From Campylobacterales bacterium (GTDB lineage: Bacteria; Campylobacterota; Campylobacteria; Campylobacterales; JAOZPA01): DNA of 35,634 bases. A program made the position numbers and the translations under genes. The notes beneath the pieces were generated by a model. The model was not told the origin of the DNA. It worked only from the letters and a program-made list of their open reading frames with translations, and did no database searches. Location of the stretch: NCBI GenBank assembly GCA_029932985.1, contig JAOZPA010000003.1:1-35634 (forward strand), in the 5' to 3' direction. Shown piece after piece: positions 1 to 35,634 of the stretch. Position 1 is the first letter of the stretch; each line of letters starts with the position of its first letter.

Positions 1-558
1 GAATATGATTTAAAATTATCGGAAGATGATATGATTTTTTTGGAAAAATTGCTAGAGAAAGAGAAAGTTTATCTTGATATTTACAAAGAGGAAAATTTAA
101 AGATGAAATTTATTTCACAAATTTTAAATAGGGTTGATTTTGTTATTAATGATGAGATAAGAGATTTTTATGATGAAAAACTTTTATATGAAACAGATAA
201 ATTTATTTTGAATGGTGAGACAGATTTTATGGTGGCTAAAGGTTTGGAAGAATCTGAAAAACCCTATTTTTTTATCCAAGAGTTTAAACAAAATGAGGAA
301 TATGGAAATCCACGACCACAACTTTTGGCTGAACTTATCTCTGCAATTGAGTTAAATGGTTGGAAAACTATAAAAGGAGCTTATATTATTGGAGTTAATT
401 GGAATTTCGTAATTTTAGAGAAATTAGGAGAAAAAAAATATCAATATTTTATAAGTGAAAAGTTTAATAGCTCTAAAATAGATGAGTTAAAAGCGATTTA
501 CAAAAATCTACTTTTCATAAAAGCGGAAGTAATTAAAATGGTTGATACAGGGATTTAA
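1..558 (+). CDS. PD-(D/E)XK-type nuclease-like protein, copy 1 (5' end cut by window)
   Basis: The reading frame is open from base 1, so the beginning lies outside the window; the first internal ATG (position 31) is probably not the start, because the residues before it align with the interior of the paralogue at 1185-1922. A block TDF, about 20 residues, then QEFK (an E-x-K) followed by RPQLLAELISA fits the core of the PD-(D/E)XK nuclease fold, as seen in restriction-type enzymes. No signal peptide or membrane segment is visible. The last codons and the downstream sequence are almost identical to those of the paralogue, pointing to duplication. Function is inferred from the motif only; substrate and partner are unknown. 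The stop codon lies inside the palindrome GGGATTTAAATCCC. Confidence 0.6.
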   Translation, partial: EYDLKLSEDDMIFLEKLLEKEKVYLDIYKEENLKMKFISQILNRVDFVINDEIRDFYDEKLLYETDKFILNGETDFMVAKGLEESEKPYFFIQEFKQNEEYGNPRPQLLAELISAIELNGWKTIKGAYIIGVNWNFVILEKLGEKKYQYFISEKFNSSKIDELKAIYKNLLFIKAEVIKMVDTGI

Positions 559-597
559 ATCCCCAAACGAAAATAAACCATCGGTGAGGGGACTGAA
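538..597 (+). repeat. 60-nt direct repeat, copy 1
   Basis: This 60-nt block starts in the last codons of the first nuclease gene and runs past its stop. It matches 1902-1961 at 56 of 60 positions by eye. It contains the palindrome GGGATTTAAATCCC and ends in CGGTGAGGGGACTGAA. The identity extends into non-coding sequence, so recent duplication or recombination explains it better than protein constraint. Confidence 0.85.
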
Positions 598-631
598 AAC
601 TTTTCTAATTTAGATAAAGAAGGAATATATT

Positions 632-1171
632 ATGTTAGCTAGAAAATATGAGGAGTTTTACACAGCTGAAGATTATCAAAAGTGGAAGGGAGATTGGGAA
701 TTAATTTATGGTTCTATTTACCCTATCATCTCTTATTCTATTCTTACACATCAAATTATTAATGGTAAAATATTAAAACAATTGAGTAAAAAATTAGATA
801 ATTGTTCTAGTTGCCAACCTTCTTTTTCAATAGATTGGGAAATTTATAATGATACCGTTGTTAGACCAGATACGATTGTGATTTGTTATGAGCCAGATGA
901 AAAGTTGACGAAAAAACCTGAAATTATTTTTGAGATAGCTTCACCTTCGACGATTAAACGAGATGAGACTGTTAAATTTGATATTTATCAAAATGAGGGT
1001 GTGAAATATTATATTATTGTGTATCCTAAAAAACAGATTGCAAAAGTTTATAAATTGCAAAATGGGCGGTATGTGAAAGAGAATGATTTTAGTAATGAAA
1101 ATTATAATTTTGAGATGGGTGAGTGTAATATAGATTTTAATTTTTCAAAAATTTGGCGATTTGCTTTATAA
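632..1171 (+). CDS. Uma2 family endonuclease
   Basis: The protein (179 residues, a normal length for the family) has the hallmarks of the Uma2/DUF820 restriction-endonuclease-like fold: RPD at about residues 78-80, EIASPST at 101-107, DETVKFDIY at 111-119 and a following KYYIIVYP strand. These carry the acidic and basic residues expected of a PD-(D/E)XK-like active site. ATG is preceded by AAGGA at a good distance. The next gene begins 13 bases after its stop, so the two are probably cotranscribed. Uma2 genes occur in large numbers in some cyanobacteria and large-genome sulfur bacteria; their cellular role is unresolved, and mobile-element-like or defence-like roles have been suggested. Family assignment is firm, function is not. 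Confidence 0.9.
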   Translation: MLARKYEEFYTAEDYQKWKGDWELIYGSIYPIISYSILTHQIINGKILKQLSKKLDNCSSCQPSFSIDWEIYNDTVVRPDTIVICYEPDEKLTKKPEIIFEIASPSTIKRDETVKFDIYQNEGVKYYIIVYPKKQIAKVYKLQNGRYVKENDFSNENYNFEMGECNIDFNFSKIWRFAL

Positions 1172-1184
1172 GAAGGAGAACAAA

Positions 1185-1922
1185 ATAGCTGATTTAGATA
1201 AAATAACTTATGAAGATTTTTTAAAGTTACAAAAAATATTTAAGGACAATAAAAAATCTAAAAATGGAAAAGATAGTTATCCTTATAGTGAGATGACAGA
1301 TACAAAACTGGAAAAATTAGTAGATATTGAGCAAAAAATCAATCATTCAAAATTTGACAAGTGGTTTAATAACTCTATAATTTTAGATGAAAAAATCAGT
1401 ATTTTTTTAGATGAACTTTTAAAAAAAGAGGGTGATTATATAGATATTTATGATGAGGAAGATTTGAAGATGAAATTTCTAAGTCCGATTTTTGTAGATA
1501 TTAATTTTAAAAATGAGAATTTTAGAGATTTTTATGACCATAAATTAACTTATGAAGCAGATAAATTTATATTTAATGGCAAAACTGATTTTGTAATTTC
1601 CACAGGATTAAGACGACCTAAAAAACCATATTTTTTTATTCAAGAGTTTAAAAGACGAGAAAAAGATGGATTCCCAAGACCACAACTAATAGCCGAACTT
1701 ATAAGTGCAGTTGAGCTTAATAGTTGGAAAAATATTAAGGGAGCTTATTTAGTTGGAGAGATTTGGAATTTTGTAATTCTGGAAAAATTGGGAAAAGATA
1801 AATATCAATATTATATTAGCAAAAATTTTGATAGTAGTGATATAGTTGGATTAAAAAATATCTATAAAAATCTTCTATTTATCAAAGATGAGGTGATTAA
1901 AATGGTTGATGCAGGGATTTAA
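1185..1922 (+). CDS. PD-(D/E)XK-type nuclease-like protein, copy 2 (apparent ATA start)
   Basis: Full-length paralogue of the gene at the window start. Counted from the proposed start, the putative metal-binding aspartate is D135 in KTDF and the E-x-K motif is E154/K156 in IQEFK, followed by RPQLIAELISA. The N-terminal 80 residues are helical and charged with no signal peptide. Start choice: AAGGAG at 1173-1178 is followed after six bases by ATA at 1185, and no ATG, GTG or TTG lies at a suitable distance. The only canonical alternative is TTG at 1161, inside the Uma2 gene and without a ribosome binding site. The gene sits 13 bases after Uma2, so coupled expression is likely. It ends in the 60-nt repeat shared with copy 1. 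Nuclease activity is inferred from the motif. Confidence 0.65.
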   Translation: MADLDKITYEDFLKLQKIFKDNKKSKNGKDSYPYSEMTDTKLEKLVDIEQKINHSKFDKWFNNSIILDEKISIFLDELLKKEGDYIDIYDEEDLKMKFLSPIFVDINFKNENFRDFYDHKLTYEADKFIFNGKTDFVISTGLRRPKKPYFFIQEFKRREKDGFPRPQLIAELISAVELNSWKNIKGAYLVGEIWNFVILEKLGKDKYQYYISKNFDSSDIVGLKNIYKNLLFIKDEVIKMVDAGI

Positions 1923-1961
1923 GTCCCCAAACGGAAATAAACCATCGGTGAGGGGGCTGAA
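1902..1961 (+). repeat. 60-nt direct repeat, copy 2
   Basis: Second copy of the block at 538-597, with four differences. It spans the last codons, the stop (within GGGATTTAAGTCCCC) and non-coding sequence to GGGGGCTGAA. The palindrome here is imperfect by one base. Confidence 0.85.
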
Positions 1962-1987
1962 GTCTCAATGAAAGGGGGATTATGATT

Positions 1988-2725
1988 ATGAATTTTTATA
2001 GTGTGATTATAGGTAGTGAGCTTTTAAATGGTCGGCGACGGGATTCTCATTTTGATTTTTTGAATAAAGAGTTAATAAAGCGAGGATGGGAGCAAAAGGG
2101 AAGTTTTGTTATTAAAGATGATTTTAAGTTGATTGAAGATATTTTTAATTTGATTAAAAGTGATGAAAAAAGTGTAATGTTTAGTTTTGGTGGGATTGGC
2201 TCGACTCCTGATGATATTACTCGGGCGGTGAGTGCTGAAGTATTTGGCGATGGGAAATTACATATTCACGATGAAGTTTTTAAGATTATAATTGATAAAT
2301 TTGGCGATGAGGCGTATCCTCATAGAATTAAGATGAGTGAGTTGCCAAAAGATGCGGACCTTTTGAAAAATGTGGTAAATAATATTCCTGGATTTCAGAT
2401 GAAAAATCGGTTTTTTTTCACCCCAGGATTTCCGTCGATGGCTCAATCTATGGTGGTGGAGGCTTTGGATAATTTTTATCCACAACACAAAGCAAAATTC
2501 CGTGAGGGGTTTTTAGCCCAAAGTAGCGAGAATGAGTTTATTAATTTGATGAATGAAGTTCCGCCGTCGATAGAGCTTTCGAGTTTGCCGTCGATGGTTG
2601 GAGAGAAGCGAGAGGTTGAGATTTCACTGCTTGGAGAGAGTAAAGATGAGGTTTTAAAAGAGTTAAATAGATTCATAAATTATATGAATGAGAAGAAAAT
2701 AAATTTTACAAATAAAGGAAAATAA
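1988..2725 (+). CDS. Molybdopterin-binding (MoaB/CinA N-terminal-like) protein
   Basis: The protein resembles the MoCF_biosynth domain found in MoaB/MogA and in the N-terminal half of CinA: GSELLNGRRRDSH near the start, then FSFGGIGSTPDDITRA, the glycine-rich signature that binds molybdopterin-like ligands. At about 245 residues it lacks the CinA C-terminal nicotinamide-nucleotide amidase domain, so it is the short form common in Campylobacterota. The role (cofactor metabolism or nucleotide clean-up) is not settled by sequence. Start: GGGGGA ends at 1979, too close to ATG 1982, so ATG 1988 is preferred. The stop overlaps the ppa start (TAATG), implying translational coupling. Confidence 0.85.
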   Translation: MNFYSVIIGSELLNGRRRDSHFDFLNKELIKRGWEQKGSFVIKDDFKLIEDIFNLIKSDEKSVMFSFGGIGSTPDDITRAVSAEVFGDGKLHIHDEVFKIIIDKFGDEAYPHRIKMSELPKDADLLKNVVNNIPGFQMKNRFFFTPGFPSMAQSMVVEALDNFYPQHKAKFREGFLAQSSENEFINLMNEVPPSIELSSLPSMVGEKREVEISLLGESKDEVLKELNRFINYMNEKKINFTNKGK

Positions 2726-3243
2726 TGGATATTACAAAAATCAAAGTTGGGGATAACCCAGAGAAAATAAATGCAATCATAGAGATACCTTACGGTTCAA
2801 ATATAAAATATGAGATAGATAAAGATAGCGGTGCGGTCGTGGTTGATAGATTTTTATACTCAGCGATGTTTTACCCAGCAAATTATGGTTTTGTGCCAAA
2901 TACATTATCAAATGATGGCGACCCAGCGGATGTTTTAGTATTAAATGAAGAGCCATTACAAGCAGGTTGTGTGATTAGTTGCCGATTAATCGGTGTTTTG
3001 ATGATGAGCGATGAAGCGGGAATTGATGAGAAACTGTTAGCAGTTCCAACCTCAAAACTTTCACCAAAATATGATGAGATAAAATCTTATGAAGATTTAC
3101 CGAAAGCAACTCTAGCAAAAATTAAAAATTTCTTTGAAACATACAAAATGCTAGAACCAAATAAATGGGTAAAAGTTCAAGATTTTAAAGGCAAAGAGGA
3201 AGCAACGGAAATTTTGCAAAAAGCAATTAACGACTATAAATAA
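2725..3243 (+). CDS. ppa: Inorganic pyrophosphatase (family I)
   Basis: Hydrolyses pyrophosphate to phosphate in the cytoplasm, pulling biosynthetic reactions forward. The 172-residue length is typical of bacterial family I enzymes. Signatures include EIPYGSNIKYEID at the N terminus, the metal-binding run DGDPADVLVL, which is diagnostic of the family, and further on DEAGIDEKLLAVP. The start codon shares a base with the stop of the preceding molybdopterin-binding gene. Downstream, a pair of hairpins (3262-3318) separates it from the convergent EAL gene and probably ends transcription from both sides. Confidence 0.97.
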   Translation: MDITKIKVGDNPEKINAIIEIPYGSNIKYEIDKDSGAVVVDRFLYSAMFYPANYGFVPNTLSNDGDPADVLVLNEEPLQAGCVISCRLIGVLMMSDEAGIDEKLLAVPTSKLSPKYDEIKSYEDLPKATLAKIKNFFETYKMLEPNKWVKVQDFKGKEEATEILQKAINDYK

Positions 3244-3261
3244 TCTTTTGGATTATTGTTT

Positions 3262-3318
3262 GGCAAAGAATTTATCTACTTTGCCCTATTGGTAGGAGTC
3301 TAAAATCTCCTACTAGGG
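3262..3318. terminator. Two stacked hairpins between convergent genes
   Basis: GGCAAAG (3262-3268) pairs with CTTTGCC (3279-3285). A longer hairpin follows: CCCTA plus GTAGGAG (3284-3298) pairs with CTCCTAC plus TAGGG (3307-3318). They lie between the stops of ppa (+) and the EAL gene (-), as expected of a bidirectional terminator. The core GGAGTCTAAAATCTCC echoes the GGGGACTAAAATCCCC hairpins at 17481 and 29138. Confidence 0.65.
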
Positions 3319-3325
3319 TTAAAAA

Positions 3326-4924
3326 TTAAATTCTTCGTTGGGGGAGGGAGATGAAGCAACCTAGTGCAAAATCTATACCCAACTCTTTAACTTTATTGAA
3401 TATCGATACATTATCTATACATTCTGCAATAGTTTTTACATTTGCATTTTTGCAGTAGGCGATAATCTCTTTGATAACCTCCTCTTTGTCTTTTCGGGTG
3501 TCAATATCTTGGATTAACTCTTTGCTGATTTTTAAATAATTTAAATTCAGGTCTCCTAGTTTTTCATATCTACTGTAATTATGACCTAAATCTTCGATTG
3601 CTACTTCGCAACCAAAAGCTTTAAATCCTCGCAAGATTTTATCGATATTATAGTAGTTTTGGAACTTATCAACTTTGATTACTTCAATGATAATTTTATG
3701 TCCAATTTTATATTTTTCGATTGTGCTTAATAGTGAATCTGCAAGTTGTGGGTTTAGCAAATCCTCTTTATAGAAATTTATAACAAATTTAAAATCTTTA
3801 TTTTTGTAATAATATAGGGCAGTTGTGAACATTTTGTAGATTAAGCGAGTGTAGAGATTTGCTTTTCGGGCAACTTCCAAAAAGTCATCAGCCACATAGA
3901 TATTGCCATCTTTATCTTCGATTCTTATCAAAGTTTCATATCCATCTATTTTATTTGATTTGAGATTTAAGATGGGTTGATAGTAGGGTGTAACGAGGTC
4001 GTTATCTATTGCATAGATGATAATGGATTTCATTTTTGCCTCTTCACTACTATTTACGGAAAATTCGGGGTTGAAGAGATAGTATGGGGTGGAGTGTTTT
4101 TTTGCATAGATGACAGCACTATCAGCATCTTGGAAAAGTTTTTTATTTCCTTGGGCAGAACCAATAGTGATTTTGGGGTCGATGATATTATTTTTTACTT
4201 TAAATTTCTGTTTTTCTAAAAATTTTGAAACTCGTTTAAAATATTCTGCCAAATCCCACCTTGTGACATGCACTGTTACTAGCATTGCAAACTCATTTGC
4301 ATAGGAGTGGTATATTACTGTATTTTTAGTGGGTCTTTTGTCGTAAAGAAGTTGTGCTAAATCTTTGATGACAATATCCCCAACATCATATCCAAACTCT
4401 AAATTTATCTCTCGTAGATTGTCGAGATTGAATAAAACAAGGGTAAATTCCCGTTTTTTACTAATATTTGCTAAATCAGAAAAAAGTTTTTCACGATTGA
4501 AAAATCCTGTTTTTATATCAATATGTTTATTTCTATCAATCTCCTCTTTGACATTTTTTGGATTTGTGATATTTGTGAGAATTACCAAAATCCTCTCCAG
4601 TGAAGCATCTGTGATTTCGGGCATCACCACGGCATAAAAATTAAATATAGTTTTATCGATTCTCAGCTCAATCTTGCCCTTAAACTCAAATCTATTATTG
4701 ATTGCACTTTTTAGTGCATTATTATTTTTTCTAAACTCATTTGTGTCTGATAAAAAAGAGAGAAAATTCCTATTTTCAAAATTTAAAATTGAACGATTAA
4801 CCAAAAATAAAAAATTATCATTTGCATCTTTTATATTTCCATACGAATCCAACTCAAGAACACCAAAACCATAATTTAATACTTTCTTATAAAAAAAAAG
4901 TTTATTTCTAATATCAGCCATCAT
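3326..4924 (-). CDS. PAS-like, degenerate GGDEF and EAL domain protein
   Basis: Three regions: a PAS-like sensor (about residues 1-115, [19 protein letters not shown]), a GGDEF-type domain (about 135-285) and an EAL domain (about 300-530). The GGDEF site reads SYANEF, so diguanylate cyclase activity is unlikely. The EAL domain keeps the first glutamate (ETL), the asparagine of INF, the glutamate of IEV, the lysine of LKIS and the glutamate of AEC. The usual DDFG reads EDLG, and the usual QG near the end reads LG. It may therefore be a weak phosphodiesterase or a c-di-GMP-binding effector. No transmembrane segment is seen. Start: the ATG pair at 4924/4921 follows AGGGGAG closely; a TTG at 4963 is less likely. 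The start overlaps the tgt stop. Confidence 0.85.
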
Positions 4925-6056
4925 CTCCCCTTTTATGATAAAAATCTTTTTTAAACTCCTCAAATCTATCCAACATAATCGCCCCTCTCATCTCTCTCAT
5001 TAAATTCAAATAATAGTGAAGATTATGCAAAGTTGCAAGTCTAAAATAACTAAGCTCTTTAGCCCTATAAAGATGATTGAGATAACCTCGTGAATAATTT
5101 TTGCAAGTTAAACATTCACACTCCTTATCTATCGGCTCAGGGCTTGACTTAAATCTCGCCGCCTTAATATTAATTTTGCCAAAGGAGGTAAAAAGAGTCC
5201 CATTTCTAGCATTTCGACTGGGCATCACACAATCAAACATATCCACTCCACGAGCCACATTTTCCACCAAATTCTCAGGAGTTCCAACCCCCATCAAATA
5301 TCGAGGCTTATCTTTTGGCATAAACTCCTTGACATACTCGACCGTATCATACATATCCTCTTTGTCCTCCCCCACCGAGAGTCCCCCAATCGCATATCCA
5401 TCGAATTTCTGATTTTTATACTCAAGCCCCACCAACTGCTCTACGGAAAGTTTTCTAAACTCTCTGTCTGTTCCACCTTGGATAATTGCAAAAATATTTT
5501 GATTAGTTCCGATGCCATTTTCTTTGGAATTTATGTGGTGAATTAAAGATTCTTTTGCCCATTTTGTAGTACGATTAATGGAGGTTGTTAGCCTCTCTTT
5601 GGTCGCTGGAAGTGCGATTAAATCATCGAGAATCATCATAATATCGCTTCCTAAATCATACTGAATATCCAGAACTTTTTGAGGGGTAAAGAGATGTTTT
5701 GAGCCATCAATATGACTTTTGAACTCAATCCCCTCATCGCTATTTTTTGTATTTGAGTTTAGCGAAAAAGCTTGAAAACCCCCACTATCGGTGAGAAAAC
5801 TTAGGTCAAAACCTGTGAATTTATGAAGTCCACCAAGAGTTTTAATAATTTTAGAGGAGGGTCGAAGATAGAGATGATAAGTGTTGCCTAGTATAATTTT
5901 GGCATCAAGAGTGTTCATCAAATCAAAACTATCCAAACTTTTGACACTAGCGGAAGTTCCCACGGGCATAAAAACGGGAGTCTGGATGGTGCTATGGGTG
6001 GTTTGCAAAACTCCAGCTCTAGCAGAACCAGATGTTTTTTTAACTTGAAATTTCAT
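4914..6056 (-). CDS. tgt: Queuine/preQ1 tRNA-ribosyltransferase (tRNA-guanine transglycosylase)
   Basis: Exchanges guanine for preQ1 at the wobble position of GUN-anticodon tRNAs, a step in queuosine formation. Visible signatures: the base-binding aspartate in [12 protein letters not shown], the nucleophile region [14 protein letters not shown], and the zinc site CECLTC plus the later histidine in [10 protein letters not shown]. Length (about 380) is normal. ATG 6056 (MKFQV) suits the spacing from GAAAG better than ATG 6062. The end overlaps the EAL gene, so the two are likely cotranscribed even though their functions appear unrelated. Confidence 0.97.
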
Positions 6057-6118
6057 GTGCATACTTTCTATGAATTTTCTTTTATTTTACCTAAAAACCT
6101 TTTAAAGTTTGTTACAAT

Positions 6119-6499
6119 TTAGAAAAAATTTAGGAATTTGTAGCCGATGGATGCAAAAATTATTGTTAAAATGACATTTAGTAAAATATTTAAAACTCCC
6201 ATAAGGTAGTTTCCACCCTCAAGAAGTAGAAAAGTTTCAAAAGCAAAAGTGGAATATGTGGTGAAAGCACCCATAAATCCTGTGGTGAGTAATGATTTGA
6301 AATGTACGGGGATTGAGATTTGTGTGAAGATGAAAAATAGCATTCCTAAAAAAAAGCTACCAATGATATTGACCCCTAATGTGCCAAAAGGGAGGTAATT
6401 ATGGGGGAGATGGTGGTTTATTACACCGACCATATAAGCTCTAGCGACTGCTCCCATAAATCCACCGCTACCGATTGCTAGAAGGGTTGTTAAGCTCAC
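6119..6499 (-). CDS. crcB: Fluoride channel Fluc/CrcB
   Basis: Small four-helix inner-membrane protein that exports fluoride passively as an antiparallel dimer. The sequence shows GSGGFMGAVARAYMVG near the N terminus, PFGTLGVNIIGSFFLG in helix 2, and GFMGAFTTYSTFAFE in the helix 3 break, which holds the conserved polar track and the Na+ site. Length (126) fits a single Fluc subunit. The start lies 32 nt inside the end of plsC, so the two are likely translated together. I see no obvious fluoride riboswitch upstream, which is consistent with an internal operon position. Confidence 0.95.
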   Translation of the reverse strand: MSLTTLLAIGSGGFMGAVARAYMVGVINHHLPHNYLPFGTLGVNIIGSFFLGMLFFIFTQISIPVHFKSLLTTGFMGAFTTYSTFAFETFLLLEGGNYLMGVLNILLNVILTIIFASIGYKFLNFF

Positions 6500-7166
6500 T
6501 TTCCAAAACCTTTTTCATATTTTCTCTCATCTCTTCATACCAATTTTCCTCTTTTTTATCTATTAAATCGAGATAGATAATTTTGATTGTGCCAAAAGAG
6601 GAGAGGATTTTTTTTGAATCTAAAATATTATTTGAATTGATTATAATAATTGGTTGAATTTTCAGATTTAATTTTTGACAAATGAGCTTTGAACCATCTT
6701 TAAAAGGGAGAAGTTTTGTGCCATCCCCTCTCGTTCCCTCTGGAAACATCGCTATTGTTCGTTTGTTTTTGAGTCTATCTTTGATGTCCTTAAAGAGAGA
6801 GATTAAAGAGCGTTTGCTTTGCCTATCAACCTCTATCATTTTAGGAAGTTTTAGGATATTGCCAAAAAATGGAATTTGACCAATCTCTTTTTTGGCGACC
6901 CATGAGAGATTTTGTGGGTAATGCTCCTCTAAAACTACAATATCTAAAGGGCTTTGGTGATTTAAAAGTAAAATGTCTGCTTCTAAGTTTGGTTCACCTA
7001 TAATCTGTGTTTTGTATCCAATTAAAAACTTTTGGCTTTTTGCCCATATTTTTCTAATTTTCCAATTAAATTTTTTAAAAAAATACATCAAAATTATGAT
7101 AACTGCAACGGTAAAAGCAAACTGGAATATAACCCAGAAAGCTTTAATCTTCAATAATATCTTCAT
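6468..7166 (-). CDS. plsC: 1-acyl-sn-glycerol-3-phosphate acyltransferase
   Basis: Acylates lysophosphatidic acid to phosphatidic acid at the inner membrane. The acyltransferase motif H-x4-D is present in NHQSPLD (about residue 70), and the second substrate-binding motif in FPEGTRG (about residue 142). A hydrophobic anchor covers roughly residues 10-30. Length (232) is usual. The start overlaps the 3' end of the BatD-like gene by 23 nt and the end overlaps crcB by 32 nt, so the gene is tightly packed in this operon. Confidence 0.95.
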   Translation of the reverse strand: MKILLKIKAFWVIFQFAFTVAVIIILMYFFKKFNWKIRKIWAKSQKFLIGYKTQIIGEPNLEADILLLNHQSPLDIVVLEEHYPQNLSWVAKKEIGQIPFFGNILKLPKMIEVDRQSKRSLISLFKDIKDRLKNKRTIAMFPEGTRGDGTKLLPFKDGSKLICQKLNLKIQPIIIINSNNILDSKKILSSFGTIKIIYLDLIDKKEENWYEEMRENMKKVLESELNNPSSNR

Positions 7167-8205
7167 TTTTTATCCATCCTACAGAATCATTTGGGAGTAA
7201 GATTTTAATCAAATCCTCTCTTTTGTTTAATATTTGAACCTCTTGTGTTGAGGGAGCGATATAGAAAATTGTGGAATTTTTGGTTGGCAAAATACTTACC
7301 TTTGTATCTTTTGCAATGGTCACTTTAATAATTGGATTTTGATAATATAGTGCATATATCCCAATAATGGTGGCGATGACTGTAAAAATAATACTTCGAC
7401 GAAATATTGCAATTAGTAAAAATAATACAGCGATTAATACGAGGGCGATAGTTTTGTATATTGTAAATCGATTTTTATTTGGATTTAACTCTATCTGAGT
7501 GACAACTTCATCATTTGAAAGCTCTATTGGGATTGTGAAATTTATAAATTTATTGTGGGTTAAATTAAAATAGTTAAATTTAAAACTTTTTACTTTTCTA
7601 TCAATTATTAAATAGTAGTAGATTTTGGTTTCGGGGAGATTAAGCTCTTTTGAATTTATCCCATCTTGTCTTACAAATGAGAGTTTAAAATCCTCTAAAT
7701 TTGAATTTAATGCTTCAATTCTTAAAACAACTATATTATGTTGAGAATCAAAATTTGTGCTTTTATATTTTGAGATTATTAAATTTTTAGCTAATACACC
7801 ACTAAAACTTTTATTAGGATTTAATTTTTTAGTTTTAACTGGAAATGGATATAATGCCTCTGAAACTCTTCTTGTTTTTCCTGCATTATATTTTATTTTT
7901 ATAACTGGCAACTTAAATTTATGGTCAGTAATTTTATAAAAAAACCGATTGGAGTAAGTGTTTTCCTCATCTAATTTCCATCTAGCACCCTTGTTTAAAA
8001 TTTTAATATTATTGGATTTTAAGAATTTTGTTTGAATATTTGTTAAATTATCTAAGGTGATAATAACTTTTAGATTTACCTCAAAAACTTCACCTATAAA
8101 AACTTTTTTTGGAGTTTGAGTATATGAAAGGTAGGAAGATTTTGAAAAAAGATTTGTTGAAAACAAACCAAGAATCAAAATTAGAAGAAAAACTGCTCTA
8201 AGCAC
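7144..8205 (-). CDS. Exported BatD-like membrane protein with C-terminal SH3-like domain
   Basis: I do not recognise a named gene. The N terminus (about 1-21) is a signal peptide. Residues about 25-235 look like beta-rich extracytoplasmic domains; the opening (KKVFIGEVFEVNLKVI) recalls BatD/oxygen-tolerance proteins. Two close hydrophobic segments follow (about 245-290, around IALVLIAVLFLLIAIF and IIFTVIATIIGIYALYY). The last 60 residues (KVSILPTKNS to SVGWIKNEDI) resemble a bacterial SH3 module that often contacts cell wall. A periplasmic, membrane-anchored role is inferred. The start overlaps the purQ end by 8 nt, and the gene is followed by plsC, so it is part of the purine/lipid operon by position. 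Confidence 0.75.
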   Translation of the reverse strand: MLRAVFLLILILGLFSTNLFSKSSYLSYTQTPKKVFIGEVFEVNLKVIITLDNLTNIQTKFLKSNNIKILNKGARWKLDEENTYSNRFFYKITDHKFKLPVIKIKYNAGKTRRVSEALYPFPVKTKKLNPNKSFSGVLAKNLIISKYKSTNFDSQHNIVVLRIEALNSNLEDFKLSFVRQDGINSKELNLPETKIYYYLIIDRKVKSFKFNYFNLTHNKFINFTIPIELSNDEVVTQIELNPNKNRFTIYKTIALVLIAVLFLLIAIFRRSIIFTVIATIIGIYALYYQNPIIKVTIAKDTKVSILPTKNSTIFYIAPSTQEVQILNKREDLIKILLPNDSVGWIKNEDIIED

Positions 8206-8887
8206 TTTTAGAAAAACCCTCTATCATCGCTTTTCCATCACTGCTTCCCAAAATATCTTCAATCGCCCGTTCAGGATGAGGCATTAAACCAAATACATTT
8301 TTATTTACATTGCAAATCCCAGCAATCGCATTAACTGAACCATTTGGATTTAAATTTTTTCCATTTTTATCACAATATGTTAGTAAAATTTGCTCATTTT
8401 CAATCAATTTTTGTAAATTTTCAGAATCAAGATAGTAATTTCCCTCACCATGGGCTATTGGAATATTTATAATATCATCTTTTTCTAACTTATTTAAAAA
8501 AGAGTTATCATTATTTACCACTTTTAAATGGTGATATTTAGAGACAAAATGTACATTTTGATTTTTTTTCATTGCTCCAGGAAGTAGATTTGTCTCAAGC
8601 AAAATTTGAAAACCATTGCAGATTCCCAGCACATTTCCACCACTATTTGCATAATCAATCACACTTTTCATAATTGGAGAAAATTTTGAAATTGCTCCAC
8701 TTCGCAAATAATCGCCATAACTAAATCCACCTGGTAGAACTACTAAATCAAATTTTACCAACTCCTCTTTTTGATGCCAAATCAGCTGAACATCAGCTCC
8801 AATTTTTTCAAATGCATATTTTGTATCATATTCACAATTTGTTCCCGGAAATACTATAACAGCAACTTTTAAACTTTTATTTTTCAA
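8198..8887 (-). CDS. purQ: Phosphoribosylformylglycinamidine synthase subunit PurQ (TTG start)
   Basis: Glutaminase subunit of FGAM synthase; it supplies ammonia to PurL with PurS as the third subunit. The class I amidotransferase triad is visible: the nucleophile in GICNGFQILLE (about residue 95) and the His/Glu pair in MPHPERA (about 205). The N-terminal VIVFPGTNCEYDT and VLPGGFSYGDYLR are diagnostic. Start is TTG at 8887 after GAGGAAAAAG. A 95-nt gap separates it from purS and contains a short repeat. PurL is not in the window. Confidence 0.97.
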   Translation of the reverse strand: MKNKSLKVAVIVFPGTNCEYDTKYAFEKIGADVQLIWHQKEELVKFDLVVLPGGFSYGDYLRSGAISKFSPIMKSVIDYANSGGNVLGICNGFQILLETNLLPGAMKKNQNVHFVSKYHHLKVVNNDNSFLNKLEKDDIINIPIAHGEGNYYLDSENLQKLIENEQILLTYCDKNGKNLNPNGSVNAIAGICNVNKNVFGLMPHPERAIEDILGSSDGKAMIEGFSKSA

Positions 8888-8932
8888 CTTTTTCCTCTTT
8901 TAAATATTTTATCTATCGCTAATTTGACCTAT

Positions 8933-8955
8933 TGTTGGGCAATAATACCCTATCA
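8933..8955. repeat. Short interspersed repeat TGTTGGGCAAT...CCCTATCA
   Basis: A 23-nt block between purQ and purS that matches 17428-17450 at 19 of 23 positions: TGTTGGGCAAT, four variable bases, then CCCTATCA. Related but weaker strings occur near 3259 (TGTTTGGCAA) and 33680 (ATTTGGCAACGCA). Both well-matched copies are intergenic. Confidence 0.5.
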
Positions 8956-8982
8956 TTTTTTTTTATTTGATAAAAATTGAAT

Positions 8983-9222
8983 CTACACAATCTCTATTGA
9001 ATAATCTTCGATTACCGTATTTGCCAAAAGTTCTTCACACATTTTAATAGCTTTTTGTTTTGCTTTGTCTTTATCATCTTCATCTATCTCTAAAATTATC
9101 TGTTTTCCAACTCGAACATCACTCACTTCATCAAAATGCAAAGAACTCAAAGCGTGGTGAACTGCTTTTCCTTGAGGGTCTAAAACACCATTTTTTAGCT
9201 GAATATTTACTATGATTTTCAC
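8983..9222 (-). CDS. purS: Phosphoribosylformylglycinamidine synthase subunit PurS (GTG start)
   Basis: Small subunit that bridges PurQ and PurL in the FGAM synthase complex. The 79-residue length and the pattern KNGVLDPQGKAVHHAL, VRVGKQIILEI and CEELLANTVIEDYSIE are characteristic. The GTG start at 9222 shares a base with the purC stop (TAGTG) and follows GGAG, so purC and purS are translationally coupled. Confidence 0.96.
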   Translation of the reverse strand: MKIIVNIQLKNGVLDPQGKAVHHALSSLHFDEVSDVRVGKQIILEIDEDDKDKAKQKAIKMCEELLANTVIEDYSIEIV

Positions 9223-9938
9223 TATTTTTTCTCCAAAATTCTATTTAATACCTCTTGATAAGCTACTTTTAAGCCTCCAAGACCTTGACGAAATCTATCT
9301 TTATCTAATTTTTCGCCACTTTCAATATCCCAAAATCTACAATTATCGGGACTAATTTCATCAATCAAAATTATATTTCCATCTTTATCTTTTCCAAATT
9401 CCAGCTTGAAATCCACAAGATTAAGACCTTTTGCCTCAAAATATGGTCTCAAAATATCATTTATCTCTCTACCCATTCGTCTAAGTTTATCTAACTCATC
9501 TTGATATTTTACCAAGCCTAAAATTAGACAATGTTGGTCATTTAATTTCGGGTCGCCTAAATCGTCATCTTTGTAATCAAATTCCACTAAAGTAAAAGGC
9601 AAAACCGTACCATCTTTAATTCCCAAATTTCTAGTTAAACTTCCTGTCGCCACATTTCGCACAATTACCTCTATCAAAATCACATCAGTTTTTTTATGCA
9701 ACATATTATTAGCATCAAGCATCTTTACAAAATGGGTAGCGATACCATTTGCCTCTAAAAGTTTAAATAGTTCTGTTGAAATTTTATTATTTAATGCACC
9801 CTTTCCACTTTCGCTTGATTTTTTTTCACCATTAAAAGCGGTCAAATCATCTTTAAATTCAGAAATTAGCAAATTTTCATCATCGCAATGATAAAGTCTT
9901 TTTGCTTTTCCCTCATATAGAAGTTCTCTTTTTTCCAT
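9222..9938 (-). CDS. purC: Phosphoribosylaminoimidazole-succinocarboxamide synthase
   Basis: Joins aspartate to CAIR with ATP to give SAICAR in purine synthesis. Seen: [14 protein letters not shown] at the N terminus, the nucleotide-binding [28 protein letters not shown] and [13 protein letters not shown], all hallmark SAICAR synthetase segments. Length (238) is normal for the bacterial form. ATG 9938 has AAGGAA about nine bases upstream. It is the first gene of purC-purS-purQ; a hairpin at 9981-9999 separates it from ctpA. Confidence 0.97.
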
Positions 9939-9980
9939 CTATTTAATTTTTCCTTATCTATAATTAAAATTTATTAATTT

Positions 9981-9999
9981 GGTGCGAAAAAATCGCACC
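9981..9999. repeat. Hairpin repeat GGTGCG-aaaaaat-CGCACC, copy 1
   Basis: Perfect 6-bp stem with a 7-nt A-rich loop, placed just after the ctpA stop and before purC on the minus strand. An identical 19-mer occurs at 20917-20935. It could be a weak terminator, as there is no strong T-run, or a small palindromic interspersed repeat. Confidence 0.7.
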
Positions 10000-10010
10000 C
10001 TATGAATAAT

Positions 10011-11333
10011 TTATTTTTTAGTTTTTAATTGCAAAACTTTCAAAATATCCAATGCACTTTTTAACTGCATATCTTCAGAGATGACTTTTAGAGTAATATC
10101 TTTTTTCTTATTTGTCTCCTCCTCGTCTATCTCCTCCTCTTTATTGACATCTAGCTTCTCATCAACTTTTTTTAGCTCACTTTTCAAATGTCGTTTCAAA
10201 TCACTCTCTTTGATTCTAAAATCATCTTTGCTTTTTGGCAATGCACAAGCACAAACTTTTATATCAGGAGTTACACCTTTTGCTTGAATTGTCCTACCAC
10301 TTGGCAAATAGTATCTAGCGATTGTAAGACGGATAGCCTCTTCATCGCTCACAGGAATAATGCTTTGAACACTACCTTTTCCAAAAGTTTTCTCACCGAC
10401 AATGATTGCTCGTTTTTTATCTTGCAATGCCCCAGCTACAATTTCACTAGCACTGGCACTTCCGCCATTTACCAAAACGACCAATGGAACTTTGATAGTC
10501 TTAGGTGATTTTGCTTTGTAATTTCTAGAATCTTTTTTGTCTCTACCCTTTTGAGAAACAATTACACCCTTGCTTATGAAAATATTACTAAGTCCAACAG
10601 CTTGATTTAAAAGCCCACCAGGATTATTTCGTAAATCTAAAATAATACCCTTTAGATTTTTTTTCTTTTTTATCGCAGCTTTTACATCGTTAGTCACTTT
10701 TCGGTCAAATGAAGTAACTCTGATATATAAAGTTGAGTTGTGGTCTTCAAAATTTTTGCTATATACTGAATCAATTTGGATTATATCTCTAATGATTTTA
10801 ATCTTCACTGGCTTACTCTCGCCCTCTCGCACAACCGTAAGCTCAATTGGGGTTTGTGGCTTACCTCTCATCAACTTAACAGCTTCATCAAGTTTCATAT
10901 CAAGAGTCGTTTTATCATCAATTTTAACAATAATATCTTTAGATTTCATTCCAGCCTTGTCCGCAGGAGTTCCCTCAATGGGAGCAATAACGGTAATTGC
11001 ACCATCTCTAATTCCCACCGTGATTCCAAGCCCACCAAACTCACCCTCAGTTTTAACTCGCATATCTTTAAGCTCATCAGCAAACATATACGATGAATGA
11101 GCATCGAGATTTTGAACTAAACCACTAATCGCCTTATCCACAATCTCATCAAACTTCAACTCATCCACATATTGATTTTCCACAACACCGATAACTTTTG
11201 TAAATTTAATCAGCGAATCAAATCTAAATATATCTTTTGTCTTATTATCCTTAGCAAAACTTTCACTAATAAATAGACTCAAACTCAAAAACGAAACAAC
11301 AAAACCAAATAGGAAAAATTTTTTAACTCTCAT
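10011..11333 (-). CDS. ctpA: Carboxy-terminal processing protease (S41), PDZ-containing
   Basis: Periplasmic serine protease that trims or degrades proteins from the C terminus. A signal peptide covers about residues 1-28 (FLFGFVVSFLSLSLF, cleavage near SFA). A PDZ domain follows (GGLGITVGIRDG to MKSKDIIVKIDD). The catalytic serine is in NGGSASASEIVAGAL (near residue 300), and the lysine of the Ser-Lys dyad is in GEKTFGKGSVQ about 25 residues later. The last 90 residues are a lysine/glutamate-rich tail. Length (440) matches the family. A TATAAT about 30 bases upstream suggests its own promoter. Confidence 0.96.
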   Translation of the reverse strand: MRVKKFFLFGFVVSFLSLSLFISESFAKDNKTKDIFRFDSLIKFTKVIGVVENQYVDELKFDEIVDKAISGLVQNLDAHSSYMFADELKDMRVKTEGEFGGLGITVGIRDGAITVIAPIEGTPADKAGMKSKDIIVKIDDKTTLDMKLDEAVKLMRGKPQTPIELTVVREGESKPVKIKIIRDIIQIDSVYSKNFEDHNSTLYIRVTSFDRKVTNDVKAAIKKKKNLKGIILDLRNNPGGLLNQAVGLSNIFISKGVIVSQKGRDKKDSRNYKAKSPKTIKVPLVVLVNGGSASASEIVAGALQDKKRAIIVGEKTFGKGSVQSIIPVSDEEAIRLTIARYYLPSGRTIQAKGVTPDIKVCACALPKSKDDFRIKESDLKRHLKSELKKVDEKLDVNKEEEIDEEETNKKKDITLKVISEDMQLKSALDILKVLQLKTKK

Positions 11334-11361
11334 TTAACACCTTGTAAAATTATAATTTGAA

Positions 11362-11367
11362 ATTATA
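11362..11367 (-). promoter_or_regulatory. Candidate -10 box for ctpA
   Basis: On the minus strand TATAAT lies at 11367-11362, about 29 bases before the ctpA ATG, leaving room for a short leader with AAGG. A second TATAAT at 11354-11349 is too close to the ATG. As in many Campylobacterota promoters there is no clear -35 box. Confidence 0.4.
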
Positions 11368-11499
11368 GTAAATTTTGGCTAAAAATCAAGTAAAGTTTAG
11401 CCACGACACCTCAACTACCAAAAGTAAATATGACTTAGTTACATAAAGTGCCTTATTACGCTGTATGAATAGCATATCAAATTTTGTTTTTAAAAAAAA

Positions 11500-12600
11500 T
11501 TAAACATTAAATCTAAAATGCATTACATCGCCATCTCGGACTTCATACTCCTTGCCCTCAAGTCGCATTTTCCCTGCCTCTTTTGAGCCTTGGTCACCTT
11601 TATAGGTCACAAAATCTTCATAACCTATAACTTCTGCTCGGATAAAACCTTTTTCAAAATCGTTGTGGATTACCGATGCCGATTTGGGGGCTAACCAACC
11701 TTTATGAATCGTCCATGCCCGAACCTCCATAACTCCAGCGGTGAAGTAACTTATGAGACCCAATTTCGCAAATGCAGTTTTGATGATTTTCTCAAGCCCA
11801 GATTCCGTAACTCCCAAATCATCCATAAACTCTTGTGTCTCCTCCTCATCTAAACCTATAAGCTCCTCCTCAATTTTGGCACAAAGCTTAATCACATCCG
11901 CCCCAACCTCATCCGCATGAGTTTTTAGAAGTTCAACATAATTATTATCCTCTTCTAAAGTATCTTCATCAACATTTGCCCCATAGATAATCTCTTTTTT
12001 TGATAAAAATCGAAGTTCATTATCTAAAGCGATAAAATTTTCATCATCTTTTTTGGGAAATGTACTAACTGGCTGAATATCGTCAAGATGGGCTTTTAAC
12101 TCTTTAGCTAATTCCAAAGTTGGTCGTGCTTTTTTATCCAATTTTGCTTGTCGAGTCAGCCTATCAATTTTTTTATCTAACTGCTCAATATCAGCAAAAA
12201 TCAGCTCACCCTCAATGATTTCAATATCACGAAGTGGGTCGATGCTCCCCTCGGTATGAACAATATCTTCATTATCAAAACATCTCACAATATGCAAAAT
12301 TATTTCGCACTCACGGATATTTGAGAGAAATTTGTTTCCAAGCCCCTCACCTTTACTCGCACCCTTGACCAATCCTGCAATATCCACAAAATCGATAGTT
12401 GAATGTTGAATCTTTTTTGGATTTACAATCTTTGCTAACTCTCCTAATCTCTCATCTGGTACAGGTACAATCGCCTTGTTTGGCTCAATCGTGCAAAATG
12501 GATAATTTGCACTCTCCGCATTTTGTGCTTTTGTTAAAGCATTAAAAGTTGTTGATTTTCCCACATTTGGTAATCCTACCAATCCGACACTTAGTCCCAT
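11500..12600 (-). CDS. ychF: Redox-regulated ATPase YchF (Obg-like)
   Basis: Ribosome-associated P-loop ATPase of the TRAFAC class. G1 is GLPNVGKST and switch II/G3 is DIAGLVKGASKGEG. The central coiled region follows, and a C-terminal TGS domain ends in KEYEVRDGDVMHFRFNV. Length (366) is normal. In Helicobacter and Campylobacter ychF is adjacent to pepA; here two accessory genes separate them. The ATG follows AAGGA directly after the HEPN gene stop, so it is likely cotranscribed with the inserted pair. Confidence 0.97.
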   Translation of the reverse strand: MGLSVGLVGLPNVGKSTTFNALTKAQNAESANYPFCTIEPNKAIVPVPDERLGELAKIVNPKKIQHSTIDFVDIAGLVKGASKGEGLGNKFLSNIRECEIILHIVRCFDNEDIVHTEGSIDPLRDIEIIEGELIFADIEQLDKKIDRLTRQAKLDKKARPTLELAKELKAHLDDIQPVSTFPKKDDENFIALDNELRFLSKKEIIYGANVDEDTLEEDNNYVELLKTHADEVGADVIKLCAKIEEELIGLDEEETQEFMDDLGVTESGLEKIIKTAFAKLGLISYFTAGVMEVRAWTIHKGWLAPKSASVIHNDFEKGFIRAEVIGYEDFVTYKGDQGSKEAGKMRLEGKEYEVRDGDVMHFRFNV

Positions 12601-12608
12601 TTTTTTCC

Positions 12609-13271
12609 TTATTTTTTATATTTAAATGCTTTTTTCAAAATATTGCACTTAATTTCTGTTATTAACATTTCAACTTTTTCTGAACTATTATCTATTTGCT
12701 CTTTTAAATTTTTAGTTGCATTAGAGTATCTTTTTTCACCATGAGCTATCGCATTTCTATCATTTAAAAGTTTTTCTATAAATTTTTTTTCTATATTGTC
12801 AATAGATTCTATATCAAATTTATTTAAAAGATTTTGCAATATTTCTAAACTTAAATTTGATTTTGTATTTATAACTTCATTTGAATCTATTTCCATTATT
12901 TCTTTATTAAAATACAATTTTTTAAAATTATCTATCCCTTTCAATCTCTTTTCTGCACTATTTTGTGTAAAAATTTTAATAGTAGGGTAAAAAAGAAGGT
13001 CTAAAATTTTTTCATCATAATTGTTTATATTTAAATATTCATCTTTTAATAATTTATTTAAAAATTTTATATAACTTGTTAATTGTGATTTTACACTACC
13101 TTCCCAATGGGCATAAATTAATGCTATAAAGCCCCTAACCAAAAAACTAAATTCTTGATTAGATTTAAATTTAGAATCAAGTTCATTTCTTAAATTTGCT
13201 AACTCCTTTTTTCGCCAAGATAAATCTTTATTTAAGCTGTCTTCTAGGTTTTCTATTGCCTTATCGAACAT
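12609..13271 (-). CDS. HEPN-type RNase-like protein (MAE_28990/MAE_18760-like)
   Basis: All-helical protein with an R-x4-H motif, RNAIAH (R172/H177 from this start), the catalytic signature of HEPN ribonucleases, plus the upstream AHWEG (54-58) typical of the MAE_28990/MAE_18760 group. These proteins are known from conflict systems and are often next to DUF262 proteins, as here. The start is ATG 13271 (MFDKAIENLED) or ATG 13289; neither has a clear Shine-Dalgarno, which suggests coupling to the overlapping DUF262 gene. Base composition is very AT-rich compared with ychF and pepA, consistent with acquisition. RNase activity is inferred from the motif. Confidence 0.8.
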   Translation of the reverse strand: MFDKAIENLEDSLNKDLSWRKKELANLRNELDSKFKSNQEFSFLVRGFIALIYAHWEGSVKSQLTSYIKFLNKLLKDEYLNINNYDEKILDLLFYPTIKIFTQNSAEKRLKGIDNFKKLYFNKEIMEIDSNEVINTKSNLSLEILQNLLNKFDIESIDNIEKKFIEKLLNDRNAIAHGEKRYSNATKNLKEQIDNSSEKVEMLITEIKCNILKKAFKYKK

Positions 13272-14373
13272 TAAAATATTGTGGAGCATTTTTTAAAAAG
13301 TTATCTATTCTATTTTTTACTTTAGAACCTTGTTTTGAAGATTCAATAAACCATTGTTCGTTTTCTATCTTATCTATCTTTTCTTTAATCAAATTTGTAT
13401 TATTTTCTAGTTTGTCTAAATATGGGAAAAGTCCAATAATTAATGCTTCAAATTTTGAAATTTTAAAACTTCCTAAAAATCCTTTTCTATTAATTCTTCT
13501 AAAAACTTTAAAATCAAAATTTTTATTTAAAAAATTGAAAAATGTATTAAAATTATTTTCTAATTTTCCAATATCATTAATATTTAAATCATCTCTTATA
13601 TATCCATCAAGAAACTCTTTTACAGATAAGTTGTAACTAGATATTTTTCTAGGAATTTCTATATAAGCAAAAAATTTTACGATAAGTTCTTCATCATAAG
13701 CTTCGTTTTTTTGCTTTTCTGATAATTGTATTATATTCATAAAATTTTCATTTTTGGCCAATCTTTTAATAAACTTAATAGCCTCAGGTTTTTCAATCAG
13801 AAAAATAGCATTTCTAATCTCTTGATTTGCAAGAGGCGAACCACTAGAATTTAATCTATCAAATAACTCATATTTTGTGGATTTATCACTATCTCTTTTA
13901 ATTACTTGTATATAAAGAGGTGTTCTTTTAAAAATTAATTTTGTTTCAAAATCAAAAAATTTTTTTGAATTTTTTTGATTTTGATTATCTTCAAAACTTT
14001 CATAAGTAATATTTTTTAAACTCGGTAAAAATTTTGTACCTACTAATTCTAATCGAGGGTAGGAATTTTTATGCTCATCAAGTAAAATTCCTACAAACTC
14101 TAAAATTGTAAATATTCTTTGTAATCCATCAATTATTTCCCATCTTCCATCCTCCATTTGTTGAACAAAAATAGATGGTATTGGTATTCCTATTAAAATG
14201 GATTCTATAAAACTAGATTTTTGCTCTTTTTCCCATCGAAAAAGTTTTTGAAATTCTGGCTGAATTACAATCTCTTTTTCTCTGTACATACTGATAATTT
14301 CACTTATCGACATTTTCATCGCTGTCGTGTGAACTTTTTTGGCATTATCTCTAATCTCTTCAGTTAAACTCAT
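13261..14373 (-). CDS. DUF262 (GmrS/ParB-like) domain protein
   Basis: The N-terminal DUF262 domain is clear: IQPEFQKLFRW (about 37-47), SFIESILIGIPIPSIFV (54-70) and IIDGLQRIFTI (80-90). The last corresponds to the family's DGQQR NTP-binding/hydrolysing motif with Q changed to L. DUF262 is the GmrS half of type IV restriction enzymes and occurs in BrxU and other defence proteins. This 370-residue protein has no GmrD-type HNH domain; the C-terminal half is helical and unassigned. ATG 14373 follows AGGA, 19 nt after pepA. It overlaps the HEPN gene, so the two likely act as one sensor/effector unit (inference). Local composition is extreme: 5 G/C in the 60 bases from 13501. Confidence 0.85.
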   Translation of the reverse strand: MSLTEEIRDNAKKVHTTAMKMSISEIISMYREKEIVIQPEFQKLFRWEKEQKSSFIESILIGIPIPSIFVQQMEDGRWEIIDGLQRIFTILEFVGILLDEHKNSYPRLELVGTKFLPSLKNITYESFEDNQNQKNSKKFFDFETKLIFKRTPLYIQVIKRDSDKSTKYELFDRLNSSGSPLANQEIRNAIFLIEKPEAIKFIKRLAKNENFMNIIQLSEKQKNEAYDEELIVKFFAYIEIPRKISSYNLSVKEFLDGYIRDDLNINDIGKLENNFNTFFNFLNKNFDFKVFRRINRKGFLGSFKISKFEALIIGLFPYLDKLENNTNLIKEKIDKIENEQWFIESSKQGSKVKNRIDNFLKNAPQYFNVR

Positions 14374-14392
14374 TTTTTATCCAATCCTATTT

Positions 14393-15790
14393 TTATATCA
14401 TCTTTTTTGCAAATTCAATTATACTTTTGACACTTGCTCCCGTCGCTCCGATTTGATTATATCCCCATTCGCTCTCTTGATAAGCGGGACCTGCAATATC
14501 CAAATGCAACCATTTGTCTTTATTTTCTTTTTTGATAAATCTATCCAAAAACATTCCAGCCGTTATCGCTCCACCATATCTACTTTTGCCAATATTACAA
14601 ACATCCGCAATATCACTATCTATATGTTTTTTCAAAAAATTATTAAATGGCAAACTTGATGAAAGCTCTCCACATCGATTTGCTGTAAGTACCATCGAGT
14701 GTTTTAATCTTGAGCTATTGCCCATCACACCAAATGTATATTCACCCAAAGCCACCACACAAGCTCCCGTCAAAGTTGCTATATCTATCAAAACATCAGG
14801 CTTTAAATCTTGAGCATAACACAAACAATCAGCCAAAACCAATCGCCCCTCAGCATCAGTATTTCGTACCTCAATCGTTGTTCCATTTTTGGCAACCAAA
14901 ACATCATCAGGCTTAAAAGAGTTTCCAGCCACCATATTTTCAGCAGCCCCTATAATTGAGTGAACCTCAATAGGTAACTTCAGTTTTGCAATCGCTTTTA
15001 TAATTGCCAAAACCGCAACTCCACCACTTTTATCAAGCTTCATCGTCACCATAGAATCGCTAGGTTTTAGGCTAAGTCCTCCACTATCATAGGTCAAACC
15101 TTTTCCAACAAGTACCAATTTTTTGGTTGCATTTTTTGGTTTATAGGTCAAATGAATAAGTCGTGGTTGATTCACACTAGCTCGTCCAACTGCATAAAAA
15201 GCATTCATCCCCTCATTTTGTAAATATTTCTCATCATAAACTTCACAAGTCGTATCTACCAACCCCTTAGCCTCTTTTTCTGCAATCTCAGCCAAAGTTT
15301 GAGGATTAATATCTTGTGGAATTGAATTTACAATATCTTTCGCAAAATTTACCGCACTTGAAATAATCACCGCTTCCTCTAATACATTAGAGGCTTTTTT
15401 TGATTTTGTCGAGATTATAACCTCTTTAATTTTAAGTTTTGATTTTGTGCTTTTATATTTATCAAACTCATAAATCCCAAATTTCAGCCCCTCCGCCATC
15501 GCTCCTAAATGCTCCTCATTTTCACACTCTATCTTCACACTTTTATAGCCGATTTGTTTAACTTTTTTTATCGCAATCGCCGTAGCAATCCGCACTTCAT
15601 TTGCACTTTTTTCATCAACCCCAACATAGATTTTATTTAGATGTGGCAAAAATGCAATCTCTTCACTTCCCCCATCAAAATTCAAAAGTTTTAAATCTCT
15701 TTTATCTTTTTTACTTACATTATCAGTTATAATAATTTCACAATCGGCATTAATATTTTTTATATTTTCACAACTATTTTTAATTTTCAA
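14393..15790 (-). CDS. pepA: Leucyl aminopeptidase (M17)
   Basis: Cytosolic dinuclear-metal aminopeptidase. The C-terminal catalytic domain shows VGKGLTYDSGGLSLKP, MKLDKSGG and NTDAEGRLVLADCL, which carry the metal ligands and the active-site lysine and arginine. The N-terminal domain is present and total length (465) is usual. Promoter and terminator are not clear. The gene heads the cluster that now contains DUF262, HEPN and ychF. Confidence 0.97.
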   Translation of the reverse strand: MKIKNSCENIKNINADCEIIITDNVSKKDKRDLKLLNFDGGSEEIAFLPHLNKIYVGVDEKSANEVRIATAIAIKKVKQIGYKSVKIECENEEHLGAMAEGLKFGIYEFDKYKSTKSKLKIKEVIISTKSKKASNVLEEAVIISSAVNFAKDIVNSIPQDINPQTLAEIAEKEAKGLVDTTCEVYDEKYLQNEGMNAFYAVGRASVNQPRLIHLTYKPKNATKKLVLVGKGLTYDSGGLSLKPSDSMVTMKLDKSGGVAVLAIIKAIAKLKLPIEVHSIIGAAENMVAGNSFKPDDVLVAKNGTTIEVRNTDAEGRLVLADCLCYAQDLKPDVLIDIATLTGACVVALGEYTFGVMGNSSRLKHSMVLTANRCGELSSSLPFNNFLKKHIDSDIADVCNIGKSRYGGAITAGMFLDRFIKKENKDKWLHLDIAGPAYQESEWGYNQIGATGASVKSIIEFAKKMI

Positions 15791-15873
15791 ATTAGCTCCT
15801 TAAATTTTCCACAATATATTAAATTATGGCTTAAAATAAGCTTTTATCTCCTCTATATGGTAGCTGTTTGGGG

Positions 15874-16512
15874 CTAAAAACATAATATAAATTCCACCGC
15901 TTCCAATGAATCGTTTGTGATAATTTCAGCACATTTTTTTAATTGCTCTTCACTTCCATAGCCACATCTGAGAGCCACACTTTTGACATTGGCATTTTTG
16001 GCGGAGTCTATATCAAGGCAGGTGTCCCCTATCATCCACGAATCCTTGGCTTTTGAACCCAATTTTTCCAATGCTTTTAAGATTGGTTCTTGGTGGGGTT
16101 TTGGGTTTTGCACATCTTCTCTACCTATTAAAATTTCAAAATATTTCATAAGTCCTAAGTGTTCAAGTAGCTCTTTTGAGTATCTGGCGGTTTTGGTGGT
16201 CACGATTCCCAAGGTCGCATAAGAGTGTGCTTTTAGAATTGCTTCTTTGGCATTTGGTAAAAGGGTGGTTTTTTGTTTTGAAATTTTTCGGTAGTGAAAT
16301 TTATAGGCATTCACAAAATCCCAAACCAAACTCTCCTGCACCCCTAAATCTCGAAACATCACATCCAATGGATAGCCTATGAGTTTTATAATTTGCTCCT
16401 CTTTAGCAGGAGTGGTATTTAATGTTTTATAAGCCTGTGCAAAACTCTCCAAAATCGCTTCAGTCGAGTCGATGAGTGTGCCGTCTAAATCAAATAATAT
16501 AGTTATTTTCAC
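15874..16512 (-). CDS. gph: HAD-superfamily phosphatase, phosphoglycolate phosphatase-like (GTG start)
   Basis: HAD motif I is DLDGTLIDS, motif II is the threonine in GIVTTKTARY, motif III is the lysine in NPKPHQEP, and motif IV is MIGDTCLDIDSAK. The cap inserted after motif I is the alpha-helical type of subfamily IA, as in Gph and PpaX. The natural substrate cannot be read from sequence; phosphoglycolate is the usual assignment. The GTG start follows AAAGGA. It is transcribed divergently from lgt, with facing TATAAT boxes in the intergenic space. Confidence 0.85.
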   Translation of the reverse strand: MKITILFDLDGTLIDSTEAILESFAQAYKTLNTTPAKEEQIIKLIGYPLDVMFRDLGVQESLVWDFVNAYKFHYRKISKQKTTLLPNAKEAILKAHSYATLGIVTTKTARYSKELLEHLGLMKYFEILIGREDVQNPKPHQEPILKALEKLGSKAKDSWMIGDTCLDIDSAKNANVKSVALRCGYGSEEQLKKCAEIITNDSLEAVEFILCF

Positions 16513-16533
16513 TTTTGTCCTTTAAAAAATTTT

Positions 16534-16539
16534 ATTATA
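16534..16539 (-). promoter_or_regulatory. Candidate -10 box for the HAD phosphatase gene
   Basis: TATAAT on the minus strand, 22 bases before the GTG start and upstream of AAAGGA. It is paired with the divergent lgt box at 16564. Confidence 0.45.
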
Positions 16540-16563
16540 GCAATTTTTAAATAAATATTAGGG

Positions 16564-16569
16564 TATAAT
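16564..16569 (+). promoter_or_regulatory. Candidate -10 box for lgt
   Basis: GGGTATAATTGCC lies 33 bases before the lgt ATG. The same TATAATTGC string precedes ftsK at 29588, supporting a common promoter type. The upstream 30 bases are A/T-rich without a clear -35 box. Confidence 0.55.
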
Positions 16570-16596
16570 TGCCAAAAAATTTTAAAGTGAGAAAAA

Positions 16597-17427
16597 ATGA
16601 GTTGGTGGAACGATATTTATAGTAATTTTGACCCCGTGGCGGTGAATATTTTTGGATTTAATCTACATTGGTATGGAATTATGTATGTCTTAGCTTTGCT
16701 TACGGCACTGTTTATTGCAAGTTGGATAGTCAAAAAAGACAATCTCCCAATCAGTAAAGATATGCTGGATAACTATTTTATTTGGGTTGAAGTTGGGGTG
16801 ATTTTGGGGGCGAGAATCGGTTATATTATCTTCTACGATTCACACACAACCTACTACCTCACCCATCCGTGGCAAATGTTTAACCCATTTATGAACGGAG
16901 AATTTGTGGGAATTCGAGGAATGAGTTATCACGGAGCATTAATCGGATTTGTGATTGCAAACTTTATTTTTGCAAAACGACACAAAATTAACCAATTTTT
17001 TCTATTAGATTTAGCAGCGGTGGCAGTTCCAGCAGGATATGTATTTGGCAGAATCGGAAATTTTTTAAACCAAGAACTCATCGGTGAGAAAACCACACTA
17101 TCCATCGGAATCTATGTTGATGGCATTTTACGACACCCATCTCAACTCTACGAAGCATTTTTGGAGGGCATCGTGGTATTTGTCATCATCTATCTTTACC
17201 GAACCAAAAAACGATTTGACGGCGAACTTATCGTAATGTATGGCTTTTTATATGGGCTAATGAGATTCATCGCAGAGTTTTGGCGACAACCCGACTTTCA
17301 CATAGGATATGTCTGTTGCGATTGGATGAGTATGGGACATTTTATGTCAATCATCTTAATGAGTGGAAGTATCGCTTTATATATTTACCTCACCCAATTT
17401 CAAAAAAAGACTCTCACAAAAGCTTAG
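16597..17427 (+). CDS. lgt: Prolipoprotein diacylglyceryl transferase
   Basis: Integral inner-membrane enzyme that moves diacylglycerol from phosphatidylglycerol to the lipobox cysteine of prolipoproteins. The family signature GRIGNFLNQELIGE is present, with HGALIGF and RHPSQLYEAFLEG. About seven hydrophobic segments are visible, and length (276) is normal. It has its own candidate promoter and ends in a hairpin region shared with the convergent channel gene. Confidence 0.97.
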   Translation: MSWWNDIYSNFDPVAVNIFGFNLHWYGIMYVLALLTALFIASWIVKKDNLPISKDMLDNYFIWVEVGVILGARIGYIIFYDSHTTYYLTHPWQMFNPFMNGEFVGIRGMSYHGALIGFVIANFIFAKRHKINQFFLLDLAAVAVPAGYVFGRIGNFLNQELIGEKTTLSIGIYVDGILRHPSQLYEAFLEGIVVFVIIYLYRTKKRFDGELIVMYGFLYGLMRFIAEFWRQPDFHIGYVCCDWMSMGHFMSIILMSGSIALYIYLTQFQKKTLTKA

Positions 17428-17450
17428 TGTTGGGCAATGCACCCCTATCA
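17428..17450. repeat. Short interspersed repeat, second copy
   Basis: TGTTGGGCAAT, then GCAC, then CCCTATCA, directly after the lgt stop. It matches the block at 8933-8955 in 19 of 23 positions. Its last bases form the left arm of the hairpin at 17443-17470. Confidence 0.5.
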
Positions 17451-17470
17451 ATTAAGAAAATTTGATAGGG
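17443..17470. terminator. Hairpin between lgt and the channel gene
   Basis: CCCTATCAA pairs perfectly with TTGATAGGG across a 10-nt loop, followed by TATTGGTTTT. Placed between convergent stops, it can serve as a terminator for lgt. Confidence 0.6.
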
Positions 17471-17480
17471 TATTGGTTTT

Positions 17481-17496
17481 GGGGACTAAAATCCCC
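17481..17496. terminator. Small hairpin GGGGActaaaaTCCCC
   Basis: A 5-bp GC-rich stem with a 6-nt loop, preceded by TTTT on the plus strand and lying just after the channel gene stop on the minus strand. Same core as at 29138-29152, and similar to 3294-3310 and 550-564. Confidence 0.5.
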
Positions 17497-17499
17497 AGA

Positions 17500-18303
17500 T
17501 TAGGATGTTTTGGAGGAGATTATAAGCTCTTTCAACTCTTTCATATCATTTTGTAATTTTTGAACTTCAGCCAATAGATGATTTTCATTATCCTCAATTT
17601 TTTCTATAATATGCTCCTCCTCTTTTTCATTTATCTCATTCATAGCATCCACGACGATAGCGATTATCAAGTTTATCATAATGAAAGTTACTAAAAAAAT
17701 AAATGGTACAAAAAATGCCCACGAGTAGGGATAAACCTCCATAATCGGTCTCACGATTCCCATCGACCATGATTCAAGGGTCATAATTTGAAAAAGGGTG
17801 TAAAAAGAATCGCCTAAAGTGCCAAACCATTGTGGAAAATCTTTGGCAAAAAGTTGGTTTGCCATAATAGAAAAGATATAGAAAAATAGGGTCATAAGCC
17901 CCGCAATCGATGCAATTCCAGGGATAATATTGACTAGGGCAGTGATGATTTTTTTCATTTGTGGCACAACAGTCATCAATCTAAATAATCTTAAAACTCG
18001 TAGGATTCTGAAAATTTCAAAGCCACCACTTGTAGGAATTAGGGAGAGCATCACGATGATAAAATCAAATATACTCCACATATCGGTGAAAAATGATTTT
18101 TTATAAACATAAATTCTCATAATTATCTCAATAGTGAAGATGGTGATAACGATGGTGTTAAATATTTCAAAAAAGCTATGATATTTTTCTGCCAAGACAG
18201 CGGAGGTTTCAAAGCCCATAGTGATTCCATTTAGCAAAATTAATGCGATGATGAAATTTTGAAATCTATTGTCTTCTACAATTTTTTTAACTTTTTGATA
18301 CAT
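17500..18303 (-). CDS. Voltage-gated sodium channel, NavAb-like
   Basis: Six-helix bacterial sodium channel subunit (tetrameric). The S4 sensor [21 protein letters not shown] carries arginines at 99, 102, 105 and 108, and the selectivity filter TLESWSM is at 175-181. From ATG 18303 these positions coincide with those I recall for Arcobacter butzleri NavAb, and the S6 segment and neck ([28 protein letters not shown]) are also close. The last 40 residues form a coiled coil. AGGG precedes ATG 18303; the upstream GTG 18324 would add seven residues and overlap the small exported gene. It follows the cell-wall genes. A role in Na+ entry linked to motility or homeostasis is inference. Confidence 0.95.
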
Positions 18304-18320
18304 TTTTACCCTTTTTAAAA

Positions 18321-18566
18321 TCACAGTTCACTTTTTAATTTAATAATTCTCTTCTCTAACCTTTTAATCTCTTTTGCTTTATATCTTTTTCGTGTTTGTT
18401 TTCGACACTCTGTCAAATCCTCATAACTTTTTGTTTTTTTGACACAATTCAATTTTGCCTCTAACTCTGCAACCATATCTGCTTTTTTAACCTCAAACGA
18501 GTTTGATTTTTCTACTGCATTTAGCGATAAAGCCAAAAAGAAAACCATCAATAACATCTTTTTCAT
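18321..18566 (-). CDS. Small exported protein of unknown function, two cysteines
   Basis: 81 residues with a signal peptide ([18 protein letters not shown]) and a mature part of about 62 residues rich in lysine and glutamate. Two cysteines, in LNCVKK and TECRKQ, could form a disulfide in the periplasm. The end looks like an amphipathic, coiled-coil-prone helix ([14 protein letters not shown]). AAGGA precedes the ATG, just after the murD stop. It lies between murD and the Nav channel and overlaps or abuts the latter's start region. I do not recognise a family; exported location is well supported, function unknown. Confidence 0.7.
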
Positions 18567-18569
18567 AAT

Positions 18570-19817
18570 CTATCCTTTTAGTAAATTTACAAATTCTTTA
18601 AACTTTTCCCCTCTATCCTTATAGGATTTGAATTGGTCAAAACTAGCGGCGGAAGGAGAGAGTAGGGCAACGGATTTTTTATCTAGTTTTTTGTCTATTT
18701 CTATCACTGCTTTTTCCAAGGTTTGGCAATGGAAATTTGTTTTATCAATTTTTTTAGATAATTCAAGTAATTTTTCACTATTTCTACCTATGCAAAATAT
18801 CTCTACATCATAATTTTTTAGATTTTCAAAAAGTGGGCTTAAATCCACACCTTTATCGTCTCCACCCAAAATCAGATAAATTTTTTTATCCTCATACCTT
18901 TTAACCGCCTCGATGGTGGCATCTAAATTTGTGGCTTTTGAATCATCAACCCAAATTCGCTTTTTAGCATCTTTAAACTCCTCAATTTTATGAGAATCTA
19001 TCTTGAAAGAGTTTATTTTTTTATAATTTACTTTGTCAAACAAAATTTTACCAACGGCTAATGCCAAAAGTCCATCTAATAAAAATGGCTCTTTTAAATT
19101 GATTTTTTTTATATCAATCTCAAAATATTTAGCCAAATCTTCACTATTTTCATAAATTATCTTGAAAGCAGATGTTTTAATATTTTCATATTTTTTTGGT
19201 AAAATTGCTATTTGCCCCTCACTCATTTTTTTAAGAGGTTTGAGTTTTGCCTTTTCATAAGATTCAAAATCTCCGTGCCAACTTAGATGGTCAGGTTTAA
19301 TTGGCAATAAAATATAGATATTTGGTTTTGCAATTTTGGTGTAATGGAGTGTAAATGAGCTAGTTTCCAAAATCCAAATTTTTGCCTTTGGATTTAGTGA
19401 AGCTACGGGAATTCCAATATTTCCACCCATCACTGCTGATTTTTTTTTGAGCAGATGGTAAAGCATCTGTGTTGTGGTGGTTTTGCCATTTGTGCCACTA
19501 ATCCAGATTGAATATGGCATAATAGAGCTAAAAAGGTCATAATCACTTATCAAATTTTTAGCTTTTTTTACTAATTTATGAGTGGGAGGAATCCCCGGTG
19601 TGACCACCTCTAGCCTACTTTTTTTTGAGCTAAATTTTTTTGGAGGTAATAATAAATTACCATCTTTATCTCTACTCTTTTTTATAAATTTATCATCAAA
19701 AAATTTACAATTTTTAAATTTTTTACTAATCGCTCTAGTGGTGAGTGAGTAGCCAAATAAACTCAATGGAAATTCAGCGGTGAGGGGACTTAAAGCCAAT
19801 TTATCAATTTTTTTCAT
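18570..19817 (-). CDS. murD: UDP-N-acetylmuramoylalanine--D-glutamate ligase
   Basis: Adds D-glutamate to UDP-MurNAc-L-Ala in the cytoplasm. The Mur ligase P-loop is SGTNGKTTTTQM. Further motifs are LETSSF, IKPDHLSWHG, VDDSKATNLDAT and LILGGDDKGVDL, ending in LLSPSAASFDQF. Length (415) is normal overall. The N terminus is unusual: about 17 residues precede LSLFGYSLTTRAI, the stretch with which relatives such as H. pylori and C. jejuni MurD begin (ISLFGYGKTTRA). The extension contains a DNA segment resembling an intergenic repeat. The start overlaps the mraY stop (TAATG). Confidence 0.96.
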   Translation of the reverse strand: MKKIDKLALSPLTAEFPLSLFGYSLTTRAISKKFKNCKFFDDKFIKKSRDKDGNLLLPPKKFSSKKSRLEVVTPGIPPTHKLVKKAKNLISDYDLFSSIMPYSIWISGTNGKTTTTQMLYHLLKKKSAVMGGNIGIPVASLNPKAKIWILETSSFTLHYTKIAKPNIYILLPIKPDHLSWHGDFESYEKAKLKPLKKMSEGQIAILPKKYENIKTSAFKIIYENSEDLAKYFEIDIKKINLKEPFLLDGLLALAVGKILFDKVNYKKINSFKIDSHKIEEFKDAKKRIWVDDSKATNLDATIEAVKRYEDKKIYLILGGDDKGVDLSPLFENLKNYDVEIFCIGRNSEKLLELSKKIDKTNFHCQTLEKAVIEIDKKLDKKSVALLSPSAASFDQFKSYKDRGEKFKEFVNLLKG

Positions 19818-20881
19818 TATCTAATCTTTAGGGTAATTAGGGCTATGAGGTTAAAAATCAAAGCTATCATCCAAAATCGTACAATTATTTTATTTTCAGC
19901 CCAGCCTTTTATCTCGAAATGGTGGTGGATGGGAGCCATGTGGAAGATTCGTTTTTTTCGGGCTTTGTAACTGCCAACTTGTAAAATAACGGAGACTGCT
20001 TCGAGGGCAAAAACGAATCCGACGAAAAAAAGTAGCAGTTCATTTTTGGAGATAATCGCCATATAGGAGATGAAAGCCCCTAAAGTTAGGCTACCGCTAT
20101 CGCCCATAAATATCTCTGCTGGGTGGCAGTTGTACCATAAAAATCCGAGTAATGCCCCAATCATCGCTGATGCCATAACTGCAATTTCGCCAACTCCGCC
20201 GATGGAGGGTAGGAGTAGATATTTGCTCAAGACTGCATGACCACTGACATATACGAAAATTCCTAGAGTACCGATGGCAAGTGCGGAGGGGACGGTGGCT
20301 AAACCATCGAGTCCGTCAGTTAGGTTGACAGCATTGCTTGTTGCGATGAAAACCAACATCCAAAATGGGATTATGAGTAGATTTGCATCAAAGAGTGGGT
20401 GTTTATAGAGGGGGACAAAGATTTCACTATTTGTGTTTGTGAAAAAATAGATAGTTGTGGCGACGAGAAAAGAGGCGATAACTTGTAGTAAAAATTTTTG
20501 TTTAGCACTTAGTCCAGCTTCATTACTCTTGCCGATGATTTTAGATAGGTCATCTTTCATCCCGATAAATCCAAATAAAACAATGGTTAAAAGTCCCAAA
20601 ATTATGTAGATATTGTTTAATTTTGCACTGATTAATGTGGCAACGACCGCTGAGAATAAAAACACAACTCCGCCCATTGTGGGAATTGATGATTTTTTTT
20701 GGTGACTTTTGGGGGCTAATGAGTAGATTGGTTGTTTTGCATTTTTTGCAATTGCCCATTTGATAAAAATTGGCATAATAAATAGTGTTAAGATGAATGC
20801 AATAAAAAATGAAACACCACTTCGGACAGTGATATATTGCAAAATATGTATATTGAAAATTGAATAGAGAGTGTAGAGCAT
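19817..20881 (-). CDS. mraY: Phospho-N-acetylmuramoyl-pentapeptide transferase
   Basis: Makes lipid I from UDP-MurNAc-pentapeptide and undecaprenyl phosphate in the inner membrane. About ten hydrophobic segments are present. Signatures are the aspartate pair in [39 protein letters not shown] and APIHHHFE, covering the Mg2+ and nucleotide sites. Length (354) is typical. Its stop overlaps murD. Upstream, a 19-nt hairpin repeat separates it from rpsR. Confidence 0.97.
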
Positions 20882-20916
20882 ATAGTTTCCTAATTTGGGA
20901 AATATTTTGAGGTAGT

Positions 20917-20935
20917 GGTGCGAAAAAATCGCACC
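20917..20935. repeat. Hairpin repeat GGTGCG-aaaaaat-CGCACC, copy 2
   Basis: Identical over 19 nt to 9981-9999, including the loop. It lies between rpsR and mraY and may attenuate read-through from the ribosomal genes. Confidence 0.7.
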
Positions 20936-20952
20936 AAATTTATCTTTTTAGA

Positions 20953-21213
20953 TTAAAATCTTTGATATGGAGTATCTGATACTTTTTTTGTATCTACAAC
21001 ATACGGAATAAATGCAGCGTGTCTTGATTTTTTGATAGCTGCGGTTGCCATATCTTGATGTCTTTTGCAGTTTCCAGTTAATCTTCGTGGCATAATTTTG
21101 TATCTCTCTGAGAGTGAATGTTTAAGAGCTTTTACATCTTTGTAATCTATAACATCAACTTTTGACTCACAATATCTACAATATTTTTTTGTATATTTTC
21201 TTCTTTTGATCAT
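20953..21213 (-). CDS. rpsR: 30S ribosomal protein S18
   Basis: Basic 86-residue protein with the Campylobacterota-type N terminus [10 protein letters not shown] (a CxxC pair) and the S18 core [24 protein letters not shown]. It binds next to S6 on the small-subunit platform. It follows ssb closely, giving the conserved order rpsF-ssb-rpsR. Confidence 0.97.
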
Positions 21214-21224
21214 TTTTTATTCTC

Positions 21225-21842
21225 CTAAAATGGCATTTTTGCTTCATCTATATCAATATCTTTCACAGGTGTTTGGACATTATTATAGTTTTCGCTTGGT
21301 TTGTTTTGACTAGCTTGATTATTCGTTGATTGGTTATCTTGATAATAGTTTGCACTTTTACTTTGATTTGAGTATGAATTTTGATTCTGGTTTGAACTAT
21401 TCTGATTTGAATTGTTTTGATTCTGATTTGAACTATTTTGATTATTCTGATAACTGTTATTATTGTAGCTATTATTGCCACCGCTATTAGAGTTATTTCC
21501 TTGTGAATTATCATCTCGTTTTGAATCTAGCATTTGAATATTTGAAACAGTAACACTATGCTTACTTCGATTTTGTCCATTTTGGTCTTGCCATTTATCC
21601 TGTTTTAATTCACCTTCAATTAACAATTTAGAACCTTTTCGCAAATATTGATTTACAACCTCCGCCGTCCGTCCCCAAAATGTCACATCTATAAAACAAG
21701 TATCATCTCGCATTTCACCAGAAGCTGTCTTAAACTTTTTATTAACCGCAATCGCACTACTTGCAACCGCCGTTCCAGTTTGAAGATACCGAATCTCTAT
21801 GTCTCTCACTAAATTTCCAACCATAATCACTTTATTAAACAT
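21225..21842 (-). CDS. ssb: Single-stranded DNA-binding protein
   Basis: The OB-fold domain (about 1-105) opens MFNKVIMVGNLVRDIEIRY and includes the conserved GRTAEVVNQYLRKG. A long Asn/Gln/Ser linker of about 80 residues follows, with a 36-nt internal DNA repeat. The acidic tip DIDEAKMPF is the docking tail for replication and repair partners. At 205 residues it is long mainly because of the linker. It lies between rpsF and rpsR with only a few bases on each side. Confidence 0.97.
   Translation of the reverse strand: MFNKVIMVGNLVRDIEIRYLQTGTAVASSAIAVNKKFKTASGEMRDDTCFIDVTFWGRTAEVVNQYLRKGSKLLIEGELKQDKWQDQNGQNRSKHSVTVSNIQMLDSKRDDNSQGNNSNSGGNNSYNNNSYQNNQNSSNQNQNNSNQNSSNQNQNSYSNQSKSANYYQDNQSTNNQASQNKPSENYNNVQTPVKDIDIDEAKMPF
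21379..21437. repeat. 36-nt repeat within the ssb linker
   Basis: TTTTGATTCTGGTTTGAACT (21379) recurs 36 bases later as TTTTGATTCTGATTTGAACT (21415). On the coding strand this gives a 12-residue Asn/Gln/Ser repeat, which probably expands and contracts by slippage. Confidence 0.7.
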
Positions 21843-21845
21843 AGC

Positions 21846-22259
21846 TTATTCTTTAACCTCTTCTTTTGCTTCAACCGCAACCTCAGTAGCTACAGGTTCA
21901 GCTTCCACTTTTGCCTCTATAACTGGAGCTTTAATAGGTTTTGTGATTCTATTCCACTCTGTTACCTCTTTTTTGCTATCATATTTAACTGTCAAAAATC
22001 TAAGCAAATCTTCATTTAGCCGTGCAATTCTCTCTATCTCTTTAATCGAAGTAGGAGGAGCTTTGAAATAACTTACAGTATAGTATCCTCTTTTATTCTT
22101 CTCAATCTCATAAGCCAAACTCTTTATGCCCAACTCATCAACTTTCGCAATCTCACCACCATTTTTGGTAATCGTCGCATTTATCAACTCAACTTTAGCC
22201 TTAATCTCTTCTTCATTGAGAGTAGCCTTTAAGATGAATAAAAATTCATAATGTCTCAC
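21846..22259 (-). CDS. rpsF: 30S ribosomal protein S6 (GTG start)
   Basis: N terminus RHYEFLFILKATLNEEEIKA and the RNA-binding segment GIKSLAYEIEKNKRGYYTVSYF identify S6. The protein has 137 residues, with a C-terminal extension rich in Glu/Val/Ala, as in other Campylobacterota. GTG 22259 follows AGGAG at six bases. The 86-nt gap to holA is A/T-rich and may hold a promoter, but I cannot single out a box. Confidence 0.96.
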   Translation of the reverse strand: MRHYEFLFILKATLNEEEIKAKVELINATITKNGGEIAKVDELGIKSLAYEIEKNKRGYYTVSYFKAPPTSIKEIERIARLNEDLLRFLTVKYDSKKEVTEWNRITKPIKAPVIEAKVEAEPVATEVAVEAKEEVKE

Positions 22260-22345
22260 TATGTTCTCCTTTTGGTTTGTATCCCTTAATCTCTATATTA
22301 AATTTAATATAATTTTAAGAGCAAGGTAATAAGCCTCGCATTCTA

Positions 22346-23320
22346 CTATAAAAAAGTTTGAAGTTTTATTAAACTATGCAAAAGATATGCACTTTTGTTT
22401 AAAGTTGTTGAACTTTTTAGCTTAAGTTCGCAAGACAAAAGATATTCAAGAATTTGTTGATATTGATTCTCATTTAATCGCCCCGATTCACTCGCCCTAC
22501 TTTGTGCAATCTGTGGAGGCAAATTATACCCCAAAATCGCCGTTGAATTAAACTGTCCATGAGTTTTCATATAAGCATAAAACATAAAAAGAGTCACCAC
22601 ATAATTTTCAATTCCATTTATAATTTTTACTTCATCATAAAGTTCCAAAATATTAGGCAACCGCACCTTAATATCCTGCTTTTTCAAAATTAAACGAATA
22701 AAATCCTCAAGCCCTAGCTCTCCGTCCCCGCACGAAAATTTGTTTATCTGCTGATATGTTATTGGTTCATTCAAAATTGACAATTTTTCAAGCTCATTGA
22801 CCGCCATTGATAAATCTTGATTAGAACTCATAAAAAGATGCTCCATTGCATAATTATCTATCTTTACACCCAGTTTTCTAGCTTCTGCCCCAATATAATT
22901 ACAAGCTTCATAGATTTTGGGTTTAAAAAATCTCACAAAATCACTATTTAACTTTTTTGAAAAACTTTTTTGCATATCTCTAGCTTTGGTAGTCTCTCCA
23001 GAAAACTGCAAGAAAAAATAACTATTTTGGGCATTATTTGCTACACCTATCAACTTTTTCAACTGCGGTGAGGGGATTTTCTGCTGATATTTAACAATCA
23101 ACACATTTATTTCACCAAACAACGACCCCTGCGAAATATGAGTCAAAGCACTTTCATAATTGAATTCATCAAAATAAAAAGATAATTTGTCACTTTGACC
23201 AATCAAATTTAATATCTGCTTTAGATAAAAATCACTCTGATAATCACACTCACCATAAAATAAAAACGACTTTGGGATTTTGTTTTGCGAAAGCATATTT
23301 TTTAATTCATTTTTATACAT
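22346..23320 (-). CDS. holA: DNA polymerase III subunit delta
   Basis: Clamp-loader subunit. The sequence shows the divergent but recognisable HolA pattern: SFLFYGECDYQSDFYLKQIL at the N terminus, LIVKYQQKIPSPQLKKLIG, and a helical C-terminal domain. Length (324) is usual, and its place before rpsF-ssb-rpsR matches Helicobacter. ATG 23320 follows GAGGAGA, inside the end of the upstream accessory gene (19-nt overlap), so an essential replication gene is now read behind the cassette. Confidence 0.88.
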   Translation of the reverse strand: MYKNELKNMLSQNKIPKSFLFYGECDYQSDFYLKQILNLIGQSDKLSFYFDEFNYESALTHISQGSLFGEINVLIVKYQQKIPSPQLKKLIGVANNAQNSYFFLQFSGETTKARDMQKSFSKKLNSDFVRFFKPKIYEACNYIGAEARKLGVKIDNYAMEHLFMSSNQDLSMAVNELEKLSILNEPITYQQINKFSCGDGELGLEDFIRLILKKQDIKVRLPNILELYDEVKIINGIENYVVTLFMFYAYMKTHGQFNSTAILGYNLPPQIAQSRASESGRLNENQYQQILEYLLSCELKLKSSTTLNKSAYLLHSLIKLQTFL

Positions 23321-24273
23321 TTGTCTCCTCTATACCAAAAATAGTGTTTGAAATTAAAAGTTTTTAATTTTCTTTGATAATAAATAATATCTATATTTTT
23401 ATCATTATATACATCATTTAAAAATTGATAAATTTCATATTCATATAGGTCTATATATTCTTTAATATCTTTTAATATCAATATTTTTTTTATTTTTAAT
23501 ATAATTTCATCAGATTCCATATATATAGCTAATTCATAAATATTTAAAATATCTATAATTCTCCAACTAGAAATTAGTGATTGGTATTTGTTCAAGTTAT
23601 CTATAAAGAATTCTTTTTGATGATTTAATAGATTACATTCTAATAGTGTTGTAATTTTTAATACTTCAAAATTATGTAATTTTTTTGCGAATAAGCATAA
23701 TTCATTTAACCATTTTGGATTATTAAGGTAATCTTTTGATTCTCTAATTGAGATAAGCTCATATAAAGTTATCGTTTCATATAGTTCATTATTTTCATTA
23801 AAAAAATATTTTTTATATTGTATTAAATTGTAACTTTCTTGATAAAATTCAGAGGTATATATTTTTTTAATTAAATAAAACCAGAATAGAGAATTATTAG
23901 TCCTAATATTTTTTTGAATATTCTCAATAACTATCCTATCTATATTATTATTTGTAGATATTTCCATCCATTCATAAAAATAATTCATATAGTTTTCTAA
24001 AAGTATCTCTTTATTAGAATATAAATTAAAAAAATAATTATATTTTTCCTCTATAATCTTAGTTAAATGAATAATATTAACCTTTTTACTTCTCATTAAA
24101 TTTAAAATTTTTATTTTTTCCTCTTTTTTTATTGGAGAAAAAGCTAAATTATTTATAATTTCATTATCATAATTCTTTAATTTAAATAGATTCTTTTGAC
24201 TTTTTGTTAATGGAAAGTCATAACTAATATTTTTTATATCAAATAAAGAATCAAGAAAATATTTATAATTCAT
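23302..24273 (-). CDS. Helical protein of unknown function, cassette gene 4
   Basis: I do not recognise this 323-residue protein. It is rich in Ile, Leu, Asn, Lys and Tyr, with no signal peptide, membrane segment or catalytic motif that I can see. Repeated amphipathic helices (for example ILNIYELAIYMESDEIILKI) suggest a helical-repeat scaffold such as a TPR-like fold. Its start overlaps the ATPase gene by 11 nt, and its end overlaps holA by 19 nt. Composition is extreme: 7 G/C in the 60 bases from 23341. Position suggests it partners the KGGVGR ATPase, perhaps as sensor or effector; this is inference. Confidence 0.6.
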   Translation of the reverse strand: MNYKYFLDSLFDIKNISYDFPLTKSQKNLFKLKNYDNEIINNLAFSPIKKEEKIKILNLMRSKKVNIIHLTKIIEEKYNYFFNLYSNKEILLENYMNYFYEWMEISTNNNIDRIVIENIQKNIRTNNSLFWFYLIKKIYTSEFYQESYNLIQYKKYFFNENNELYETITLYELISIRESKDYLNNPKWLNELCLFAKKLHNFEVLKITTLLECNLLNHQKEFFIDNLNKYQSLISSWRIIDILNIYELAIYMESDEIILKIKKILILKDIKEYIDLYEYEIYQFLNDVYNDKNIDIIYYQRKLKTFNFKHYFWYRGDKCIKMN

Positions 24274-25147
24274 CTAATTTAATACTTTTATCACTTAACT
24301 CATTATCAATATTATTTGCAATATCTTTAATACTTTGTTTATATAAATTATCATCTTTTAATATATCCCAAGCATTTCTATCATTAAAAACAATTTCCTC
24401 TTCATAAGGTATTTCCATTGTTCCTAACCAATAAAATATATTTTTTAACTCCACATTATCTTCTAAATCTGCTTTTGCTTTTATACCTTTTAATTTATCG
24501 CTGGAAATATTTGGCTTAGGTGATAAAACTCGTAAAATTTTATGTTTTTGTATTTTACTTTTTGGTAATATTTTTAATATTTCATTAGTGCCAGATATAT
24601 TTTGATTATTATATGAAGATATTATAACTTTAAAATCTACATCTTTAGAAAAAAGTATATCACTTACTTCTGTAATACCTGTTCTTGCATCAAAAAATAT
24701 ATAATCATAATAAGCAGTTTTTGATATATCCTCTTTTATAACATTAAATATATTATCTGCCACAGTTGATAAGCTATCAGTTTCAATACTTGAAGAGTGC
24801 TTGATACTATATAAAAATTGTGATAAATCAGTCAGTAAATTATGATATGGTATAATATTTTGCATATCATAAGCAGGTATCAAAGTAAGATTTTCAGCTA
24901 TTTGTTTTACTAAAATATCTTTCTTTTCATTTTCTTTAAATAAATCTACTAAATATTTTAAAAAATACTCTTTATTTTCATCTTGTTTCATTTTATCAGA
25001 AAGATAACTAAGTCCTGGTGCATAAATATCAAAATCAACTATTGCAATTTTTTTATTTTTCTCTTTAGATAAATATTTTGCTATATTTAACAAAGATTGA
25101 GTTCTGCCAACTCCACCTTTAAAACTATAAAATAATACTGTTTTCAT
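24263..25147 (-). CDS. KGGVGR-motif variant ParA/MinD-like ATPase, cassette gene 3
   Basis: SIMIBI-class P-loop ATPase. The deviant Walker A reads FKGGVGRT (K10 to T16), with arginine instead of the usual second lysine. A' is VDFDIYAPG (D38, D40) and Walker B is YIFFDARTG (149-157). This matches the KGGVGR-variant family, which I know mainly from sporadic gene clusters thought to act in conflict or defence, not from chromosome partitioning. The 294-residue length is near that of a single ATPase domain; no DNA-binding ParB partner is nearby. ATG overlaps the preceding small gene (ATGA) and follows AAGGAAAG. It could energise assembly or signalling within the cassette (inference). Confidence 0.85.
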   Translation of the reverse strand: MKTVLFYSFKGGVGRTQSLLNIAKYLSKEKNKKIAIVDFDIYAPGLSYLSDKMKQDENKEYFLKYLVDLFKENEKKDILVKQIAENLTLIPAYDMQNIIPYHNLLTDLSQFLYSIKHSSSIETDSLSTVADNIFNVIKEDISKTAYYDYIFFDARTGITEVSDILFSKDVDFKVIISSYNNQNISGTNEILKILPKSKIQKHKILRVLSPKPNISSDKLKGIKAKADLEDNVELKNIFYWLGTMEIPYEEEIVFNDRNAWDILKDDNLYKQSIKDIANNIDNELSDKSIKLDEL

Positions 25148-25356
25148 ATTTTGCTTTCCTTAGTAAAATAACTCGGTAATTTTTTAATAATTGGTTTAAT
25201 ATTAAATTTAATCGAATCCATAGAAAAACCATAAACAATATCTTCAAAATCATAATAACGAGAAAAATCTCTTTTATTATTAAGCTCTTCACTTAATTTA
25301 TCTATTTTTTCTAAAATAGTTTCATCTAAATTATCTAAAAATTTTTTAACTTTCAT
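25144..25356 (-). CDS. Small protein of unknown function, cassette gene 2
   Basis: 70 residues: a charged helical N-terminal half (FLDNLDETILEKIDKLSEEL), then YYDFEDIVYGFSMDSIKF. No signal peptide or membrane segment. It overlaps the ART-like gene by 11 nt and the ATPase by 4 nt and has AAAGG upstream, so expression is well supported by layout. Small proteins beside ART-like toxins can be antidotes; that is possible here but not shown. Confidence 0.6.
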   Translation of the reverse strand: MKVKKFLDNLDETILEKIDKLSEELNNKRDFSRYYDFEDIVYGFSMDSIKFNIKPIIKKLPSYFTKESKI

Positions 25357-25849
25357 TCTCTACCTTTATATGAGATATTACATCTTTGTGTTTTATGCAC
25401 AACTGTATATCACCATAAGAGAAGATTGTTTTATTCCTTTGATTTAAAGGGTCTTGTATATGTATTTTTGTCATTCTATTTTTTAAATCCATTATTGTTA
25501 CAAGTTTTATATCTACTTTTAATTCATATATTAAAAAATCTATAAATTCTCCAAAATATATCTGTTTTGGTTTAAAATATTTTAAATATAATTTTAATAT
25601 ATCTAGTTCACTATTCCAATTTTGAGAAGTAAAATTAAGCATCTCATATTGATTACACTCTAACTTAACTTCAATTACTTTTTCACTAGAATTCCAAACT
25701 TTTGCCCTATTGTAACTATCTCTCCAAACATAAAAACCTCGACCTAAAAATACATCATCACTTCGTCGTCTAAAATCGATACCATTATTTAATATTTGAT
25801 TTGCACCAATTTCACTAGTTCCATGATAACCTATTGCAAAATATTTCAT
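25346..25849 (-). CDS. ART-like (DUF3990-type) protein, cassette gene 1
   Basis: The start (IGYHGTSEIGANQILNNGID) and then FLGRGFYVWRDSYNRAKVW resemble the HGT...GFY...A..W signature of DUF3990-type ADP-ribosyltransferase-fold proteins. H9 and Y40 would be the first two NAD-site residues; the third cannot be assigned, though YGDIQLC near residue 146 sits where DUF3990 has a DQ motif. 167 residues, cytoplasmic. ATG 25849 lies one base after the murE stop, so it is read from the murE operon. Very AT-rich. If active it would modify a target with ADP-ribose; the alternative is a catalytically dead sensor. Confidence 0.65.
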   Translation of the reverse strand: MKYFAIGYHGTSEIGANQILNNGIDFRRRSDDVFLGRGFYVWRDSYNRAKVWNSSEKVIEVKLECNQYEMLNFTSQNWNSELDILKLYLKYFKPKQIYFGEFIDFLIYELKVDIKLVTIMDLKNRMTKIHIQDPLNQRNKTIFSYGDIQLCIKHKDVISHIKVENES

Positions 25850-25850
25850 A

Positions 25851-27152
25851 TTAAATTTTAGAATTATCTTTCAAAATTTTAGCTACAATCACTCTATCAT
25901 CAAAGGGGATTTTTTGACCATTTATCTCTTGATGCTCCTCATCGCCTTTGCCCAAAATCAAAATTGTATCATTTTCATCCGATTCCTCAATCGCTTTTGC
26001 AATCGCTTCTTTTCTATCGGTGATTGGAAAAATATTATCTTTTCTTATCATTCCACTCAAAATATCTTTGATAATCTCCTCAGGCTCTTCGCTCCGTGGA
26101 TTATCCGTAGTCACATAAATTTTTTTGGCATATCGTTGAGCTACAATTCCCATTTGTGGTCTTTTCTGCCTATCTCTATCACCACCAGCTCCAAAAACTA
26201 CAACAATATTTGGATTTTGGATAGATTTCAAAACATTATCCATCCCATCAGGTGTATGAGCAAAATCAACTATCACCAACGGCTTGTCATTCACCCTTTG
26301 CATTCTGCCACTCACCCCTGCAAAATATTGACTCTCCTCGCAAATTTGCTCAAGCGAATAATCAGTTATCAACTTCACACTAGCGATTGAAGCGGTCAAA
26401 TTATAGATATTAAAAACTCCCACCATATCGCTACTCACTACTTGAGCATCTTGAAAATGTTGAATCACAAAATTTAGCCCATCATTTAATGAATAAGCAT
26501 TTACCTTAAAACTCGCAGATTCCTCCAGTGAATATGTATAACAATTTCGGATTTTAAAATCTATCTTACCACCATCTTTATTTATGAGTTTCAACCCCTC
26601 ATTATTAAAAAAACTACTCTTGACTTTTTTGTATTCGAGCATAGTTTTATGATAATCTAAATGGTCTTGAGAGATATTTGTAAAAACTCGAAGTGCAAAC
26701 TCCAGCCCCTCAATCCGTTTTTGAGCCAAAGCATGAGAGCTAACCTCCATCACAAAATATTTGCAATCCTCTTTTTTTGCCCTAATCAAATGAGAAATTG
26801 TTTGCAAAATTGATGGAGTGGTGAGAGATTTATCCTCTACCCTTTCATCATTTACGAAAAATCCTCTAGTCCCCTGCATCGCCACTTTTTCACCTAAATC
26901 CAAAAGAATCGAATAAATCCCAGCGGCGGTGGTGGTTTTGCCATTTGTGCCAGTGACACCTACAATTTTGATATTTAAATTTAAGCTTTTATAAAAATCA
27001 CTCACATCTATAAAGTCAACTTTTTTTTCTAATCTATTAAAAAATTTTTCATTTTGATAAGTTTTACAAAAAATAGTTTGCTCATCTAGCTCATCTGTAT
27101 TGTCGGTGAGATATTCATAACCCTCACCGCTATATTTAATCTTCAACATCAT
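25851..27152 (-). CDS. murE: UDP-N-acetylmuramoyl-L-alanyl-D-glutamate--meso-2,6-diaminopimelate ligase
   Basis: Adds the third residue to the peptidoglycan stem. The P-loop is GVTGTNGKTTTAAGI, followed by VMEVSSHALAQKRI, NISQDHLDYH and VDFAHTPDGM. DNPRSEEP is the diaminopimelate-recognition motif, so meso-DAP and not lysine is expected. 433 residues. The start overlaps the conserved small gene by 17 nt, as in the Helicobacter order. The exact start is uncertain (ATG ATG TTG just after AAAAGG). The ART-like gene follows after a single base. Confidence 0.96.
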   Translation of the reverse strand: MMLKIKYSGEGYEYLTDNTDELDEQTIFCKTYQNEKFFNRLEKKVDFIDVSDFYKSLNLNIKIVGVTGTNGKTTTAAGIYSILLDLGEKVAMQGTRGFFVNDERVEDKSLTTPSILQTISHLIRAKKEDCKYFVMEVSSHALAQKRIEGLEFALRVFTNISQDHLDYHKTMLEYKKVKSSFFNNEGLKLINKDGGKIDFKIRNCYTYSLEESASFKVNAYSLNDGLNFVIQHFQDAQVVSSDMVGVFNIYNLTASIASVKLITDYSLEQICEESQYFAGVSGRMQRVNDKPLVIVDFAHTPDGMDNVLKSIQNPNIVVVFGAGGDRDRQKRPQMGIVAQRYAKKIYVTTDNPRSEEPEEIIKDILSGMIRKDNIFPITDRKEAIAKAIEESDENDTILILGKGDEEHQEINGQKIPFDDRVIVAKILKDNSKI

Positions 27153-27720
27153 CCTTTTGAAATTTTAAAAGTAAAGTATGCAACTCTTCTATGTCTAAAA
27201 ATAGATGTGAAGCATGTTCAATATAATCATAGGCGACCTCATAAAAATTATTTTCTATAAGTTTTAAGATAAAATCAAATAGGTCTAATTTATCATTTAT
27301 CACAATTTTTGTGCTAAACATCAAATCCTCAAAAGCACTTTTGAAATCGCCTCTGGTCTCTATGTGAATTAGAAAATCTTGATATGAAATACCATAAGCC
27401 TCATCTATCATAGTTTTTAGATTTTGATTAAAAACTGCACCATGCCCCTCAAAACTCTCCTCGTGAGAATCAATTATTTCACCAATTTTATCTTCGGCAG
27501 TTTTAGAGTTTAACTTTTTTTCTATCTCATAAAAATCAAACAAAGCGATAGCTTCATCCTCTTGCTCATCCGCCATATCACATAAAATTGCACCAATCTT
27601 TGCTTCTTTATCGTGAGGTGATTCTTTGAGGGCAAAAGAATAGTTTAGCATTGAAAATTTATAATCTCTTTGTAGAAATTTATCTTTAGCAATTTTTTTA
27701 AATTTTTCTATATTGCCCAC
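27136..27720 (-). CDS. Conserved hypothetical protein between nfu and murE
   Basis: 194 residues. The first 60 look like one or two TPR-type helical pairs (RDYKFSMLNYSFALKESPHDKEAKIGA); the rest is acidic and helical. No signal peptide or membrane segment. The same order, nfu then an unnamed protein then murE, is known in Helicobacter pylori (HP1492-HP1494), so this is ancestral. It overlaps murE by 17 nt and follows nfu after eight bases. Function unknown; protein-protein contacts are plausible. Confidence 0.8.
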   Translation of the reverse strand: MGNIEKFKKIAKDKFLQRDYKFSMLNYSFALKESPHDKEAKIGAILCDMADEQEDEAIALFDFYEIEKKLNSKTAEDKIGEIIDSHEESFEGHGAVFNQNLKTMIDEAYGISYQDFLIHIETRGDFKSAFEDLMFSTKIVINDKLDLFDFILKLIENNFYEVAYDYIEHASHLFLDIEELHTLLLKFQKDDVED

Positions 27721-27728
27721 TCTAACTC

Positions 27729-28004
27729 CTAGATAGTATCAAGTATATGTTCCATCCCCGGGGCGATATTTACAACCACAATTTCAGGATGAATATCAAC
27801 TCTCAACTGCTTCTCAATTCCATATTTCAAAGTTTGTCCACTCGCACTACATCCCACACAAGCTCCACCTAATTGCACATAAACTTTGCCATCTTTAATT
27901 TTCAATAGTGTAATTCCACCACCATCAAGTGCCAACATAGGCGCAACTTTTTCCAACGATTTTTCTACTACGGGTACTAACTCTTCATCACTAAAAGGTA
28001 TCAT
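27729..28004 (-). CDS. nfu: NifU C-terminal domain (Nfu-type) iron-sulfur carrier
   Basis: Short 91-residue protein consisting only of the Nfu domain: LDGGGITLLKIKDGKVYVQLGGACVGC, with the CxxC that binds or transfers an Fe-S cluster, then TLKYGIEKQL. It delivers clusters to apoproteins. The ATG follows AAGGA. Two TATAAT boxes lie about 50-60 bases upstream, so it may head the long transcript running through murE and the accessory cassette to holA. Confidence 0.94.
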   Translation of the reverse strand: MIPFSDEELVPVVEKSLEKVAPMLALDGGGITLLKIKDGKVYVQLGGACVGCSASGQTLKYGIEKQLRVDIHPEIVVVNIAPGMEHILDTI

Positions 28005-28053
28005 TTTAATCCTTAATTTTTTAATTTCTTTAAAATCTAATTTAATAAAGGTG

Positions 28054-28066
28054 ATTATATATTATA
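28054..28066 (-). promoter_or_regulatory. Candidate -10 boxes for the nfu-murE transcript
   Basis: Two minus-strand TATAAT hexamers, at 28066-28061 and 28059-28054, about 50 bases before the nfu ATG. The run of TATAAT-like bases makes the exact start site uncertain. Confidence 0.4.
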
Positions 28067-28092
28067 TTAGTTGAAAATAAAATATATTTTAG

Positions 28093-28098
28093 TATAAT
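28093..28098 (+). promoter_or_regulatory. Candidate -10 box for the DUF3137 gene
   Basis: TTTTAGTATAATTATT, with TATAAT 31 bases before the ATG and AGGGG between them. It is divergent from the nfu boxes. Confidence 0.5.
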
Positions 28099-28129
28099 TA
28101 TTGTAAGATTTTGCAAAAAAGGGGTAATA

Positions 28130-29101
28130 ATGAAAGATTTATCGCAAGTTAAGGATTTTTACTACAAAGATATATATTCAAAAGTTTTAGATTTGGAATT
28201 AGAGAGGCTAGAGTTGGTTGGTAAATTACAAATTATGATGGGAATTTCAGCCATAATTTTTCTCATAATGTTTATTTTATTTTACATCTATTTTATAGAT
28301 GATTTTTTTCCAGATATTATTCTGACCATCTTTGCCCCCTTTTTTCTCTCCATCGCAATCTATGCAATCGGGCAATATTTTTTAACTAAGAACTATGTAA
28401 GCGGATTTAAAAATGAGGTTTTAAAAGAGATTATCCAGTTTATCGAACCTAATTTGAACTTCGATAAAGATAGATATATCTCCCGTAATGATTTTAATAC
28501 TAGCAATATTTTTAATCAACAATACCATAAATATAATGGCAATGACTTAGTATATGGGACTATTGATAAAACCAAATTTTTATTTTCTGACCTCCATATT
28601 GAGTACAAAACTAAAAATGGTGAAGATACCAATTGGCACACCCTTTTTCAAGGAATTTTTTTTATTGCAGATTTCAATAAAGAGTTTATAGGAAATGTGG
28701 TTGTATTGCCAGATTATATGACTCCAACTTTTGGTCTCATAGCAAACTTTTTTCAAAATATGAAAGGCAATTTGATAAAACTAGATAATCCCGAATTTGA
28801 GAAAAAATTTGTGGTTTATGGCGACGACCAAATAACCGCTCGATATATTTTGACACACTCTATGATGGATAGGATTTTGAAACTCAAAGAAAAAGTTGGC
28901 AAAAGAGTAGATATTCATCTATCTTTTATGGGTGATAAAATCTATATCGCAATTGATTACCGTGAAGACCAGTTTGAGCCAAATCCATTTAAATCACTAA
29001 AAGATTTTACTCCAATTGAAAATTATGTGCAAACTTTGAGACTTATTATTAATTTGGTTGAGGATTTTAAACTAAATGATAGATTATGGAGCAAGGATTA
29101 A
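28130..29101 (+). CDS. DUF3137 family membrane protein
   Basis: 323 residues: a short helical N terminus, two hydrophobic segments (about 35-55 and 62-85, around AIIFLIMFILFYIYF and IILTIFAPFFLSIAIYAIG), then a soluble domain of about 220 residues. The segments FQGIFFIADFNKEF, LPDYM and SFMGDKIYIAID match the DUF3137 pattern. Its biochemical role is not known to me. The gene stands alone with its own promoter and a terminator hairpin at its stop. Confidence 0.8.
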   Translation: MKDLSQVKDFYYKDIYSKVLDLELERLELVGKLQIMMGISAIIFLIMFILFYIYFIDDFFPDIILTIFAPFFLSIAIYAIGQYFLTKNYVSGFKNEVLKEIIQFIEPNLNFDKDRYISRNDFNTSNIFNQQYHKYNGNDLVYGTIDKTKFLFSDLHIEYKTKNGEDTNWHTLFQGIFFIADFNKEFIGNVVVLPDYMTPTFGLIANFFQNMKGNLIKLDNPEFEKKFVVYGDDQITARYILTHSMMDRILKLKEKVGKRVDIHLSFMGDKIYIAIDYREDQFEPNPFKSLKDFTPIENYVQTLRLIINLVEDFKLNDRLWSKD

Positions 29102-29125
29102 AAGGTAAAAATTCTCACCTTTTTT
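29100..29125 (+). terminator. Intrinsic terminator after the DUF3137 gene
   Basis: AAAAGGT pairs with ACCTTTT across a 10-nt loop, followed by more T residues. It begins on the stop codon. The A-tract on the other side would also let it work in reverse. Confidence 0.65.
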
Positions 29126-29127
29126 AA

Positions 29128-29162
29128 ATTTCCGTTAGGGGACTAAATCCCCAAACGGAAAT
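29128..29162. terminator. Long hairpin shared by convergent DUF3137 and HU genes
   Basis: ATTTCCGTT pairs with AACGGAAAT (9 bp); after an A/A mismatch, GGGGA pairs with TCCCC (5 bp) around a CTAAA loop. It reaches the first base of the HU stop. It is likely a bidirectional terminator. The right half (TCCCCAAACGGAAAT) also occurs in the 60-nt repeat at 1902-1961. Confidence 0.75.
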
Positions 29163-29485
29163 TATTTATTTGTAATTGGACTTGTTTCTAACTTAATTTT
29201 GTTGTCTAATTTTTTAGCCACAGCTTCTTTGAGATTTTTACCTGTTTTAAACTTGACATTGATAGTTTCAGGAACATCTACAACCCTATTTGTTTGTGGA
29301 ACTTTTGTTTTTCTGGCTGCTCTGATAATAGTAGAAAAAGCCCCAAAACCAATAAAACTAACACTCTCTCCATTGACTAAAGTTTTTGTAATTAATGCCA
29401 GTGAAGCTTCAATCACTGCTGTTGTATCTTTTCTCGACAATCCCGCATCTTCCGCCACCCTTTGAATAAATTCAGCTTTTTTCAT
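29162..29485 (-). CDS. hup: DNA-binding protein HU
   Basis: Nucleoid protein that bends DNA as a dimer. MKKAEFIQRVAEDAGLSRKD, then GESVSFIGFGAFSTIIRAARK and a beta-arm with PQTNRVVDVPETINVKFKTG, are diagnostic. From ATG 29485, preceded by GGGAG, it has 107 residues, with a C-terminal tail of about 15 beyond the usual end. An upstream TTG at 29545 would add 20 residues and is not favoured. Confidence 0.94.
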   Translation of the reverse strand: MKKAEFIQRVAEDAGLSRKDTTAVIEASLALITKTLVNGESVSFIGFGAFSTIIRAARKTKVPQTNRVVDVPETINVKFKTGKNLKEAVAKKLDNKIKLETSPITNK

Positions 29486-29516
29486 TTTTTCTCCCTCAGA
29501 ACTTAATGTTTTAAAC

Positions 29517-29522
29517 ATTTTA
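29517..29522 (-). promoter_or_regulatory. Candidate -10 box for HU
   Basis: GTGTAAAAT on the minus strand, about 32 bases before the HU ATG and upstream of GGGAG. It is a weak match (TAAAAT) and is offered only because no better one is seen. Confidence 0.3.
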
Positions 29523-29587
29523 CACTCTTTTTTTTTAAAAATCAATATCTAATTACTAAAGTTTGGCAAAAAGTCTATTTTTTTTGT

Positions 29588-29593
29588 TATAAT
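29588..29593 (+). promoter_or_regulatory. Candidate -10 box for ftsK
   Basis: GTTATAATTGCAATAAAA holds TATAAT at 29588-29593. Transcription would begin near 29600, just before AAGGA at 29608-29612. This supports initiation at 29619 instead of the ATG at 29724. Confidence 0.55.
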
Positions 29594-29618
29594 TGCAATA
29601 AAAAGTAAAGGATTTACC

Positions 29619-31817
29619 ATTTTAAAGAGAAAAGATTTTATTGTTATCCTATTTTACACCATTCTTTTTTTTCTAATAATCGCTACATATTTTCCAAATA
29701 AATCAATTGTTGGCAAATTTGGAATGATAACAGGAGAGCTAAATAGAGAATTTTTTGGCTACATCTGCTTTGTTTATCTTTTCTTTTTCATCAAACCCAT
29801 AGTTTCAATTTACAATAGAGATATAAGTTTTGGGCTTGTTATCGAAAAAACTATCTCATTAATTGTCTTGATATATTCACTCACTTTGCTTCAAGGCTTG
29901 ATGGTTACGAGTAAAATGGCAGGGCTGATTGGACAAAAAAGTGTAGAGTTTTCAAGCTCTTATATCGGTAGCTTTGGGGTTTTTATATTGGCAATTACCG
30001 CTTTTGTCCTCTCTGCTATCATTTTATTAAATTATAACTATAATAAAATAAACTATCAAATTCAAAAGATAAAAAATTCAGAAAATAGATTTAAAACTCT
30101 ATTTAAGGAGTTCAAATATACATTTTTCAAAGAGGATATGAAGTTTCAAGAAAAATTTAAACAAAACTACTCAACTCAAACCAAAAATGAAACTCCAGAT
30201 TTTGATAAACTTTTTGTAGAGCAAAAGATTGAGGAGCAATCTAAAAAAACTCTATTTGATGATAATCCATTTGCCGATGAGGTGCATAATTTTGATGAAG
30301 TAATATCTGAAGACCCTACACGTAGCCAATATCAAGATAAAAAAATCAACACTATTAGTAAAGTTGTAGAGGAGAATGAATCTCTGCTTAGTAAAATCAA
30401 AAGGGTAAAAAAGGAGATGTTTGCTGATTATAAAGCTCCAAAAACCTCTATGCTCACCCCCTCTCCTGAGCAGATTACTCTAGTTGATGAGCTAGAGATA
30501 GATGGTAAAATAAATGATTTATTGGATAAATTGCAAAAGTTTAAGATTGATGGTGATGTGATAAAAACCTATTCTGGACCTATCGTTACCACTTTTGAGT
30601 TCAAACCAGCCCCCCACATTAAGGTTTCAAAAATTTTAAATCTTCAAGATGATTTAGCGATGACTTTAAGGGCAAAAACTATCAGAATTCAAGCCCCCGT
30701 CCCGGGGAAAGATGTGGTGGGAATTGAGATACCAAACTCAAAAATTGATACTATATACCTTCGTGATATTTTGGAATCTGATATTTTTCAAAACTCCTCA
30801 AATATGACAATTGCTTTAGGTAAAGATATTGTGGGAAATCCATTTATTACAGATTTGACTCAACTTCCACATCTGCTCATTGCGGGGACTACGGGAAGTG
30901 GCAAAAGTGTAGGGATAAACTCTATGATACTTTCACTTCTATTTAAAAATTCGCCCAGAACTCTAAAACTTTTGATGATTGACCCCAAAATGTTGGAGTT
31001 TTCTATCTATAATGAGATTCCCCATCTGCTAACTCCTGTCATCACCGAATCCAAACAAGCTATCATCGCTTTGTCAAATATGGTGAGTGAGATGGAGAGA
31101 AGATATAAGTTGATGAGTGAATCTAAAACCAAAAATATCGAAAGTTTTAATACAAAAGCTAGAAAAGAGAAAAATGATATACTTCCATATATCGTGGTGA
31201 TTATTGATGAGCTGGGAGATTTGATGATGACCGCTGGAAAAGATGTGGAGTTTTATATAGCTAGATTGGCTCAGATGGCGAGGGCTAGTGGGATTCATCT
31301 CATCGTTGCCACTCAGCGACCCTCCGTTGATGTTGTGACTGGGCTGATAAAAGCGAACCTGCCTAGTCGAATAAGTTATAGAGTTGGGCAAAAAATTGAT
31401 TCTAAAGTTATCCTTGATGCACTTGGGGCTGAGTCACTTTTGGGTAGAGGCGATATGCTTTTCACTCCTCCAGGGATGAGCAAAATTGTGCGACTTCATG
31501 CCCCCTATGCGAGTGAAGAGGAGATTGAAAGGATAGTTGAATATCTGAAATCCAATAGCAAACCACAATATGACACGAGCTTTTTGGTAGATGAGGAGAT
31601 GATGGCGGATAGTAATCCATTGGTAAATAGTGTTGATTTTGATGAGTTGTATGAGGATGCTAAAAAAATTGTGATAAGTGAGCAAAAAACATCTACAAGT
31701 TATATTCAGCGAAGATTAAAGATAGGTTATAACCGAGCAGCTAGAATTATTGAGCAGTTGGAAAATATGGGGGTTCTCTCAGCCCCCGACCACAAAGGAC
31801 AAAGAGCAATTTTATAA
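29619..31817 (+). CDS. ftsK: DNA translocase FtsK (apparent ATT start)
   Basis: Membrane-anchored motor that pumps DNA at the septum toward dif. The motor has Walker A (GTTGSGKSVGIN), Walker B (IVVIIDELGDLMM) and the gamma winged-helix end (SYIQRRLKIGYNRAARIIEQ). Several N-terminal membrane segments precede a short acidic linker. Start: the frame is open upstream of ATG 29724 and encodes a good first membrane helix (DFIVILFYTILFFLIIATYF), but no ATG, GTG or TTG occurs back to the in-frame stop at 29550. AAGGA at 29608 is six bases before ATT at 29619. With this start the protein has 732 residues; from ATG 29724 it would have 697 and lack helix 1. Confidence 0.9.
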   Translation: MLKRKDFIVILFYTILFFLIIATYFPNKSIVGKFGMITGELNREFFGYICFVYLFFFIKPIVSIYNRDISFGLVIEKTISLIVLIYSLTLLQGLMVTSKMAGLIGQKSVEFSSSYIGSFGVFILAITAFVLSAIILLNYNYNKINYQIQKIKNSENRFKTLFKEFKYTFFKEDMKFQEKFKQNYSTQTKNETPDFDKLFVEQKIEEQSKKTLFDDNPFADEVHNFDEVISEDPTRSQYQDKKINTISKVVEENESLLSKIKRVKKEMFADYKAPKTSMLTPSPEQITLVDELEIDGKINDLLDKLQKFKIDGDVIKTYSGPIVTTFEFKPAPHIKVSKILNLQDDLAMTLRAKTIRIQAPVPGKDVVGIEIPNSKIDTIYLRDILESDIFQNSSNMTIALGKDIVGNPFITDLTQLPHLLIAGTTGSGKSVGINSMILSLLFKNSPRTLKLLMIDPKMLEFSIYNEIPHLLTPVITESKQAIIALSNMVSEMERRYKLMSESKTKNIESFNTKARKEKNDILPYIVVIIDELGDLMMTAGKDVEFYIARLAQMARASGIHLIVATQRPSVDVVTGLIKANLPSRISYRVGQKIDSKVILDALGAESLLGRGDMLFTPPGMSKIVRLHAPYASEEEIERIVEYLKSNSKPQYDTSFLVDEEMMADSNPLVNSVDFDELYEDAKKIVISEQKTSTSYIQRRLKIGYNRAARIIEQLENMGVLSAPDHKGQRAIL

Positions 31818-31836
31818 AATTTAAGTTTTATTTTTG

Positions 31837-31842
31837 TATAAT
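31837..31842 (+). promoter_or_regulatory. Candidate -10 box for mqnD
   Basis: TTTTTGTATAATTC follows the ftsK stop by 19 bases and lies 29 bases before the mqnD TTG start. Confidence 0.5.
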
Positions 31843-31865
31843 TCTTAAAACCTTAAAGGAAAAAT

Positions 31866-32696
31866 TTGAAAAAAATTACTGTGGCTCATTCACCAGATGC
31901 CGATGATATTTTTATGTATTATGCCATAAAATTTGGTTGGGTTGGCAATGAATTTAAGTTTGAAAATTTAGCACTAGATATAGAAACACTAAATCAAGAA
32001 GCCCTAAAAAATAGTTATGAGGTGAGTGCAATTAGTTTTGGAGCTTATCCACATATCAAAGATGAGTATGCACTTTTGAGGTGTGCGGTGAGTTTTGGTG
32101 AGGGTTATGGACCTAAGCTCATCAAGCAAAAAGGCAAGATTTTAAAGCGAAATTTTAGGGTGGCTTTAAGTGGTAAATTCACCACAAATGCTCTACTTTT
32201 CAAGATTTATTACCCCGATGCGAGGATTGTTTATAAAAACTTTTTGGATATTGAACAAGCGGTGATAGATGGCGATGTCGATGCAGGGGTCTTGATTCAC
32301 GAGTCGATTTTGACTTATGATGATTCGCTAGAGGTTGAAAAGGAGCTTTGGGATATTTGGCAAGAGTTAAGTGGAGGGGATTTGCCATTGCCATTAGGTG
32401 GTATGGCGATTCGGCGGTCGATGGAGATAAATCAAGCGGAAAAGATTGAAAATATTTTAATCAAAGCGGTGGATATTGCAAATAGATACAAAACTTTGCT
32501 TTCAAGGATGTTGTTTGAGCGAAATTTGATTCGTGTCGATGAGGAAAAACTTGAAAAATATTTGGATTTATATGCAAATGACAACTCAATTACACTAAGC
32601 GAGATTCAGCTAAAAGCGATAGATAAACTTTTTGAGTTGGGATATACCCACGGATTTTATGAGGAACAGTTGAAAAGTAAAGACTTATTAATTTAA
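31866..32696 (+). CDS. mqnD: 1,4-dihydroxy-6-naphthoate synthase (TTG start)
   Basis: Acts in the futalosine route to menaquinone, converting cyclic dehypoxanthine futalosine to dihydroxy-naphthoate. The protein has a periplasmic-binding-protein-like fold but no signal peptide. It opens KKITVAHSPDADDIFMYYAI and contains AISFGAYPHI, SGKFTTNALLF, DAGVLIHESILTY and LPLPLGGMAI, as in MqnD. 276 residues, usual length. TTG 31866 follows AAAGGA by five bases. Campylobacterota typically use this pathway. Confidence 0.94.
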   Translation: MKKITVAHSPDADDIFMYYAIKFGWVGNEFKFENLALDIETLNQEALKNSYEVSAISFGAYPHIKDEYALLRCAVSFGEGYGPKLIKQKGKILKRNFRVALSGKFTTNALLFKIYYPDARIVYKNFLDIEQAVIDGDVDAGVLIHESILTYDDSLEVEKELWDIWQELSGGDLPLPLGGMAIRRSMEINQAEKIENILIKAVDIANRYKTLLSRMLFERNLIRVDEEKLEKYLDLYANDNSITLSEIQLKAIDKLFELGYTHGFYEEQLKSKDLLI

Positions 32697-32723
32697 ATAA
32701 AACTTTCTTCAACAAAATTTATG

Positions 32724-32729
32724 TATAAT
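32724..32729 (+). promoter_or_regulatory. Candidate -10 box for the ATP-grasp gene
   Basis: TTTATGTATAATC, 33 bases before the ATG, in a short A/T-rich gap after mqnD. Confidence 0.5.
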
Positions 32730-32756
32730 CTAAAAAAAAATTTAAAAGGTTAAGTT

Positions 32757-33671
32757 ATGGCAAAATATAAAGTAGGAATGTGGTTGTATAGTAACGGTGG
32801 CGGAGTTGAAATTCAAAAAAAGCTCATCAAGAAACTAAAAAAACGAGATATTAAAGTTATTCGGGATTTAAATCTTCGTCAAGGTGTGGTTTCTGGCAAA
32901 AATATTATTTGTAATGGGCAAGTGATGGAGGATTTAGACCTATTTTTTTCATACAATGCAGGTGAGCAAACGAAATATCAAGTTTATATCTATCAAGCAT
33001 TAGATAAAGTTATACCAATTATAAATAATTATGATGCTTTTACGATGAGTGAAGATAAGTTTCAAACCTCATATATTTTAAGTCAGCACGGTATAAAAAC
33101 TGCTGGATATAAATTGTGCCATCGTGATGACCCACATATTTTGGAAGAAACTTTTAAAGAGTGGAATAAAAAGATGGTCTATAAACCAACTGATGGCTGG
33201 GGTGGAGTGGGACTTGCTAAAATCGAGGATGATTCCGCTTTTGATATGCTCAAATCTTTCTCAAATCAGGGTAGAGATAGACATATTTTTGTGGAGCAGT
33301 TTATAAAATATGATAATACTGATTATCGGGTAGATATTGTGGATGGGAAATTTATCGCTTGTTATGGGCGGAAAGCACCAAAAAATGATTGGAAAACTAA
33401 CATTACAAGTGGCGGTACGATTATGCTACGAAAAGAGATTAATGAAAATAGCGAAGTGGTCAAAATCGCCCAAAAAGCTACAAAGGCAGTTGGGCTAGAG
33501 ATTGCTGGAGTAGATTTGATTTATGACAAAAAAAATAAGCAATTCGTGGTTTTAGAGGTAAATGGAATCCCCGCTTTTGCCACCCCTCAACAGGAAAAAA
33601 TGGGTCTAAATTTTAATGATAAAAAAATTGATGCCATCGTCGAGATGATAGCTAGAAAAGTTAAAAAATAG
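32757..33671 (+). CDS. RimK-like ATP-grasp ligase
   Basis: 304-residue ATP-grasp protein related to RimK glutamate ligases. Seen: the ATP-binding lysine and glycine loop in MVYKPTDGWGGVGLAKI, then DYRVDIVDGKFIACYGRKAP, NITSGGTIML and the Mg2+-binding VVLEVNGIPAF near the end. Such enzymes join an amino acid to a carboxylate using ATP; the acceptor (protein tail, cofactor or small molecule) cannot be read from sequence. No close partner gene is adjacent apart from mqnD and the oxidoreductases, and its own candidate promoter suggests independent expression. Confidence 0.8.
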   Translation: MAKYKVGMWLYSNGGGVEIQKKLIKKLKKRDIKVIRDLNLRQGVVSGKNIICNGQVMEDLDLFFSYNAGEQTKYQVYIYQALDKVIPIINNYDAFTMSEDKFQTSYILSQHGIKTAGYKLCHRDDPHILEETFKEWNKKMVYKPTDGWGGVGLAKIEDDSAFDMLKSFSNQGRDRHIFVEQFIKYDNTDYRVDIVDGKFIACYGRKAPKNDWKTNITSGGTIMLRKEINENSEVVKIAQKATKAVGLEIAGVDLIYDKKNKQFVVLEVNGIPAFATPQQEKMGLNFNDKKIDAIVEMIARKVKK

Positions 33672-33733
33672 TAATACTATTTGGCAACGCATCCAAATGA
33701 AAATAATTTATTGCTATTAAAGTTAAAAAAGAG

Positions 33734-33739
33734 TATAGT
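33734..33739 (+). promoter_or_regulatory. Candidate -10 box for the GlpA-like operon
   Basis: GAGTATAGTT, a one-mismatch TATAAT, 35 bases before the TTG start, with AAGGAG at 33761-33766. Confidence 0.4.
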
Positions 33740-33773
33740 TAAAGTCTTAATTTGCTAACAAAGGAGTGAAGTT

Positions 33774-35174
33774 TTGAAACAAATAAATTTAAATAATCTT
33801 TTTTCAAAAAAAGAGCGAAATTTTTCAGATGATGAAATTTTTGATATTGCAGTTGTTGGAGCTGGAGTTGTGGGTTGTGCAATTTTCAAAGAATTTTGTC
33901 AAAATGGGGCTAAAACCGTTTTGGTTGAAAAGGCAAATGACATACTTGATGGGGCCAGTAAAGGTAATAGTTCCATACTTCATACAGGTTTTGATGCTCC
34001 ACCTGAGAGTTTAGAGCTTGAGTGTGTCAAAAATGGTCACGAAGAGTACCTAAAACTTAAAGATAAATTGAAACTTCCCTACCTTAATACGGAAGCATTA
34101 GTTGTGGCTTGGAGTGATGAGCAGTTAGGAAAACTTGATGCAATTCTCAAAAAAGGTTTTAGCAATGGTGTGTCTGAGCTAGAGATAATTTCAGGTTCGG
34201 CGGTGCTTAAGAGAGAGCAAAATCTTTCAAAAAATGCTAAGGGTGCGATTGTCGTAAAGGGTGAATCTTTAATAGACCTTTGGACTGCTCCGTTGGCTTA
34301 TGTGAAATTGGGTGTTGAAAATGGTGGAAAATTGGCATTTTCGCATGAAGTTCAAGGTGGAAATTTCAATGGTGATTATTGGGAGCTTGAGACATCTAAC
34401 AAAACTATAAAAGCAAAAACTGTCATAAATGCAGCTGGATTATTTGGGGATATAGTGGAGCAGATAAAGGGTGATGTGGATTTTAAAATCATACCGAGAA
34501 AGGGTCAATTTATAATTTTTGACCAGAGTGCTTATAATCTCATAAACTCTATAATCTTGCCAGTTCCTACAAAAATTACAAAGGGTGTAGTGGTCACAAA
34601 AACTCCATTTGGAAATATTTTGGTAGGGCCAACTGCTGAAGACCAAGAGAGTAGAATAGAGAGTATTACAAAAAGTGAAACTCTAAAAATGCTCCAAAAT
34701 AAAGCCTTTGAAATTTTACCAGCTCTTAAAAATCATAAAATCATAGCAACTTTTGCAGGGCTTCGTCCAGCGAGTGACAAAGCTCATTATCGGGTGAAGA
34801 TAAATGAGGAGAAAAACTGGATAACCGCAGGTGGAATTCGCTCAACAGGACTCACATCGGCTTTGGGACTGGCTCAACATATATTTAAATTAAACGATAC
34901 CAAATATGATAAAAAAGAGCAAGATTCAAAACTAAAAATAACAAACATCACAGAGTTTGCACCACGAGATTATCAGAGTTCTGGATATGAAAAAATCGTG
35001 TGTCATTGTGAGCATGTTACAAAGCGAGAGATTGAAAATGCTTTAACAGATGAGGTTGGGGCTGGAAATTTGGATGGTCTCAAAAGACGAACTCGTGCAA
35101 CTATGGGGCGGTGTCAAGGATTTAATTGTCTATCTGCGATTGCAGAAATTTGTGAAAATGTGAAGAGTAAATAA
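33774..35174 (+). CDS. GlpA-like FAD-dependent oxidoreductase with C-terminal [2Fe-2S] BFD domain (TTG start)
   Basis: The N-terminal FAD site is IAVVGAGVVGCAIFKEF (about 24-40), followed by KGNSSILHTGFDAPP and the DAO-type core ending TAGGIRSTGLTSALG, as in glycerol-3-phosphate dehydrogenase and related enzymes. The C terminus is a BFD-like [2Fe-2S] domain with CHCEHVT and RCQGFNC. This layout (GlpA-like plus BFD) is known in a two- or three-gene set with a second FAD/NAD protein and often a DUF1667 protein. The substrate could be glycerol 3-phosphate or another hydroxy/amino acid. TTG 33774 lies seven bases after AAGGAG. The stop overlaps the next ATG (TAATG). Confidence 0.88.
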   Translation: MKQINLNNLFSKKERNFSDDEIFDIAVVGAGVVGCAIFKEFCQNGAKTVLVEKANDILDGASKGNSSILHTGFDAPPESLELECVKNGHEEYLKLKDKLKLPYLNTEALVVAWSDEQLGKLDAILKKGFSNGVSELEIISGSAVLKREQNLSKNAKGAIVVKGESLIDLWTAPLAYVKLGVENGGKLAFSHEVQGGNFNGDYWELETSNKTIKAKTVINAAGLFGDIVEQIKGDVDFKIIPRKGQFIIFDQSAYNLINSIILPVPTKITKGVVVTKTPFGNILVGPTAEDQESRIESITKSETLKMLQNKAFEILPALKNHKIIATFAGLRPASDKAHYRVKINEEKNWITAGGIRSTGLTSALGLAQHIFKLNDTKYDKKEQDSKLKITNITEFAPRDYQSSGYEKIVCHCEHVTKREIENALTDEVGAGNLDGLKRRTRATMGRCQGFNCLSAIAEICENVKSK

Positions 35175-35634
35175 TGAAAAATGAAATTGCAATTATCGGG
35201 TCAGGGCCTTCAGGTTTGTCTTGTGCTATCGAGCTAAAAAAATTGGGACATAAAAACATTGTTGTATATGAGCGAGAGGATGAAGCTGGTGGAGCTCCAC
35301 GACATTGCGGTCATTTGGGTTTTGGTATCTTTGAATTTTATAGAGTTTTGACAGGCCCTTCATATTCCAAAAAACTTGTGGATTTGGCTTTGAAAGAGGA
35401 TATTGAGATAAAATTAAACTACACTCTTATCGATATTGAGGAGGATAATTTGATATTTTCGACCCCAGATGGTATCAAAAAATCTACTCCACAAAAAACA
35501 ATCTTTGCGATGGGGGCTAGAGAAACTCCACGAGCTTCAAGGCTCACAACGGGAAGTAGAAGTCCAAATATCATCACAGCGGGGGCTTTACAAAGATTTA
35601 TATATCTGCAAAAGCGAGTACCCTTCAAAAATGC
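35174..35634 (+). CDS. FAD/NAD(P)-dependent oxidoreductase, 3' end cut by window
   Basis: An open frame runs from ATG 35174 to the window end (153 complete residues) without a stop. IAIIGSGPSGLSCAIEL is the FAD-binding fingerprint, then EAGGAPRHCGHLGF and the second dinucleotide segment FAMGARETPRASR. It is the usual partner of the GlpA-like/BFD gene, with which it shares a TAATG overlap, and probably passes electrons between that subunit and NAD(P) or another carrier. The rest of the protein, and any DUF1667 gene, lie outside the window. Confidence 0.88.
   Translation, partial: MKNEIAIIGSGPSGLSCAIELKKLGHKNIVVYEREDEAGGAPRHCGHLGFGIFEFYRVLTGPSYSKKLVDLALKEDIEIKLNYTLIDIEEDNLIFSTPDGIKKSTPQKTIFAMGARETPRASRLTTGSRSPNIITAGALQRFIYLQKRVPFKN

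Follow-up and report, generated by a model that had tools for sequence, protein, structure and literature searches.

Sequence words that mark DNA for uptake by competent cells, known as DUS and USS, have been described in two proteobacterial families, Neisseriaceae and Pasteurellaceae; the words of the two families are unrelated to one another and are considered to be convergent (PMC5031613, PMC12616744). Known species harbor from 927 to 1,965 copies, and pairs of uptake sequences are found in terminators of Neisseria and Pasteurellaceae (PMC1852404). Bakkali reported that the signal drops 92-fold in H. influenzae and 82-fold in N. gonorrhoeae between zero and one mismatch, and a further 9-fold and 7-fold between one and two mismatches, with 65% and 35% of the copies placed in ORFs, respectively, and with no orientation bias (PMC1939737). 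The USS of Haemophilus and the other Pasteurellaceae (AAGTGCGGT; AAGCGGT has been proposed in H. ducreyi) is among the closest described counterparts of the 10-base word CGGTGAGGGG considered here: both are dispersed exact oligomers with a large ORF share, no orientation bias and an A/T-rich extension, and both form hairpin pairs behind genes in some cases (PMC1939737, PMC1852404). However, the word analyzed here is unrelated to the USS in sequence, belongs to a different phylum and presents a lower density. It is also unrelated in sequence to the Neisseriaceae DUS and its dialects (GCCGTCTGAA), which are associated with the ComP receptor, and two words are known here.

The window, meaning the whole stretch of 35,634 nucleotides that was analyzed, starts at base 1 of a contig from the draft genome (2.43 Mb, 210 contigs) of a Campylobacterales bacterium, and its features are listed in Table 1. 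A sequence-only reading of its first 2 kb had described two nuclease-fold paralogues, P1 and P3, on either side of a Uma2 gene, sharing 56 of 60 nt across their stops and into nearly identical non-coding DNA. The three genes were all present, with P1 and P3 matching at ~65% protein identity and the Uma2 gene matching its Pfam model with an E value of 5e-20 (72.1 bits, against a cut-off of 27). The alignment of P1 with P3 contained four mismatches from roughly 532 to 597, which bears out the shared ending, including the near-identity of its non-coding part. P3 seemingly starts at about position 1185 with an ATA located after an AAGGAG site, and the homologue at locus L010 has an ATG there; the ATA may be a start codon of a rare type, or it may result from a lesion or from an error in the assembly.

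Table 1. Features of the window, in positions of the whole stretch
Feature	Position	Strand	Remark
P1, paralogue of the PD-(D/E)XK family	1..558	+	Truncated at its 5' end by the contig edge
Variant arm, first block (TCGTTTGGGG on the minus strand)	561..570	-	Directly past the P1 stop
CGGTGAGGGG, first block; dispersed oligomer resembling an uptake sequence, with ACT after it	582..591	+	
Uma2-family gene (PF05685)	632..1171	+	One of three Uma2 genes in the searched genome stretches
P3, paralogue of the PD-(D/E)XK family	ORF 1161..1922	+	Homology from ~1185; start codon uncertain
Variant arm, second block (CCGTTTGGGG on the minus strand)	1925..1934	-	Directly past the P3 stop
CGGTGAGGGG, second block	1946..1955	+	Pairs with the variant arm as a hairpin
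CGGTGAGGGG	19778..19787	+	Near the 5' end of minus-strand crude CDS 18570-19817
CGGTGAGGGG	23066..23075	+	Within minus-strand crude CDS 22346-23320
Additional copy of variant CCGTTTGGGG	29149..29158	-	

The 60-nt block was found to consist of CGGTGAGGGG, an oligomer dispersed in the genome, and of a variant arm, CGTTTGGGG, in inverted arrangement. Behind P3 it runs AGTCCCCAAACGG-AAATAAACCAT-CGGTGAGGGGGCT, that is, the minus-strand variant arm, a spacer and the plus-strand CGGTGAGGGG. Folded as RNA, the P3 block gave -22.2 kcal/mol with a z of -3.2, and the P1 block folded no better than its shuffles (z -0.9). No terminator role is claimed for the P3 hairpin, because no T-run follows it. Such close inverted pairs were rare, comprising ~4 or 5 of 103 copies according to the criterion used, and the two pairs of the window are unusual in this respect. 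The motif or its variant was found within 80 nt past the stop in 14 of 42 genes of the paralogue family, and in 45 of 512 crude CDS outside it (odds ratio 5.2, p 2.8e-5). The cases within the family do not count as independent, given that its tandem copies have their 3' words in common.

It had been suggested that P1 and P3 owe their nearly identical endings to gene conversion or to a recent duplication, and the local pattern is in line with such an event: in fixed 60-column windows, 34-48 identities were counted along the genes (~60-80%) and 52 over the 3' end, with identity rising to ~93% over the block, the spacer AAATAAACCAT is common to both blocks, and tandem copies of the family elsewhere (L012, L025) have identical 3' words. 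However, in a tree of 40 copies the sister of P3 was the copy at locus L009 (support 99/98), with P1 outside that pair and a P1-P3 path of 1.76 changes per site, and L009 lacks the block, presenting a different sequence after its stop. The block was therefore not brought by a recent gene duplication, and P1 and P3 are, judging from this tree, old paralogues. In addition, the spacer resembles the sequence that precedes unrelated copies. Recent duplication or conversion thus appears highly improbable as the source of the near-identity, and gene conversion of the 3' end may have made a minor contribution.

It had also been proposed that the block was the end of a mobile unit terminating in GGTGAGGGG, and that it should be sought across the genome. 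This search was the decisive check. When used as a query, the whole block was recovered only twice (allowing up to three mismatches) and nowhere else, and what proved to be dispersed was its core word, CGGTGAGGGG, with 277 copies in the 2.43-Mb genome, whereas the reversed control gave 3. Genes contain over half of the copies sampled, and in argJ and lpxA, the two that were checked, the word stands in gap-free alignment with solved homologues (rdgegtnk versus sdgegaak and rdgegatk for ArgJ; higegami versus kvgegcmi for LpxA), so that in both cases it arose by substitution rather than by insertion. The mobile-unit end was discarded on these grounds, with the whole block occurring just twice and its word everywhere.

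By contig strand, the copies of CGGTGAGGGG divide into 158 and 119. The word occurs 0-12 times in each of 59 other genomes of the order, and CGGTGAGGGGACT, with 98 copies here, occurs no more than twice per genome in 396 others from the phylum. In a 612-kb sample it was the top over-represented 10-mer (106 copies versus 0.61 under an order-3 model). This sample was partly picked for contigs with motif hits or paralogues, a choice that biases neither the count of 277 nor the contigs taken without regard to the motif, in which the word was again the top 10-mer (17 in 167 kb, 131-fold). Raw k-mer over-representation is unspecific, since local repeats give such words in other genomes, and for this reason dispersal and synonymous shuffling were also considered. 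An 18-nt form of the word, compared with viral contigs, yielded two single matches.

Coding sequences were called crudely and account for 91% of the bases in the 612 kb. Within them lie 56 of the 106 copies (29 sense and 27 antisense), and the remaining 50 are between genes, where the density is ~10 times higher. When the 576 crude CDS were shuffled among synonymous codons 200 times, a mean of 0.32 copies and a maximum of 2 were obtained, compared with the 56 observed. Gly-Glu-Gly was spelled GGTGAGGGG in 26 of 47 cases, where codon usage predicts 3.5%, and Pro-Leu-Thr was spelled CCCCTCACC in 17 of 53, where it predicts 0.16%. None of the genic copies occupies the frame that reads TGA, as required. 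The coding copies also retain the flanks A(G/T) and ACT, and the consensus is thus longer than 10 nt. With respect to exactness, over-representation was 2034, 32, 6.4 and 2.6 at 0, 1, 2 and 3 mismatches, and one-mismatch neighbors of CGGTGAGGGG are few. The over-representation values correspond to drops of 63-fold and 5-fold for the first and second mismatch, with 53% of the copies in genes.

The coding test bears directly on the possibility that the word is a REP/REPIN, the type of short palindrome that RAYT transposases disseminate, with the block as a REP pair. Elements of this type resemble the present word in being short, present in many copies, often located behind genes and arranged in inverted pairs (PMC3733652). 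The genome encodes two Y1_Tnp genes, some intergenic copies extend to GGGG...CCCC palindromes behind stops, and most copies of the variant arm CCGTTTGGGG lie between genes (22 versus 4). However, REPs are predominantly extragenic, whereas half of the copies here are intragenic, in frames that avoid an in-frame TGA; they are mostly exact, with few one-mismatch forms, and those of argJ and lpxA are substitutions in gap-free stretches. Moreover, neither Y1_Tnp locus has flanking inverted copies, as RAYT genes would, and a similar word is dispersed likewise in the Thiovulaceae. The REP reading was rejected on the genic copies and their synonymous shuffling, and we consider it very unlikely. As to CCGTTTGGGG itself, this second dispersed word has 31 copies in 779 kb, many of them with a GGGGACT tail, and it may be an older dialect or a mere pair partner.

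A word that is short, exact, dispersed and present also within genes could instead serve the cell's own DNA machinery, as a Chi-like, KOPS-like or nucleoid-protein site, and its G-richness would suit this role, some Chi sites being G-rich. Nevertheless, Chi and KOPS are normally orientation-biased, and in this draft genome CGGTGAGGGG showed no bias relative to the gene strand (29:27) or to the local G-rich strand (29:27); the same was observed for the similar word in the sampled segments of Thiovulum (73:67, local G-rich strand). Besides, the consensus reaches past the 10 nt into the flanks. A role of this kind therefore seems unlikely.

These results altogether indicate that the genomic profile of the word is that of a DUS or USS, and that it fits neither REPs nor Chi sites nor a mobile-unit end. 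The features by which uptake sequences are recognized were observed here: over-representation of the exact oligomer with a steep fall at one mismatch, a large ORF share in both orientations beyond what protein and codon usage account for, and a copy number in the range of hundreds to ~two thousand, with 277 at its low end. With one copy per 8.8 kb, CGGTGAGGGG is nonetheless sparser than the uptake words of the known species (PMC1852404). It is thus probable, on the basis of the genome sequence, that CGGTGAGGGG acts as a DNA uptake sequence and that the shared ending of P1 and P3 is an oppositely directed pair of it behind their stops. Under this uptake-sequence reading, competent cells would preferentially take up fragments carrying the oligomer, and as these fragments recombine the oligomer would be disseminated and maintained through molecular drive, in genic and intergenic DNA alike. 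The shared ending would then consist of two nearby inverted copies, CGGTGAGGGG and the arm CGTTTGGGG with their A/T-rich flanks, that came to stand behind the stops of old paralogues, and two copies meeting behind a gene could form a hairpin, like the DUS and USS pairs of Neisseria and Haemophilus. The competence genes found here are ComEC, two DprA-type genes and a secretin. Genes of this kind are common and have no discriminating value, and the secretin was found also in genomes without the word.

A similar word was found in the Thiovulaceae. In a blind scan of all coding 9-mers, CGGTGAGGG ranked first in the present genome (z 58, and z 18 in the unselected contigs), and CGATGAGGT ranked first in both Thiovulaceae genomes sampled, Thiovulum and a relative (z 45 and 25). 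GRTGAGG was absent from the eight top coding 9-mers listed for four other genomes of the order, in which the best z was 10 to 12. For the form YGATGAGGT, the counts in the Thiovulaceae pair were 896 and 1,396 (strands 451/445 and 697/699) against 25 and 99 for the controls, with 3 to 129 copies in the other genomes, and its density in Thiovulum and the relative nears that known from Haemophilus and Neisseria. In the Thiovulum sample, the one-mismatch neighbors of CGATGAGGT numbered 0 to 15 each, except TGATGAGGT at 123. CGGTGAGGGG and CGATGAGGT have 7 of 9 positions in common, which by a rough estimate about 1 in 100 such pairs would reach by chance, and the likeness is only suggestive of common descent of the two words. 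By Tgt identity the Thiovulaceae are not especially near relatives of this bacterium (63-66%, versus 65-70% for many others). A related genome (G003, loci L201-L210) showed a further over-represented and dispersed word, GTTACGCAAA, with 11 copies in 200 kb.

We lean slightly towards the view that Campylobacterota represent a third origin of DNA uptake sequences, in which G-R-TGAGG is common to two dialects or more, namely CGGTGAGGGG in this bacterium and YGATGAGGT in Thiovulum and its relative. A search of titles and abstracts, a body of text in which subscription papers are mostly absent, returned no report of uptake sequences in Campylobacterota, Epsilonproteobacteria or Thiovulum. If true, a third independent case with dialects would make it possible to test the onset and the drift of self-recognition in transformation. 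It would also suggest that transformation is sequence-biased in giant sulfur bacteria, of which, as far as we know, no pure culture has been obtained.

The neighboring genes, of two nuclease-fold families, had also been regarded as a possible functional pair. Two of the three Uma2 genes in the searched genome stretches are near a family gene (the one in the window and one at L010, at a distance of ~1.4 kb). However, a Uma2 match was found in only 1 of 80 nuclease-family loci from other genomes, and the adjacency is thus not conserved, which speaks against such a pair.

Searches with P1 and P3 by tblastn returned 52 places in the window and 36 further stretches of the genome, including fragments located at the ends of contigs, and an HMM search scored 45 members, so that the genome has at least 45 copies. 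The family was found in 5 other genomes among 60 searched of the order, with 3 to 10 copies each. Among the best 80 of 268 relatives were giant or filamentous sulfur bacteria (Thiomargarita, Achromatium, Parabeggiatoa, Thioploca and Thiovulum), together with cable bacteria, Methylococcaceae, Desulfobacterales and Sulfurovum. D143, E162, K164 and Q175 were invariant in the 40-member alignment, which is the PD-(D/E)XK nuclease pattern, and D143 and E162 stood at 90% or more in a second alignment (A2). From the D...ExK core that they carry, P1 and P3 are assigned to the PD-(D/E)XK nuclease superfamily. The CRISPR-associated PADLOC model PD_DExK (PDLC01472) matched 7 of 7 paralogues scanned (E 1e-7 to 1e-14); the paralogues keep its D...ExK...Q residues, although the match covers only part of the protein and no Pfam or NCBIfam family was found for them. 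An AlphaFold model of a family protein (pLDDT 87) gave mitoribosomal large-subunit proteins as its best PDB fold matches, followed by weak matches to Cas4 and restriction enzymes (E 0.02 to 0.1), and because of these top matches the nuclease assignment leans on the residues and the PADLOC match more than on the fold. No name for the family was found through Pfam and NCBIfam.

This unnamed PD-(D/E)XK family thus accounts for 45 or more genes within 2.4 Mb of genome, and its catalytic residues are intact in 40 of 40 aligned copies. Another over-represented word, AAAGTTGCGG, was considered as a dispersed motif and set aside: 29 of its 30 genic copies are on one side, and the RPQLLAE stretch is conserved in all paralogue copies, so that the word is taken to represent the RPQLLAE codons of the family. 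With respect to other neighbors, tandem family genes at L021 (2-856 and 3247-3645) lie between two ORFs that are caspase-like by eye, and at L017 (1935-3782) three ORFs that are TerD-like by eye adjoin family genes.
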